Source: Streptomyces sp. CB02366 (GTDB lineage: Bacteria > Actinomycetota > Actinomycetes > Streptomycetales > Streptomycetaceae). From it: a stretch of DNA of 64,000 nt. The notes under the pieces were generated by a model. That model did not search any database, had not been told where the DNA came from, and saw only the letters and a list, made by a program, of their open reading frames with translations. The stretch covers positions 1 through 64,000 of the forward strand of contig NZ_LIVT01000001.1 of NCBI RefSeq assembly GCF_001905905.1. Reading direction: 5' to 3'. Position 1 is the stretch's first letter, and the number at the start of each line of letters is the position of its first letter. A program made the position numbers and the translations under genes. Below, piece by piece: positions 1-64,000 of the stretch.

Positions 1-82
1 GCACGGCCGCGGTCGCGACGGGATCGGAAAATGATCGAAACGGTGCCGTCGAACCCGGTTTCAGCTCGGGCCATAAGGCGTA

Positions 83-709
83 ATGTTCAGTCATGGACCG
101 GAGTGCGCGAAGAAGGCTGGACACCCCCCTCTGCGCGCCCTGGCTCTGGGCTACGCGAGCTACGGTGCCCCCAGCCCCGCGAAGGCGCTGGAGATGCTTT
201 CGCAGGCAGCTCAGGACGTACGCGGACGTGGCAATGCAACCGCCGCAGCGTGGGCCCTGGGCCGGTACGCGGAGGAGGCCGCTCAGTCGGGCGATGACGC
301 TGGCGCCCTTCGCGCGCTGGACCAAGCCAAGTTCGCCTATGACTTCGCCGACCATACGAGCGAGCAGGCATGGGTCCGCTTCGTGACGCCGTACCGGATG
401 GACTCCTTAACCCTCTCGGTCTACGGCGAACTCAAGCGTCAGGAGCTGACGGCCACCGCCGACTCCGCAGTCGAGCGCCTCGGCGGTGGACTACCCGAGT
501 CCGGTGTGGTCGTCCTGGGTGACCTGGCGTCCGCACTTCTGCGCGGCGGCGACGTAGACCGCGGGGCCTACGTCGCGCACCAGTTCGCAGCAGCGGCGGA
601 GTCGAAGCCCAACACCATGGGCCGTCAGCGGGCGCAGACCATCGCTGCCGGGCTTCCCGACACCGAGCATGATCTGGCCAGCCACCTGCTGACGTTCGCG
701 ACACCGTGA
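83..709 (+). pseudogene. 5'-truncated TPR-type transcriptional regulator (C-terminal half only)
   Basis: The 208-residue frame resembles the C-terminal half of the roughly 400-residue Streptomyces XRE/TPR regulators. It has helical repeat segments such as GRYAEEAAQSGDDAGALRALD and the late block KPNTMGRQRAQTIAAGLPD. The helix-turn-helix domain expected upstream is missing. In-frame stops occur at 74 and 32, and no continuation is visible in the other frames of the 80 upstream bases. Translation from the ATG at 83 would give a protein without a DNA-binding domain. I infer a remnant truncated at its 5' end. A genuine short TPR protein is the alternative. Confidence 0.55.
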
Positions 710-760
710 AGCGTCCAAGCGCACAGGCTAGGTGAGAGCGAAGCGCTGTCGTGGTGACCT

Positions 761-1087
761 CTACTGCGGACGCGTCTCGTCGACGACCCAGGACAAGTAC
801 GCCTCCGACCCTCCGGTCACAGGCAGTGTGACCCACTGGGGGACGTCGTACGGGTGCCTTTCGTGAAGCCATGCCTCCAGTGCAGGGAGGCGGTCCGACG
901 ATGTCATATAGGAGATCCGCCACTCCTGCGCCGCTTCGACCTTCCCCTGCCACCAGTAGAAGGCGGTGATGGGCGCATCGATGTGAACGCCCGCCGCCAG
1001 TTTGCTCTCAACAGCGCCTCTGGCGAGGGTCTTCGCCTGCTCCTCGTCGTCACTCGTCGTCTGCGCGATCACGATCTCGGGGTCCAT
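761..1087 (-). CDS. cutA: CutA1-like divalent-cation tolerance protein
   Basis: The start chosen is the ATG at 1087, preceded by GGAGAGG, which gives 108 residues, the normal CutA1 length; a longer frame to 1198 has a low-complexity, unrelated N-terminus. The protein opens with PEIVIAQTTSDDEEQAKTLA and contains the family blocks AAGVHIDAPITAFYWWQGKVE and EWRISYMTSSDR. It ends near HPYDVPQWVTLPVTGGSEAYLSWV, matching the family pattern of a PYxxP segment and a terminal strand. CutA1 proteins are small cytoplasmic trimers with a ferredoxin-like fold that bind copper and other divalent metals; their cellular role is unsettled. Here it is cargo on the mobile element, with no metal-related neighbour. 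Confidence 0.85.
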   Translation of the reverse strand: MDPEIVIAQTTSDDEEQAKTLARGAVESKLAAGVHIDAPITAFYWWQGKVEAAQEWRISYMTSSDRLPALEAWLHERHPYDVPQWVTLPVTGGSEAYLSWVVDETRPQ

Positions 1088-1352
1088 GCGGCTACCTCTC
1101 CAGGTCGGGTACCGCGACCTTATCCATGTGTTCGACGTAGGCCAGCGAGTGCTAGCCGGCGGGAGACCGCGCAAACGCACTGATTGCTTCTGAAGCACCT
1201 GTAGTCCCGCGAAAGGAGCGCTTCTTTGACGTCACTGTGAAGGCGCAACTGGTCGGCAGCGACCCGGGTGATGCGTTGCCGGGGCGCAGCCTCGCCGAGA
1301 CCGGTCTGGACATCAGAACCGCCTGACCGGCCACGATCCCACGAGCTCAGCC

Positions 1353-2039
1353 TCAATGGGTGGCGTCGTACTGCTGAAGGAAGGTCCGCGCCGCCTTGTT
1401 GATGGCCTTCACTGGGTCTGCAGTGCGCTGGAAGTTGAACCACTCCCCTACGATCCGCAGCCGGGTGAACTTCTCGTGGAGGTGGCTCTCCAACGGAAAT
1501 CCGCCCGGCGACTGCCAGCGCAGCACTATAGGAGACGCCGACCCAATCTGGAGCTGCTTAAGGCGCTTCTGGATGTTCCCGGCAACACCGATCTTTATGG
1601 ACTTCGGGTCGGCTTCGGTGGACACGGCATAGACCCACCGGGAGTCCATCTCATTGGTGCTCTCCGCCTCGGGGACACGTGATGCCCGGACCTCTGAGCA
1701 GGGCTGGCAAACCCCTCTCAGGCCACTGCACGAGCACTGGCCGCAGTCGTCGCAGGGCACGCACGGTTGCTGGTCGGCTGGAGGTATCGCCTCGAGGTTC
1801 ACGGAGAGGACAAGACCCAGGCCGTGGTGCTCACGCTTGTCGACTACACCGACCGCGGTGAGTTCAGCAAGGACTGGTAGCAGCGCGTCCGAGTCGGCCA
1901 GGCCCACAACGCGGGCAATGTGGTCTAGGTCGAAGGTGTCGCTGCCCTCGTCGACCTGTTGGTCTGCGGTGAGGACGGCGTATGTAAGGCGGGCGGTGGG
2001 GCTCAGGTCCTGATTGAGAAGGGTGACGGCGTCGACCAA
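1353..2039 (-). CDS. GIY-YIG (T5orf172/MUG113-like) domain protein with Cys cluster
   Basis: The C-terminal part (about residues 130-215) reads WVYAVSTEADPKSIKIGVAG, then a KRLKQLQIGSA segment, then ESHLHEKFTRLRIVGEWFNF. This is the order of the GIY-YIG subfamily T5orf172/MUG113: a tyrosine strand, KIG with basic residues, a catalytic Glu before LH, and GEWF. Residues 92-115 hold a Cys-rich stretch (CVPCDDCGQCSCSG) that could bind zinc. The N-terminus looks helical (winged-helix-like). The start is uncertain. A TTG at 2039 gives 228 residues, but a strong AAGGAGG lies about 40 bases further upstream, just before two in-frame ATC codons. Likely a nuclease or nuclease-derived accessory protein; substrate unknown. 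Confidence 0.7.
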   Translation of the reverse strand: MVDAVTLLNQDLSPTARLTYAVLTADQQVDEGSDTFDLDHIARVVGLADSDALLPVLAELTAVGVVDKREHHGLGLVLSVNLEAIPPADQQPCVPCDDCGQCSCSGLRGVCQPCSEVRASRVPEAESTNEMDSRWVYAVSTEADPKSIKIGVAGNIQKRLKQLQIGSASPIVLRWQSPGGFPLESHLHEKFTRLRIVGEWFNFQRTADPVKAINKAARTFLQQYDATH

Positions 2040-2301
2040 GACGGCGTAGGGATGTCGGCGGTAGACGCGGATGATGAGCCTCCTTCGGCGGAGGCAGCCC
2101 GCAGTGTTCGGGCCGCCATGTGGTGAAAACGCCGGGCGCGCGGATCTGTTCCAGACCTGTGGGGTTCAGCGCCCTCGACCGACCGCCCCTGGAGAGCCGT
2201 CGAAGTACCGCCGCCTTGTGGCGACCGCACGGCGCCCATTCGGTGCCCGGCCGAGGGTGGACCTTCACTCGCGAGTGGGCGAGCATTACGCGCCCGCGCC
2301 C

Positions 2302-2982
2302 TCACTCTTCGTACGGGGCCTCCGAGCGAGAGTCCTCCAAGTCGGCGGCCTCTGCCTCGGCTATCTGTGCGGCGATCTCCCTGCGAATGGCCGCCGTGTC
2401 CGCAGGCGACCACACCGAGCCGCTCCCGAAGGGCAGCACACGGTCGTGGGGCTGGTAGAGCTCCTCGCTTTCCAGACTGCGGCAACAGGCACGGCACTTC
2501 CACGGACGGCGCAGAGTGATCCACTGTCTGAGCCCGCACCAGGGGCACAACACGAAGTACGCGCTGGGCCCGTAAGCGGCGGCCCAACTGGCATAGCCCG
2601 AACGGCTGCGAGCCACGTTGATGTCGCCATGGGTGCGTTCCGCGACCCAGCCAAGGAGAACCATCTCGCCACCGGGCCACGCACAGGCGCAGGGGCCGTC
2701 GCAGTGGCAGGCGCGCGCCTTGCCTAGCTCGACGGCCTTTTCCTTACGAGGCGTGGACGGTCCCTTGACCTCAAGCCATGTCCCGATCTCGGGTAGCCAG
2801 AAGTCCGGCAGGTAATGCGCCCCTGACGGCAGGATGATTCGCTCAGGCTCGTACTGCCAGAGGATGCTGTGGGTGTCGAGGGTGCAGGCCCAGTCGGCTT
2901 CGAGCCGAGAACGGAAAGTGGTGCCGCTGTACTCCGTCGGTACGGCTTCGATGGGCTGGCCGTCTGTGGGGAGGTCCGTCAC
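2302..2982 (-). CDS. PD-(D/E)XK nuclease family protein (TnsA-like fold) with C-terminal zinc ribbon-like Cys pairs
   Basis: GTG start with CGGAGA six bases upstream; 226 residues. The N-terminal half carries FRSRLEADWA (Glu28), YLPDFWLP (Asp60) and TWLEVKG (Glu71, Lys73), which is the E...D...ExK arrangement of PD-(D/E)XK nucleases, close to the short phage/TnsA-type versions. Further on there are two Cys/His-rich patches, ACHCDGPCACAW near residue 91 and CPWCG/CRACC near 147-167, likely metal-binding. The gene lies 263 bases upstream of the GIY-YIG gene on the same strand. Expected activity is Mg-dependent DNA cleavage. Whether it serves recombination, defence or element excision cannot be told from the sequence. 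Confidence 0.7.
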   Translation of the reverse strand: MTDLPTDGQPIEAVPTEYSGTTFRSRLEADWACTLDTHSILWQYEPERIILPSGAHYLPDFWLPEIGTWLEVKGPSTPRKEKAVELGKARACHCDGPCACAWPGGEMVLLGWVAERTHGDINVARSRSGYASWAAAYGPSAYFVLCPWCGLRQWITLRRPWKCRACCRSLESEELYQPHDRVLPFGSGSVWSPADTAAIRREIAAQIAEAEAADLEDSRSEAPYEE

Positions 2983-3255
2983 GGCGTCTCCGTTCCAGGT
3001 CAGTTATGCGCCGACCCACAGTCTGACCGCTAATCTCGCGCTTCATGAACCGGGCTGTCCGACGAGTGGCCAGTCCCGCTCTCGTTTGCAGACCCATGCC
3101 TCGGCCTTAGCGCAGCGGACAACCACCGTTAGCTGCTTCGGCATCACAAGAACCATTTCGGCAACGCCCTCTTTATCGCAAGAACCCGGTTCGTCCAACT
3201 CGGCCTTTCCCTGGAATCTCGTCCTGTCATCGCCCCACACGACAGGAGTCGACCC
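2983..3255. other. Intergenic region between nuclease and excisionase; divergent promoters expected
   Basis: These 273 bases separate the minus-strand nuclease from the plus-strand excisionase. They are less GC-rich than the flanks and must contain both promoters. The short minus-strand frame at 3043-3240 has no ribosome binding site or recognisable sequence, and I do not call it. This is also where binding sites for the excisionase or an element repressor would be expected, but I see no clear repeat. Confidence 0.4.
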
Positions 3256-3522
3256 ATGCCGGAGCCGCGCGGAGCATCCCAGACCGCTTTCTTGACCCTT
3301 CCCAGTGCTGCCGAGTACCTCGGTATCTCACCCAACACGTTGTACGTCTGGCGACACCGCCGACAGGGGCCTCCCAGCTTCCGCATGGGACGGCGCGTGA
3401 TGTACCGGATCACGGCGCTCGACGAGTGGGTCCGCGATCAGGAGCGAGCGGACTCCCGCTCCAACCGCGCCCTCGACCCGCTGAGCCGGAAGCCGCAACG
3501 GCGCTCGAAGGCCACGCAGTAG
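3256..3522 (+). CDS. xis: Excisionase / MerR-like helix-turn-helix protein
   Basis: Eighty-eight residues; ATG at 3256 with AGGAG seven bases upstream. Residues 13-63 read FLTLPSAAEYLGISPNTLYVWR, then GPPSFRMGRRVMYRITALDEWV. This is the winged-helix excisionase/AlpA-type DNA-binding domain found immediately upstream of integrases in actinomycete integrative elements. The tail is basic (RKPQRRSKA). It precedes the integrase by 120 bases on the same strand, so it is very probably the recombination directionality factor that binds arm sites and drives excision. Confidence 0.85.
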   Translation: MPEPRGASQTAFLTLPSAAEYLGISPNTLYVWRHRRQGPPSFRMGRRVMYRITALDEWVRDQERADSRSNRALDPLSRKPQRRSKATQ

Positions 3523-3642
3523 CGCGGTGGCTAACGCGTCCGGCCTCCCCGAGAAGAAGTTCTCCGCACGGGGATTGGATCGTGCCGCAGATCGCGTTAA
3601 CACCGACCAGCTCATGATCACGCACCACTGGAGGGCCCCGTC

Positions 3643-5079
3643 ATGGCGGGTTACATAGAAGACCGATGGCTGAAGAAGCGCCCCGACAAGCTGACCGGGA
3701 AGCGGGAGCGGACCGCGATCTACGGCACCGGGAAGCGCTACCGAGTGAAGGGGATTCCCGGCATCCAGGACCGGTCGTTCCACACCAGCGAGGACGCGAA
3801 GCAGTGGCTCGCCAGCGCCAAGACGGACTCCAGCCGTGGTGAGTTCGTCGATCCCCGCAAGGGCGAGATACTTGTCGCCGACTACATCGCCGAGTACTGG
3901 TGGGCGGGCCGCTCCGACGAACCCTCGACGGCGGACCCGATGCGCAGCCGCATCTGGAACCACATCATCCCGTTGGTGGGCGACTACGCCCTGCGTGAGA
4001 TCGACGCGTCCGCTCTACGGACCTTCAAGGCAGCACTACTCACGAGGGTCGAAGAGTCGACGGCAGAGGTGATCTGGGGACACCTGTCCTCGATCCTCGG
4101 CAGCGCCGTCGACGACCAGCGTCTGCTGCGCAACCCGATGAAGGCGAAGAACAGCGTCAAGCCCCCACGAGCAATCGACAGCAAGGCCAAGGCGTGGTCA
4201 CGTGAGGTCGTCGACGCCGTCCGCGCGGAGTTGCAGGACCGCTACCAGATCGCGGTCGATCTCGGCATCGGCCTCGGGCTGCGCCAAGGCGAAGCGTTCG
4301 GTCTCGCCGAAGAGGACTTCGACTTCGCGGCTGGAGTCGTCCACATCCGCCGCCAGCTCAGGTGGGACATCAAAGGCCGCCCCTACTTCTCGCTCCCCAA
4401 GGGGCGCAAGACCCGCGAGGTCCCCCTGCCGGCCAACCTCGCCCTCCGGGCCCGAGCTCACTTCCGCCGGTTCCCGTCGACTTCCTGCACGTTGCCCTGG
4501 CGAAACCCGGAGGCCCCGACCACCGCGCTCGAGGAGCGCCAGCGGAAGCCGATCACGGTCGAACTGATCCTCACCTCGTCGCACGGCAATCGCATCTACT
4601 ACCGCACCTGGAACGACCGCAGCTGGAAGCGTGCGCTCGCCGCCGCCGGGCTGATCAAGCCCGTGGGCGAGAAGGTACGGCACGACGGCAACCGGGTTCG
4701 CCGGGTCCTGCTCTACGCCGCCCCACGCGAGGACATGTTCCACGTCCTCCGCCACACCTACGCGAGCGTGCAGCTGGAGGCCGGTGAGTCGGTCGTCAGC
4801 CTGTCCAAGTGGCTCGGGCACTCGACACCGAAGGTCACCCTCGACCACTACGCTCACTTCATGCCCGGTGCGGGGCAGCGAGGGATCGCCGCGATGGATG
4901 CCTGGCTGCGGGACCCCTCCCGGCCGAAAGTCCCTGAGAAGTCCCTGCTGGCATGCAGGGCAGCTCATCTACCTCCGAACATGCAGGTCAAGGGCATAGT
5001 GCAACAAGGCACGGACATGTCCGTCAAGTACAAGGAGACGGCGCGCGGCGGGCTCGCGGTGAACATCATCGAGTGCTGA
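3643..5079 (+). CDS. int: Tyrosine-family site-specific integrase, reading frame fused at its 3' end to the sdaA tail
   Basis: ATG at 3643 with GGAGG eight bases upstream; 478 residues. The N-terminus has an arm-binding-like region, followed by a SAM-like core-binding domain (about 70-175) and a catalytic domain. Visible catalytic residues are Arg214 (LGLRQGEAFGL), His367 and Arg370 (HVLRHTYAS) and Tyr403 (TLDHYAHFM), with LGHS before the tyrosine. The domain looks complete near residue 430. The last 22 residues or so (GTDMSVKYKETARGGLAVNIIEC) are not integrase sequence but match the C-terminus of L-serine dehydratases. The integrase frame therefore reads through the attachment site and stops at the sdaA stop codon. 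In the excised circle the C-terminus would differ. Confidence 0.9.
   Translation: MAGYIEDRWLKKRPDKLTGKRERTAIYGTGKRYRVKGIPGIQDRSFHTSEDAKQWLASAKTDSSRGEFVDPRKGEILVADYIAEYWWAGRSDEPSTADPMRSRIWNHIIPLVGDYALREIDASALRTFKAALLTRVEESTAEVIWGHLSSILGSAVDDQRLLRNPMKAKNSVKPPRAIDSKAKAWSREVVDAVRAELQDRYQIAVDLGIGLGLRQGEAFGLAEEDFDFAAGVVHIRRQLRWDIKGRPYFSLPKGRKTREVPLPANLALRARAHFRRFPSTSCTLPWRNPEAPTTALEERQRKPITVELILTSSHGNRIYYRTWNDRSWKRALAAAGLIKPVGEKVRHDGNRVRRVLLYAAPREDMFHVLRHTYASVQLEAGESVVSLSKWLGHSTPKVTLDHYAHFMPGAGQRGIAAMDAWLRDPSRPKVPEKSLLACRAAHLPPNMQVKGIVQQGTDMSVKYKETARGGLAVNIIEC
5011..5079 (+). pseudogene. sdaA: 3' remnant of sdaA (L-serine dehydratase) marking the attachment site
   Basis: The codons spell GTDMSVKYKETARGGLAVNI followed by IEC and TGA. 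I recall the end of E. coli SdaA as GKDMNAKYRETSRGGLAIKV, and Streptomyces homologues end almost as seen here. The rest of the gene is absent from the window. The simplest reading is that the element inserted into this 3' end and carries its own copy of the end of the gene, which restores sdaA at the far junction, while this orphan piece marks the near junction. The exact crossover point cannot be set without the other end; the homology starts somewhere around 5000-5015. Confidence 0.7.
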
Positions 5080-5238
5080 GGCCGTGGGCCCTGACCGGCG
5101 CGCTGCCGTCCTCGGCGGCGCCGGGGCCTTCCGCGTCCGCACGGCGGGGGGTCCCCGGCGCCCTCGCCCCGGCAGCGGCCCGGGAGCCGGTCGCCGCCCG
5201 GCGTCGGCGGCCCGGCAGCGGCTGTTTAACCTGCGGGG

Positions 5239-6129
5239 ATGGAACTGCGGGAGATCGAGGTGTTTCTGACCCTGGCCGAGGAACTGCACTTCGGGCGGAC
5301 GGCCGAGCGGCTGGGGATCAGCACCGCACGGGTGAGCCAGACGGTCAAACAGCTGGAGCGGCGGCTCGGGGTGGCGCTGTTCCTGCGGACCAGCCGGTCG
5401 GTCGCGCTGACCGGCATCGGCGGCACGCTGCGGGAGGACGTGCGGGCCGGACACCAGCGGATCCAGGACGGAATCGCCCGGGCCGTCGCCGCGGGGCGGG
5501 GAGTCACCGGAGTGCTGCGCGTGGGCTTCTCCAGCCCCCTGGTGGGGGAGGCCGTCATGGCCGCCGCCACGTCCTTCCGCGGCCGTCACCCCGGCTGTGA
5601 GACGCGTATCCGGGAGGTGCATCTGTCCGATGCGTTCGGCGCGCTGCGCGGCGGGGAACTCGACGTGCAGATCACCGAACTGCCCGTGCGCGAGGCCGGT
5701 CTGGACAGCGGGCCGGTACTGCTGCGCGACGAGCGCATGCTGGCCGTGTCCGCCCGGCACCCCTTCGCCCGGCGGGACGGCGCCACCGTGGAGGACCTCA
5801 CCCGGGACACCGTGCTCGTACCGGCCGGCGCCCCCGGCTACCTGCTGGACGCGCTCGTCCCGCCGCAGGCGCCCAGCGGCCGTACGGTGCGGCGCGAGGA
5901 GACGGCGACGTCGCGGCAGGAACTGCTGACGCTCGTCAGCGCCGGTGCGGGAATGGCCGTGGTGGGCCGCCAGGCCGTGCGCTACCACGCCCGGCCCGAC
6001 ATCGTGTACCTGCCGCTGACCGGCCTGCCTCCCATCGAGTACGGGCCCGTCTGGCCGGCCGGCGCCCTGACCGGCCGGGTCCGCGTGTTCATCGAGCTGC
6101 TGCGGGCCGACGTGCGGACCGGTCGTTGA
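5239..6129 (+). CDS. LysR-family transcriptional regulator
   Basis: The 296 residues begin MELREIEVFLTLAEELHFGR, the typical LysR winged-helix start. TAERLGISTARVSQTVKQLE is the recognition helix region and RRLGVALFLRTSRSVALT the wing. Residues 90-290 form the periplasmic-binding-protein-like effector domain (GVLRVGFSSP, then an LVSAGAGMAVVG segment). The ligand is unknown. The ATG at 5239 follows closely on TTTAAC, so a short or leaderless transcript is possible. It is the first chromosomal gene beyond the integrated element. The VOC gene 90 bases downstream on the same strand may be co-transcribed. Confidence 0.9.
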   Translation: MELREIEVFLTLAEELHFGRTAERLGISTARVSQTVKQLERRLGVALFLRTSRSVALTGIGGTLREDVRAGHQRIQDGIARAVAAGRGVTGVLRVGFSSPLVGEAVMAAATSFRGRHPGCETRIREVHLSDAFGALRGGELDVQITELPVREAGLDSGPVLLRDERMLAVSARHPFARRDGATVEDLTRDTVLVPAGAPGYLLDALVPPQAPSGRTVRREETATSRQELLTLVSAGAGMAVVGRQAVRYHARPDIVYLPLTGLPPIEYGPVWPAGALTGRVRVFIELLRADVRTGR

Positions 6130-6219
6130 GCCCGGCTCAACGACCGTTGCGGATCTCGTCGTTGGCGGGGGCGCCGGGGGCGCCGAGGATGGACTCACCC
6201 GACGACGAGAGGAAACGTC

Positions 6220-6675
6220 ATGACGAACCCGGTCCCCGACGCGTACAGGAGCGGCGTCCCCTACCTCAACGTGCACGACGCCGCGGCGGCCCTGGACTTC
6301 TACCGGACGGCGTTCGGCGCCGAGGTGAGCACCCGGATCCCGCGGCAGGGCGGCAAGATCGCACACGCCGAGTTCCGGATCGGCGAGGCCGTGTTCATGC
6401 TGCGCGACGAGCACCCCGAGTACCGCTTCCGCAGCCCGCGCACGGTGGGCGGCACGCCGGTCAACCTGCTGGTCTTCGTGCCGGACGTCGAAGCGTTCAC
6501 CCGGCGGGCCGCCGCCGCCGGGGCGCAGGTGATCCGCCCGGTGGAGCTGCAGTTCCACGGCGATCTCCAGGCGGAGCTGGAGGACCCGTTCGGCCACTCC
6601 TGGTTCTTCACCACCCGCGTCGCGGACATGGACGAGCGGGAGCTGCGGGAGACCGCGTCCGCGGTGAACCTGTGA
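6220..6675 (+). CDS. VOC (glyoxalase/PhnB-like) family protein
   Basis: The 151 residues open with GVPYLNVHDAAAALDFYRTA and GAEVSTRIP, then GKIAHAEFRIGEAVFMLRDE. This is the first beta-alpha-beta-beta-beta module of the vicinal oxygen chelate fold. The second module runs from VNLLVFVPDVEAFTRRAAAA to DPFGHSWFFTTRV. The pattern is that of PhnB/EhpR-type single-chain VOC proteins (about 130-160 residues), which include resistance-type binding proteins as well as enzymes. There is a ribosome binding site (GAGAGGAAA) before the ATG. The specific function is unknown; the adjacent LysR gene may regulate it. Confidence 0.85.
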   Translation: MTNPVPDAYRSGVPYLNVHDAAAALDFYRTAFGAEVSTRIPRQGGKIAHAEFRIGEAVFMLRDEHPEYRFRSPRTVGGTPVNLLVFVPDVEAFTRRAAAAGAQVIRPVELQFHGDLQAELEDPFGHSWFFTTRVADMDERELRETASAVNL

Positions 6676-6890
6676 CCACCGGGCGGATCCCTTCGCGCGG
6701 CCCCCGGCCGCCGGGAGGGTGAAGCGCCTGGGCCCGCACCGGCGGGACGCGGGCCCCTCCCGCGGGGCGGACCGGGGCGACTCCGTGCCCTGGCGCCCCA
6801 CGGGCGCTCGACAGGGCCGCTCGCATCCTGTTCGATCATGGACGTCACCGTGGGCGTCCGCCCGGGGCGGGCGGGGGCGAGGGAGGGCGC

Positions 6891-7901
6891 ATGCTGGAGA
6901 TAGCGGGCATCGGGGCCGCGGAGGAGCGGATCTACCGCCTCCTGGTGGAGGTGCGGAACGCGGATGTGGACGAGATCGTCCAGCGGCTCCACCTCCGGGA
7001 GAACGAGGCGGCGCTGCTTCTGTCCTCCCTGCACGACAAGGGCCTGGTCGAGCGCCCGCCGGGCGACGGCGGCACGCGGTACGTGCCCGTCCCGCCGGAC
7101 GTGGCGCTGCAACCGCTGCTGGCACGCGGCCAGGAGGCGCTGGAGGGGGCCCGGCGCGGAGTGGAGCAGCTGACCGAGGAGTACCGGGCGGCGGGCCGCT
7201 GCCATGACGCGGGGCAGCTGGTGGAGGTGATCACCGGCGGCGGCGCCATCCGCCGGCGTCTGCGCCGGCTCGCCTACGGGGCCCGCAGCGACCTGCGGTG
7301 GTTCTGCAAGGCCGATCCCGTGGCGCTGCGCGCCCAGGACAACACCGAGGAGTTCGAACTGCTCGCCCAGGGCATCCGCTACGAGGCGATCTACGAACGG
7401 GCCTGCCTGGAGGAGCCCGGCATGGTCGACAACGTTGCCCAGGGCATCCGCGCCGGGGAGACGGCGCGCGCCACCAGCACCCTGCCCGTGCGCATGGTCA
7501 TCATCGACAGCTCCGTCGCCGTCTGTCCGCTGATGCCGGGCAAGGCGTCCGGAGCCCGCGGCGAGCCGACCGCCGCGATCATCCGCAGCAGCACCCTCCT
7601 GGACGCCCTCATCGCCCTGTTCGACATCCAGTGGGCGGCGGGAACCCCGCTGCACGTCACGGCGGAGGGCGGGCTGGCCGACTTCGCCGGGGGCATGGGG
7701 CCGGGCGGCAGCCTCGCCGACGACGAGCGCTATCTGCTCTCCCTGGTCGTCGCGGGGGTGGCGGACAAGGCGATCGCCACCCAGCTCGGCGTCAGTCACC
7801 GCACGGTGCAGCGCCGGATCACCGCGCTGATGCAGCGGGCGGGCGCGACGACGCGTACGCAGCTGGTGTGGCAGGCGGCGCGGCGCGACTGGTTGTCGTA
7901 G
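6891..7901 (+). CDS. TrmB-like/LuxR-type two-HTH transcriptional regulator
   Basis: 336 residues. The N-terminal 65 residues (GAAEERIYRLLVEVRNADVD, then LHDKGLVERPPGDGGTRYVP) form a TrmB-like winged helix. The middle region (about 110-260) resembles the sugar- or ligand-sensing part of this regulator group. The C-terminus (DDERYLLSLVVAGVADKAIA, then QLGVSHRTVQRRITALMQ) is a LuxR/GerE helix-turn-helix. Actinobacteria have many such orphan regulators, often beside secondary-metabolite genes. The start at 6891 has GGGAGGGC upstream. It stands alone, convergent with the large protease gene and separated from it by a strong hairpin. Confidence 0.85.
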   Translation: MLEIAGIGAAEERIYRLLVEVRNADVDEIVQRLHLRENEAALLLSSLHDKGLVERPPGDGGTRYVPVPPDVALQPLLARGQEALEGARRGVEQLTEEYRAAGRCHDAGQLVEVITGGGAIRRRLRRLAYGARSDLRWFCKADPVALRAQDNTEEFELLAQGIRYEAIYERACLEEPGMVDNVAQGIRAGETARATSTLPVRMVIIDSSVAVCPLMPGKASGARGEPTAAIIRSSTLLDALIALFDIQWAAGTPLHVTAEGGLADFAGGMGPGGSLADDERYLLSLVVAGVADKAIATQLGVSHRTVQRRITALMQRAGATTRTQLVWQAARRDWLS

Positions 7902-7909
7902 GGCGTGCG

Positions 7910-7939
7910 GAAGCCGCGACCGGGGCCGGTCGCGGCTTC
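7910..7939. terminator. Bidirectional hairpin between regulator and protease
   Basis: Perfect 14-bp inverted repeat, GAAGCCGCGACCGG paired with CCGGTCGCGGCTTC around GG. It starts 9 bases after the regulator stop and ends 13 bases before the stop of the convergent protease gene. There is no U-tract, as is common in Streptomyces. Confidence 0.8.
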
Positions 7940-7952
7940 CTGGTCCCGCGTA

Positions 7953-10900
7953 CTACCTCAGCGCGTACGCCCGTTCGATCTCCTGCGTCACCTCGTTCCC
8001 CGCGTCGTCCCAGGCGCGGACCCGCAGCGTGACGTACCCGCTGGTGCGGTCCGCCCGGGGGTGGGCGACCCGGACGCGGTAGGCGCCGTCGCCCCGGGCG
8101 GAGGCCGTCGCCGTCCGCCAGTGCTCGCCGTCGTCGTACGAGACGGACACCTGCACGCCCTTCACGGAACGGCCCGTCAGACCGTCCTGGTGGCGGGCGC
8201 TCACGTCGAAGGCGAAGGATCGGGAGCCGGGGGCGGAGCCCCGGAGGTCGGTGGCCACGTCGTAGTCGAGCTGGAGGAGGGGGAGCGGCGACTTCTCGCC
8301 CTCGGCGGGGCGGGGGGCCGTGAACGACCAGCGGGTGCCGGTGGCCCGCGAGAGGGTGCCCTCGGGGCTGGTGCGCTTCACGTCCAGATCCAGCTGGTAG
8401 CGCCCGTCGTCCCCGCCCGCCGGGAAGACGCCCCACGCTCGCGGGCCCTCGGCGAGGACCTTGCCCTCATGGCGCAGTACGGCACGGGTCTCGTCGGGGT
8501 AGGGGGTGGCGGCGTTCCCGCCGGGCAGGGCGTAGCCGTAGTGGCCGGAGGCGGTGTCGGCGAACTCGGGGATCCCGATGGTCAGCTTGTCGCCCTCGCG
8601 CTGGGCGAGCCCTTCGACACCGCGGGGGATCGCCGGGCGCACCACGGGGGCGTACCAGCTCTCCGCGGTGCGCTCACCGGGCCGGTAGGTGCGCAGGGGG
8701 CCGAACATGCCGGTCCCCATCGCGTGGACCGCCCAGGCGGTGCGGGGGTTGACCCAGTGCAGCCACCGGGTGTCGGCGGGGCCGCTCAGGTACTCCGTCC
8801 GTACCTGGCCGGTGCGGACGTACCGGGACAGCATGGCGACGCCGACCTCCTGCCACGGGCGGTAGGCCTGACGGTTCTCCGTGACGTAGCCCGTTCCGCT
8901 CGTGTCCGGGTAGCGCGAGACCACGGTGGCCGTGTTCTCCGGTCCCACCCGGTGGACCACGCGCTCGGGGACGCGTTGTTCGGAGACCTGCAGGACGTCG
9001 TAGAGGTAGGGGCTGTCGGGGGTTCCCTTCAGTTCCAGGACGGTGCCCGGCGCGCGCAGCCGCTGTGCGGCGGTGCGGGGGGCGAACAGGGCGATCGCCG
9101 GCAGCCGCGCGCTCACCGGCTGCCAGATCGCGGGCTGGTACATGTCACCGGTGGCGCCGCTGATGACGGCGGCCGCCGCTCCCGCACGGGCGGCCTCGGC
9201 CACCGCCTCGTCGTAGAACGGCTCCTCCAGTTTCACGAGCACCGCGGCTCCGCGGACGTCCGTCCCCCGTGCACGCAGCGCCGCGTAGTCCTCGGGGCGC
9301 CCCGCGCCGGCGTCGACCACCCGCAGGCGCCGCACGCCCTGCACGGCGGGGGAGTTGTGGAGCAGGCGGACGGGGACACCGGTCGCGGCGGAGCGGGAGA
9401 CCGCGCGTGCGCCGAGCGTGGGTGCGGCCAGCTGCCAGCGGGAGGTGAACTCGAAGACCGTTCCCTCGGGGGCTCTCTCGGTGGGCGTGACGTAGAGGGA
9501 CTGCCCGCCGCTGAATCCCTGCACGAAGGAGTTGACGACCTCGTGGTCGCCGCTCTTCCAGCGGGTGAAGAAGTGCAGCACGCCCTGCTGCACGGCCGGC
9601 TTGGGGGTCCGGATCTCCACGGGGACCGCCTTGCGCGCGTCGAGCACCAGCTCCATGTCCCCGCTCACCTGCACACGCGGGTCGACCACCAGGCTGTAGG
9701 CGGCGTTCTCCTCCGTGTACTGCGAGATGAGGCCCTGCAGGGAGTACGTGCCTTCCGGCAGGTTCACCGTCAGGCTCCGCCCGGCCGCCACCTCTTCGTA
9801 GACGTCGGAGGCGCCCGTCAGACTCTGCATGATCAGCGGCGAGATCGCGGCCGGCTTCCCGGCGCGGTCGATGCCGCGCAGCGTGACCTTGTGCATGACC
9901 GGGGTCTTCGCCGCGGAGAGAACGGTGTGCGCGACGGTCTGCCCGTCGGCCGAGACGGCGGTGAGGCGGCCGCCGTAGACACCTTCCGCGAGGGCGGGCG
10001 CGTCGAGGGTCACGGCCACCTCGGCGGTGCCGTGGGCGTCCACGGTGACCTGCTCGGGGAGCTCCAGGACGCCTGCCGGGGCCGGGGAGCCGTAGAGCTT
10101 GTCGAAGGTGGCGCGCAGGGTGAGCGTGACGGGCGCGTCGCCGTCGTTGGTGTAGGTGACGCCCACCTTCCGCGGGCCCGCGTCCGGCTCCATGGAGCCG
10201 AAGGCGGCCGTGCCGGTGGCGTGTACCCGCTGGCGCACCGAGCGGGCCACGTCCACCCGGCCGGCGCCCTGCTCGTAGACCGTCCGGCCGGGAGCGGTAC
10301 GCGTCGTGCTCATCAACGCGTCCTTGAGCTGCCGGGCGCTCCAGTCGGGGTGCTGCCCCGCCAGGATCGCCGCCGCACCCGCCACGTGCGGGGTCGCCAT
10401 GGACGTACCCGACGCGGCGGTGTAGGCCGCGTCCACCGGGCGGCCCATGGACGTACCGGCGGCGCGGGCGGCGACGACGCCGACGCCGGGAGCGGTGAGG
10501 TCGGGCTTGGCGCCGTCGTCCCCGACGCGCGGGCCGCGGCTGGAGAAGTCGGCCAGCGCGTCGTCGCGGTCGACGGCGCCCACGGTCAGGGCCTTCTCCG
10601 CGGCGCCCGGGGAACCCACGGTGTAGTCGGCGCCCGTGTTGCCCGCCGCGACGACGAAGAGGGCGCCGGTCTCCTCGCTGAGACTGTTGAGGGCGAGGCT
10701 GAGGACGTCCGTGCCGTCGGTGGGCTGGCCGCCCAGGCTCATGCTGACGACGTCGGCGCCCGCGCGGGCGGCCCACTCCATGCCGGCGATGATGGCGGAG
10801 TACGAGCCGGCGCCGCTGTCTTCGAGCACCTTGCCGACCAGCAGCCGTGTTCCCGGCGCCACGCCCTTGCGCGAGCCGTCCGAGGCGGCCCCGCTGCCGG

Positions 10901-11759
10901 CGATGGTGGAGGCGACGTGGGTGCCGTGGCCGTGGCCGTCGTTCGCGGTGGGGTCGGTGGTGAAGTTGCGTACGTCGCCGAGTTTCCCGGCCAGGTCGGG
11001 GTGGGTGGCGTCGACGCCGGTGTCCAGGACGGCGACGGTCGTGCCCTTTCCGTCGTAGCCGGCCCGCCATGCCTCGGGGGCGCCGATCTGCGCGGTGCTG
11101 CGGTCGAGGGAGGCGTGGGCCTTCCCGTCCAGCCACAGCTTCTCGACGCCGCCCTCGAAGGCGGCGTTCTTGAGGGAAGGTCTCCTGGAGGCGTTTCGCG
11201 CGTCGCCCCCGGCGAGCGCGTCGTCGTCGATGGCCTTCCAGAAGCGCCCTGCCTGCTTCTTGTCCGCCTTCAGCGCCGAGCCGCGCAGGCTCTTGATGAC
11301 CTGGCCCTTGCGCGAACCGGCGGGCGCCGCCTTGGCCGTGGGGTCCGTACCGCCGGTGTAGCGGGCGATCAGGGGGATGGCGGAGGCGTGGGCGTCGTCG
11401 TAACCCTGCTCGATCAGGGAGGTGATGTTGAACAGCTGCCGGTCCAGCTTGCCAGAGGAGATGTACGGCATCGCGGCGCGGGGCAGCACGTACAGCTGCT
11501 TGTCGATCTCCAGCTGGGTGAAGCCGGCCTCCGGAACTCCCGGGGCCGACTCGACGGACACGGTCTTCCGGCCGTCGGAAAAGGTCTCCAACCGCACCCG
11601 GTCACCGGTCACCAGCGTGATGGAGGCGACCTGGGGGCGGGCGGCGGAGTTCGTGCCGGGAGGCGCGGGGGCGGCGCTCGCGCCGGAGGAGGTGGGAGCC
11701 AGGGTGGCGATGAGGGCCCCTGCCGTCAGAACGGCGGCATGGCGAAGCCGTATGTGCAT
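7953..11759 (-). CDS. Secreted subtilisin-like serine peptidase (S8) with PA-type insert
   Basis: The start is the ATG at 11759, preceded by GGAAAGG; an upstream GTG would only add residues in front of the signal peptide. The 1268-residue protein starts with a Sec signal peptide (basic MHIRLRH, hydrophobic core, ASA cleavage site). A long pro-region is followed by the S8 domain: Asp246 (AVLDTGVDATHPDL), His278 (GHGHGTHVAS), oxyanion Asn374 (VVAAGNTG) and Ser453 (SGTSMATPHVAGA). Beyond it lie beta-rich Fn3/Ig-like segments, a PA-like stretch near 820-880 (AVLVKLEEPF, AAAAVISGA) and more beta domains. It is an extracellular protease, probably self-processed, and is transcribed alone. Confidence 0.93.
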   Translation of the reverse strand: MHIRLRHAAVLTAGALIATLAPTSSGASAAPAPPGTNSAARPQVASITLVTGDRVRLETFSDGRKTVSVESAPGVPEAGFTQLEIDKQLYVLPRAAMPYISSGKLDRQLFNITSLIEQGYDDAHASAIPLIARYTGGTDPTAKAAPAGSRKGQVIKSLRGSALKADKKQAGRFWKAIDDDALAGGDARNASRRPSLKNAAFEGGVEKLWLDGKAHASLDRSTAQIGAPEAWRAGYDGKGTTVAVLDTGVDATHPDLAGKLGDVRNFTTDPTANDGHGHGTHVASTIAGSGAASDGSRKGVAPGTRLLVGKVLEDSGAGSYSAIIAGMEWAARAGADVVSMSLGGQPTDGTDVLSLALNSLSEETGALFVVAAGNTGADYTVGSPGAAEKALTVGAVDRDDALADFSSRGPRVGDDGAKPDLTAPGVGVVAARAAGTSMGRPVDAAYTAASGTSMATPHVAGAAAILAGQHPDWSARQLKDALMSTTRTAPGRTVYEQGAGRVDVARSVRQRVHATGTAAFGSMEPDAGPRKVGVTYTNDGDAPVTLTLRATFDKLYGSPAPAGVLELPEQVTVDAHGTAEVAVTLDAPALAEGVYGGRLTAVSADGQTVAHTVLSAAKTPVMHKVTLRGIDRAGKPAAISPLIMQSLTGASDVYEEVAAGRSLTVNLPEGTYSLQGLISQYTEENAAYSLVVDPRVQVSGDMELVLDARKAVPVEIRTPKPAVQQGVLHFFTRWKSGDHEVVNSFVQGFSGGQSLYVTPTERAPEGTVFEFTSRWQLAAPTLGARAVSRSAATGVPVRLLHNSPAVQGVRRLRVVDAGAGRPEDYAALRARGTDVRGAAVLVKLEEPFYDEAVAEAARAGAAAAVISGATGDMYQPAIWQPVSARLPAIALFAPRTAAQRLRAPGTVLELKGTPDSPYLYDVLQVSEQRVPERVVHRVGPENTATVVSRYPDTSGTGYVTENRQAYRPWQEVGVAMLSRYVRTGQVRTEYLSGPADTRWLHWVNPRTAWAVHAMGTGMFGPLRTYRPGERTAESWYAPVVRPAIPRGVEGLAQREGDKLTIGIPEFADTASGHYGYALPGGNAATPYPDETRAVLRHEGKVLAEGPRAWGVFPAGGDDGRYQLDLDVKRTSPEGTLSRATGTRWSFTAPRPAEGEKSPLPLLQLDYDVATDLRGSAPGSRSFAFDVSARHQDGLTGRSVKGVQVSVSYDDGEHWRTATASARGDGAYRVRVAHPRADRTSGYVTLRVRAWDDAGNEVTQEIERAYALR

Positions 11760-13365
<1,606 letters not shown>

Positions 13366-13413
13366 ACCGCCCGCGCCGCCCGTACCACCGACCCGTCCGC
13401 ACGCCGCCGCCCG

Positions 13414-13450
13414 CCACGGGGCCCGGAGCACCGCTCCCCGGGCCCCGTGG
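13414..13450. terminator. Hairpin after the terpene synthase gene
   Basis: Perfect 13-bp stem, CCACGGGGCCCGG with CCGGGCCCCGTGG and an 11-base loop, 48 bases beyond the stop codon. Confidence 0.75.
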
Positions 13451-13581
13451 AAGACTGTGGGCCGCAGCATGTCCCGGGTCGCCCCACCGGCCGGGCCGAC
13501 GGCGACGTCGTGCCCCCGGTCAGCGCCTGACCGGTCGGAACGCTCTGCCTTCCCATCAGCGACGTCCCCGGGAAAACACAC

Positions 13582-15873
13582 ATGAGAGTGCAGCGAAGAG
13601 TTTGGACCACGGCCGCCGTCACCACGGCCGCCGTGGCCGGTGTCCTGGTGTTCCAGGGCACGACCGGCGCCTTTGACGGCGAGCGCGGCGAGCGGGGGGC
13701 CGACGCCAAGTCCGCCCCCGTCACGCCCGATGTGCACCGGGCCGCGCTGAAGGCCTCCGCCGACGGCAGCTCCGCCTCCCTCACCCGTCGCGACACCGCG
13801 CCCTTCAGCCTGCTCGGCGTGACCTGGACCGACCCCGCCGCCAAGGTGGACGGCCGGGTCGAGGCCCGTACGCGTTCCGCCGCCACCGGCGAGTGGACCG
13901 GCTGGCTGCCGCTGGACATCGAGATCGACGGGCGTACCGAGGCCGGCCGGCCCGGTGTCCGCGGTACCACCGAGCCCCGCTGGGTCGGCCCCTCCAACGG
14001 CGTCGAGGTCCGGGTGACCACCGCCGAGGGCTCCCGGTCCGGGCTGCCCGCGGGGCTGCGGCTCGACACCGTGGACCCGGGCGGCTCCCCGGGCCCGCTC
14101 GCCGCCGAACCGGCCGCGTTCACCGTCGACGAGACCCCCGGCGAGGAGCCGACGCCCGAGGAGCCGCCGGTCACTCCGCCCGCGGAGGAGCCGAGCGGGA
14201 CGCCCACGGACGAGCCGGCGCCCACCCCGACCACCGAGTCGCCGGCCCCGCCGAGCCCCGACCCCGTCCCGAGCACCGAGTCCCCCACCCCCTCCGCGTC
14301 GCCGACGACGCCCACCGCCTCGCCGACGCCCACGTCGACGCCCGGCCCGCCGTCCACCGTTCCGCAGCCGCCGATCGTCTCCCGCGCGGGCTGGAAGGCG
14401 GACGAGTCGCTCAGCACCGAGGCGCCCGACTACCTGGACCAGGTCAAGGCCGTCTTCGTCCACCACACGGCGCAGACCAACGCGTACTCCTGCGCCGACT
14501 CGGCGGCCATCGTGCGCGGCCTGCACACGTACCACGTGAAGTCGAACGGCTGGAAGGACCTCGGCTACAACTTCATCGTCGACAAGTGCGGCACGGTCTT
14601 CGAGGGCCGCAAGGGCGGCGTGGACCGGCCCGTGATGGGCGCGCACACCTACGGCTTCAACCGGGACACCACCGGAATCGCCGTGATCGGCATGTACACC
14701 GACACCAAGGCCGCGACCGCCGCGACCACCGCCGTCGCCCGCGTCGCCGCGTGGAAGCTCGGGCAGTACAAGGCCGACCCGGCCGGCACGGTCCAGCTCA
14801 CCGCCGGGGCCAACGGCAACAACATGGCCCACAAGCAGTTCGTCGCCGGGCAGCAGTACGGCTTCCAGCGGATCTCCGGGCACCGCGACGGGTTCGCCAC
14901 CGAGTGCCCCGGCCTCTCGCTCTACCAGCAGCTCCCGGCCGTCCGGACGCTGGCCGCCGGGCCCGTCGCCGGGCTCGCCATATCCTCGGTGACCGGGGCG
15001 AACGCCTCCGGCTCGACGTACTACACCCGGTCGCAGGTCACCGTCGGCTGGAAGGCGACCACGCCCGCCGCGCTCGTGAAGAGCTACGAACTCCTCGTCG
15101 GCGGGAAGCCCGTGGCCACCGTCGCGGGCAACGTCACCTCGGCGACCGCCACCCTCGCCGTGGGCAAGCACGCCGTCCAGGTCCGGGCCACCCACCAGTC
15201 GGGGAAGACCTCCCTGTCGCCGGTGGCGACCGTCGTCGCCGACCGCACCGCGCCGGTCTTCTCCGCCAAGCCGTCCCTCGCCCTGCGCACCGGCACGGTG
15301 AACACCACCGCCGCCCCGGTCACCCTGAAGTGGAAGGCCGTCGACGCCGCCTCCCTCAAGGAGGTCCGGCTCACCGCGCCCGTCGCCAAGACATACGGCC
15401 CGACCACGGGCAGCGCCTCGCACACCGCGAAGCCCGCCAAGGCCACCACCTGGAAGATGACGGCGTACGACCGGGCGGGCAACACGGCGGCCGCCTCGGT
15501 CTCCGGCGCCCCGGTGATCCTCCAGGAGTCCGCCGCCAAGAAGAGCGGGAAGTGGACCACCAAGTCCTCCAGCAGCTACCTGGGCGGCAAGTCCTACTCC
15601 AGCAGCACCAAGGGCTCCGCCCTGACCTGGACGTTCACCGGCCGTTCCGTCGCCTGGACGGTGTCGCGGGCCGCCACCTCGGGGCAGGCGTACGTCTACG
15701 TCGACGGCAAGAAGGCCGCCACCGTGGACCTGAAGTCCTCGGCCACCAAGTACCGGCAGGCGATCTGGACCACGTCCTGGTCCTCCGCCGGCAAGCACAC
15801 GGTCAAGATCGTGGTCGTCGGCACCAAGGGCCGCCCGGCCCTGACCACGGACGGGCTGGTCTACCTGAAGTAG
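13582..15873 (+). CDS. Secreted PGRP-type N-acetylmuramoyl-L-alanine amidase
   Basis: 763 residues. The N-terminus is basic then hydrophobic (a signal peptide with an AAVTTAAVAGVLVF core). A beta domain lies at about 40-180, and a Pro/Thr/Glu-rich linker at 185-265. Residues 270-455 form the amidase_2/PGRP domain, starting SRAGWKADESL. Zinc ligands are visible as His294 (VFVHHTAQ), His434 (SGHRDGF) and Cys442 (ECPG). The C-terminal 300 residues are Ig-like and Lys/Ser-rich wall- or carbohydrate-binding modules. It cleaves the bond between muramic acid and the stem peptide, so wall remodelling or bacteriolysis is likely. It is monocistronic, with a terminator directly after it. Confidence 0.92.
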   Translation: MRVQRRVWTTAAVTTAAVAGVLVFQGTTGAFDGERGERGADAKSAPVTPDVHRAALKASADGSSASLTRRDTAPFSLLGVTWTDPAAKVDGRVEARTRSAATGEWTGWLPLDIEIDGRTEAGRPGVRGTTEPRWVGPSNGVEVRVTTAEGSRSGLPAGLRLDTVDPGGSPGPLAAEPAAFTVDETPGEEPTPEEPPVTPPAEEPSGTPTDEPAPTPTTESPAPPSPDPVPSTESPTPSASPTTPTASPTPTSTPGPPSTVPQPPIVSRAGWKADESLSTEAPDYLDQVKAVFVHHTAQTNAYSCADSAAIVRGLHTYHVKSNGWKDLGYNFIVDKCGTVFEGRKGGVDRPVMGAHTYGFNRDTTGIAVIGMYTDTKAATAATTAVARVAAWKLGQYKADPAGTVQLTAGANGNNMAHKQFVAGQQYGFQRISGHRDGFATECPGLSLYQQLPAVRTLAAGPVAGLAISSVTGANASGSTYYTRSQVTVGWKATTPAALVKSYELLVGGKPVATVAGNVTSATATLAVGKHAVQVRATHQSGKTSLSPVATVVADRTAPVFSAKPSLALRTGTVNTTAAPVTLKWKAVDAASLKEVRLTAPVAKTYGPTTGSASHTAKPAKATTWKMTAYDRAGNTAAASVSGAPVILQESAAKKSGKWTTKSSSSYLGGKSYSSSTKGSALTWTFTGRSVAWTVSRAATSGQAYVYVDGKKAATVDLKSSATKYRQAIWTTSWSSAGKHTVKIVVVGTKGRPALTTDGLVYLK

Positions 15874-15918
15874 GGGGCCCGCACCGCCCGATGGGCCGCG
15901 CCTTCCGCGCGCGGCGCC

Positions 15919-15978
15919 GAGGGGGCGGACGACGGAACAGGACGGTCCACGGACCGGAACGCCGTCGTCCGCCCCCTC
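15919..15978. terminator. Long perfect hairpin after the amidase gene
   Basis: Perfect 17-bp stem GAGGGGGCGGACGACGG / CCGTCGTCCGCCCCCTC with a 26-base loop that itself contains GGTCC-AC-GGACC. It starts 45 bases after the amidase stop. Confidence 0.85.
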
Positions 15979-16045
15979 TCGTGCTGTCGGGCGGGTCGCG
16001 GGGATGGACACGCCCGCACGCCTCCGGTTGGATGATCACCGTTCG

Positions 16046-16059
16046 CATGCGAGCGCATG
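16046..16059. promoter_or_regulatory. Palindromic operator candidate upstream of the cellulase
   Basis: CATGCG-AG-CGCATG is a perfect 6+6 inverted repeat about 170 bases before the cellulase start, inside an otherwise empty leader. It is not the CebR-type TGGGAGCGCTCCCA box known from Streptomyces cellulase genes, which I do not find here. Confidence 0.4.
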
Positions 16060-16229
16060 TTCGAATAACTGGGGGCGGCGGTATGGAGCGCACACGAAGG
16101 CCTCTTCCCGGCGAGGGGGGCGGCGGAGGGCCCCCTCCCCTGAGGACCCCTCAGCCGTCCCCCGCGGGCGCGGCGCCGAAGCGCCCGCACCCGTCTCCCC
16201 ATCCTCACGAGCAAAGGACACCGACACCG

Positions 16230-17768
16230 GTGCGTACGAGATCCCTGCTGTACACCCTCACCGCGTTACCCCTGCTGGCCGCCTCCCTGATGCTGCCGGC
16301 CTCCACCGCGCACGCCGCGCCCGAGCCGCTGCTCTACGGAGAACTCGCTCCCGAGGGCGACTTCGGCACCGCCCCTCCGACCGGCACCTGGTGGTCCTCC
16401 ACGGGCACCGGCGCCGACTACACCGGCGGCACGATGAAGACCTCCGTGGGCCCCGAGAAGACCGAGGTGTACCACGCGATGCTGGGGCGCGACGGCGTCC
16501 GGCTGCGCGAGGGCGCGCTGTACACCCTCTCCTTCGACGCCCGCTCCTCGGCTCCGGCGGACATCGTGGCGACCGTCCAGGAGTCCGGCGGGAAATTCAC
16601 CGCACCCCTCCGCGAGTCCATCACCCTGGGCACCGTGAGCAAGCGGTACCAGTGGACCTTCCGCTCCACGATCGATACGACCGCCGGTCAGGGCGGCCAG
16701 ATAACCTTCCAGCTCGGCGCGCAGAAGGAGCACCGCGCCTTCGCCTTCGACAACGTCTCGCTGACGACGTCCACACCGCGCGAGGGCTTCTTCGTCGACC
16801 CCGAGTCCAACGCCAGGAAGTGGGTGGACGCCGCCCCCGCCCCCGAGCACGATCCGTACCGGCTCACCCGCGCCAGGATCCGCACCGAAGTGGCGGACCG
16901 GATGACCGTCAAGTGGTTCGGCGACTGGAACTCCGACGTGCGCCTGGCCGTCGACACGTACGTCACCCGGGCCACGGCCGCCGGCCAACTGCCCACACTC
17001 GTCGCCTACAACATCCCCGGCCGGGACTGCGGCGGCGCCTCCGACGGCGGCGCGGACGGCCCCAGGCTGTACAAGGAGTGGATGGACGCCTTCATCGCCG
17101 GCATCGGCAAGCGGCCGGCCATCGTCGTCCTGGAGCCCGACGCGGTGGCCCAGGCGGACGTGGAGCAGAACTGCCTCACGACCCAGCAGCGCGAGGCCCG
17201 CTTCGACATGCTCTGGTACGCCAACCAGCACCTCGACGCGCAGGGTCCGTACGTCAAGACGTACCTCGACGCAGGCAACGCCACCTGGACGCTGGGCGAG
17301 CGCCGCGAGGACGACCCGGCGGACAAGGGCATCGGCCTGAGCGACATGGCCGACCTGCTGGGCCGCTCGGGCATCTACCTGGCCGACGGCGTGGCGGTGA
17401 ACGTGGCCAACTACCACTCCACCGGCATCTCCGACGACTACGGCCGCCGGCTCGCCGCCCGCGTCAAGGAGCGGCTGGGCGTGGACACGACCTGGGTCGT
17501 GGACACCTCCCGCAACGGCAACGGCGCGTACCGGATCCCCGGCGACGAGACCAGCGGCCAGGTCGGGTTCTGCAACCCGCCGCTGCGCAAGCTGGGATCG
17601 CCCTCCCGGACCGGTGAGGGCGGCGCCGCGTTCTACCTGTGGATCAAGAACCCCGGCGACTCCGACGGCCGGCACGCCGACGACTCACGCTGCTCGGCCA
17701 CCGGGCCGCAGGTCAAGGCCGGCGACTTCTCGCCGGAGTTCGCGCTGCGGCTCATCGACGGCACGTGA
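16230..17768 (+). CDS. Secreted glycoside hydrolase family 6 (cellulase) with N-terminal CBM-like domain
   Basis: The GTG at 16230 is chosen because it opens a clean signal peptide (RTRSLLYTLTALPLLAASLM, then AHA) and has AAAGGA upstream. The open frame continues far upstream only through the antisense-like shadow of the amidase. There are 512 residues: a beta-sandwich carbohydrate-binding-type domain (about 35-190, GTWWSSTGTGADYTGG), then a GH6 barrel. The GH6 landmarks are YNIPGRDCGG (Asp266, expected acid), IVVLEPDAVAQ, AVNVANYHST, DTSRNGNG and AAFYLWIKNPGDSDG. GH6 enzymes hydrolyse beta-1,4-glucan with inversion. The loops suggest an endoglucanase or exo-type enzyme, which I cannot separate by eye. 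Confidence 0.9.
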   Translation: MRTRSLLYTLTALPLLAASLMLPASTAHAAPEPLLYGELAPEGDFGTAPPTGTWWSSTGTGADYTGGTMKTSVGPEKTEVYHAMLGRDGVRLREGALYTLSFDARSSAPADIVATVQESGGKFTAPLRESITLGTVSKRYQWTFRSTIDTTAGQGGQITFQLGAQKEHRAFAFDNVSLTTSTPREGFFVDPESNARKWVDAAPAPEHDPYRLTRARIRTEVADRMTVKWFGDWNSDVRLAVDTYVTRATAAGQLPTLVAYNIPGRDCGGASDGGADGPRLYKEWMDAFIAGIGKRPAIVVLEPDAVAQADVEQNCLTTQQREARFDMLWYANQHLDAQGPYVKTYLDAGNATWTLGERREDDPADKGIGLSDMADLLGRSGIYLADGVAVNVANYHSTGISDDYGRRLAARVKERLGVDTTWVVDTSRNGNGAYRIPGDETSGQVGFCNPPLRKLGSPSRTGEGGAAFYLWIKNPGDSDGRHADDSRCSATGPQVKAGDFSPEFALRLIDGT

Positions 17769-17774
17769 GGAAGG

Positions 17775-17810
17775 CCCGGCGGGGCCCCACCGCGGTGGGG
17801 CCCCGCCGGG
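17775..17810. terminator. Bidirectional hairpin between cellulase and copD
   Basis: Perfect 17-bp stem, CCCGGCGGGGCCCCACC and its complement around GC, placed between two convergent genes. Confidence 0.85.
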
Positions 17811-17844
17811 GAGGCGCGCGGCGGCGGGACCGCCCCGGCAGGGG

Positions 17845-18987
17845 TCAGGGCCGCAGCGAGATCCAGTGCGGGTCGGGGACGGCGGTGAGGACCGCCGAGA
17901 CCACCACCACCAGGGCCAGCACGGCCTGTTCGCGGCGGGCGAGCCGGTGCGCGACGGAGGGGTCGGCGTCCTGGAGCATCCGCCGCCGGGCGGCCACCGC
18001 CAGCACGCTGACCACGGCCATGAGCGCCAGTTTGACCAGCAGGGTGCGCCCGTAGGCGGAGGTGAACACCACGTCCAGGGGCAGGCGGCGCAGCGTCGAG
18101 ACCGTGCCGGTGGCGGCGAGGGCGACGTACAGCCAGATCGCCAGGCGCGCGTACCGGCCGAGCAGCGTGCGGGCCGCGACGGGCGAGCCGCGCCAGAGCC
18201 ACATGGTGCGCAGGACGTACAGCAGGCCACCGGTCCACAGCGAGGCGGCGGTCAGGTGGACGACGGTGAGGGCGGCGCCGAACTCGGGGCTGTACGCCTC
18301 CGGGTGGGCGCGCAGGGCCTCCGCGCCGATGACGACGGCGAGCGGGGCGAGCGCGAGGGCCGGGCGCTTGCTCGCGGCGCAGAGGGCCGCGACGACCAGG
18401 CCGTTGGCGATGAGGAGGAGCAGTCCGCCCTCGCGGGTGCCGTACGTCTCGGTGATGCCGAGGCCGCTGACGGCGGCGAGGAGGACGATCTGCCCGGCGG
18501 CGGCAGCGGCCCCGGCGAGCGAGGCGGCCACCGCCCAGCTCCGTACGCCGGTACGGGGGCGGCCCCTCACGGGCCGGATGAGCTGCGGGGCCAGGAGGTC
18601 GCCCAGATGGAGGGCGAGGGCGGCGAACAGGACGGCGCGGAGCACGGCGGCGAGCCCCGCCCCGGGTATCCGGAGCTCCCCGGTGCCGCGGGCCGCGAGG
18701 CCGGGGCCGAGCAGGGCCACGAGGAGCGCGAGGCCGACCGCGGCGCCCACCAGCAGCGGCCCGGCCCACGGGCGTGCGGACCGCGGCCCGGCCGGTCCTT
18801 CGGGCAGCGCGTGGGCGCGGGCCGCGCCGGGGTCCGCGGGTCTCGGCGGGGCCGTCGTCGGGGACATGCCGGGCCCGGTCGGCGGGGCCGGGTCCGAGGA
18901 GGGTCCGGAGAACATCACGGCCCGATCTTCACTCCTGGACAAAGACGCGGCAAGCCGCACATGACGGGTGTTCCGGTCGAAACCCAC
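17845..18987 (-). CDS. CopD-family copper-transport membrane protein
   Basis: The longest frame (GTG at 18987) gives 380 residues. Starts at 18918 (GTG) or 18915 (ATG) are also possible, and the first 85 residues are Pro/Ala-rich and poorly constrained. About eight hydrophobic helices follow: LLVGAAVGLALLVALLGPGL, an ALALHLGDLLAP segment, VVHLTAASLWTGGLLYVL, then RLAIWLYVALAATGTVST and LLVKLALMAVVSVLAVAARR. The HLTAASLWTGGL motif and the following GRY/LVKL segments are typical of CopD/PcoD integral membrane proteins, which move or receive copper at the cytoplasmic membrane. No CopC partner is adjacent. The gene is monocistronic. Confidence 0.82.
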   Translation of the reverse strand: MGFDRNTRHVRLAASLSRSEDRAVMFSGPSSDPAPPTGPGMSPTTAPPRPADPGAARAHALPEGPAGPRSARPWAGPLLVGAAVGLALLVALLGPGLAARGTGELRIPGAGLAAVLRAVLFAALALHLGDLLAPQLIRPVRGRPRTGVRSWAVAASLAGAAAAAGQIVLLAAVSGLGITETYGTREGGLLLLIANGLVVAALCAASKRPALALAPLAVVIGAEALRAHPEAYSPEFGAALTVVHLTAASLWTGGLLYVLRTMWLWRGSPVAARTLLGRYARLAIWLYVALAATGTVSTLRRLPLDVVFTSAYGRTLLVKLALMAVVSVLAVAARRRMLQDADPSVAHRLARREQAVLALVVVVSAVLTAVPDPHWISLRP

Positions 18988-19169
18988 CGGGAACGGGCCC
19001 TCCGGGACGTACTCCCCGCACCCGTCCGCACCAGTGTCCGGGCCTCGGCCGGATCACGGAGAGGCGCCGCCCGGTCGGCCGGGAGCCGGGCCGGGGCGGC
19101 CCGTGCGGATCGGCCGCGACGCGTCCGGAACGACGGCGGTCCGTTCGGTCCGGCCGCGGCCCGTCCGGT

Positions 19170-19385
19170 TCAGCCCTTGTTCTGCGCGGCCCAGAACTCG
19201 TCGAAGGTCAGCTGGCCGTCGCCGTTGGCGTCGTGGGCGTTGATGATCGCCTGCGCCACCGTCTCGGTGACGAAGGGGTCCCCCAGCTGGGCCATGGCGC
19301 TCTTGTACTCGTTGGCCGTGATGAGCCCGTCGCCGTTCGCGTCGAACTTCTCGAATACCGTCCGCGCCGACTCGATGTCCGCCAC
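19170..19385 (-). CDS. Small two-EF-hand calcium-binding protein
   Basis: 71 residues with two canonical 12-residue loops, DANGDGLITANE (residues 15-26) and DANGDGQLTFDE (52-63). Each keeps Asp at loop positions 1 and 5, Gly at 6 and Glu at 12, so both should bind calcium. It is a soluble, single-domain protein of the small Streptomyces calcium-binding (Cab) group. From memory S. coelicolor has an orthologue at this chromosomal location. There is no enzyme domain, so it probably acts as a buffer or sensor. It is separated from the neighbouring genes and likely transcribed alone. Confidence 0.92.
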   Translation of the reverse strand: MADIESARTVFEKFDANGDGLITANEYKSAMAQLGDPFVTETVAQAIINAHDANGDGQLTFDEFWAAQNKG

Positions 19386-19424
19386 AGTTCCGCCCCTTCG
19401 TGATGCCGAATGTCAGGGGTCAGG

Positions 19425-20303
19425 TTATCGGGCCGCCCCGGCGGCCCCGGCGGCCGGTCGGGCCAGCAGCTCCGTGGCCGTCACGGCGTGCAGCCCGCGC
19501 CGCCCGATCTCGGCGAGGAGCAGCGGCAGCGCGGCGACGGTGACGGGACGCCCGAGGCTCAGCTCCACCACCGATCCGTTGCGCAGCTCCCCCGCGACCT
19601 TGCGGGTGACGGCGGCGACGCGGGTGGCCGCGTGGTCGAGCGATTCCACGTCGCAGCCGAGGAGGTGGGGGTAGCCGGCCCGCCGCGCGAGCCGTTCGAC
19701 GAGCGGGGAGGCGTACGTGGTGGGCGAGGGGCGGAACCAGGCGCCGACGGACCCGGTGAGCCGGCGCAGCCGCCGTGCGCAGGAAGCGATCTCCTCGTAC
19801 GCCGCCCGCTCGTCGAGGGCCGCGAGGTCGAGGTGGTGCTCGGTGTGGTTGCCCAGCTCGTGGCCGCCGTCGAGGATGCGGCGGGCCAGGCCGGGGTGCC
19901 GGGCGAGCCAGGTCCCCACGGCGAGCACGGTGACGCGTGCTCCGGCCTGTTCGCACCGGGTGAGCGCGGCGAGCGTGAGGTCGGGGTCGCCCCGCCCGTC
20001 GAAGGTGAGGGCGACCCGGGGCCGGTCGCGGGGGCCGTGCGCGATGCGGACGGGCAGTCCGGGGAAGCGTCGGGGGGCGGGCGCCGGGGAAGCGGCGCCG
20101 GGCGTCGCCCGGCCGGTCGCGGCGGGCCGAGGAGCCGCGCCGGGCCCGGGCCCGTCGGAGGCGCCGGGGGCGGCCGGGCCCGGGCGGGCGGGGCCGGCCG
20201 CCCCGTCGCCCCGGGCGCATCCCGCCAGCAGGGCGGCGGCCAGCGCTCCGGCCCCGGCGCCGAGCGCCTCACGGCGGCCCGGCGGCGTCCCGTACCCGTC
20301 CAT
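19425..20303 (-). CDS. NodB-like polysaccharide deacetylase, lipoprotein
   Basis: Start at the ATG at 20303 (GAGGTGG upstream); 292 residues. The N-terminus has RREALGAGAGALAAALLAGC, a twin-arginine-like signal ending in the lipobox LAGC, so the protein should be membrane-anchored outside the cell. A Pro/Ala/Gly linker follows. The NodB domain shows VALTFDGRGDPDL, HELGNHTEHHLDL (the metal-binding H-T-x-x-H) and WFRPSPTTY. The usual motif-1 TFDDG is altered here to TFDGRGD, so the metal-binding second Asp is displaced or missing. It may deacetylate peptidoglycan or another surface glycan, or be a degenerate relative. Confidence 0.82.
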   Translation of the reverse strand: MDGYGTPPGRREALGAGAGALAAALLAGCARGDGAAGPARPGPAAPGASDGPGPGAAPRPAATGRATPGAASPAPAPRRFPGLPVRIAHGPRDRPRVALTFDGRGDPDLTLAALTRCEQAGARVTVLAVGTWLARHPGLARRILDGGHELGNHTEHHLDLAALDERAAYEEIASCARRLRRLTGSVGAWFRPSPTTYASPLVERLARRAGYPHLLGCDVESLDHAATRVAAVTRKVAGELRNGSVVELSLGRPVTVAALPLLLAEIGRRGLHAVTATELLARPAAGAAGAAR

Positions 20304-20413
20304 GCCCGACCACCTCGTGCTCCCCGACTGCCACCGGCTGCCACCGGCTCCCGCCGGTTCCGGAGACACAGTAGAGGCGGCATGGGCGAAATGCGGAGAT
20401 TGGGCAGTTCATC

Positions 20414-20433
20414 GAATGATCTATGAATCATTC
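20414..20433. promoter_or_regulatory. Inverted repeat, operator candidate for the deacetylase gene
   Basis: GAATGAT-CTATGA-ATCATTC, a perfect 7+7 repeat in AT-rich DNA about 110 bases upstream of the NodB-like gene. This is the size of a dimeric repressor site. Confidence 0.4.
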
Positions 20434-20538
20434 AGGGGACGCCATAATGATGCATGAAATGCCAGGTAAGTGACGGAGCACACCTGCGATTCACGTATCC
20501 GATGTCTGTTTAGCCCTAGAAAATACCGACAAGTCGCT

Positions 20539-20568
20539 TTGGCACCGAGGTCGCCCGTCTGCCATAGT
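20539..20568 (+). promoter_or_regulatory. Promoter-like pair with no ORF downstream
   Basis: TTGGCA (20539-20544) and CATAGT (20563-20568) are 18 bases apart on the plus strand and would start a transcript near 20575. The next gene on that strand is over 4.5 kb away (glgX), so the promoter appears to serve a non-coding transcript. Confidence 0.5.
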
Positions 20569-20574
20569 CGGAGC

Positions 20575-20692
20575 CACGACCCCCATTGACCCGGGCAAGG
20601 TCGCCATAAGCGGCCGTGAACACACCCCCCATTTCACGGCCCCCGTCAGAAGCCCCCGCAGCGCCGCACCCCGGCCGACCGGGGGCTTCTGC
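20575..20692 (+). ncRNA. Candidate small RNA with two hairpins
   Basis: Downstream of the orphan promoter the transcript would fold into GGCCGTGAA/TTCACGGCC (9-bp stem, 12-base loop, 20613-20642). It would then form the terminator-like AGAAGCCCCCG/CGGGGGCTTCT (11-bp stem). No start codon with a ribosome binding site or coding composition is seen. I do not recognise the RNA family. The second hairpin could simply be the terminator of the convergent minus-strand ATPase gene. Confidence 0.4.
20648..20692. terminator. Hairpin between the candidate sRNA and the ATPase gene
   Basis: Perfect 11-bp stem AGAAGCCCCCG / CGGGGGCTTCT with a 23-base loop, 47 bases past the minus-strand ATPase stop. Confidence 0.7.
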
Positions 20693-20738
20693 GTATCCGG
20701 CGGCCGGACGCGGGCCGCCCGACGCGGAGGACCGGCGG

Positions 20739-21242
20739 TCAGCGGTCGGAGATGCGCATCTCGAACCAGGTGGTCTTGCCGCGGGGGAGCAGGTCCACCC
20801 CCCAGCGGTCGGAGAGCTTGTCCACCAGGAAGAGGCCCCGGCCGCTGACGTCCATCTCGCGCACCGGCATCAGGCACGGCAGCCCGCGCGAGGGGTCGCG
20901 CACCTCGACGCGGATCCAGCCCCGGCGGCGCACCATGCGTAAACCGAAGACCCGGGCCCCGGTGTGGCGCACGGCGTTGCCGACCAGCTCCGAGACGAGG
21001 AGCACCGCGTACTCGGCGGTCTGCGGCGAGAGGGCCCACTGGCGGAGCACGACGCAGGAGGTGAGCCGCCGGGCCGTCGCCGCCGACTCCGGGCGCGACG
21101 GCAGCCGGACCTCCTCCTCGGTCGGATTTCCGAACAACTCCAGCGCCTTGAACGCCTGTTCGTCGTCCATCGTCGACGTCCACCGTGCCGCGGTCGCGCT
21201 GCTGCGCGGTCGCGGCTGATCCACACCCTCCAGGCCCGCCAT
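20739..21242 (-). CDS. ATP-binding (HATPase_c_2, RsbW/SpoIIAB-like) regulatory protein
   Basis: The start is taken as the ATG at 21242 (167 residues); ATGs at 21251 and 21254 are alternatives. After a variable N-terminus comes PSRPESAATARRLTSCVVLRQW, then YAVLLVSELVGNAVRHTGARVF (the N-box with the Mg-binding Asn). This is followed by VEVRDPSRGLP and SGRGLFLVDKLSDRWG (glycine-rich G box). This is the GHKL fold of the many Streptomyces anti-sigma-factor-like kinases that may phosphorylate anti-anti-sigma proteins. No sigma or antagonist gene is adjacent, so the partner is unknown. It is soluble and probably monocistronic. Confidence 0.85.
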   Translation of the reverse strand: MAGLEGVDQPRPRSSATAARWTSTMDDEQAFKALELFGNPTEEEVRLPSRPESAATARRLTSCVVLRQWALSPQTAEYAVLLVSELVGNAVRHTGARVFGLRMVRRRGWIRVEVRDPSRGLPCLMPVREMDVSGRGLFLVDKLSDRWGVDLLPRGKTTWFEMRISDR

Positions 21243-21422
21243 GCCCACCATCATGGCCGCACACATCGCCCCCCGGGGCGGATCCGCGGGAATCCGCACC
21301 CCCCGAACAGGCCGCCCGAGGAAGGCTTTTGGCATATGCCCCCGGCATGACGCCCTTCTGAAAGACCCCTCTGAGCTGCGGCGACACCTCGCCTTCCGAG
21401 GGCAGCCCGGCAAAAGACGGCT

Positions 21423-21451
21423 CCGGGCCTTAAGGTTGCCTTAAGGCCCGG
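21423..21451. terminator. Hairpin CCGGGCCTTAAGG / CCTTAAGGCCCGG
   Basis: Perfect 13-bp arms around TTG, 78 bases downstream of the enoyl-CoA hydratase stop (minus strand) and about 180 bases upstream of the ATPase start. A terminator is most likely. The AT-rich core of the arms also makes an operator possible. Confidence 0.6.
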
Positions 21452-21528
21452 ATAATCCGCTCTCACGGATGAACTCCCCGCGCGGGACCGTCCGTCCCGA
21501 CTACCGGGGCACCCGTTACGACTACGGC

Positions 21529-22296
21529 TCAGCGGAACGTGGCCTTGCCCGGACCCTCCTCGACGAAGCTGCGCATGCCCCGCTCGCGGTCCTCGGTGGC
21601 GAACAGGCCGGAGAACCAGTTCCGTTCGATCGTGAGCCCGGTGTCGATGTCCGTCTCCAGCCCGGCGTCGATCGACTCCTTGGCCGCGCGCAGCGCCAGC
21701 GCGGGCCCCTTGGCCAGCTTGGCGGCCCAGGCGTGGGCCTGCTCGTAGACCTCGGCCGCCGGGACCACCCGGTCGACCAGGCCAAGCGTGAGGGCCTCCT
21801 CCGCCGTGACCATGCGGCCGGTGAAGACGAGGTCCTTGGCCCGGGAGGGGCCGATGAGGCGGGCCAGCCGCTGCGTGCCGCCCGCGCCCGGGATCAGCCC
21901 GAGGAGGATCTCCGGCTGGCCGAGCCTGGCGTTGTCCGCGGCGATCCGGAAGTCGGCGCAGAGCGCCAGTTCGCAGCCGCCGCCGAGCGCGTAGCCGGTG
22001 ACGGCGGCGACGACCGGCTTGGGGATGCGGGCGACGGCGGTGAAGGCGTCCTGGAGGCCCTTGGACCGGAGCACCATCGCGGTGTGGTCCATCGCCTGCA
22101 TCTCCTTGATGTCCGCGCCCGCCGCGAACACCTTCTCGCCGCCGTAGAGGATCACGGTCCGCACGTCCTCACGCCGCGCCGCCTCCTCGGCCAGTTCCCG
22201 CAGCCGGTCCTGGATCGCGACGTCCAGGGCGTTCATGGGCGGCCGGTCGAGCCGGATGGTGCCGACGCCGTCGCGTACTTCGAGAGTCACAGTCAT
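21529..22296 (-). CDS. Enoyl-CoA hydratase/isomerase family protein
   Basis: 255 residues, the normal crotonase length. The oxyanion-hole segments are visible: AAGADIKEMQAMD and ALGGGCELALCADFRIA. Two glutamates are at the expected positions, in GGGCELAL and in GQPEILLGLIPGAGGTQRL, consistent with a hydratase. It should hydrate trans-2-enoyl-CoA in fatty-acid or amino-acid breakdown. It is monocistronic, lying between the ATPase gene and the L,D-transpeptidase gene with hairpins on both sides. The exact chain-length preference cannot be read from the sequence. Confidence 0.9.
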   Translation of the reverse strand: MTVTLEVRDGVGTIRLDRPPMNALDVAIQDRLRELAEEAARREDVRTVILYGGEKVFAAGADIKEMQAMDHTAMVLRSKGLQDAFTAVARIPKPVVAAVTGYALGGGCELALCADFRIAADNARLGQPEILLGLIPGAGGTQRLARLIGPSRAKDLVFTGRMVTAEEALTLGLVDRVVPAAEVYEQAHAWAAKLAKGPALALRAAKESIDAGLETDIDTGLTIERNWFSGLFATEDRERGMRSFVEEGPGKATFR

Positions 22297-22323
22297 GCCG
22301 AAAGGTTAACCACCGCTAACGGC

Positions 22324-22362
22324 GGCGGGCCCGGCGCCGTTGGTCACAGCACCGGGCCCGCC
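22324..22362. terminator. Hairpin after L,D-transpeptidase gene 1
   Basis: GGCGGGCCCGG / CCGGGCCCGCC, a perfect 11-bp stem with a 17-base loop, 26 bases downstream of the minus-strand stop at 22388. Confidence 0.7.
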
Positions 22363-22387
22363 CGGATTCCTCAGGAGCGGAAGGGGT

Positions 22388-23632
22388 CTACTTCTTCCAC
22401 TCCTCCCAGTCCATGTTCCAGCCGTTGAGGCCGTTGTCCGGCTGGATCACCTTGTCGTGGGAGTTCTTCACGATGACCACGTCGCCGATCAGCGACTTGT
22501 TGTAGAACCAGGCCGCCGGCGTCTGGCCGTCGTAGCCGCCGCGCACATCGCGCAGGCCGACGCAGCCGTGGCTGGTGTTGGTGTTGCCGAAGATCGAGGA
22601 CGCGCCCCAGTAGTTGCCGTGCAGGAAGGTGCCCGAGGTGGAGAGCCGCATGGCGTGCGGGACGTCCTTGATGTCGTACTCGCCGCCGAAGCCGACGGTG
22701 TCGCCGTTCATGCGGGTCACCTTGAGCTTCTCGCTGATGACCATCTGACCGTTGTACGTGGTCGTCGCCGGGGCGCCCGCCGAGATCGGGATGTCCTTGA
22801 TCTGCTTGCCGTCGCGGACCACCTTCATCCGCTTGGTGCTCGCGTCCACGGTGGAGACCTGGCTGCGGCCGATGGTGAACTTCACCGTCTTGGACTGCTT
22901 GCCGTAGACGCCCGGCCGGCCCTCGACGCCGTCGAGGCCGAGTTCGACGGTCACCTTGGTGCCCGGCGCCCAGTACTTCTCCGGCCGGAAGTCGAGGCGG
23001 TCGTTGCCGAACCAGTGGCCCTCGATCTCGACGGCCGGCTCGGCCGTCACCCTGATCGCCCGCTCCACCGCGTCCGGGTCGGTGATGCCCCGGGTGAAGT
23101 TGATGGAGACCGGCATGCCGACGCCGACGGTGGAGCCGTCCTCCGGCGTGTACTGCCCGATGAAGGTGTTGGCCGGGACGAGCGTGGTGAAGGTGGTGTC
23201 CTTCGCCGACTCACGCCCCTCGGAGTCCTCGGCGACCGCGTGGACCGTGTACTTGGTGGCGGCGGCGAGGTGCCGCTCGGGCGTCCAGCTCGCGCCGTCC
23301 GACGAGATCTCGCCCTCGACCTCGTTGCCCTTGGGGTCCGCGACCTTCACCGCGGTCAGCTTGCCCCGCTCGGCGCCGATCTTCAGGGCGCCGCTGGTCG
23401 CCACCGACTCCGCCCCGTCCTCGGGCGCGATGGACACCACCGCCTGCGAGGCGGCCGTGTCGCCCTTCTCGGCACCGCCCGCGGCGCCCTTCTTGTCCCC
23501 CGCGTCGGCACTGCCGCCGCACGCCGTCACCAGCAACAGCATCGCCCCCAGGACCAGGGCCAGGAGCCCCGTCCCGCCGCGCCGCTTCCCGCTCGCCCCG
23601 GCCGATGCCCCCGATATCGGCTGCCCGTTCAC
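22388..23632 (-). CDS. L,D-transpeptidase lipoprotein (Ig-like plus YkuD domains), copy 1
   Basis: The preferred start is the GTG at 23632, with GGGGAG nine bases upstream (414 residues). A GTG at 23653 would add seven residues. The signal peptide ends in the lipobox VTACGG, so the protein is an outer-face membrane lipoprotein. After an Ala/Gly/Lys linker come two Ig-like domains (to about 265). The YkuD domain follows, with catalytic Cys and His in NTSHGCVGLRDVRG and the preceding FLHGNYWG. It should form 3-3 peptidoglycan cross-links, which dominate in Streptomyces walls. A close paralogue lies immediately upstream, and the pair probably arose by tandem duplication. Confidence 0.93.
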   Translation of the reverse strand: MNGQPISGASAGASGKRRGGTGLLALVLGAMLLLVTACGGSADAGDKKGAAGGAEKGDTAASQAVVSIAPEDGAESVATSGALKIGAERGKLTAVKVADPKGNEVEGEISSDGASWTPERHLAAATKYTVHAVAEDSEGRESAKDTTFTTLVPANTFIGQYTPEDGSTVGVGMPVSINFTRGITDPDAVERAIRVTAEPAVEIEGHWFGNDRLDFRPEKYWAPGTKVTVELGLDGVEGRPGVYGKQSKTVKFTIGRSQVSTVDASTKRMKVVRDGKQIKDIPISAGAPATTTYNGQMVISEKLKVTRMNGDTVGFGGEYDIKDVPHAMRLSTSGTFLHGNYWGASSIFGNTNTSHGCVGLRDVRGGYDGQTPAAWFYNKSLIGDVVIVKNSHDKVIQPDNGLNGWNMDWEEWKK

Positions 23633-23814
23633 TGTGGTCGTCTCCCCTCGCACGGCCCGGCTCCCGCCGTGGCCCGCTCCCCCGCGCGCTACACCTGCAC
23701 GCCCATCGCAAGATAATCACACCGCGAGTGGGGGGAACTCCCTCCGGAATGTCACCGTTCCGTCCCAACTGGTCCGGAGGTTCTCCGGGGAGCCGCGCAG
23801 GTGGCGCGGGGACG

Positions 23815-23862
23815 CCCGGGGGCGGGCGCCGGACCCCTGGGGGTTCGGCGCCCGCCCCCGGG
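23815..23862. terminator. Hairpin after L,D-transpeptidase gene 2
   Basis: Perfect 17-bp stem CCCGGGGGCGGGCGCCG and its complement with a 14-base loop, ending 3 bases from the stop of the upstream minus-strand gene. It separates the two paralogues, which therefore probably have separate transcripts. Confidence 0.85.
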
Positions 23863-23865
23863 GGG

Positions 23866-25107
23866 TCAACGCAGGGCGGAGCCCGCCTTCCACTTCTTCC
23901 AGCCCATGTTCCAGCCGCCGAGCCCGTTGTCCGGGGCGACCTTCCGGTCCCGGGAGTTGACCACCTCGACCACGTCGCCGATCAGGGTCCGGTCGAAGAA
24001 CCAGCCGCCGGGCGCGGAGGCGTCGCCGCCCTTGGCGTCGCGCAGCCCGATGCAGCCGTGGCTGACGTTCTCCTCGCCGAAGACGGACTCGTCGGCCCAG
24101 TAGTTGCCGTGCAGGAAGGTCCCGGACTCGGTGAGCCGGATCGCGTGCGGCACGTCCTCGATGTCGTACTCGCCCTTGCCCTCCTTGTCCGTGAAGCCGA
24201 CGGTCGCCCCGTTCATCCGGGTCACCTCGTGCATCTCGGTGACCACCATCCGGCCGTTGTACGTGGTGGTCTTCGGGGCCCCGGCGGTGATCGGGACCGT
24301 ATCGACGAGTTCACCGTCCCGGCGCACCTCCATCGTCTTGGCCTCCGCGTCGACCCGGGAGATCTGGGAGCGGCCGACCGTGAACACGACGGTCTTGTCC
24401 TGGCTGCCGTAGACGCCCTCGGCGCCTTCGACGTCCCGCAGCCCGACGTCGACGGTGACCTCGGTGCCGGGCTTCCAGTACGTCTTGGGCCGGAAGTCGA
24501 GCCGGTCCTTCCCGAACCAGTGGCCGACGACCTCGACCACCGGATCGGACGTCACCCGGATGGCCTTCTCCACCGCCGCCCGGTCCTCGATCGGGCGGTT
24601 GAAGGAGAAGGAGACGATCATGCCGGTGCCCACGGTGGACCGGTTCTCCGGTTTGAAGTAGCCGATGAAGCGGTGCTCGGGGACGAGCGTGGTGAAGGTG
24701 GAGTGCCGGGCAAAGCGGCGTCCCCGGCCGTCCACGGCGACCGCGTCGATGCTGTACTTCGCGGCCAGGGCGAGCCGCCGCGCCCCGCGCTCCGGGGCCC
24801 AGGACCGCCCGTCCTCGGAGACGCGGCCCGCCACCGTCTGCTGCTGCGCGTCCTCGATCCGCGTGACCTCGACGCTCTCCAGCCGCCCGTCGGGGACCTT
24901 CACGGCGATGCGGGTCTCCTCGTCGACGTCCTTCGCGCCGTTCTCCGGGAAGACGCTGATCGCGTCGCCGGGGGATCTCGCCTTGCCGTTGAGCAGGGCC
25001 TCCCGGGTGTCGGTGCAGCCGGTCAGGAGGGCCAGCACGGTCAGCAGTCCTGCCCATGTCAGCACGGCGGCCGAGCCGGGCCGTGCGCTCTTCGCAGTGT
25101 GGTTCAC
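23866..25107 (-). CDS. L,D-transpeptidase lipoprotein (Ig-like plus YkuD domains), copy 2
   Basis: 413 residues; ATG at 25107. The lipobox is ALLTGC after a hydrophobic helix. Two Ig-like domains precede a YkuD domain with FLHGNYWADESVF and NVSHGCIGLRDAKGG (catalytic His and Cys). It aligns along its length with the neighbouring copy; for example FTTLVPEHRFIGYF here corresponds to FTTLVPANTFIGQY in the other. Small insertions differ, such as EGKGEYDIEDVPHA here. Same predicted role in 3-3 cross-linking outside the membrane. The different linkers suggest separate regulation or substrate preference. Confidence 0.93.
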   Translation of the reverse strand: MNHTAKSARPGSAAVLTWAGLLTVLALLTGCTDTREALLNGKARSPGDAISVFPENGAKDVDEETRIAVKVPDGRLESVEVTRIEDAQQQTVAGRVSEDGRSWAPERGARRLALAAKYSIDAVAVDGRGRRFARHSTFTTLVPEHRFIGYFKPENRSTVGTGMIVSFSFNRPIEDRAAVEKAIRVTSDPVVEVVGHWFGKDRLDFRPKTYWKPGTEVTVDVGLRDVEGAEGVYGSQDKTVVFTVGRSQISRVDAEAKTMEVRRDGELVDTVPITAGAPKTTTYNGRMVVTEMHEVTRMNGATVGFTDKEGKGEYDIEDVPHAIRLTESGTFLHGNYWADESVFGEENVSHGCIGLRDAKGGDASAPGGWFFDRTLIGDVVEVVNSRDRKVAPDNGLGGWNMGWKKWKAGSALR

Positions 25108-25260
25108 GCTCCCCCAACGACCAGGGCCGGTCGGGGGAAACGTGAGTGGGGGGCCGCCGATGGGCAGAACAGGGGGGAGGACTACGGCGACGGGGGCCGC
25201 GGCCGGGACGCCGCGCCCCCCTTCTCCGGTGCCCGTCCTACGAGCCGCGGGAGGCTACAC

Positions 25261-27543
<2,283 letters not shown>

Positions 27544-27637
27544 GCGCGCGGCGGGGGCGCCGTCAGCCGGGCCGGCGGCAGGGTCCGGCCGAAATCCACA
27601 GGACCGATGACAGGGGTGAAACGTAAGGTCGGCCCTG

Positions 27638-29569
27638 ATGCCCGAAAAACCTGCAGAGCGCACGGACCGGTCCGCCGTGCGCTCCCTCCTGCGCCTGTGG
27701 CCCTATGTCCGACCCGTGCGGGTGCGCCTGTTCACGGCCGCCTTCGTGGCGATCCTGGCGTCCTGTCTGAGCCTGGTGATACCGCTGGTCCTGAAGTGGA
27801 TGGTGGACGGCCCCGTGGCCGACCGCGATCCGGGCGGGGTGTGGCTGGGGGCGCTGTACCTGCTGCTTCTCGGCATCGCCGAGGCCCTGCTGTTCGGGTT
27901 CCGGCGGTGGCTGGTGGCGCGTCCGCTGGCCGGGGTCGAGGCGTCGATGCGGGCGGACCTCTACCGCCGTCTGCAACGGCTGCCGGTCGCGTTCCACGAC
28001 CGCTGGGCCTCGGGCCAGCTGCTGTCGCGCGGGACGACGGACCTGATGCTGCTGCGGATGTTCCTGGCGTTCCCGTTGACCTTCCTGGTCGTCAACACGG
28101 CCACGATCCTCGTCGGGTTCGTCCTCCTGTTCGCCCAGGACTGGACGCTCGGCCTGGTGCTGCTGGCCCCCGCCGTGCCGCTGGTGATCCTGTGCTCGCT
28201 GTTCGAGACGAAGTACTCGGTCGTCGCGCGGCGGGCCCAGGACCAGGTCGGCGACCTGACCACCGTCGTCGAGGAGAGCGTGCTCGGCATCCGCATCGTC
28301 AAGGGCTTCGGCCGCCACCGCAGCCAGGCGCGGGCGTTCACGGCGCTGTCGCACCGGTTGCGCACCACCGAGCTGGGGAAGGCCCGGCTGCTCGCCGGGA
28401 TCTGGGGGCTGATCACCTCGATCCCGGAGCTGGCGATCGGCGCCGCGCTGGTGCTCGGCACGATCCAGGTGGCGGACGGCTCGCTGTCGGCCGGCACGCT
28501 GGTGGCGTTCCTCTCCACGGCGCTCGCGCTGCGCTGGCCCGTGGAGTCGATCGGCTTCCTGCTGGCGATGAGCCAGGAGTCCGCGACCGCCACCGACCGG
28601 TACTTCGAGGTGATGGACGTGGCGGAGGAGCCCGGGGCCGTGACGGGGCGCGAGGACGCTCCGGCCACCGGTCCCGGGATGGTGTTCGAGGGGGTCGAGT
28701 TCCGCTACCCGGACGCCGATCCGGACTCCCCGCCGGTCCTGGCCGGGATCGATCTGCACATCCGGCCCGGTGAGACCGTGGCCCTGGTCGGGGGCACGGG
28801 ATCGGGCAAGACGACGCTGACCGCCCTGGTGCCCCGGCTGCACGAGGTGACCGGGGGGCGGATCACGCTGGACGGCGAGGACATCGCCACCATGGAGCGC
28901 TCGCACCTGCGTGAGCTGGTGTCGGTGGCGTTCGAGGAGCCGACGCTGTTCTCCGCGACGGTCGGGGAGAACGTGACGATGGGCGCCGCCGACGCGGACG
29001 AGCGGCAGGTGCGCCGGGCGCTGTCGGTGGCCCAGGCCGACTTCGTGCACGACCTGCCCCGGGGGCTGGACACGGAGGTCGGCGAACAGGGGCTGAGCCT
29101 GTCCGGCGGCCAGCGCCAGCGCCTGGCGCTGGCCCGCGCGGTGGTCGGCGAGCCCCGGTTCCTGGTGCTGGACGATCCGCTGTCCGCGCTGGACGTCCAC
29201 ACGGAGACGCTGGTGGAGGCCGCGCTGCGGCGGGTCCTGGAACGGACGACGGCGGTGGTGGTGGCGCACCGCCCCTCCACCGTGATGCTGGCCGACCGGG
29301 TGGCGCTGCTGTCCGGCGGCCGGATCGCCGCGGTCGGCACCCATCAGGAGCTGATGCGGGACAACGCGGAGTACGCCTGGCTGATGTCGGGCGCCGGGGA
29401 CGGCGGCCCGGAGCGTACGGAACGGGCCTGCGAAGGAACCGGGGCCGCCGGGGACGCCGGCCGGTCGCCGGGCGACGAGGACGCCGGTCCCCCCGGTCGG
29501 CGGCCGGACGACGAGGAAGAGCGGGGCGCCGAACGGCAGGTTCCCGCCGAGGAGGGCAGCTCCCGATGA
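27638..29569 (+). CDS. ABC exporter half-transporter with degenerate Walker B (subunit 1)
   Basis: 643 residues. An N-terminal six-helix ABC exporter membrane domain (about 20-310) is followed by a nucleotide-binding domain. Walker A is VGGTGSGKTTLT, the signature is intact (LSLSGGQRQR), and the H-loop is VVVAHRPST. Walker B, however, is FLVLDDPLSALD, with Asp where the catalytic Glu is expected. The last 60 residues are acidic/Gly-rich. Its stop overlaps the start of the next ABC gene by 4 bases, so the two form one heterodimeric exporter. Substrate unknown; multidrug or lipid-like compounds are usual for this group. Confidence 0.93.
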   Translation: MPEKPAERTDRSAVRSLLRLWPYVRPVRVRLFTAAFVAILASCLSLVIPLVLKWMVDGPVADRDPGGVWLGALYLLLLGIAEALLFGFRRWLVARPLAGVEASMRADLYRRLQRLPVAFHDRWASGQLLSRGTTDLMLLRMFLAFPLTFLVVNTATILVGFVLLFAQDWTLGLVLLAPAVPLVILCSLFETKYSVVARRAQDQVGDLTTVVEESVLGIRIVKGFGRHRSQARAFTALSHRLRTTELGKARLLAGIWGLITSIPELAIGAALVLGTIQVADGSLSAGTLVAFLSTALALRWPVESIGFLLAMSQESATATDRYFEVMDVAEEPGAVTGREDAPATGPGMVFEGVEFRYPDADPDSPPVLAGIDLHIRPGETVALVGGTGSGKTTLTALVPRLHEVTGGRITLDGEDIATMERSHLRELVSVAFEEPTLFSATVGENVTMGAADADERQVRRALSVAQADFVHDLPRGLDTEVGEQGLSLSGGQRQRLALARAVVGEPRFLVLDDPLSALDVHTETLVEAALRRVLERTTAVVVAHRPSTVMLADRVALLSGGRIAAVGTHQELMRDNAEYAWLMSGAGDGGPERTERACEGTGAAGDAGRSPGDEDAGPPGRRPDDEEERGAERQVPAEEGSSR

Positions 29570-31446
29570 CCACGACCACCGACGACGCCTCGCTCCCGGC
29601 CGCCGACGACGACCGCCTGCGGAAGGAGCCGCCCGCGCCCGGACCGCCGCCGTCCGACGACCCGTTCGACCGGGACGAGCTGCCCGCCCCGCCCGGGGCC
29701 ACCCTGGCGCTGCTGTTCTCGCTGCTGGCCCCGATGCGCGGCCGGGTCGCGGTGACGGCGCTGCTCCTGGTGGTGCAGCAGGCCGCGATGCAGGCGGGTC
29801 CGCTGCTGGTGGCGTACGCGATCGACCGGGGGGTTCCGGCGTTCCGGGACCACGACCACGGGCCGCTGATCGCGGTCGCGGTCGGCTACGCGCTGTGCTC
29901 CGTCGGCGCGGGCGCCCTCCAGTACGCCTTCATCCGGGCCGCCGCCCGGATCAACCAGGACGTGCTGCTCGACCTGCGCGGCCGGATCTTCCGGCACGCC
30001 CAGGCCCTCAGCATCGACTTCCACGAGCGCTACACCTCGGGCCGGCTGATCTCGCGCTCCACGACGGACGTGGAGTCGCTGCGGGAGCTGCTGAACGAGG
30101 GGCTCCAGGAACTGATCGGCGTGGTCCTGTCGTTCGTGTCGATCGCCCTGGTGCTGCTCTGGCTGGACCCGGGCATCGGCGCGATCGCCGCGCTCTCCTT
30201 CGTGCCGCTGTACCTGATGGTCCGCCTCTACCGGCGGCGGGCGTCCGTCGCGTTCGCGGCGCGGTCCACGGCGATCGCGGCGGTCATCGTGAAGTTCGCG
30301 GAGACGATGAACGGCATCCGTCCGGTCCAGGCGTTCCGCCGGGAGCGGAGCAACGACGCCGCCTTCACCGTGCTGAACACCCGTCACGAGCGGGCGAACG
30401 GCGACGCCATACTGGAGATGGCGCGCTACGTCACCGGCTCCCGGCTCATCGCGAACACGGCGGTGGCCGGCATGGTGCTCTGGGGCGCCTGGCGGGTGGC
30501 GGACGGCACGCTGGCGCTCGGGGTGCTGGCGGCGGCGGTGCTGTACATCAGGCGGCTGTACGACCCGATCGACCGGCTCGGGATGTTCCTCAACTCCTAC
30601 GAGTCGGCGGCGGCTTCGCTCGCGAAGGTCGCCGGTCTGCTGGCCCAGACGCCGAACGTGCCGGAGACCGACCGCCCCCGGAAACTGCCGCCGCGCTCCG
30701 GGGACCTGCCGGGCCGGGAGGTCGTCTTCGACGGGGTGCGGTTCGCCTACCGCACGGGCGGCGAGGTGCTGCCCGCGTTCGACCTGCGCATCCCGGCGGG
30801 CCGTACGGTGGCGGTGGTCGGCTCGACGGGCGCGGGCAAGTCCACGCTGGCGAAGCTGCTGGCCCGGTTCTACGACCCGACCGAGGGGCGGGTCCTGCTG
30901 GACGGCACGGACCTGCGCGACCTGGACACGGCCGAGCTGCGCCGGGGCGTGGTGATGGTGACGCAGGAGGCGTTCCTGTTCTCCGGGACGGTCGCGGAGA
31001 ACATCGCGATCGGCCGCCCGGACGCCACCCGTGAGGAGATCGAACAGGCCGCCCGGGCCATCGGCGCGCACGATTTCATCGCCGCCCTGCCGGACGGCTA
31101 CGACACCGACGTACGCAAGCGCGGCGGCCGGATCTCGGCGGGGCAGCGGCAGTTGGTGGCCTTCGCCCGCGCCCTGCTTGCCGATCCGGCGGTGCTGATC
31201 CTGGACGAGGCGACCAGCTCCCTGGACGTCCCCGGCGAGCGGGCGGTCCAGAAGGCCATGGACACGGTGCTGCACGGCCGTACGGCGGTGGTCATCGCCC
31301 ACCGGCTCTCCACCGTGGAGATCGCGGACCGGGTGCTGGTGATGGAGCACGGCCGGATCGTGGAGGACGGGGCCCCCGCCGAACTGATCGCCGGTACGGG
31401 CCGGTTCGCGGATCTGCACCGGACGTGGAGGGAGAGTCTGAGCTGA
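29566..31446 (+). CDS. ABC exporter half-transporter with canonical Walker B (subunit 2)
   Basis: 626 residues; the ATG overlaps the preceding stop (ATGA). After a 45-residue acidic N-terminus comes a six-helix exporter domain (LALLFSLLAPMRGRVAVTAL onward). The nucleotide-binding domain has Walker A VGSTGAGKSTLAK, signature RISAGQRQLVAF (LSGGQ changed to ISAGQ), Walker B VLILDEATSSLD with the catalytic Glu, and H-loop VVIAHRLST. Pairing with subunit 1 gives one consensus ATP site (this Walker B plus the partner's LSGGQ) and one degenerate site. This is the arrangement of TM287/288- and BmrCD-like exporters. Confidence 0.93.
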   Translation: MTTTTDDASLPAADDDRLRKEPPAPGPPPSDDPFDRDELPAPPGATLALLFSLLAPMRGRVAVTALLLVVQQAAMQAGPLLVAYAIDRGVPAFRDHDHGPLIAVAVGYALCSVGAGALQYAFIRAAARINQDVLLDLRGRIFRHAQALSIDFHERYTSGRLISRSTTDVESLRELLNEGLQELIGVVLSFVSIALVLLWLDPGIGAIAALSFVPLYLMVRLYRRRASVAFAARSTAIAAVIVKFAETMNGIRPVQAFRRERSNDAAFTVLNTRHERANGDAILEMARYVTGSRLIANTAVAGMVLWGAWRVADGTLALGVLAAAVLYIRRLYDPIDRLGMFLNSYESAAASLAKVAGLLAQTPNVPETDRPRKLPPRSGDLPGREVVFDGVRFAYRTGGEVLPAFDLRIPAGRTVAVVGSTGAGKSTLAKLLARFYDPTEGRVLLDGTDLRDLDTAELRRGVVMVTQEAFLFSGTVAENIAIGRPDATREEIEQAARAIGAHDFIAALPDGYDTDVRKRGGRISAGQRQLVAFARALLADPAVLILDEATSSLDVPGERAVQKAMDTVLHGRTAVVIAHRLSTVEIADRVLVMEHGRIVEDGAPAELIAGTGRFADLHRTWRESLS

Positions 31447-31530
31447 GGGGCGGGCCTGCCGCCGTACGAGCGGCGCGGGTCCCGCGCGTTCGCGGGCGTG
31501 GGGAACCCGCCGTGTTCCGGCGGGCGACGC

Positions 31531-31562
31531 GCCGGCCCGTCGCCCCCGTGCGACGGGCCGGC
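31531..31562. terminator. Bidirectional hairpin between ABC operon and GNAT gene
   Basis: Perfect 12-bp stem GCCGGCCCGTCG / CGACGGGCCGGC with an 8-base loop, between convergent genes. Confidence 0.8.
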
Positions 31563-31577
31563 CGGTTTCCGGGTCCG

Positions 31578-32093
31578 TCAGACGCCGAAGGGCGCCGGGT
31601 AGCGGATGACGCCCCGCAGGGCGGGGGCGGCGGGGTCCAGGGCGAGAACCATCATGGCTTCGTCGGGCACCTCGAAGGGCGGGTGGACGCCGTGGTTCGA
31701 GGCCGGGGTGAACCCGAAGCGCGGGTAGTAGCCGGGGTGCCCCAGGCAGGTGACGAGGTTCTCGCCGCGGGCACGGGCGGCGTCCAGGGCGGCGCGGATC
31801 GCGGCGGACCCCGCTCCCGTCCTCTGGTGGGCGGGGAGCACCGCGCACGGGCCGAGCACGAGAGCGGGGCCGTCGCCGATGTGGCAGCGGGTCAGCAGCG
31901 CGAAGCCCGCGACGGCGCCGTCCGGGGTCTGCGCCACCAGGGAGAGGCCGTCGATCCAGGCGGGGTCGGCGCGCAGGGCGTCGACCAGGTCGGCCTCCAG
32001 CGGGGTCGGGAACGCGGCGAGGTTGACCGCGCGGATCGCGGCGATGTCGGCGGCGGTCTCGGGGCGGGTGGTCCAGGCGAGGGGAGTGTCCAT
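31578..32093 (-). CDS. GNAT-family N-acetyltransferase
   Basis: The ATG at 32093 gives 171 residues. The frame runs on upstream but without family sequence there. TTRPETAADIAAIRAVNLAA is the N-terminal strand-helix. LVLGPCAVLPAHQRTGAGSA is motif A, with the acetyl-CoA pyrophosphate loop (Q/R-x-x-G-x-G/A as QRTGAG). LGHPGYYPRFGFTPAS is the YYxrFGF segment seen in putative acetyltransferases of about 170 residues (YhbS-like). Its acceptor substrate is unknown. The ribosome binding site is weak. It is monocistronic. Confidence 0.88.
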   Translation of the reverse strand: MDTPLAWTTRPETAADIAAIRAVNLAAFPTPLEADLVDALRADPAWIDGLSLVAQTPDGAVAGFALLTRCHIGDGPALVLGPCAVLPAHQRTGAGSAAIRAALDAARARGENLVTCLGHPGYYPRFGFTPASNHGVHPPFEVPDEAMMVLALDPAAPALRGVIRYPAPFGV

Positions 32094-32399
32094 GGGGAGA
32101 GTCTGGTCCGTTCCACGGGGGTACGGGGAGCCGGGGCCCCAGTGGTGCGGTCGTACGCCGCCGCTCGCGGCAGCGCCGGACGCGCCCGTGGCCTCCTGCG
32201 GAACACGCGCCCAGCGGGTGCGCGGACGCGGGGAGACGTGAACGCGGCGAAGGCGGGGCGCGGCGGGTGGATGCCGGCGGGATGCGAACCCGCGGACGAG
32301 AGAGGGCAGGTCCGTCCCTGCCTCGCCGAGTCGCCACGAGGGGGACCTCCCCCGCGGCGATCGCCCTGGACCGCCCGGCCACGGCATCGCACCCCGCAG

Positions 32400-32552
32400 C
32401 GGGCGGCCGTCGTCACGCTCGCCCCGCAGGCGGCCGTCCCGCACCTGCTGACGAACGGGCCCGGCACCCTCGCGGCGGCGGGGCTGGAGGACCCGGACCG
32501 CTTCGTCCGCGACCTCCTGGACACGGTGTACCCGCCGGGAGCGGCCGGCTGA
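32400..32552 (+). pseudogene. Possible C-terminal remnant of a TetR-family regulator
   Basis: The last 43 codons of an open frame here read APQAAVPHLLTNGPGTLAAA followed by GLEDPDRFVRDLLDTVYPPG. This looks like the terminal helices of a TetR-type ligand-binding domain, while everything upstream in that frame is low-complexity. No DNA-binding domain is present. I regard it as a decayed fragment, with weak support. Confidence 0.35.
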
Positions 32553-32812
32553 GCGGCCTCCCGCCCCGGTCCGATTCCGTCGGACCGGCGCATTCCGGCG
32601 CGCGAATCTGGCCAGAACCCGCCACCGTCTCACCAGGCGGTCACCCCGCCCCCCGCCGGCCGCGCCGCCGCGGCGGCCCGTGGGCGCGAAACCTGTGACC
32701 ACCCTGTGAATGCCGGGCCGCGCAACGCCCGGTAACACTGCGGCAATGATCGGTGAAACGTCCGCTTAACGAACACGACCTTTCCGGCAACGAACGAAAA
32801 CCGGCCAACTTG

Positions 32813-32842
32813 TTGACGCGCTCCTGACAGGTGCGGTCATCT
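32813..32842 (+). promoter_or_regulatory. Probable metalloprotease promoter
   Basis: TTGACG (32813-32818) and TCATCT (32837-32842), 18 bases apart and about 90 bases before the GTG start at 32935. This resembles a vegetative (HrdB-type) promoter with a leader. Confidence 0.5.
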
Positions 32843-32934
32843 GCTGACACTCTTCACCCCGTTCTGCGCACCGCCTGCACCGTCCGGACGGCCCGTCCAG
32901 GCCGCCCGGTACCCCCCTCGCAGAAGGAGTCCGC

Positions 32935-34974
32935 GTGAGATCCACGCCCAGCCGTCGCGCCACCGCGACCGGCGCTCTGATCGCCGCCGCAGCCCTCATA
33001 GCCGTCGCCGTCCCGTCCGGCGCCGCGACCGCCACCCCCGCCGCGACCCCGTTCGGCGGCGTCACCGCCGGCACGAAGGCCGACCCGGGCGCCCTGCCCG
33101 CCAAGCTCTCCCCCGCCCAGCGCGCGGAGCTGCTCCGCGAGGCCGACGCCGCCAAGGCGGCCACCGCCAAGGAACTCGGCCTCGGCTCCACGGAGAAGCT
33201 CGTGGTCCGCGACGTCGTCCAGGACCGCGACGGCACGACGCACACCCGCTACGAGCGCACCCTGGGCGGGCTCCCCGTCCTCGGCGGCGACCTCGTGGTC
33301 AAGGAGTCCCCGGCCGGGAGGACCGAGGGCGTCAGCAAGGCGTCGAAGGCGACCGGCGCGCAGCTGAAGGCCGTCGGCCTCACCGCCGACGTGGCCCCGG
33401 CCGCCGCCGAGAAGCAGGCGCTCGGCGCGGCGAAGGCCGAGGGCTCGACGGCGAAGAAGGCGGCCCAGGCCCCGCGCAAGGTGATCTGGCTGGGCGGCGG
33501 CTCCCCGCAGCTCGCGTACGAGACCGTGGTCGGCGGACTCCAGCACGACGGCACCCCGAACGAGCTGCACGTCCTCACCGACGCCACCTCGGGCGAGAAG
33601 CTCTACGAGTGGCAGGCCGTCCACAACGGCACGGGCAACACGCAGTACAACGGCCAGGTCACCCTGGGCACCGCGCCCTCGTACACCCTGACCGACACCA
33701 CGCGCGGCAACCACAAGACGTACAACCTGAACCGGGGCAGCTCCGGCACCGGCACCCTGTTCTCCGGCCCGGACGACGTCTGGGGCGACGGCACTCCGCA
33801 GAACGCCGAGACGGCCGGCGCGGACGCCCACTACGGCGCGGCCGAGACCTGGGACTACTACAAGAACGTGCACGGCCGCAACGGCATCCGCGGTGACGGC
33901 GTCGGCGCGTACTCCCGCGTCCACTACGGCAACAACTACGTCAACGCGTTCTGGCAGGACAGCTGCTTCTGCATGACGTACGGCGACGGCGACGGCAACG
34001 TCAAGCCGCTGACCTCCCTGGACGTGGCCGCCCACGAGATGACGCACGGCCTGACCTCGGTCACGGCCAAGCTCGTCTACAGCGGCGAGTCCGGCGGTCT
34101 CAACGAGGCCACCTCCGACATCTTCGCCGCGGGCGTGGAGTTCTACTCCAACACCACCGCGGACCCGGGCGACTACCTGGTCGGCGAGAAGATCGACATC
34201 CGCGGCAACGGCACCCCGCTGCGCTACATGGACAAGCCCTCCAAGGACGGCTCGTCCAAGGACGCCTGGTACTCGGGCATCGGCAACGTCGACGTCCACT
34301 ACTCCTCGGGGCCGGCGAACCACTGGTTCTACCTGCTCTCCGAGGGCAGCGGCGTCAAGACCGTCAACGGCGTCACCTACGACTCGCCGACCTCCGACAA
34401 CCTCCCGGTGACCGGCATCGGCCGGGACAAGGCGCTGCAGATCTGGTTCAAGGCGCTCACCACGAAGTTCACCTCGACGACCAACTACGCCGCCGCCCGC
34501 ACCGGCACGCTCGCGGTCGCCGGTGAGCTGTACGGGACGACCAGCCCCGAGTACGCGGCCGTGGCCCACGCCTGGGCCGGCGTCAACGTGGGCGCCCGCC
34601 CCGGCGGCGGAAACCCGGACCCGGGCGGCAAGGTGTTCGAGAACAACACCCCCGTGACCATCCCGGACGCCGGTGCGGCCGTCACCAGCGCGGTCACCGT
34701 CTCCGGTGTCACCGGCAACGCGCCGAGCACCCTCAAGGCGGACGTGAACATCACCCACACCTGGCGCGGTGACCTGGTCATCGACCTGGTGGCCCCGGAC
34801 GGCACCGCCTACCGGCTGAAGAACTCCTCCTCCGGCGACTCCGCGGACAACGTGGTGGCGACCTACACGGTCAACGCCTCGTCCGAGGTGGCCAACGGGG
34901 TCTGGAAGCTGAAGGTCCAGGACATCGCCAGCCAGGACACCGGCCGGATCAACAGCTTCAAGCTCACCTTCTGA
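32935..34974 (+). CDS. Secreted M4 (thermolysin-like) neutral metalloprotease with P-domain
   Basis: GTG start with AGAAGGAG upstream; 679 residues. The order is a signal peptide (RRATATGALIAAAALIAVAV, then SGAATA), an FTP/PepSY-type propeptide (about 60-215), and the M4 catalytic domain. Zinc-binding HEMTH (His367, Glu368, His371) and the third ligand Glu391 in GGLNEATSD are at the classical 24-residue spacing. A downstream DVHYSSGPANHWFY holds the substrate/catalytic His. Residues 560-679 form a proprotein-convertase P-type beta domain (VTIPDAGAAVTSAVTVSG, NITHTWRGDLVIDLVAPDG). It is an extracellular endopeptidase, self-activated by propeptide removal, and monocistronic. Confidence 0.95.
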   Translation: MRSTPSRRATATGALIAAAALIAVAVPSGAATATPAATPFGGVTAGTKADPGALPAKLSPAQRAELLREADAAKAATAKELGLGSTEKLVVRDVVQDRDGTTHTRYERTLGGLPVLGGDLVVKESPAGRTEGVSKASKATGAQLKAVGLTADVAPAAAEKQALGAAKAEGSTAKKAAQAPRKVIWLGGGSPQLAYETVVGGLQHDGTPNELHVLTDATSGEKLYEWQAVHNGTGNTQYNGQVTLGTAPSYTLTDTTRGNHKTYNLNRGSSGTGTLFSGPDDVWGDGTPQNAETAGADAHYGAAETWDYYKNVHGRNGIRGDGVGAYSRVHYGNNYVNAFWQDSCFCMTYGDGDGNVKPLTSLDVAAHEMTHGLTSVTAKLVYSGESGGLNEATSDIFAAGVEFYSNTTADPGDYLVGEKIDIRGNGTPLRYMDKPSKDGSSKDAWYSGIGNVDVHYSSGPANHWFYLLSEGSGVKTVNGVTYDSPTSDNLPVTGIGRDKALQIWFKALTTKFTSTTNYAAARTGTLAVAGELYGTTSPEYAAVAHAWAGVNVGARPGGGNPDPGGKVFENNTPVTIPDAGAAVTSAVTVSGVTGNAPSTLKADVNITHTWRGDLVIDLVAPDGTAYRLKNSSSGDSADNVVATYTVNASSEVANGVWKLKVQDIASQDTGRINSFKLTF

Positions 34975-35023
34975 TCCCCACCCCGCAGGGCCGAGCGGCC
35001 CGGCGGGGAGGGAGCACAGACGG

Positions 35024-35060
35024 AACGGCCCGGGAGGAGTCCGCCCCCTCCCGGGCCGTT
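35024..35060. terminator. Bidirectional hairpin between metalloprotease and glgP
   Basis: Perfect 14-bp stem AACGGCCCGGGAGG / CCTCCCGGGCCGTT with a 9-base loop, between convergent genes. Confidence 0.85.
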
Positions 35061-35116
35061 CGCCATGCCGGGCCGCCCGCGGCGCACCGGCGGTGCGGGC
35101 GGCGCGGAACGCCCGC

Positions 35117-37786
35117 TCAGCGCATCAGCACGCCCGCGCCCTCCCGCGCCGCCTCGGCCGGCAGCGCGACCAGCCCCAGTTCGGCGCCGGTGGCCAGCAG
35201 CGGGTGGGCGGGCAGGACGCGCACGGTGTAGCCGTAGGGTCCCGTCCGGTCCAGCGCGAGCGGGCCCTCGAACAGCCAGCGGTCCTCCAGGTCCTGGCCT
35301 CCCGCCGGCTTCAGCGGGAAGACCTGGGCGTCCGCGATCGCGTCCCCGGAGTCGACCCGGCCCGCCACCACCTGGACCTCCACGTCGTCCGGGTCGAGCC
35401 CGCCGAGGGCGATCCGCGCCCGCAGCGCCAGGGTGGCCCCCAGCTCCGCCGAACCGCACTCGGCGGTGTCGGTCACCGACTCCACGTGGTCGACCGAGAC
35501 GCCCCGCCACGCCGCGTGGACCTTGGCCTTCCAGGCGGCGAGATCCCGCGCGGCGGCGGGCTCCAGGGCCCGCCGGGACCGGGCGGCGGGGGCGTACAGC
35601 CGCTCCACGTACTCGCGGACCATCCGCCCCGCGAGCACCTTCGGCCCCAGGTTGACCAGAGTGGAGCGGACCATCTCGATCCAGCGGTCCGGCAGCCCCT
35701 CGGCCCCCCGGTCGTAGAAGCGCGGGGCGACCCGGTCCTCGATCAGGGCGTACAGGGCGTTCGCCTCCAGCTCGTCCCGGCGGTCCTCGTCGACCGCGGA
35801 GCCGTCCGCGGTCGGGATCTCCCAGCCGAAGTCCGGGTCGAACCACTCGTCCCACCAGCCGTCGCGCACCGACAGGTTGAGGCAGCCGTTCAGCGCCGCC
35901 TTCATCCCGCTCGTGCCGCACGCCTCCAGCGGGCGCAGCGGGTTGTTGAGCCAGACGTCGCAGCCGGGGTAGAGCTTCTGCGCCATGCCCATGCCGTAGT
36001 CCGGGAGGAAGACGATGCGGTGGCGTACGCGCGGGTCGTCCGCGAACCGCACCAGCTCCTGCACCAGCCGCTTCCCTCCGTCGTCGGCGGGGTGGGCCTT
36101 GCCCGCGACGACGATCTGGATCGGGTGCGTGGGGTGCAGCAGCAGCGCCCGCAGCCGGTCGCGGTCGCGGAGCATGAGCGTGAGCCGCTTGTAGGAGGGG
36201 ACGCGGCGGGCGAAGCCGATGGTCAGGACGTCCGGGTCGAGGACGCCGTCGATCCAGCCCAGCTCGGCGGTGCCCGCCCCGCGCCTGCGCCAGGAGGCGT
36301 AGAGGCGGCGGCGGACCTCGGTGACCAGTTGGCCGCGCAGGTCCCGGCGGAGGTCCCAGATCTCCTGGTCGCCGATGCCGCTCACCGCGTCCCAGCGGCG
36401 GGGCGTGGAGCCGGAGGCGGATGACCCGCCGGCCACCGGGCCGCCGGCCAGCACCTGGTGGGCGCGGTCCTCGCCGACCTGGCCGGCGCCGAGCCGGAAC
36501 ACCTCGGGGGCGACCCAGGTCGGGGCGTGGACGCCGTTGGTGACGGAGGTGATCGGCACCTCGGCGGCGTCGAAGCCCGGCCAGAGCCCGGAGAACATCT
36601 CCCGGCTGACCGCCCCGTGCAGGGTGGAGACGCCGTTGGCGCGCTGAGCCAGCCTGAGGCCCATCACGGCCATGTTGAACAGCTCGGGCTCGCCGCCGGG
36701 GTAGGTCTCGGTGCCCAGCCCGAGGACCTTCTCGACGGGCACGCCGGGCAGTTCGCCGTCGTCGCCGAAGTGGCGGGCGACGAGCCCCCGGTCGAAACGG
36801 TCTATCCCGGCGGGCACCGGGGTGTGGGTGGTGAACACGGTCCCGGCCCGGACCACTTCGAGCGCGGCGTCGAAGTCGAGCCCGTGGGCGGACAGTTCGC
36901 GGATGCGCTCCAGTCCGAGGAAGCCGGCGTGGCCCTCGTTGGTGTGGAACACCTCCGGTTCGGGGGTGTCGGTGAGGCGGCACCAGATGCGGACGGCCCG
37001 CACCCCGCCGATGCCGAGGAGCATCTCCTGGAGGAGGCGGTGGTCGCTGCCGCCGCCGTACAGCCGGTCGGTGACGTCGCGTTCGCCGGGGGCGTTCTCC
37101 TCGACGTCGGAGTCGAGCAGGAGCAGCGGCACGCGGCCGACCCGGGCGAGCCAGATACAGGCGTGCAGCGAGCGGCCGCCGGGCAGGGCGAGGACGACGC
37201 GCGCCGGGGCGCCGTCCGCCTCGCGGACGAGGTCGAGCGGGAGTTCATTGGGGTCGAGGACGGGATAGTGCTCCTGCTGCCAGCCGTCGCGCGAGAGGGT
37301 CTGGCGGAAGTAGCCGTGGCTGTAGAGGAGTCCGACGCCGATGAGCGGGACGCCGAGGTCGCTGGCGGCCTTGAGGTGGTCGCCGGCCAGGATGCCGAGG
37401 CCCCCGCTGTACTGGGGCAGTGCGGCGGTGACGCCGAACTCGGGCGAGAAGTAGGCGACGGCCCGGGGGAGTTCGGCTCCGGCGGCCCGCTGTTCCTGGT
37501 ACCAGCGGGGGCCTTCCAGGTACTCCGTCAGGTCGGCGGAGGCCGCGGCGAGGCGGCCGAGGTACTCCTCGTCCCCGGCCAGTTCGGCGAGCCGCCCGGC
37601 GGACAGCGAGCCGAGCAGGCGTACGGGGTCGGCGTCCGCGGGCCGCCAGCCCTCGGGATCGGTGGACCGGAAGAGCTCACGGGTCTCGGTGTGCCAGGAC
37701 CAGCGCAGGTTGCGCGCGAGGTCGTGGAGGGGTCGGAGGGGTTCGGGGAGGACAGGACGCACGGTGAATCGACGAATGGCCTTCAC
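35117..37786 (-). CDS. glgP: Alpha-glucan (glycogen) phosphorylase, GT35
   Basis: The GTG at 37786 is chosen (AAAGG eight bases upstream; MKAIRRFTVRPVLPEPLRPL is the usual start). An ATG at 37819 lacks a ribosome binding site. The 889 residues have the actinobacterial layout: an N-terminal domain with AYFSPEFGVTAALPQYSGGL and AGDHLKAASDLGVPLIGVGL. Further blocks are HTNEGHAGFLGLERI, TVFTTHTPVPAGIDRF, GFARRVPSYKRLTL and EACGTSGMKAALNG with the pyridoxal-phosphate Lys. A C-terminal beta extension follows. It releases glucose 1-phosphate from alpha-1,4-glucan. It is divergent from glgE, sharing a 729-bp control region. Confidence 0.95.
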   Translation of the reverse strand: MKAIRRFTVRPVLPEPLRPLHDLARNLRWSWHTETRELFRSTDPEGWRPADADPVRLLGSLSAGRLAELAGDEEYLGRLAAASADLTEYLEGPRWYQEQRAAGAELPRAVAYFSPEFGVTAALPQYSGGLGILAGDHLKAASDLGVPLIGVGLLYSHGYFRQTLSRDGWQQEHYPVLDPNELPLDLVREADGAPARVVLALPGGRSLHACIWLARVGRVPLLLLDSDVEENAPGERDVTDRLYGGGSDHRLLQEMLLGIGGVRAVRIWCRLTDTPEPEVFHTNEGHAGFLGLERIRELSAHGLDFDAALEVVRAGTVFTTHTPVPAGIDRFDRGLVARHFGDDGELPGVPVEKVLGLGTETYPGGEPELFNMAVMGLRLAQRANGVSTLHGAVSREMFSGLWPGFDAAEVPITSVTNGVHAPTWVAPEVFRLGAGQVGEDRAHQVLAGGPVAGGSSASGSTPRRWDAVSGIGDQEIWDLRRDLRGQLVTEVRRRLYASWRRRGAGTAELGWIDGVLDPDVLTIGFARRVPSYKRLTLMLRDRDRLRALLLHPTHPIQIVVAGKAHPADDGGKRLVQELVRFADDPRVRHRIVFLPDYGMGMAQKLYPGCDVWLNNPLRPLEACGTSGMKAALNGCLNLSVRDGWWDEWFDPDFGWEIPTADGSAVDEDRRDELEANALYALIEDRVAPRFYDRGAEGLPDRWIEMVRSTLVNLGPKVLAGRMVREYVERLYAPAARSRRALEPAAARDLAAWKAKVHAAWRGVSVDHVESVTDTAECGSAELGATLALRARIALGGLDPDDVEVQVVAGRVDSGDAIADAQVFPLKPAGGQDLEDRWLFEGPLALDRTGPYGYTVRVLPAHPLLATGAELGLVALPAEAAREGAGVLMR

Positions 37787-38515
37787 GTACTCCACCTTTA
37801 CAGGGGACTTGCGCATCCGAGGGGACGCACCACGGTGTGCGCCCCTTCCGTCACCCCTGACGGTAGCGGCCGTCCGTGGCGGCCTGCCACGGCGCGCGGA
37901 CGGCTCACCGGGTCCGGCCCGCCCCTCCGCGCGCCTCCCCGCGAGCCCGTGCGGAAGGCGCGCGAAGGCCGCCGCCGTTGTTCCCCGGCCGCCCCATCCG
38001 CCCCGTCCATGCTCCCCCGCCACTCCGCTCACCTGTGGGTTTGGCCGATTCACCCCCGTACGCAGCCTTGTGGACCTCACGGGCACAGGGAAGGCTGCCG
38101 TGTGGCGCCGCAGAGCGGGTATCCGGAACCCGTGGGGGCGCTTCGGGGCCCCCGCACCCACCGGGGGCGTGCGCGCCGCGCGCGGTGGAGCCCGGCCCCC
38201 GGGTGGGAACCGAGGGGTCCGTCCGGCGCCGGATTTCCCCCTCGCGGAGGCGGGGAAGGCTTTCCCGGTACCCGGCGCCACCCGGAGAGCACACGTTCTC
38301 CGCGCGTCCCGAAACATGCGCGAAACCCCCGCGACCCACCCATTCGAGTGCCATTCGAGTGAACGCGGACAGGAGCGGCCATGCCCACAGCCCGTCAACG
38401 GCCAGCTGAGCAAGTACAAAGGACAGATCCCCGTCTTCGCGGCACACGCGGTCGGTCCCCCGCCCGCGTGCCGTCCCCCGTGCACGCAGAGCTCCTCCAG
38501 CCCTCAGGTGATTCC
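37787..38515. promoter_or_regulatory. Divergent glgP-glgE control region
   Basis: 729 bases without a gene. Both leaders and promoters must be here. A tandem pair of CATTCGAGTG (38341-38350 and 38352-38361) stands out, one helical turn apart and about 155 bases before glgE. An imperfect palindrome of GGGGACGCACC with GTGTGCGCCCC lies in the glgP leader (about 37817-37842). Confidence 0.55.
38341..38361 (+). repeat. Tandem 11-bp direct repeat upstream of glgE
   Basis: CATTCGAGTG occurs twice with one base between, in phase on the helix. Such spacing suits cooperative binding of a regulator. Confidence 0.6.
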
Positions 38516-42237
<3,722 letters not shown>

Positions 42238-42248
42238 TGTTCCGCCCA

Positions 42249-42284
42249 CCCCGTGCGGGACGGTTTCCTCCGTTCCGCACGGGG
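42249..42284 (+). terminator. Hairpin in the treS-mak gap (terminator or attenuator)
   Basis: Perfect 10-bp stem CCCCGTGCGG / CCGCACGGGG with a 16-base loop, 12 bases after treS. The 222-base gap that follows could hold a mak promoter, so glgE-treS and mak-glgB may be separate or partly separate transcription units. Confidence 0.65.
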
Positions 42285-42459
42285 CACTCTGAGCGAAACG
42301 GAGGACCCGCCGAAGGGCCTTCGGAAGCTTCACGGTTCCGCCGTTCGAGTCCGTACGGACCCTCCTCTCCCGACACGTCCCGCACAGCCGGACAGCCATT
42401 GCCGCAATCCGGGACACTCTTCGCATCCTGTGGTGTGCCCGGGGAAAGGACGCGATGCC

Positions 42460-43881
42460 ATGTCGGAGGCTGCATCCAGTCACGTCGCCCTGGCGAAGAA
42501 CACGAGGAACAGCGCAACGACCGGAAGTACGGCGGACGGGGATCTGCTCCCCTCCCTCGCCCCCCTGCTCCACGCCTGGCTGCCCCGGCAGCGGTGGTTC
42601 GCCGGCAAGGGCCGGCCGGTCACCGGCTTCTCGCTGGTCTCGGCCACCGAGATGCTGCCCCTGGACGGCTCGGCGGGGCCGGGGCTCCTGCATCTGCTGC
42701 TGCGGGCCGAGCAGTCCTGCCGGGACAGCGGGCCGGCCGAGGACTGCTACCAACTCCTGCTCGGCGTAAGGACATCGCTGCCTCCGATGCTCGCGGACGC
42801 GTTGATCGGCCGGGTGGAGCGGGGCCCGCTCGCCGGACGGACCGTCTACGACGCGCTGCACGATCCGCGGCTGGCCGGCCTGCTGCTGGAACGTCTCCGC
42901 AGACCCGGGAACCTCGGTTCGCTGCGCTTCGAGCGGACCGCCCCGCTCCCGGACGGCCTGGCGCCCCGGGTGCTGGACGCCGAGCAGTCCAACTCCTCGC
43001 TCGTCTACGGGGACGCGTACATCTTCAAGATCTTCCGGCGCGTCTTCCCGGGCACCAACCCGGACCTGGAGCTGCCGCTCGCGCTGGCCCGCCAGGGGTG
43101 CCTGCGGGTGCCGGCCCCGGTCGCCTGGTTCGAGGCGCCGGAACCCGAACCGCTCACCCTCGGCGTCCTCCAGCCCTTCCTGCACGGGGCCCGCGACGGG
43201 TGGCAGCTCGCCCTGGCCGCGCTGGCGGCGGGCCGTGACTTCCTGCCCGAGGCACGGGCGCTGGGCCGGGCCACCGCCGAGGTGCACACGGCGCTCGCCG
43301 CCGCGCTGCCCGCCCCGGCGCTGCGCGGCACCCAGACCCGGCAGCTCGTCGCGGAGATGACCCGGCGGCTGGAGGCGGCCGTACGGGCGGTCCCGGCGCT
43401 GGCGCCGTACGCCCCGGGGCTGCGCGCCGCGTTCGACGCGGTGACCGACCTCGGGGTCCGGGGCAGCGGCTGGGCCCAGCAGCGGGTGCACGGCGATCTC
43501 CACCTGGGCCAGACGCTGCGCTCGTCGGACGGCTTCTGGTCGCTGATCGACTTCGAGGGCGAACCGGCCCGCCCGCTGTCCGAGCGCCGCAGCCCCGCTC
43601 CCCCGGTGCGCGATGTGGCGGGCATGCTGCGGTCGTTCGACTACGCGGCCCGCTCGCACCGTCCGTGGAACCCGGAGTGGGCGGCCCGCTGCCGCGCCGC
43701 CTACTGCGAGGGTTACGCGCAGGCGTCGGGCACCGATCCGCGGGGCGAGCCGGAGCTGCTGCGCGCCCACGAGACGGACAAGGCCGTGTACGAGGTGCTG
43801 TACGAGGCCCGGCACCGCCCCGACTGGCTGCCGGTCCCGATGGCGGCCATCCAACGGCTGGCCCGCTCCGCCGCCGCCTGA
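42460..43881 (+). CDS. mak: Maltokinase (Pep2/Mak)
   Basis: ATG at 42460 with GGGGAAAGGA nine bases upstream; 473 residues. An N-terminal cap ([20 protein letters not shown], then [10 protein letters not shown]) is followed by a kinase fold. The lobe motif [20 protein letters not shown] includes the ATP-binding Lys. The catalytic loop is [12 protein letters not shown] and the metal-binding segment [15 protein letters not shown], characteristic of maltokinases. It phosphorylates maltose with ATP to maltose 1-phosphate, the GlgE donor. It stands between treS and glgB, 53 bases before glgB. Confidence 0.95.
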
Positions 43882-43934
43882 GCCGCCCCTCTCTCCCCCT
43901 CTTCTCCCCTTCACTCTCCGAGGAGGCAGTCCCT

Positions 43935-46415
43935 GTGACCGCCCGCAAGCCGTCCCGCAAGGCCCCCCGCAAGACCACTCGGATTCCGGCCGAACCCCCC
44001 GCCGGGGCGCCGGCCGCCGAGACCACCGCCGAGACCCCAGCGACCGCCCCGGCCCGGGACTCCGCCGAAGCCGCCGCCCCGGCCGAGGTCTCCGCCGCCG
44101 CGTCCGCCCGGGCGTCGTCGGCCCCGGCGCCCGCGGCCACCGCGACCGCCACCGGGCCGGCCCCCGCCGAGCGCGCGCGGGCCGGGCGGGCGGAGGCCGG
44201 CCCGCCGCGTCCCCGGCAGGCCGCCGACCGCCAGGGCGCCCGCCCCGCCCCGGCCCTGGACACCGCCGACCGGGGGCGGCTGCTGGCCGGCGACCACCAC
44301 GCGCCCCACGACGTGCTCGGCGCGCATCCGATCCCGGGCGGGGTGCTGGTACGGGCACTGCGGCCGTTCGCCCGTTCCGTCACCGTGCTGGCGACCGGGC
44401 TGCGGGCCGAACTGCACGACGACGGCGACGGGTTCTTCTCCGGTGTGCTGCCGGTACCGGAGATCCCCGCCTACCGGCTGGAGGTGGCGTACGACGCCGA
44501 CACCGTCGAGGTCGAGGACCCGTACCGCTTCTGGCCCGCCATCGGCGAGCTGGACCTGCACCTGATCGGCGAGGGACGCCACGAGGAGCTGTGGAAGGCG
44601 CTCGGCGCGGTGCCGATGGTCCACCAGGGGGTGGCCGGAACCCGGTTCACCGTCTGGGCCCCGAACGCGCGCGGTGTGCGGGTGACCGGCGACTTCACCT
44701 ACTGGGACGGCACGGGGACGCCGATGCGCTCGCTCGGCTCGACCGGGGTGTGGGAGCTGTTCCTGCCCGGGGTCGGGGAGGGCGCGCTGTACAAGTACGA
44801 CATCTGCCGCCCGGACGGTTCGCACACGGTCCGGGCCGACCCGATGGCCCGGCGCACCGAGGTGCCGCCAGCGACCGCGTCCGTCGTCACCGCCTCGCAC
44901 CACGTGTGGCAGGACGCGGACTGGATGGCGCACCGGGGCGACCGTCCGGTCCACGAGGCCCCGTTCTCGGTGTACGAGGTCCATCTGGCCTCCTGGCGGC
45001 CCGGGTTGACGTACCAACAGCTCGCCGAGCAACTTCCGGCGTACGTCAAGGAGCTGGGCTTCACGCACGTCGAGCTGATGCCGGTCTCGGAGCACCCCTT
45101 CGGCGGTTCCTGGGGCTACCAGGTCACCGGGTTCTACGCGCCGACCTCGCGGATGGGCACACCGGACGACTTCCGCTGCCTGGTGGACGCGCTGCACCGG
45201 GCCGGGATCGGCGTCATCATGGACTGGGTTCCGGCCCATTTCCCCCGCGACGACTGGGCGTTGGCCGAGTTCGACGGACGCCCGCTGTACGAGCACCCCG
45301 ACCCGCGGCGCGCCGCCCACCCGGACTGGGGCACGCTGGAGTTCGACTACGGCCGCACCGAGGTCCGCAACTTCCTGGTCGCCAACGCCACGTACTGGTG
45401 CGAGGAGTTCCACATCGACGGGCTCCGGGTCGACGCGGTGGCCTCGATGCTCTACCTCGACTACTCGCGCGAGGACGGCCAGTGGTCGCCCAACGAGTTC
45501 GGCGGGCGGGAGAACCTGGACGCCGTCGCCTTCCTCCAGGAGATGAACGCGACCGTCTACCGCCGCAACCCCGGCGTCGTCACCATCGCCGAGGAGTCCA
45601 CCGCCTGGGACGGCGTGACCCGGCCCACCGACAGCGGGGGCCTGGGCTTCGGGCTGAAGTGGAACATGGGCTGGATGCACGACTCCCTCCAGTACATGGC
45701 GAAGGAGCCGGTCCACCGCAAGTACCACCACAACGAGATGACGTTCTCGATGGTGTACGCCTACAGCGAGAACTACGTGCTGCCGATCTCGCACGACGAG
45801 GTGGTGCACGGCAAGCAGGCGCTGGTGTCGAAGATGCCCGGCGACTGGTGGCAGCGGCGAGCCAACCACCGCGCCTACCTGGGCTTCATGTGGGCCCACC
45901 CCGGCAAGCAACTCCTTTTCATGGGGCAGGAGTTCGCGCAGGGCGCGGAGTGGTCCGAGGGGCACGGCCCGGACTGGTGGCTGCTGGACCCGTCGTACGG
46001 GGCGTCCGCCGAACACCGCGGGGTGCGGACCCTGGTCGGCGACCTGAACGCGGTGTACGGGGCGGTGCCCGCCCTGTGGCAGCGCGACACCGTGCCGGAG
46101 GGGTTCGGCTGGGTGGACGGCGGCGCGGCCGAGGACAACGTGTTCGCGTTCCTGCGGTACGACGCGGACGGCTCCCCGCTGCTCGCGGTCTCGCACTTCT
46201 CCCCCGCGGTCCGCACCGACTACCGCCTCGGGGTGCCGGAGACCGGGGCGGAGGGCTGGGTGGAGGTCCTGAACACCGACGCGGCCCGGTACGGCGGCAG
46301 CGACGTGCGCAACGAGGAGCCGGTGAAGGCGGAGGCGGTGCCGGCGCACGGGCGGCCCTCCAGCATCTCGCTGACGCTGCCGCCGCTGGCGACGGTGTGG
46401 CTGCGCCCGGCGTAG
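43935..46415 (+). CDS. glgB: 1,4-alpha-glucan branching enzyme GlgB
   Basis: GTG at 43935 with AGGAGG upstream; 826 residues. The first 95 residues are an Ala/Pro/Thr/Arg-rich extension not found in enteric GlgB. Two CBM48-like N-domains come next ([13 protein letters not shown], then [20 protein letters not shown]). The GH13_9 barrel follows: [54 protein letters not shown] (nucleophile Asp), [14 protein letters not shown] (acid Glu) and [15 protein letters not shown]. It makes alpha-1,6 branches in the GlgE-derived glucan. It is the last gene of the cluster and is followed by a long terminator. Confidence 0.96.
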
Positions 46416-46437
46416 CCCGCCCGGGGTGAACGGTCCG

Positions 46438-46477
46438 GGGCCCGCACCGCGTCGGTGACGACGCGGTGCGGGCCCCT
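46438..46477. terminator. Bidirectional hairpin after glgB
   Basis: Perfect 17-bp stem GGGGCCCGCACCGCGTC / GACGCGGTGCGGGCCCC with a 6-base loop, between glgB and the convergent reductase. Confidence 0.88.
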
Positions 46478-46493
46478 CCCCCGTGGCGGCGGG

Positions 46494-47390
46494 TCAGTGA
46501 CCGGCGGCGATCACCTCGACGATGCTCGACCAGGACTCCCCGCCGTGGCCCCGGGCGATCGCCCGGTCGGTGACGGACTTGAGCCCGGCGAGCTGGGAGA
46601 CGTCCAGGCCCCGGTCCTTCGCGGTGTGCAGGATGTGGTCGACACTGGCCGCCATCATCCCGAGGTTCGCACCCTGGCCCGTGTACGTACGGGTGTCGAT
46701 GTCAGTGGCGGTGTAGGCCGCGATCGGCGGCAGGATGTTCGCGATGGTGGCGAGGTACGGGGCCAGCGACGCGCCGTCGATGCCCTCCGCCCGGGCCAGC
46801 GCGAAGGCGTGGACGAGGCCGCCCATGGCTCCGTAGAAGAAGTCGAGCATCGCCATGTCGTAGGCGGCGGCGAGTCCGTGGTCCTCGCCGAGGAAGGTGG
46901 CGGGCGCGCCGAGCGCCTTGAGGGTGGCCTCGTGGGCGGTGAAGGCGGCCCGGTCCCCGGAGTGGAAGATCAGCGCCTCGGCCGAGCCGACCACGTCGAC
47001 CGGCACCATGATCGCCCCGTCGAGGTAGGCCAGGGAGTGCTTCTCGGCCCAGGCGGCGGCCTGCCGCGAACGGGCCGGGGTGTCCGAGGTGAGGTTCACC
47101 AGGACCCGCCCCTTCAGGACCCCGGCCAGCGGCTCCAGGACCGCGTCGGACGCGTCGTAGTCGACGAGACAGACCACCACGAGCGCGCTCGCCCGGACGG
47201 CGTCCTCGGCGGACGCGGCCCGCACCGCCCCCAGGGCGACGACGTCCTCGCCCTTGCCGGGCGAGCGGTTCCAGACGGTGGTGGGGTGGCCGGCGGCCAG
47301 GAAGGCGCGGGCCAGGGAGCGCCCCATGTCGCCGAGGCCGAGGACGGTGACGGGGGTGGCGGGTGCGGTGGTCGTGTTCGCTTGCGTCAT
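46494..47390 (-). CDS. NAD(P)-dependent oxidoreductase of the imine reductase / 6PGDH-like type
   Basis: ATG at 47390 (MTQANTTTAPATPVTVLGLG), which opens on the Rossmann motif GLGDMG; an ATG at 47399 is the alternative. About 298 residues. NRSPGKGEDVV suggests NADPH preference. VNLTSDTPARSRQAAAWAEK and YLDGAIMVPVDVVGS are the family blocks of imine-reductase-like dehydrogenases, followed by a helical dimerisation domain (DMAMLDFFYGAMGGLVHAFA). The residue normally marking beta-hydroxyacid dehydrogenases (Lys) is absent. The natural substrate is unknown. Upstream, TTGACTGTCAGATACGTACT (about 47431) may be the promoter/operator region of a regulated gene. Confidence 0.85.
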   Translation of the reverse strand: MTQANTTTAPATPVTVLGLGDMGRSLARAFLAAGHPTTVWNRSPGKGEDVVALGAVRAASAEDAVRASALVVVCLVDYDASDAVLEPLAGVLKGRVLVNLTSDTPARSRQAAAWAEKHSLAYLDGAIMVPVDVVGSAEALIFHSGDRAAFTAHEATLKALGAPATFLGEDHGLAAAYDMAMLDFFYGAMGGLVHAFALARAEGIDGASLAPYLATIANILPPIAAYTATDIDTRTYTGQGANLGMMAASVDHILHTAKDRGLDVSQLAGLKSVTDRAIARGHGGESWSSIVEVIAAGH

Positions 47391-47562
47391 GGGGACCATG
47401 CTGGACGGGCGAACAGCGCCTGAACAGAACGCACTTGACTGTCAGATACGTACTTCCGGGAAAGGATGCAGGCCGGCGGCGGTCCCGCCCTCGGGGCGGG
47501 CGGGCCCGTCCCCGGAGTTGGCGTCCGGGCGGGACGGCGGACGTCGGCTCCGGGGATCGCGG

Positions 47563-48864
47563 TCAGTTCTCCCGGGAGGCGGACCGGCGGCGCACCGCCC
47601 AGACGATGCCGCCGCCCGCTGCCACCGCCGCGCCCGCCATGCCCACCAGCGGGAGGGTGGAGTCGGAACCGGTCGCGGCGAGGTTCCCGCCGGCCCCCGT
47701 CCGCGGGGTCGTGCCGACGGTCGTCGAGCCGCCCGTGGCGCCGGAGGAGCCGGAGCCCCCGGTGCTCGTACCGCCGGTGGAATCCGGGCCGCCGGTGGAC
47801 GGGGAGCCACCCGTGCCGCCGGTCGAGCCGGCGGAACCGGAGGAACCTGAGGAACCTGTCGAGCCGGAGGCGTCCGAGCCCTTGCCCGTCTCGACCACGA
47901 TCTGCGCGGTGTCGTTGGCCGGGTTCCGGTCGAAGGGGCGCTCCTGTCCGGTGAGGGAGACCTCGCCGGTGGTGCGGCCGACCGCCTTGTCGATCCGCAG
48001 GACGAAGGGGTAGCTCTCGCCGCCGTCCACGTCGACCCAGGACTGGGAGGTACCGCAGCGGTAGTGGGTCTTGGTGACGGCGTCGCAGTAGCCGTGCGCC
48101 TTGACGACGGAAGTGCCCTTCGGGATGCGGACGTCGACGGTGGTGACGCTCTCGTCGCGCGTGCCCTGCACGCGGGCGGGGCCCTTGTTGGCGAACGTCA
48201 CCGTCGCGGTGACCTCGTCGCCCGCCGCGCCCTTCGCCTCCGCGCCGGTCAGGGCGAAGTCGGCGGTGTTGGCGGCGCTCACCCGGGCCTGGGCGACCGG
48301 CTCGCGGTGAGCGCGCCGGTCGGCGTCGGCGGCCGGAGCCCTCTCCTGGAGGGTGAGCGGGTCGCCGGTGCCCCGGACCGGCTCGCTGGAGCCGCCGTCG
48401 CCCGGGTCGGGCTCGTCGACGCCGATCGTCACCCGCAGCTCGTCGCGGAACGCTGTTCCGAGCGCCTTGATTGATACGGGCTTCGCCGTGCCGTAGACGA
48501 CGCCCGGCTTCAGCGGCTGCTCGATCCTGCAGGAGGCGACGTTCGACTCGGGCATCTCGTCGTAGGAGGAGACGGTGTAGTAGCTGCAGTTCTCGTGCGT
48601 CTCGTCCGCCTTCAGGCCGGGCGAGACGGCGTACGTCACCCAGACCGCGGGCACCTGCGCCGTCCCCTTGTTGAGGAAGGTGAGCGGCGTCGAGAACGAG
48701 CTTCCGGGCTGGACCCCCTCGACCGGCGCGATCGTCCCGGCCCCGAGGTCCGGCTCCGGTTCGTCGGCGAGCGCGGGCACGGCGCCCAGCGCCACCAGCG
48801 CGGCGGCGGCTACGGCGGCGGTTCCGCCGCGCAGGGTGCGGCTGCGGGAAGGGCGGATGCGCAT
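47563..48864 (-). CDS. Cell-wall-anchored secreted protein with LAXTG sorting signal
   Basis: Start at the ATG at 48864 (GAAGGA upstream); 433 residues. The signal peptide is RTLRGGTAAVAAAALVALGA with a PALA cleavage site. Two beta-sandwich (DUF11-like) regions follow (VEGVQPGSSFSTPLTFLNKG; GDEVTATVTFANKGPARVQG). Four cysteines, in two pairs, could form disulfides. A Gly/Ser/Thr-rich spacer of about 70 residues leads to the sorting signal LAATG, a hydrophobic helix (LPLVGMAGAAVAAGGGIVWA) and RRRSASREN. LAXTG is recognised by Streptomyces class E sortases, so the protein should be covalently wall-bound. Function unknown. Confidence 0.9.
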   Translation of the reverse strand: MRIRPSRSRTLRGGTAAVAAAALVALGAVPALADEPEPDLGAGTIAPVEGVQPGSSFSTPLTFLNKGTAQVPAVWVTYAVSPGLKADETHENCSYYTVSSYDEMPESNVASCRIEQPLKPGVVYGTAKPVSIKALGTAFRDELRVTIGVDEPDPGDGGSSEPVRGTGDPLTLQERAPAADADRRAHREPVAQARVSAANTADFALTGAEAKGAAGDEVTATVTFANKGPARVQGTRDESVTTVDVRIPKGTSVVKAHGYCDAVTKTHYRCGTSQSWVDVDGGESYPFVLRIDKAVGRTTGEVSLTGQERPFDRNPANDTAQIVVETGKGSDASGSTGSSGSSGSAGSTGGTGGSPSTGGPDSTGGTSTGGSGSSGATGGSTTVGTTPRTGAGGNLAATGSDSTLPLVGMAGAAVAAGGGIVWAVRRRSASREN

Positions 48865-48991
48865 GGGAGTCCTTCGGTCGTGGGGCTCGTGGTCGGACTG
48901 CGGTCCTTCACCTCTCCAGACAGGCGCGGGAGGAGGGGGGTTGCTCCGGCCGGCCCCGTCGTGACAGAACACGGACACGAGGGGCGGGGCC

Positions 48992-49080
48992 GGTGGCGGA
49001 TGCGGACGGGTCCGAATGCGAACGGGTCCGGTGGCGGATGCGGACGGGTCCGGTGGCGGACGGGTCCGGTGGCGGTCGGG
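48992..49080. repeat. Degenerate tandem repeats of GGTGGCGGATGCGGACGGGT type
   Basis: Five partial copies end in the shared block CGGACGGGTCCG or its variants (49003-49014, 49019-49030, 49041-49052, 49057-49068, and a final partial copy). Unit lengths alternate between about 22 and 16 bases. Confidence 0.6.
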
Positions 49081-49085
49081 GACGC

Positions 49086-49120
49086 AAGGACACCCGTACC
49101 GGGGGGGTACGGGTGTCCTT
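49086..49120. terminator. Hairpin downstream of dctA
   Basis: Perfect 15-bp stem AAGGACACCCGTACC / GGTACGGGTGTCCTT around GGGGG. A second hairpin, CCGCAGCGGC / GCCGCTGCGG at 49164-49193, lies closer to the dctA stop. Confidence 0.8.
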
Positions 49121-49163
49121 GGCGGGGTGCCGCGGCAGCCGGGGGAAGCCGCCGCGGCCGGGG

Positions 49164-49193
49164 CCGCAGCGGCGACGGGGGGAGCCGCTGCGG
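49164..49193. terminator. Second hairpin downstream of dctA
   Basis: Perfect 10-bp stem with a 10-base loop, 58 bases beyond the dctA stop. Confidence 0.65.
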
Positions 49194-49251
49194 CAAGGGG
49201 TTCGTCGCGGGGCCGGGGCCTCCGCGACCGGTGGGGACCGGTCGGGACCGG

Positions 49252-50616
49252 TCAGACTTTGGCGGGCTGCCCGGCGGACTCCCGCTGCTCGGGGACCTCG
49301 TCCGAGGGGGCCGGGCCGTGGCCGTCGTCCACCAGGGTCTTCTCGTCGAACGGGATCCGGCCCGCCAGCACCTCGCCCACCCGGTCCTTGTCGATCTCCT
49401 TGGTCCAGTGGCCGACCAGGACCGTGGCGACCGCGTTGCCCGCGAAGTTGGTCAGGGCGCGGGCCTCGCTCATGAAGCGGTCGATGCCGACGATCAGGCC
49501 GACGCCGTCGACCAGTTCGGGGCGGTGCGACTGGAGGCCGCCGGCCAGGGTCGCCAGGCCCGCGCCGGTCACGCCCGCCGCGCCCTTGGAGGCGATGACC
49601 ATGAAGACCAGCAGCGAGATCTGCTCGCCCGCGCTCAGCGGGTCGCCCATCGCGTTGGCGATGAACAGCGAGGACATCGTGAGGTAGATCGCGGTGCCGT
49701 CGAGGTTGAAGGAGTAGCCGGTCGGCACGGTGATGCCGACGACGGGCTTGCTGACGCCCATGTGCTCCATCTTCGCGATCAGCCGGGGCAGCGCCGACTC
49801 GGACGAGGATGTGGAGAGGATCAGCAGGAACTCGCGGCCCAGGTACTTCAGCAGCGCGAACAGGTTCACCCCGGCGACCAGGCGCAGGAGCGCGCCGAGC
49901 ACCACGAAGACGAACAGCGCGCAGGTGACGTAGAAGCCGATCATGATGATCGCCAGGGACTTCAGGGCGTCGAGGCCGGTCTCGCCGACCACCGCGGCGA
50001 TCGCGCCGAACGCGCCGACCGGGGCGGCCCACATGATCATGGCGAGGATGCGGAAGACGAGGCGCTGGATGTGGGTGATGCCGCGCAGGACCGGCTCGCC
50101 GGTCTTGCCCATCGCCTGGAGCGCGAAGCCCGCGAGGAGCGCGATGAGGAGGGTCTGGAGGACCTCGCCCTCCGTGAACGCGGAGACCATCGTGGTCGGG
50201 ATGATGCCGAGGAGGAAGTCCGCGGTGGACTCGCTCGCGCCCGACGCCTGCGCCTCGCCGGCGGCCCGCGCCTGCTCGGTGATGTGGAGGCTGGAGCCCG
50301 GCTCCAGGACGTTGCCGACCAGCAGGCCGATGGCGAGGGCGACGGTCGACATGACCAGGAAGTAGCCCAGCGCCAGTCCGCCGACCGCGCCGACCTTGGC
50401 GGCCTTGCGGACCGAGCCGACGCCCAGGACGATCGTGCAGAAGATGATCGGCGAGATCATCATCTTGATCAGGTTCACGAAGCCGGCCCCGATGGGCTTC
50501 AGTTCGACGGCCACCCCGGGGGCCGCGAAGCCCACCAGGATGCCGAGCGCCACGGCGGCGATCACGGCGATGTACAGGTAGTGGGTGCGGTCCCGTTTTT
50601 CGGCTGCCACAGCCAT
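49252..50616 (-). CDS. dctA: C4-dicarboxylate/proton (sodium) symporter DctA
   Basis: ATG at 50616 with GAGGAG upstream; 454 residues. It is a hydrophobic DAACS-family protein with eight helices and hairpin loops. The serine-rich re-entrant loop LSTSSSESALPRL and the NLDGTAIYLTMSSLFIANA helix are those of DctA. The KMMISPIIFCTIVLGVGS segment is also conserved. The C-terminal tail is acidic. It imports succinate, fumarate and malate. It is divergent from a CitA/DcuS-type sensor kinase gene, whose system very probably controls it. Confidence 0.93.
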   Translation of the reverse strand: MAVAAEKRDRTHYLYIAVIAAVALGILVGFAAPGVAVELKPIGAGFVNLIKMMISPIIFCTIVLGVGSVRKAAKVGAVGGLALGYFLVMSTVALAIGLLVGNVLEPGSSLHITEQARAAGEAQASGASESTADFLLGIIPTTMVSAFTEGEVLQTLLIALLAGFALQAMGKTGEPVLRGITHIQRLVFRILAMIMWAAPVGAFGAIAAVVGETGLDALKSLAIIMIGFYVTCALFVFVVLGALLRLVAGVNLFALLKYLGREFLLILSTSSSESALPRLIAKMEHMGVSKPVVGITVPTGYSFNLDGTAIYLTMSSLFIANAMGDPLSAGEQISLLVFMVIASKGAAGVTGAGLATLAGGLQSHRPELVDGVGLIVGIDRFMSEARALTNFAGNAVATVLVGHWTKEIDKDRVGEVLAGRIPFDEKTLVDDGHGPAPSDEVPEQRESAGQPAKV

Positions 50617-50773
50617 GGTGGGGCTCCTCGGCTCGGTCACGTCGCCCCCGTCCCTGGGGGCTTCGGTGACTATCCACCGCCCTGTGACCCCGGTCACCCT
50701 TGCGTTCATATCGTTCACAGTCGTTTTCCGGCCATTCGGAGGAGGTCCGGCCGGGCCAGGCAGACTGTGGGGC
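50617..50773. promoter_or_regulatory. Divergent dctA / sensor-kinase promoter region with palindrome
   Basis: 157 bases. GTGACC-CC-GGTCAC (50684-50697) is a perfect 6+6 palindrome in the middle. GGTCAC/GGTGAC half-sites recur near 50635 and 50665. It is a good candidate binding site for the response regulator encoded at 52513. Confidence 0.55.
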
Positions 50774-52516
50774 ATGCGTCTCCCCCGTACCCGCCCCCGG
50801 AGCCTGGCGGGCCAGCTCTTCGCCATGCAGGTCGTGCTCATCGCCGCCGTGGTGGCCGGATGCGCCGTCTTCGCGTACGCCTCCGGAAGCGCGCAGGCCG
50901 AGGAGACGGCCGCCCGCCAGGTGCGGGTGGCGGCCCTCGCCGTGGCCGATTCCCCCTCCGTACGGGAGGCGATCCGTACCCCGGACCCGTCCGCCGTACT
51001 CCAGCCGTACGCGGAGCGGGTGCGCGAGGACACCGGCATCGCCTTCGTCACGATCATGGACCCGCGGCGGGTGCGCTGGACGCACCCGGACACCGCGCGG
51101 ATCGGGGACACGTTCCTCGGCAACACCGCGCGGGCCCTGCGCGGGGAGACCTTCACCGAGACGTACACCGGCACGCTGGGCCCCTCGATACGGGTGGTCA
51201 CCCCGATCTTCGACCGGGGGCGGATCGTCGGGCTGGTCAGCGCGGGCATCACCGTGGACCGGGTCTCCTCGCAGGTGCGGGAGCAGCTGGGCGCCCTCGC
51301 ACTGGCGGCGGGCGGGGCGCTGGCGCTCGGCGGGCTCGGCACGTACGTGATCAACGCCCGGCTGCGGCGGCACACCCACGGGATGAACGCGGCCGAGCTG
51401 AGCCGGTTGCACGACTACCACCAGGCCACCCTGCACGCGGTGCGCGAGGGGCTGCTGATGCTGGACGGGCGCCGGCGGATCGCGCTGATCAACGACGCCG
51501 GGCGGGAGCTGCTGGGTCTGGGACCGGATGCCGGGGCGGTCGGCCGCAGGGTCGACGAGCTGGCCCTGCCCGCGCCGCTGACCGGGGCGCTGCTGGCGTC
51601 GGAGGCGCGGGTGGACGAGCTGCACCTGACGGCGGAGCGGGTGATCGTGCTCAACACCCGCCCGGTGGTGGGCGGGGAGCGGCGGGGCACGGTGGTGACG
51701 CTGCGGGACCACACCGAGCTCCAGGCGCTCTCCGGCGAGCTGGACTCGGAGCGCGGGTTCACGCAGGCGCTGCGCTCGCAGGCCCACGAGGCCGCGAACC
51801 GGCTGCACACCGTGGTCTCGCTGATCGAGCTGGGCCGGGTGGAGGAGGCCGTGGAGTTCGCGACGGCCGAGCTGGAGCTGGCGCAGGTGCTGACCGACCG
51901 GGTGGTGGGGGCGGTGGAGGAGCCGGTGCTGGCCGCGCTGCTGCTCGGCAAGGCGGCCCAGGGACACGAGCGGGGGGTGGAGCTGGTGCTCGCGGAGGAC
52001 AGCCTGATCGACGACGGGGCGCTGCCGCCGTCGCTGGCCCCCCGGGACCTGGTGACGATTCTGGGCAACCTGATCGACAACGCGGTGGACGCCGCGTCGG
52101 AGGGCTTCGAGGGCACGGAGGGGGCGGCGGCGACCGCACCCCGGGCAGCCGGGGGCGCGGCCGGACGGGCGCGGGTGACGGTGACCGCGCTGGCGGACGA
52201 GCGGGAGCTGCTGCTGCGGGTGGCGGACACCGGGGCGGGCATCGACCCGGAGGCGGCGGACGAGGTGTTCCGTCGCGGCTGGTCGACGCACGGGGCGGGG
52301 CGCGGCCTCGGCCTGGCGCTGGTCCGGCAGGCGGCGCACCGCAACGGGGGCACGGTGGAGCTGGACACGGGTCCGGACGGCGGCGCGCGGTTCACCGTAC
52401 GGCTGCCGCTCGGGGACCGTGCGGCGGGACCGCGGCCGGGGGGCGGGCACGGGCACGGAGCCGCGTCCGCCCCGGGGGCCGGGGCCGTGGCGGCGTCCGA
52501 GGGGGTCACGGCGTGA
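50774..52516 (+). CDS. CitA/DcuS-type sensor histidine kinase
   Basis: The ATG at 50774 opens a transmembrane helix (LFAMQVVLIAAVVAGCAVFA); 580 residues. Next come an extracytoplasmic PAS/PDC-like sensor (about 45-180, DTGIAFVTIMDPRRVRWTHP), a second helix, and a cytoplasmic PAS (215-330, LHAVREGLLMLDGRRRIALI). The H-box is QAHEAANRLHTVVSLIELG, and the ATPase has TILGNLIDNAVDAA, ADTGAGIDPEAADEVF and GRGLGLALVRQ. An Ala/Gly-rich insert follows the N-box. It probably senses extracellular C4-dicarboxylates or citrate. Its stop overlaps the regulator start by 4 bases (GTGA). Confidence 0.93.
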   Translation: MRLPRTRPRSLAGQLFAMQVVLIAAVVAGCAVFAYASGSAQAEETAARQVRVAALAVADSPSVREAIRTPDPSAVLQPYAERVREDTGIAFVTIMDPRRVRWTHPDTARIGDTFLGNTARALRGETFTETYTGTLGPSIRVVTPIFDRGRIVGLVSAGITVDRVSSQVREQLGALALAAGGALALGGLGTYVINARLRRHTHGMNAAELSRLHDYHQATLHAVREGLLMLDGRRRIALINDAGRELLGLGPDAGAVGRRVDELALPAPLTGALLASEARVDELHLTAERVIVLNTRPVVGGERRGTVVTLRDHTELQALSGELDSERGFTQALRSQAHEAANRLHTVVSLIELGRVEEAVEFATAELELAQVLTDRVVGAVEEPVLAALLLGKAAQGHERGVELVLAEDSLIDDGALPPSLAPRDLVTILGNLIDNAVDAASEGFEGTEGAAATAPRAAGGAAGRARVTVTALADERELLLRVADTGAGIDPEAADEVFRRGWSTHGAGRGLGLALVRQAAHRNGGTVELDTGPDGGARFTVRLPLGDRAAGPRPGGGHGHGAASAPGAGAVAASEGVTA

Positions 52517-53187
52517 TCCGGGTGCTGGTCGTGGAGGACGACCCGGTGGCGGCCGACGCCCACCAGATGTACGTGGAGCGGGTGGAGGGCTTCACGGTGA
52601 CGGCGGTGGCGCACACCCGGGCGGCGGCGGTGCGGGCGCTGGAGCGCGCCCCGGTGGACCTGCTGCTGCTCGACCTCTACCTGCCCGACGGCCACGGGCT
52701 CGGGCTGCTGCGTTCCCTGCGGGCCTCCGGTCACGGGGCCGACGTCATCGCGGTGACCTCGGCGCGGGATCTGGCGGTGGTGCGGGAGGGGGTGTCGCTC
52801 GGCGTCGTGCAGTACGTGCTGAAACCGTTCACGTACCCGACGCTGCGGGACCGGCTGGTGCGGTACGCGGAGTTCCGGGGGGCCGCCGGGGAGGCGAGCG
52901 GGCAGGAGGAGGTGGACCGGGCGCTGGGCGCGCTGCGGGTCGCCCATCCGGCCGCGCTGCCCAAGGGGCTCAGCGGGCCGACGCTGGAGGCGGTGACCCG
53001 GGTGCTCAAGGAGGCCCCGGAAGGGGTGACGGCCGCCGCCGCCGGAGAGCGGCTGGGCATGTCGCGGATCACGGCCCGGCGCTATCTGGAGCACCTGGTG
53101 GCCGTCGGCAGCGCCGCGAGGCGTCCGCATTACGGGCAGGTCGGCAGACCGGAGTTGCACTACCGCTGGCTGGCCTCCGGGCGCTGA
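52513..53187 (+). CDS. CitB/DcuR-type response regulator
   Basis: GTG start overlapping the kinase stop; 224 residues. The receiver domain has Glu8/Asp9-Asp10, the phosphoryl-accepting Asp54 (LLLLDLYLPDG), Thr82-Ser83 (AVTSARD) and Lys105 (LKPFTYP). The C-terminal part (GVTAAAAGERLGMSRITARR, then YLEHLVAVG) is the winged helix seen in CitB/DcuR regulators. It is expected to be phosphorylated by the adjacent kinase and to activate dctA. Confidence 0.93.
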   Translation: MIRVLVVEDDPVAADAHQMYVERVEGFTVTAVAHTRAAAVRALERAPVDLLLLDLYLPDGHGLGLLRSLRASGHGADVIAVTSARDLAVVREGVSLGVVQYVLKPFTYPTLRDRLVRYAEFRGAAGEASGQEEVDRALGALRVAHPAALPKGLSGPTLEAVTRVLKEAPEGVTAAAAGERLGMSRITARRYLEHLVAVGSAARRPHYGQVGRPELHYRWLASGR

Positions 53188-53233
53188 CCGGGCGGAGGCC
53201 GACCGGGCGGCAAGCGCTTGCCGGTTGGTTTCG

Positions 53234-53270
53234 CCCCTCCGCGCGCCTCTGTGAAGGTTCTGCGGAGGGG
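53234..53270 (+). terminator. Hairpin after the two-component operon
   Basis: CCCCTCCGC / GCGGAGGGG, a 9-bp stem with a 19-base loop, 46 bases downstream of the response regulator. Confidence 0.65.
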
Positions 53271-53378
53271 AGAAAGAAAGCGCTGGTGGGGCGGGTTTCC
53301 CGTACCGTCCGTGCGGTTCGCGCTAGGAGGTTCCTACGAAGCGTGAACTGTTCGGAACGTACCGTAGCCAGGACGGAA

Positions 53379-54083
53379 ATGGACTCCTACGGTGGGCCCG
53401 TGCACCCCACCCCGCCCTTCAACGCCCCCGCCGCGCGCCGTCTCCGCGAGGCTCTGGGGATGGCCCCCGGCCATGTCGCCTACGGTCTCGCCGCCCAGTA
53501 CGGCCTGCGGATCAGCGCCGAGACGGTCATCGCCTGGGAGCGCGGCGCCGCGCTCCCGGGAGAGCGCGAGCTGACGGCCCTGGCCGGCGTCCTGTGGTGC
53601 GCCCCGGGCGAGTTGCTGACCGCCGCCACCACGCTGCGCGAGCACCGGGTGAGCCGGGACCTGACGGTGGACGACCTGGCCCGGCAGCTGGGGATGACCG
53701 GCTCCTCGTACCTGCGGATGGAGGAGGCGGGGCGCTGGCGGGGCAACGAGAAGCAGTCGGCGGCGCTGTGCCGGGCGCTGGGCCTGTCGGCGGCGCAGTT
53801 CCTGACCGCGGCCGGCCGCGACCCGGAGCTGGCGGACCTGTTGAGCAGCGCGGTCACCACGCGCTGGCAGGCGTACGTCCGGCCGGTGTCCAAGATCGTC
53901 CCGATGGACCGGGCGCGGATCCAGGAGGTGCTGGAGCAGTTGCACGCCGACTACCAGGCCCTGATGGTCCCCACGCTGACCTGGAGCAGCACGGGGCAGG
54001 AACGCTCCGGGGCGCCCGGCGACGCGGGCCGGGCGTTCCTGTCCCGGGTGGTCGAGCAGTTCTGGCGGACCGCCGGGGTGTGA
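53379..54083 (+). CDS. XRE-family helix-turn-helix regulator with duplicated HTH
   Basis: ATG at 53379 (a GTG at 53400 is an alternative); about 234 residues. The first HTH is AARRLREALGMAPGHVAYGL through AETVIAWERGAALP. The second is LTVDDLARQLGMTGSSYLRM with EEAGRW. A C-terminal helical part (SSAVTTRWQAYVRPVSKIVP) has no known ligand motif. Tandem HTH proteins of this size occur in most Streptomyces. The target is unknown; it may be autoregulated. It is monocistronic between the two-component operon and pfkA. Confidence 0.85.
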   Translation: MDSYGGPVHPTPPFNAPAARRLREALGMAPGHVAYGLAAQYGLRISAETVIAWERGAALPGERELTALAGVLWCAPGELLTAATTLREHRVSRDLTVDDLARQLGMTGSSYLRMEEAGRWRGNEKQSAALCRALGLSAAQFLTAAGRDPELADLLSSAVTTRWQAYVRPVSKIVPMDRARIQEVLEQLHADYQALMVPTLTWSSTGQERSGAPGDAGRAFLSRVVEQFWRTAGV

Positions 54084-54085
54084 CG

Positions 54086-54115
54086 CCGTACGGGCCGCCC
54101 GTGCGGCCCGTACGG
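54086..54115. terminator. Bidirectional hairpin between XRE gene and pfkA
   Basis: Perfect 13-bp stem CCGTACGGGCCGC / GCGGCCCGTACGG with a 4-base loop, directly after the XRE stop. Confidence 0.82.
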
Positions 54116-54176
54116 TCCCGCCCGGCGAGGAACCGAGGGCGAACGCCGTCCGCGGGCGCTGCTTCCGCCATACGTC

Positions 54177-55202
54177 CTAGAAGACCGACTCGGCCTCGTA
54201 CATCCGCTCGGCGGGCACCCGCTTCAGCTGGGTGACGGCCTCGGCGAGCGGGACCATGGCGATGTCGGTGCCGCGCAGGGCGGTCATCCGGCCGAACTCG
54301 CCGCGGTGCACGGCCTCCACGGCGTGCCAGCCGAAGCGGGTGGCGAGCACCCGGTCGTACGCGGTCGGGGTGCCGCCGCGCTGGACATGGCCGAGAATGA
54401 CCGGCCGGGCCTCCTTGCCGAGCCGGGTCTCCAGCTCGATGGCGAGGCGGTTGCCGATGCCCTGGAAGCGCTCGTGGCCGTACTGGTCGATCTCGCCCTT
54501 GGCGTACGGCATGGAGCCCTCGGCCGGGTGCGCGCCCTCGGCGACGCAGATGACGGCGAACTTCTTGCCGCGGGCGAACCGCTCCTCGACCATCTTGACC
54601 AGGTCGTCGACCTCGAAGGGGCGCTCGGGCAGGCAGATGCCGTGGGCGCCGCCGGCCATCCCGGACTCCAGCGCGATCCACCCGGCGTGCCGGCCCATGA
54701 CCTCGACGACCATCACGCGCTGGTGGGACTCGGCGGTGGTCTTCAGACGGTCTATGGCCTCGGTCGCGACGCCCACCGCCGTGTCGAATCCGAACGTGCG
54801 GTCGGTGGAGGAGATGTCGTTGTCGATGGTCTTCGGGACGCCCACGACCGGCATGCCCGCGTCGGCCAGCATCCGGGCCGCCGTGAGCGTGCCCTCGCCG
54901 CCGATCGGGATGAGCGCGTCGATGCCGTAACGCCGGGACAGCTCCGCGCAGTTCTCGGCGGCCTCGCGCAGCCGGTCGCGCTCCAGCCGGGCCGAGCCGA
55001 GGATGGTGCCGCCGCGGGCCAGGATGCCGCTGACCGCGTTGAGGTCGAGGGGGCGGAAGTGGCCGTCGAGCAGCCCCTTGAAGCCGTCCTCGAAGCCGAT
55101 GACCTCGTCGCCGTGACCCACGACGGCGCGGTGGACGACCGACCGGATCACTGCGTTCAGGCCGGGGCAGTCGCCGCCCGCGGTGAGAATTCCGATGCGC
55201 AT
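54177..55202 (-). CDS. pfkA: 6-phosphofructokinase
   Basis: 341 residues; ATG at 55202. GGDCPGLNA (9-17) binds the nucleotide phosphates. GGEGT (101-105) has Gly104, the mark of ATP-dependent enzymes. PKTIDNDI (123-130) carries the catalytic Asp127 and has Lys124, which is typical of pyrophosphate-dependent ones. MVVEVMGRHAGWIALESG and the late HVQRGGTPTAYDRVLATRFG are also canonical. It phosphorylates fructose 6-phosphate at the committed step of glycolysis. From memory the S. coelicolor orthologue is ATP-dependent. It is divergent from pta. Confidence 0.95.
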   Translation of the reverse strand: MRIGILTAGGDCPGLNAVIRSVVHRAVVGHGDEVIGFEDGFKGLLDGHFRPLDLNAVSGILARGGTILGSARLERDRLREAAENCAELSRRYGIDALIPIGGEGTLTAARMLADAGMPVVGVPKTIDNDISSTDRTFGFDTAVGVATEAIDRLKTTAESHQRVMVVEVMGRHAGWIALESGMAGGAHGICLPERPFEVDDLVKMVEERFARGKKFAVICVAEGAHPAEGSMPYAKGEIDQYGHERFQGIGNRLAIELETRLGKEARPVILGHVQRGGTPTAYDRVLATRFGWHAVEAVHRGEFGRMTALRGTDIAMVPLAEAVTQLKRVPAERMYEAESVF

Positions 55203-55552
55203 CGAGGTGTGTCTCCTGCTCGCTAGTCGCGCTTTTCCGGGAGGCCGACCGTGGCGGCCTCCGTGCCCTGAACCAGGACGATTGTCCCACGCCCGGCACG
55301 GGCTCCGCGCTTTCGGCCGGTCCCGGGACGCCACGGGGCAGGAGGGAGAGGGGGGCCGGTGAGCGCGTCGTCCCGGCCGGGGAGGGGCACTTCTCCGGCG
55401 GGCGGCTTAGCGGTCCCCGCAGGTATCGTCAAGAGTCGATGCAGGCCAATGCCGTACCCGGCGGAACACCGGGCGGGCACGGGGGCGCCGCCTCCGTCCG
55501 GACGCCTGGTGTTCCGCGGGGTACGGCGCCGAACAGGGACGGGAGAGCACGC

Positions 55553-57634
55553 GTGGCGCGGAGCGTGTACGTGACCGGGATCGAGCGGGGGGACGGCCGG
55601 CAGGTCGTCGAACTGGGAGTCATGGAGCTTCTGACGCGCCAGGTGGACCGTGTCGGGGTCTTCCGCCCGCTGGTCCACGACGGGCCCGACCGGCTCTACG
55701 AGCTGCTGCGGGCCCGCTACCGGCTCTCCCAGAGCCCGGCCTCGGTGTACGGCCTGGACTACCACGAGGCGTCCGCCGTGCAGGCGGAGAAGGGCACCGA
55801 CGAACTGGTCTCGCAGCTGGTCGAGCGTTTCCACCGGGTGGCCCGGGAGTACGAGGCGGTCCTCGTCCTCGGCAGCGACTTCGCCGCCACCCAGCTCCCC
55901 GACGAGCTGGCGCTGAACGCCCGGCTGGCCAACGAGTTCGGGGCGTCGGTGATCGCGGTGGTGGGCGGCAAGGGCCAGGACGCGGAGTCCGTCCGAGCCG
56001 AGACCCGCAACGCCTACCGCGCCTACGCGGGGCTGGGCTGCGACGTGCTGGCCATGGTGGTGAACCGGGTCGCCGCCGAGGACCGGGCGGCGATAGCCGA
56101 GCGGCTGGCGGCCCGGCTGCCGGTCCCCGTCTCCGTGCTGCCGGACGACCCGGCGCTCTCGGCCCCCACGGTCGCCCAGATCACCGCGGCGCTGGACGGC
56201 ACGGTGCTGCTCGGCGACGACTCGGGGCTGGCGCGCGACGCGCTGGACTTCGTGTTCGGCGGGGCCATGCTGCCGAACCTGCTGAACGCCCTGACGCCCG
56301 GCTGCCTGGTGGTCACCCCCGGGGACCGGGCCGATCTGGTGGTGGGGTCGCTGGCCGCGCACAGCGCGGGCACCCCGCCCATCGCGGGCGTGCTGCTGAC
56401 CCTGGACGAGCGGCCCGGCGAGGAGATACTCACGCTGGCCGCCCGGCTCGCGCCGGGAACCCCGGTCGTGTCGGTGGCCGGCGGCTCCTTCCCCACGGCG
56501 GCCGAACTCTTCACCCTCGAAGGCAAGTTGAATGCGGCGACCCCGCGCAAGGCGGAGACCGCCCTCGGCCTGTTCGAGCGCCACGTGGACACCGGCGCCC
56601 TGCTGGAGCGGATCTCGGTGGCCCGCAGCGAGCGCGTCACGCCGATGATGTTCGAACACGAGCTGCTGGAGCAGGCCCGCTCCGACCGCAAGCGCGTGGT
56701 GCTGCCGGAGGGCACGGAGGAGCGGGTGCTGCGCGCCGCCGACGTGCTGCTGCGCCGGGACGTCTGCGACCTCACCCTCCTCGGCGACGTGGACGTGATC
56801 CGCAAGAAGGCCGCCGACCTCGGCATCGACCTCGCGGAGACCCGGCTGATCGACCCGCACACCTCGGAGCTGCGGCAGACCTTCGCCGAGCGGTACGCCG
56901 AGCTGCGCGCGCACCGCGGGGTGACGGTGGAGCTGGCGTACGACGTGGTGGCGGACGTGAACTACTTCGGCACGCTGATGGTGCAGGAGGGGCTGGCCGA
57001 CGGGATGGTGTCGGGATCGGTGCACTCCACGGCCGCCACGATCCGCCCGGCCTTCGAGATCATCAAGACCAAGCCGGACGCGTCGATCGTCTCCTCCGTC
57101 TTCTTCATGTGCCTGGCCGACAAGGTCCTCGTCTACGGCGACTGCGCGGTCAACCCGGACCCGGACGCCGAGCAGCTCGCGGACATCGCGGTGCAGTCGG
57201 CGGCGACGGCGGCCCGCTTCGGCGTGGAGCCGCGGGTGGCGATGCTGTCGTACTCAACCGGGACCTCGGGCTCCGGCGCGGACGTCGACAAGGTGCGCGA
57301 GGCGACCGAGCGGGTACGGGCCGAGCGGCCGGACCTGCGGGTGGAGGGGCCGATCCAGTACGACGCGGCGGTCGAGCCGACCGTCGCGGCGACGAAGCTG
57401 CCGGACTCGGAGGTCGCGGGCCGGGCGTCCGTGCTGATCTTCCCCGACCTGAACACCGGCAACAACACCTACAAGGCCGTGCAGCGCTCGGCGGGCGCGG
57501 TGGCGGTGGGCCCGGTGCTCCAGGGGCTGCGCAAGCCGGTCAACGACCTCTCGCGCGGCGCGCTCGTCCAGGACATCGTCAACACGGTGGCCATCACGGC
57601 GATCCAGGCCCAGGGCGAGGAGCGCCCCGCATGA
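55553..57634 (+). CDS. pta: Phosphate acetyltransferase, long form
   Basis: The GTG at 55553 (GGGAGAG six bases upstream) gives MARSVYVTGIERGDGRQVVE; frames starting further upstream lack family sequence. 693 residues. The N-terminal P-loop-like/DRTGG region (1-350) precedes the catalytic PTA domain (from about 360, RVTPMMFEHELLEQARSDRK, RVVLPEGTEERVL). Blocks such as MVSGSVHSTAATIRPAFEII, LSYSTGTSGSGADVDKV and LIFPDLNTGNNTYKAVQR are diagnostic. It interconverts acetyl-CoA and acetyl phosphate. It overlaps ackA by 4 bases. Confidence 0.96.
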   Translation: MARSVYVTGIERGDGRQVVELGVMELLTRQVDRVGVFRPLVHDGPDRLYELLRARYRLSQSPASVYGLDYHEASAVQAEKGTDELVSQLVERFHRVAREYEAVLVLGSDFAATQLPDELALNARLANEFGASVIAVVGGKGQDAESVRAETRNAYRAYAGLGCDVLAMVVNRVAAEDRAAIAERLAARLPVPVSVLPDDPALSAPTVAQITAALDGTVLLGDDSGLARDALDFVFGGAMLPNLLNALTPGCLVVTPGDRADLVVGSLAAHSAGTPPIAGVLLTLDERPGEEILTLAARLAPGTPVVSVAGGSFPTAAELFTLEGKLNAATPRKAETALGLFERHVDTGALLERISVARSERVTPMMFEHELLEQARSDRKRVVLPEGTEERVLRAADVLLRRDVCDLTLLGDVDVIRKKAADLGIDLAETRLIDPHTSELRQTFAERYAELRAHRGVTVELAYDVVADVNYFGTLMVQEGLADGMVSGSVHSTAATIRPAFEIIKTKPDASIVSSVFFMCLADKVLVYGDCAVNPDPDAEQLADIAVQSAATAARFGVEPRVAMLSYSTGTSGSGADVDKVREATERVRAERPDLRVEGPIQYDAAVEPTVAATKLPDSEVAGRASVLIFPDLNTGNNTYKAVQRSAGAVAVGPVLQGLRKPVNDLSRGALVQDIVNTVAITAIQAQGEERPA

Positions 57635-58884
57635 CGAACCCCGCCCCCGATCACGAAAGCACGGCTGCCCCTGTGGAACCGCACCGCGTCCTCGTCCTCA
57701 ACTCCGGCTCCTCGTCGGTGAAGTACCAGCTCCTCGACATGCGGGACCGCTCCCGGCTCGCCTCGGGGCTGGTCGAGCGGATCGGCGAGGAGACCTCGCG
57801 CCTGGTGCACACGCCGCTGACCGGCGGCGGGGCGGAGGCCAGGGAGCGCACGGGCCGGATCGCGGACCACGAGGAGGCGCTGAAGGCGGCGGCCGAGGAG
57901 CTGGCGGCGGACGGTCTCGGCCTGGACTCCCCCGAACTCGCCGCGATCGGGCACCGGGTGGTCCACGGCGGGCTGCGGTTCACCGAGCCGACCGTGGTCA
58001 CCGACGAGGTGCTGAAGGAGATCGAGCGGCTGGTCCCGGTCGCGCCGCTGCACAACCCGGCCAACATCACCGGCATCCGCACGGCGCGGGCGCTGCGGCC
58101 GGACCTGCCCCAGGTCGCGGTCTTCGACACGGCGTTCCACACCACGATGCCGGAGTCGGCCGCGCGGTACGCGATCGACGTGGAGACCGCCGACGCGCAC
58201 CGCATCCGCCGCTACGGCTTCCACGGCACCTCGCACGCGTACGTCTCGCGGAAGACGGCCGAGCTGCTGGGCAGGGCGCCCGAGGAGGTGAACGTGATCG
58301 TGCTGCACCTGGGCAACGGGGCGTCCGCCTCGGCGGTGGCGGGCGGCCGGTGCGTGGACACCTCCATGGGGCTGACCCCCTTGGAAGGGCTCGTGATGGG
58401 TACGCGCTCCGGGGACATCGATCCGGCGGTCACCTTCCACCTCAAGCGGGTGGCGGGCATGTCGGCCGACGAGATCGACGTCCTGCTGAACAAGAGGAGC
58501 GGGCTGGTCGGCCTGTGCGGCGACAACGACATGCGGGTGATCCGCCGCCGGATCGACGAGGGCGACGAGCGGGCGGCGCTGGCGTTCGACATCTACGTCC
58601 ACCGGCTGAAGAAGTACATCGGCGCCTATACGGCGGTGCTCGGCCGGGTGGACGCGGTGGCGTTCACGGCGGGGGTCGGCGAGAACGCGGCCCCGGTGCG
58701 GGAAGCTGCCATCGCGGGCCTGGAGGAGCTGGGCATGGCGGTGGACGCCGGGCTCAACGCCGTACGGTCCGGGGAGCCGCGGCTGATCTCGCCGGAGTAC
58801 GCGCGGGTGGCGGTCGCCGTGGTGCCGACGGACGAGGAGCTGGAGATCGCCGACCAGACGTTCGCGCTCGTCGAAGGGTCGTGA
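57631..58884 (+). CDS. ackA: Acetate kinase
   Basis: 417 residues; ATG inside the pta stop (ATGA). VLVLNSGSSSVKYQLLDM is the N-terminal phosphate-binding motif. HRVVHGGLRF, FDTAFHTTMPESAARYAI (catalytic Asp), RRYGFHGTSHAYVSRK, VLHLGNGASASAV and DTSMGLTPLEGLVMGTRSGD follow, then TAGVGENAAPVR. These are the standard ASKHA-type acetate kinase blocks at the normal length. It converts acetyl phosphate and ADP to acetate and ATP, in overflow metabolism or acetate uptake with Pta. Confidence 0.97.
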   Translation: MTNPAPDHESTAAPVEPHRVLVLNSGSSSVKYQLLDMRDRSRLASGLVERIGEETSRLVHTPLTGGGAEARERTGRIADHEEALKAAAEELAADGLGLDSPELAAIGHRVVHGGLRFTEPTVVTDEVLKEIERLVPVAPLHNPANITGIRTARALRPDLPQVAVFDTAFHTTMPESAARYAIDVETADAHRIRRYGFHGTSHAYVSRKTAELLGRAPEEVNVIVLHLGNGASASAVAGGRCVDTSMGLTPLEGLVMGTRSGDIDPAVTFHLKRVAGMSADEIDVLLNKRSGLVGLCGDNDMRVIRRRIDEGDERAALAFDIYVHRLKKYIGAYTAVLGRVDAVAFTAGVGENAAPVREAAIAGLEELGMAVDAGLNAVRSGEPRLISPEYARVAVAVVPTDEELEIADQTFALVEGS

Positions 58885-58986
58885 CGCGCGACTCGGACGG
58901 GTCGACAACTGAGCACCCCCGCGCCCTTTTGTACCTTCCACCAGACGGAATATTCCGCAGCGAAACAAACCGATAGGATCCGCCTC

Positions 58987-60417
58987 ATGCGCCGTTCCAA
59001 AATCGTCTGCACCCTCGGTCCCGCCGTCGACTCCCACGAGCAGCTCGTCGCTCTGATCGAGGCGGGCATGAGCGTGGCCCGTTTCAACTTCAGCCACGGC
59101 TCCCACGAGGAACACCAGGGCCGTTACGACCGCGTCCGCAAGGCGGCCGCCGAGACCGGCCGCGCGGTGGGCGTGCTCGCCGACCTCCAGGGCCCCAAGA
59201 TCCGCCTGGCCAAGTTCGCCGAGGGCCCGGTCGAACTGGTCCGCGGCGACGAGTTCACCATCACCGCCGAGGACGTCCCCGGCGACAAGTCGATCTGCGG
59301 CACGACCTACAAGGGCCTGCCCGGCGACGTCGTCAAGGGCGACCCGATCCTGATCAACGACGGCAACGTCGAGCTGAAGGTCGTCGAGGTCGAGGGCCCC
59401 CGGGTGAAGACCATCGTCATCGAGGGCGGTGTCATCTCCGACCACAAGGGCATCAACCTGCCCGGCGCGGCGGTCAACGTCCCGGCCCTGTCCGAGAAGG
59501 ACGTCGAGGACCTGCGTTTCGCGCTGCGGATGGGCTGCGACCTGGTCGCCCTCTCCTTCGTCCGGGACGCCGACGACGTCAAGGACGTGCACAAGGTGAT
59601 GGACGAGGAGGGCCGCCGGGTTCCCGTCATCGCCAAGGTGGAGAAGCCGCAGGCGGTCGAGCACATGGAGGGCGTCGTCGCGGCGTTCGACGGCGTGATG
59701 GTGGCCCGCGGCGACCTGGCCGTCGAGTACCCGCTGGAGAAGGTCCCGATGGTGCAGAAGCGCCTGGTGGAGCTGTGCCGGCGCAACGCCAAGCCGGTGA
59801 TCGTGGCGACCCAGATGATGGAGTCGATGATCACCAACTCGCGGCCGACCCGCGCCGAGGCGTCCGACGTCGCCAACGCGATCCTGGACGGCGCGGACGC
59901 GGTCATGCTCTCGGCCGAGTCCTCGGTGGGCGCGTACCCGATCGAGACGGTCAAGACGATGGCGAAGATCGTCGTCGCCGCCGAGGAGGAACTGCTCTCC
60001 AAGGGCCTCCAGCCGCTGGTCCCCGGCAAGAAGCCCCGTACGCAGGGCGGTTCGGTGGCCCGCGCGGCCTGCGAGATCGCGGACTTCCTGGACGGCAAGG
60101 CCCTGGTCGCCTTCACCAAGTCCGGCGACACGGCCCGCCGCCTCTCCCGTTACCGCACGGCCCAGCCGATCCTGGCCTTCACCACGGAGGAGGCCACCCG
60201 CAACCAGCTCGCGCTGAGCTGGGGCGTCGAGTCCTACGTCGTCCCGCACGTGGACAACACCGACGCGATGGTCGACCTGGTCGACGCGGAGCTGCTGAAG
60301 CTGAACCGCTACAACGACGGCGACACGATGGTCATCACCGCCGGCTCGCCCCCCGGCGTCCCCGGCACCACCAACATGGTCCGGGTCCACCACCTGGGCG
60401 GCGGCGAGCGGGACTGA
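58987..60417 (+). CDS. pyk: Pyruvate kinase
   Basis: 476 residues. MRRSKIVCTLGPAVDS opens the barrel. Substrate and metal sites are seen in MSVARFNFSHGSHEEH, LADLQGPKIRLAKF, SEKDVEDLRFALRMG, KVEKPQAVEHM and MVARGDLAVEYPLEKVPMVQ. The conserved PVIVATQMMESMI and PTRAEASDVANAILDGADA follow. It transfers the phosphate of phosphoenolpyruvate to ADP. It is one of the two pyruvate kinases usual in Streptomyces. A 102-bp gap after ackA carries an AT-richer stretch (near 58930-58980) that may be its own promoter. Confidence 0.97.
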   Translation: MRRSKIVCTLGPAVDSHEQLVALIEAGMSVARFNFSHGSHEEHQGRYDRVRKAAAETGRAVGVLADLQGPKIRLAKFAEGPVELVRGDEFTITAEDVPGDKSICGTTYKGLPGDVVKGDPILINDGNVELKVVEVEGPRVKTIVIEGGVISDHKGINLPGAAVNVPALSEKDVEDLRFALRMGCDLVALSFVRDADDVKDVHKVMDEEGRRVPVIAKVEKPQAVEHMEGVVAAFDGVMVARGDLAVEYPLEKVPMVQKRLVELCRRNAKPVIVATQMMESMITNSRPTRAEASDVANAILDGADAVMLSAESSVGAYPIETVKTMAKIVVAAEEELLSKGLQPLVPGKKPRTQGGSVARAACEIADFLDGKALVAFTKSGDTARRLSRYRTAQPILAFTTEEATRNQLALSWGVESYVVPHVDNTDAMVDLVDAELLKLNRYNDGDTMVITAGSPPGVPGTTNMVRVHHLGGGERD

Positions 60418-60436
60418 CCCGCGCGGCACGGCACGC

Positions 60437-60473
60437 CCGAGGGGGCCCTCCGATCATCGGAGGGCCCCCTCGG
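60437..60473. terminator. Bidirectional hairpin after pyk
   Basis: Perfect 18-bp stem (CCGAGGGGGCCCTCCGAT and its complement) around one C, between pyk and the convergent small gene. Confidence 0.9.
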
Positions 60474-60500
60474 CTTCAGGTGCGGGGCCCGCGGCCCCGG

Positions 60501-60848
60501 TCAGCCGTCGCCCCCGTCCGGGGACGACGGCTCCAGCTCCACCAGCAACGACGTGAGATCGCCGTGTTCCCGTGCCAGCTCCAGGACGCGCACCATCGCC
60601 GCGACCCCGGCATGCCGGGTGATCACCAGGTCGGGGCAGTGGAAGTGCAGACGCTCGTACTCCCGCGTCTCGCTGTCCATCCAGCGCACGACCGCCGCCG
60701 GCGTCAGGAACGTCGCGCTGAAGCGCCGCCCGTCCTCCAGGGTGACCAGCACGTCGACGTCCTCGACCGTCGCCTCGTCGTCCTCCTCGCCGAGCATGAA
60801 CACCGCGTCGAAGTGCGGGGTCCTGACGAGGTGCAGCGCATCACCCAT
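60501..60848 (-). CDS. Small acidic protein, candidate immunity protein
   Basis: 115 residues, no Lys, about 24 Asp/Glu against 9 Arg, so strongly acidic. I do not recognise the family. A strand-rich pattern (HFDAVFMLGEEDDEATVEDV, then DVLVTLEDGRRFSATFLTP) is followed by helices (GVAAMVRVLELAREHGDLTS). Its ATG lies inside the end of the large upstream gene: ATGGGTGA contains both the start and the TGA, an 8-base overlap, so translation is coupled. Tight coupling of a small acidic gene to the 3' end of a large modular secreted-type protein with a basic tail is the hallmark of polymorphic toxin-immunity pairs. The role is inferred from this context only. Confidence 0.65.
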   Translation of the reverse strand: MGDALHLVRTPHFDAVFMLGEEDDEATVEDVDVLVTLEDGRRFSATFLTPAAVVRWMDSETREYERLHFHCPDLVITRHAGVAAMVRVLELAREHGDLTSLLVELEPSSPDGGDG

Positions 60849-63800
60849 AGATCTTCTTCAGCCGCTTGATGACCTTGTCCTCATTGTTCTTGTCGGACTT
60901 CGCCACGATCAGCCAGCCGTCCTCCGCCTTCTTCACGAAGAGCCGGGCACCCTTGCGCGACCGGAAGTAGATGATGCCGGTTCCGGTCAGGCTCTTGTAC
61001 TCGCCACCCGGCATGTTGCCCTGCTTCAGCTGGGCGAACATGTTGTCGAAGTCCACCTGGAGCTTCTGGTTCTTGGTGGCCTCCTGCGCCGCGGTGATCA
61101 GCGCCGAGTCGTCGCCGATCGCCGAACGCATGCAGACCGCGGGCTTGTCCGCGGCGCGCAGGGTGGGGCCCGAGGCGCGTGCCGCGCTGAACCCCGCCAG
61201 GTCCCCGGCGAGGCCGAGCAGGCAGGAAGCCCCCGAACCCGCCTTCTTGGTCTGCTCGATGACCTTCCGCAGCCGGTCCAGCGTGTGCTTGGCGGTCACG
61301 GACTTGTCGAGGAACTTGGCGATGCCGCCGCCGATCTTGATGACGGCGCTGGTGACGGCGGGGATCTTGCCGACGAGGGCCACGAAGCTCACCGCGTTGA
61401 CGAGCGTCCACAGGCATCCCTCGACGTCGCCCTCGGTGAAGCACTTCTTGGCGTCGGTCCAGCCCACCAGGTCGATCAGGACCTGACCGCCGTTCGCGAC
61501 CACCCAGTCCAGCAGGTCCTGCCCCGCCAGCGCCTTGGCGGCGCGGAACTCGTCGACGCAGACCTGGCCGCAGGCAGCCAGGAGGAGCGCCTCCTCGTCG
61601 GTCCCGAGCTCGGGCCCGGTGTCCACCGACCCGGCGTCGACCCGCTTCTGGCGCGCTTCGGCGTCCCGCTGCCTCTGCGCCTCCTCCGCGCGGTCGGCGG
61701 CCTGGTCGGCCTGGGTGGCGTAGTTCACCGCGTCGGCCGCGGCCCCCTCGGCGACCACCGCGTCCTGTTCGGAGTCCGTGGCGATGCCGTCGGCGGTGTT
61801 CGCGTCCGCCTCGGCGGCCGAGGCCGCGCTGCGGGCGCCGGCGGCGTCCTTCTCCGCCTCCGTGGCCGACGCCGAGGCGGCGGCCGCCTCGTCGGCGGCC
61901 TCACCGGCCGCGACCTTCGCCGCGAGCGCGTCCTCGTTCGCCTTCCGGTCGTACTCGACCGTGGCGGCCTCGGCTTTGCGCGCCGCATCCGCCGCCTTCT
62001 TGGCCTCGGTGGCCGAGATGCGGGCCTGCGCCAGCGACGCGGCGGCCTTCGCCGCCCAGTCCGCGGCACGGGCGGCCGCCTCGGCAGCCGCCTTGGCGTC
62101 GGCGGACGCCTTCGCCGCGAGCGCCGCCGCCTCCACAGCGGCCTTCTTCGCCTGGTCGGCCTTGGCCTGGGCGAGAGCCGCCTGCTGCTCGGCCAGGGTC
62201 TTCGACGCCTGACCGGTGAGCACGGCCAGGCCGGCCGACGAGTCGGTGTCACGGTAGGGCGATCCGAGTTCGATCGCATCGTTGGCGGGCCGGATGACCT
62301 GGGCCGCGGAGTCACGGGCCGCGACGGCCGCCTGGGCGGTGGCGTACGCGAATCCGGCGGTGCGGATCGACGCGGCCTGCGCCAGGATCGCCTCGCTCTT
62401 CGCCGCGGCCGCGTCCTGCCGGGCCTTCACGGCCTTGGCCGCGGCCTCCTTCGCGAGCGCCTCCGCCCTGACGACGTTCTGCGCGGCGGCCTCCGAGGCG
62501 TCGATGGCCTCGGCCGCGGCGGCGTGCGCCTTCTTCACGGCCGCGCCGGTCCTCGCGGCCGCGGCGGCGGCGCCGTCGGCGGCCGACTGCGACCGGGCCG
62601 CGGCCCCCTCCGAGCGGGTGGCAGCGGCACGCGACGCGATCGACGCGGTGGTCGCGTCGTTCGCCGCCGACCGTGCGGCGGAGGCGTGGCCGGCCGCCGC
62701 GTCGGCGGCCGAACGGGCCTCCACGGCCGCCTGACGGGTCTCCGCGGCGGCCGAGGTCCCCACGGCGGTTGCGGCCGCCGCCTCCAGTGCGCGGGCGCGG
62801 CTCTCCTGGGCCTGCTGGTTCCGTTCCGCGGCCAGCGCGGCGTCGCGGGCCTCCATGGCCCGTACCGACGCCTGGACGGCCTCGTCGCTCTTGGCATCCG
62901 CGGCCTCCCCCGCCGTCCTCGCGGCGGACAGGGCGGTGGCCGCAGAAGCACGTTCCTGGACCGCGCGCTTCTCGGCGGCCTCGGCCTTGGCCCGCTCGGC
63001 GTCGGCACGACGGCGCTCGGCCGCCGCGGTGTCCCGCTCGGCCTCGGCCGTCGCGCGCTTGGCCTTCGCGTCGGCCGCCGCGGTCTTCGCCTCCGCCTCC
63101 GCGGCTTCGGCCTTGGCCTGCGCGTTCTTCGCCTTGGTGGCGTTGTCCGCCGCCAGCTTCGCCTGGAGGGCGGCCCCCTCGGCAGCGGCCTTGGCCTGGG
63201 ACTCGGCCTCCTCCGCCGCCTTGCGGCGGAACTCCGCCTTCGAGGCGTGCGCCTGGGTCTCGGCCAGCGCCATCAGCGTCTTGCTGTCGGCCGCCGAGGC
63301 GCGGGTCGCGTTGGACGCGGTCTCGGCCGCCTTGGAGACGGCCAGGGCGGCGGCCGCCGACGCCTTCGCGACCTGGACGCCCTGCTGCGCGTACATCAGG
63401 CCGCGACCGCGCGGCAGTCCGGCCGCGTCGGCGATGGTGTACGCCGCCTGCTTGGCGCTCTCGGCCCGTGCGGCCTCGTTCTGTGCGGCGAGCGCGGCGC
63501 GGGAGGACACGAAGACCCGGCCCTGCGCGCGGGCGCGGGCAGCCTCGATGTCCGCCTTGACCTTCGCGAACTCGGCGGCGGTGGGGTAGAACTGCGTGCT
63601 GCTCGGCGACTGCTTCAGCCAGTACGCCTGCCAGTCGGTGAGCCGGCTCGCGATGATCGACTGCCCCAGCGCCTCTCCGAGCGCCTGGGTGGCCACGGTG
63701 AGGTGGCGCGATGCCTTGGCCTCGGCCGTCATGATCGCGTCGCGCTGCGCCTTCTGCCCGGCGAGCTCCGCCTGCCACTCCGTGGAGGCGACGACGACCT

Positions 63801-64000
63801 CGTCCGTCAGGACCTTGTGCGGGTCCTGCGGGTTCTCGGTCGCGCAGGAGGCGAAGCGGGCCTTCAGCGCCTCGACGTCGACCCGGAACTCCATGCTGTC
63901 CGGGGCGGGTGCCGACGTCGGGAAGCCTCCGTGCTGCAGGAAGAGGCGCGCGTCGTCCGCGTACATCGGGTGCATGAACGTCATGTCGTCCAGCGCCCGG
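60841..64000 (-). CDS. Large Ala-rich coiled-coil protein with basic C-terminal domain, putative polymorphic toxin (5' end outside window)
   Basis: The frame is open to the window edge; an in-frame ATG at 63984 is probably internal, since the codons before it (R-A-L-D-D) continue similar sequence. In the visible 1050 residues, an N-terminal part (YADDARLFLQHGGFP, later GLPRGRGLMYAQQGVQV) leads into about 550 residues of Ala/Glu/Lys heptad-like coiled coil. A segment with Cys pairs (AACGQVCVDEF, KKCFTEGDVEGCLWTLVNAV) precedes a hydrophobic stretch (SFVALVGKIPAVTSAVIKIG), as in pretoxin regions of other actinobacterial polymorphic toxins. The final 55 residues (IIYFRSRKGARLFVKK to VIKRLKKIYG) are very basic, compact and unidentified, and look like the effector domain. 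Confidence 0.75.
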   Translation of the reverse strand, partial: RALDDMTFMHPMYADDARLFLQHGGFPTSAPAPDSMEFRVDVEALKARFASCATENPQDPHKVLTDEVVVASTEWQAELAGQKAQRDAIMTAEAKASRHLTVATQALGEALGQSIIASRLTDWQAYWLKQSPSSTQFYPTAAEFAKVKADIEAARARAQGRVFVSSRAALAAQNEAARAESAKQAAYTIADAAGLPRGRGLMYAQQGVQVAKASAAAALAVSKAAETASNATRASAADSKTLMALAETQAHASKAEFRRKAAEEAESQAKAAAEGAALQAKLAADNATKAKNAQAKAEAAEAEAKTAAADAKAKRATAEAERDTAAAERRRADAERAKAEAAEKRAVQERASAATALSAARTAGEAADAKSDEAVQASVRAMEARDAALAAERNQQAQESRARALEAAAATAVGTSAAAETRQAAVEARSAADAAAGHASAARSAANDATTASIASRAAATRSEGAAARSQSAADGAAAAAARTGAAVKKAHAAAAEAIDASEAAAQNVVRAEALAKEAAAKAVKARQDAAAAKSEAILAQAASIRTAGFAYATAQAAVAARDSAAQVIRPANDAIELGSPYRDTDSSAGLAVLTGQASKTLAEQQAALAQAKADQAKKAAVEAAALAAKASADAKAAAEAAARAADWAAKAAASLAQARISATEAKKAADAARKAEAATVEYDRKANEDALAAKVAAGEAADEAAAASASATEAEKDAAGARSAASAAEADANTADGIATDSEQDAVVAEGAAADAVNYATQADQAADRAEEAQRQRDAEARQKRVDAGSVDTGPELGTDEEALLLAACGQVCVDEFRAAKALAGQDLLDWVVANGGQVLIDLVGWTDAKKCFTEGDVEGCLWTLVNAVSFVALVGKIPAVTSAVIKIGGGIAKFLDKSVTAKHTLDRLRKVIEQTKKAGSGASCLLGLAGDLAGFSAARASGPTLRAADKPAVCMRSAIGDDSALITAAQEATKNQKLQVDFDNMFAQLKQGNMPGGEYKSLTGTGIIYFRSRKGARLFVKKAEDGWLIVAKSDKNNEDKVIKRLKKIYG

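What the first reader, a model, noticed from the sequence alone, without database searches (positions are those of the whole stretch)
60501..64000. Undescribed polymorphic toxin/immunity-like pair next to pyk
Seen: a protein longer than 1050 residues with a 550-residue Ala-rich coiled coil, a Cys-pair plus hydrophobic pretoxin-like segment, and a short terminal domain of about 52 residues with net charge near +9. It is followed, with an 8-base ATGGGTGA overlap, by a 115-residue protein with no Lys and net charge near -15. Known: modular toxins end in a small variable toxin domain and are followed by a cognate, often acidic, immunity gene. Inferred: the terminal domain (YFRSRKGARLFVKK...VIKRLKKIYG) is a toxin of a family I cannot name, perhaps an RNA-binding or RNase fold, and the 115-residue protein is its inhibitor.
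Basis: partly seen in the sequence, partly recalled or inferred. Interest (0 to 1): 0.72.

Follow-up and report, generated by a model that had tools for sequence, protein, structure and literature searches.

The report
Secreted RNase-fold toxin with its antidote
A Streptomyces genome carries, next to a central-metabolism gene, a large probably secreted protein whose swappable tip looks like a bacterial RNA-cutting toxin and is followed by a small acidic antidote-like gene; it is a well-supported but untested new toxin and immunity pair of a known general kind.

Summary
The carrier runs past the window: 1278 aa, signal-like N-terminus, Ala-rich coiled coil, pretoxin module, toxin tip of about 97 residues (not 52). 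Relatives of the tip sit on three carrier types (this coiled coil, HINT-ended, RHS-like); in 18 of 18 tail-bearing places a relative of the 115-aa gene follows. The same pretoxin module also carries other tails with other small genes, including barnase-barstar. AlphaFold2 with Foldseek/VIA places the tip in the RelE/YafQ/YoeB (BECR) fold. No Pfam, NCBIfam, PHROGs or PADLOC family was found. The pyk site is polymorphic in Streptomyces: 8 of 59 resolved sites hold a carrier, and 16 distinct site alleles with other tails were read. Two toxin-less strains keep the immunity gene there, each oriented as in its nearest toxin-bearing relative. The mechanism (RNase killing competitors) is inferred from fold and invariant Arg/Lys/Tyr; sequence homology to RelE was not shown, nor was binding. 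Delivery is unknown; no umbrella-type ALF repeats were detected. New member of a known kind.

The parts
60844..61134 (-). Toxin domain, last 97 aa of the carrier; RelE-superfamily (BECR) fold predicted; 17 columns invariant in 14 aligned tails (domain numbering): L12 A16 G39 N40 G43 L49 Y56 R58 G62 R64 F66 K79 K82 V88 I89 Y96 G97
   Evidence: alignment A1; AF2 model pLDDT 79.8, H-H-E-E-E-E-H; Foldseek/VIA; no Pfam/NCBIfam family
60501..60848 (-). Immunity gene, 115 aa, net charge -15, no Lys
   Evidence: a relative follows the tail in 18 of 18 tail-bearing places
60841..60848 (-). 8-base stop/start overlap ATGGGTGA between toxin and immunity genes
   Evidence: same overlap in G100, L-9-10 and G167, 11 bases in the HINT-borne ones read
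61243..61650 (-). Pretoxin module with CGQVC Cys pair and hydrophobic helices; shared with carriers bearing other tails
   Evidence: about residues 1-136 of the 269-aa query recur with other tails
61135..61242 (-). Variable linker between pretoxin module and toxin, before CMRSAIG
61675..63498 (-). Ala-rich coiled-coil stalk (approximate limits, read by eye; no coiled-coil program was run), broken near 62210-62310
   Evidence: translation
63499..64000 (-). Part of the N-terminal region of the carrier; it continues outside the window to an ATG at window-frame 64677 with a signal-peptide-like start
60841..64000 (-). Carrier gene as far as the window holds it (whole gene 60841-64677, 1278 aa)
58987..60417 (+). 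pyk (pyruvate kinase), one border of the polymorphic insertion site

Best explanation
It is a polymorphic toxin with its immunity gene. Steps: (1) the 1278-aa carrier is exported through an N-terminal signal (inferred from sequence); (2) a long Ala-rich coiled coil and a pretoxin module carry an exchangeable tip (exchange shown); (3) the last 97 residues enter a competing, probably related, actinobacterium and act as a RelE/YafQ-fold endoribonuclease, most likely cutting mRNA or tRNA with a basic active site (candidates R58, R64, K79, K82, Y96 of the domain) (inferred from predicted fold and conservation); (4) the 115-aa acidic protein, overlapping the toxin gene by stop-start, binds the basic toxin and protects producer and kin (inferred from linkage, charge and retention). 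The pair moves as one cassette between carriers (shown) and occupies a polymorphic site between pyk and a DUF6114/DUF6230 cluster (shown).
For: Tail in 14 of 392 Streptomyces genomes plus L-9-10 and 2 plasmids, one in a protein annotated as a HINT polymorphic toxin and one downstream of such a gene, on three carrier types. Immunity relative directly after the tail in 18 of 18 places. Tail and immunity distances correlate over 13 pairs, Mantel r 0.90, p 0.0001. Same pretoxin module with other tails and other small genes, including barnase (PDB E 2.9e-20) followed by barstar (Pfam E 1.7e-18), and Tox-REase-7. Same chromosomal site with other tails in 16 alleles. Two sites with immunity but no toxin. 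RelE-superfamily fold: V. cholerae YafQ Foldseek prob 1.00, E 9.4e-3; VIA Z 8.0, rmsd 2.7 over 84 residues; 47 of the 50 VIA rows are toxins of toxin-antitoxin systems.
Against: No activity or binding was measured. Only one of five AF2 models was confident (79.8; others 53-59) on a 3-sequence alignment, no Foldseek hit passes E 0.001, and unrelated Rag/Ragulator chains stand among the top rows. Profile comparison with E. coli YoeB, RelE and YafQ gave nothing and a shuffled-control alignment was inconsistent. ParE has the same fold but inhibits gyrase (PMC11980606, passage), so RNase is not forced. Many immunity relatives stand alone. None of 59 randomly drawn pyk sites holds this tail or immunity: the allele is rare.
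Confidence: 0.8

Rival explanations
1. Same toxin/immunity pair, but the RelE-like fold acts as in ParE, inhibiting DNA gyrase, or binds without cutting RNA.
For: ParE shares the fold without the RNase residues (PMC11980606, passage); ParE chains are among the VIA rows.
Against: Invariant R58, R64, K79, K82, Y96 resemble the basic set of RNase members; the top VIA rows are YafQ and an H. pylori toxin (Z 7.5-8.0), rows named ParE2 score 5.5-5.8; differences under 1 in Z are ties.
Confidence: 0.12
2. The carrier is a divergent umbrella-particle protein (UmbC) and works inside an Umb particle with UmbA/UmbB.
For: Streptomyces secreted coiled-coil stalk with variable toxin (PMC11062931); carriers sharing the pretoxin module include two with ALF repeats over the Pfam cut-off and three with sub-cut-off ALF matches, E 0.002-0.02.
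Against: No ALF match in the 1278-aa protein at E up to 0.1 nor at this locus in the genome search at E up to 10; no simple Tat pattern near the start; the four upstream neighbours read are FG-GAP, a protein without Pfam match, DUF6114 and DUF6230. In one search, 9 of 14 control genomes also gave sub-cut-off matches, so those weigh little.
Confidence: 0.2
3. Intracellular type II toxin-antitoxin module that happened to fuse to a coiled-coil protein, with no role in competition.
For: RelE fold and adjacent acidic partner resemble RelBE-type modules.
Against: Gene order is toxin then partner, whereas in E. coli K-12 relB, yefM and dinJ precede their toxins; secretion-signal-like N-terminus; tail also on HINT and RHS-like carriers; the small protein matched no Pfam or NCBIfam antitoxin family.
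Confidence: 0.04
4. Not a toxin system: structural coiled-coil surface protein with an unrelated acidic neighbour.
For: No curated family matched.
Against: 18 of 18 linkage, carrier exchange, barnase-barstar on the same module.
Confidence: 0.02

Closest known systems
Polymorphic toxin systems (Zhang et al. 2012, PMC3482391; passages read)
   Same: Long carrier, exchangeable C-terminal toxin, immunity gene directly downstream, cassette exchange between HINT, RHS and other carriers, stand-alone cassettes.
   Different: Toxin and immunity matched no Pfam or NCBIfam family; this carrier matched no Pfam repeat family.
Tox-RelE / BECR-fold RNase tips (PMC3482391, passages)
   Same: Predicted helices, then a four-strand sheet, then a helix; conserved basic residues ([KR], R noted there for Tox-RelE).
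   Different: The text reports a single instance of classical RelE in a polymorphic toxin (Paenibacillus elgii) and the table pairs Tox-RelE with Imm54; here the immunity protein matched no Pfam family and similarity to E. coli RelE/YoeB/YafQ was not significant.
YafQ, YoeB, RelE, HigB toxins of type II TA modules
   Same: Fold: best VIA Z 8.0 to V. cholerae YafQ.
   Different: In E. coli K-12 these are small free proteins with the antitoxin gene upstream; here the domain is the tip of a 1278-aa carrier and the partner gene is downstream.
Umbrella toxins (UmbC) of Streptomyces (PMC11062931; abstract, section 10 and passages read)
   Same: Streptomyces coiled-coil stalk with variable toxin and downstream immunity gene.
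   Different: No ALF repeats detected, no simple Tat pattern, no UmbA/UmbB-like neighbour recognised among the four genes read upstream; FG-GAP neighbour instead.
Barnase-barstar pair on the same pretoxin module (G230, locus L036)
   Same: Related pretoxin module (40% identical), RNase tip, inhibitor gene next.
   Different: Different toxin and inhibitor families, HINT domain between module and tip.

Membership tests
Polymorphic toxin system | C-terminal toxin domain exchanged between carriers | tested here: met
   tail on three carrier types (PT-HINT confirmed by Pfam, RHS-like end judged by eye); same pretoxin module with other tails
Polymorphic toxin system | specific immunity gene directly downstream | tested here: met
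   18 of 18 tail-bearing places; Mantel r 0.90 over 13 pairs; genomic linkage only, protection untested
Polymorphic toxin system | export of the carrier | tested here: inconclusive
   signal-like N-termini by hydropathy and charge only; no experiment
Polymorphic toxin system | toxicity neutralised by the immunity protein | not testable with these tools
   needs expression assay
RelE superfamily / BECR fold | helical segment followed by four-stranded meander sheet | tested here: met
   predicted model only, pLDDT 79.8, pTM 0.74, one of five models; Foldseek and VIA
RelE superfamily / BECR fold | sequence homology to RelE/YoeB/YafQ | tested here: inconclusive
   hhalign none; shuffle test mixed, aligned places inconsistent; no Pfam member
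RelE superfamily / BECR fold | ribonuclease activity | not testable with these tools
   conserved basic residues only
[quoted passage not shown]
   no PF03752 match in the full protein or at this locus at E up to 10
Umbrella toxin UmbC | Tat signal | tested here: inconclusive
   a simple twin-Arg pattern is absent from the first 35 aa of each candidate start; a crude test, start codon uncertain
Umbrella toxin UmbC | UmbB within ten genes | tested here: inconclusive
   only four genes in about 5 kb upstream examined, Pfam only
Type II toxin-antitoxin module | free toxin with its antitoxin gene beside it, upstream in relBE, yefM-yoeB and dinJ-yafQ | tested here: not met
   toxin is the tip of a 1278-aa protein and the partner is downstream (order in E. 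coli K-12)

The most novel reading that the evidence does not exclude
The pyk to DUF6114/DUF6230 interval is a standing weapons-and-antidotes site of Streptomyces, in which whole carrier cassettes are gained, inverted, re-tipped and deleted while the immunity gene is kept; and the carrier with its co-occurring FG-GAP beta-propeller gene forms a secreted particle distinct from umbrella toxins, delivering a RelE-fold RNase into competitors.
Probability: 0.3. Interest if true: 0.72.

Novelty: new member of a known kind. Interest (0 to 1): 0.52.

Why it matters
If true, it adds a toxin family and an immunity family that the curated libraries searched here lack, gives the toxin a testable RNase fold, and points to a chromosomal site where gain, exchange and loss of a toxin, with retention of the antidote, can be read across Streptomyces species. 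That makes the question of whether resistance outlives the weapon directly testable, with natural toxin-less, antidote-bearing strains as test material, and it suggests a secreted toxin platform in Streptomyces besides, or distantly tied to, umbrella particles.

Tried and rejected
Curated libraries gave nothing for toxin or immunity: Pfam, NCBIfam, PHROGs (window sequences only), PADLOC (window sequences only); the rows shown were weak (best E 0.0045, a kinase/aldolase model for 3 of 13 immunity proteins), scattered and far below cut-offs. PDB profile searches gave no credible relative. The immunity model is poor (pLDDT 66.5; best VIA Z 4.3), so no fold is claimed for it. Sequence homology of the tail to E. 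coli YoeB, RelE, YafQ by hhalign failed. A profile alignment against 7 RelE-family sequences (3 from E. coli, 4 of the 20 Streptomyces YoeB loci) with 200 shuffles each was reached by at most 1 of 200 for 3 of 7, but these 3 aligned at inconsistent places (2 onto the first helix of YoeB), so it is not used. The placing of R64 on RelE R61 / YoeB R65 and of K82 near YoeB H83 is my reading by eye, with catalytic residue numbers recalled (R61 and R81 of RelE are also in PMC3482391).

Phages and IMG/VR: no tail in phage records or viral contigs (30 pattern stretches, none confirmed); one viral contig holds an immunity relative after a 30-codon tail relic (L053). Class-wide search: 2 of 394 genomes, one of them the window's own, the other a fragment in the same genus, so the tail looks largely confined to Streptomyces; the draw was thin. 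UmbC membership considered and not accepted.

Rows dropped before counts: G373 has no partner in the 13-pair Mantel test because its immunity sequence was not in A2; the relics L045, L049, L050, L055 were left out of A1; G251 (a 32% match over residues 23-269, not found by the tail query) and L053 (found through its immunity gene) are not among the 18 places; ADI96-02 (L002) and G100 share a contig length and are counted once; L009, L016, L024 were dropped from the Pfam call after an error.
Full report
What is there. The window is from Streptomyces or very near it: the best 'genome contigs' relatives are Streptomyces sp. ADI96-02 (92% over the 269-aa query) and Streptomyces sp. L-9-10 (77%). 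On the minus strand an open frame runs from the window's end to a stop at 60841. Reading on in the assembly gives an ATG at window-frame 64677 and a 1278-aa protein. Its start, basic residues followed by a hydrophobic stretch (MHTRPSPGRHRPRGVWPRLLTTTALATALAVVV), looks like a secretion signal; 17 of the 18 carrier loci examined (not L087) offer a start codon followed within about 40 residues by a 12-residue stretch of mean hydropathy 1.88 or more (no signal-peptide program was available, start codons are uncertain). Then follow an N-terminal region, a long Ala-rich coiled coil, a module with the CGQVC Cys pair and hydrophobic helices, and the tail. The 115-aa ORF at 60501-60848 overlaps the carrier's end by 8 bases.

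The tail is an exchangeable cassette. With the last 104 aa as query, 14 of 392 Streptomyces genomes match, plus two Streptomyces plasmids and L-9-10; a class-wide profile search found 2 of 394, the window's own genome and a fragment in G725. The carriers differ. In the window, G100/ADI96-02, L-9-10, G167 and G373 it is the coiled-coil/pretoxin type. In G242, G080, G081, G284 and plasmid NZ_CP109401.1 it follows a VLAG..PVLVHN HINT end (PT-HINT confirmed by Pfam for the plasmid protein, E 1.7e-18). In G096 and G384 it follows what I read by eye as an RHS-type end. G023, G022, G051, G280 and plasmid NZ_CP109164.1 hold short, broken or 5'-cut copies. On that plasmid the copy lies downstream of a gene with RHS, PT-HINT and Ntox21 matches, as stand-alone toxin cassettes do. 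Seventeen columns are invariant in 14 aligned tails, among them Y.R...G.R.F, K..K and the final YG.

The small gene goes with it. In 18 of 18 distinct tail-bearing places (window, G100, L-9-10, G167, G373, G242, G080, G023, G081, G284, G022, G096, G384, G280, G051, two plasmids, G725) a relative of the 115-aa protein follows at once; for G725 the tail match is partial, and in G280 and G051 the toxin copy is broken. Pairwise distances of tail and immunity correlate over 13 pairs (Mantel r 0.90, p 0.0001); this shows joint descent, not contact. Tails are net positive (+3 to +8, 14 of 14) and immunity proteins net negative (-7 to -18, 13 of 13).

The pretoxin module goes with other tails. With the 269-aa C-terminus as query 67 of 295 genomes match; the high-scoring matches mostly end by residue 130-185, before the tail. 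Reading the ends shows many different tails, most but not all followed by their own small ORF (for example none listed for L015 and L024). Of nine such tails scanned with Pfam, one carries PT-HINT plus Tox-REase-7, one PT-HINT plus the ribonuclease family, one DUF4160, one PT-HINT without a named toxin, and five nothing. The ribonuclease one is barnase (best PDB match E 2.9e-20) and the next gene is barstar (PDB 1.8e-12; Pfam 1.7e-18): a textbook toxin-inhibitor pair on a related module.

The site is polymorphic. In the window the order is pyk, immunity, toxin carrier, FG-GAP gene, an unnamed gene (up2), DUF6114, DUF6230. At the same site other Streptomyces hold carriers with other tails: convergent with pyk in L119 (pyk position), L120, L121, L122, L125, L127, and in pyk's direction in L124, L126, L128, L130, L131, L132, L134; L135 (G167) has this tail in pyk's direction. 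These 13 were chosen because they matched the module. An unselected survey used G001-G060 of the 121 genomes: pyk and the up2 cluster could be joined in 59 of 60; 8 of 59 hold a carrier (convergent G006, G022, G033, G046, G049; codirectional G004, G009, G038), 51 do not. In 41 of the 51 the up2 match begins within 560 bases of the stretch start (about 200 of them pyk), in 10 something else lies between. Five of the 8 are also among the 13, so 16 distinct alleles with other tails were read (ends of G006, G033, G046). None of the 59 sites holds this tail or its immunity family. By eye, G019 has a lone relative of the gene that follows the G072 tail, and G057 a carrier-like fragment.

Antidote without toxin. 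These two were found through the immunity search. G076 (L138) has pyk, then an immunity relative (67% identical to the window's) convergent with pyk, then up2: no carrier. G250 (L139) has the immunity gene in pyk's direction and no carrier. In a FastTree tree the G076 protein groups with the window, G100 and L-9-10 (support 1.0) and the G250 one with G167 and G373 (0.995); their orientations match the window's and G167's. The bases around the G250 start still resemble the toxin-immunity junction of G167 (43 bp, 79%, E 2.6e-6, 17 of them before the start codon); no such relic was found in G076. The simplest reading is loss of the toxin in place with the antidote kept. Beyond the site, immunity relatives are commoner than tails: 92 of 392 genomes against 14 of 392 (a profile against a single sequence, so the sensitivities differ). 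Of the 30 best immunity loci read, 14 have the tail next to them and 16 do not, though L101 shows by eye a short toxin relic; 12 of the 16 form one clade together with the HINT-borne G284 protein (0.981), and those looked at stand in mixed surroundings. Whether that clade protects against anything is unknown.

Fold and mechanism. AlphaFold2 on window, ADI96-02 and L-9-10 tails gave one confident model (pLDDT 79.8, pTM 0.74; the other four 53-59): two helices, four strands, one helix. Foldseek's best PDB match is V. cholerae YafQ (prob 1.00, E 9.4e-3, TM 0.54/0.61), then RelE and YoeB toxins; no match reaches E 0.001 and unrelated Rag/Ragulator chains appear between. VIA-align 2 on those candidates gives Z 8.0 (rmsd 2.7, 84 aligned) for YafQ; 47 of the 50 listed entries are toxins of toxin-antitoxin systems, the other three being two Cami1 entries and one Txp40 entry. 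The tool warns that Z near 8 can mean only a common arrangement; the uniformity of the list is what persuades me. I infer a metal-independent RNase of BECR type. Candidate active-site residues are the invariant R58, R64, K79, K82 and Y96. Sequence comparison with E. coli YoeB, RelE and YafQ did not confirm homology.

Delivery. Umbrella toxins are the nearest described Streptomyces platform (PMC11062931: abstract, section 10 and passages read). This carrier fails their ALF test and a crude Tat test, and UmbB nearby was not settled. Yet carriers sharing the module include ALF-bearing ones above the Pfam cut-off (G230, 1490 aa; G026, 1399 aa), and sub-cut-off ALF matches lie in those of G167, G091 and G026 (E 0.002-0.02; 9 of 14 control genomes also gave sub-cut-off matches at E up to 10), so a distant tie is possible. 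An FG-GAP gene with its own signal-like start (by eye) lies 55 bases upstream of the carrier here. With the window's FG-GAP protein as query a relative is found upstream in 7 of 7 loci whose carrier N-terminus matches the window's at E below 1e-75 (the window itself, L002, L003, L004, G006, G033, G046) and in 1 of 18 others (L123, 36%), so it may be a partner.

Literature. Zhang et al. 2012 (PMC3482391, passages) list Tox-RelE as a BECR toxin with Imm54 and mention a single classical RelE instance. Gerdes-type RelE/ParE overview PMC11980606 was seen in passages only. Searches for Streptomyces with polymorphic toxin plus immunity protein/toxin domain, BECR/RelE, orphan immunity, FG-GAP and pyruvate kinase listed no title on this family or site; the listings were capped (20 of 24, 15 of 18, 12 of 53) and most papers were seen as listings only. 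The 77 UmbC toxin families of PMC11062931 are in a supplement I could not read, so this tail could be among them.

Verdict. A toxin-immunity pair of the polymorphic kind on strong genomic evidence, with a toxin family of probable RelE fold and an immunity family that the libraries searched do not hold, at a polymorphic site of Streptomyces. Interest is moderate: the kind is known; the site with retained antidotes and the unexplained carrier are the fresher parts.

Noticed in passing
L007:5834-6754 (window-frame 64733-65653, minus): FG-GAP beta-propeller gene (306 aa, signal-like start by eye) 55 bases upstream of the carrier; a relative lies upstream in 7 of 7 loci with this carrier N-terminal type and in 1 of 18 others.
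   Followed up: partly
L105-L111, L113-L117 (some also read as L140-L144, L147): A clade of stand-alone immunity-like genes in Streptomyces without a toxin tail beside them.
   Followed up: partly
L138 (6214-6519), L139 (6274-6609): pyk sites with the immunity gene but no toxin carrier, one in each orientation.
   Followed up: yes
L101: Immunity gene preceded, by eye, by a short out-of-context relic of this toxin (VVGKSDTANESK).
   Followed up: no
L028, L029, L030, L034, L035: About 2450-2630-aa open frames in which the pretoxin module is followed by a region like the carrier's N-terminus and coiled coil, i.e. apparently tandem carriers.
   Followed up: no
L036: Barnase-type toxin behind a HINT domain on a related pretoxin module, with barstar next.
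   Followed up: yes
L052: Plasmid with an RHS/PT-HINT/Ntox21 gene and, downstream, a short copy of this toxin with its immunity gene and annotated IS transposases.
   Followed up: no
G019 (L166) and G057 (L204): Carrier-less pyk sites with, by eye, a lone relative of another immunity gene (G019) and a carrier-like fragment (G057).
   Followed up: no
L014, L019, L122: Same-site carriers with a HINT domain and an unnamed toxin tail beginning NCRTIT, with a 153-154-aa downstream gene.
   Followed up: no
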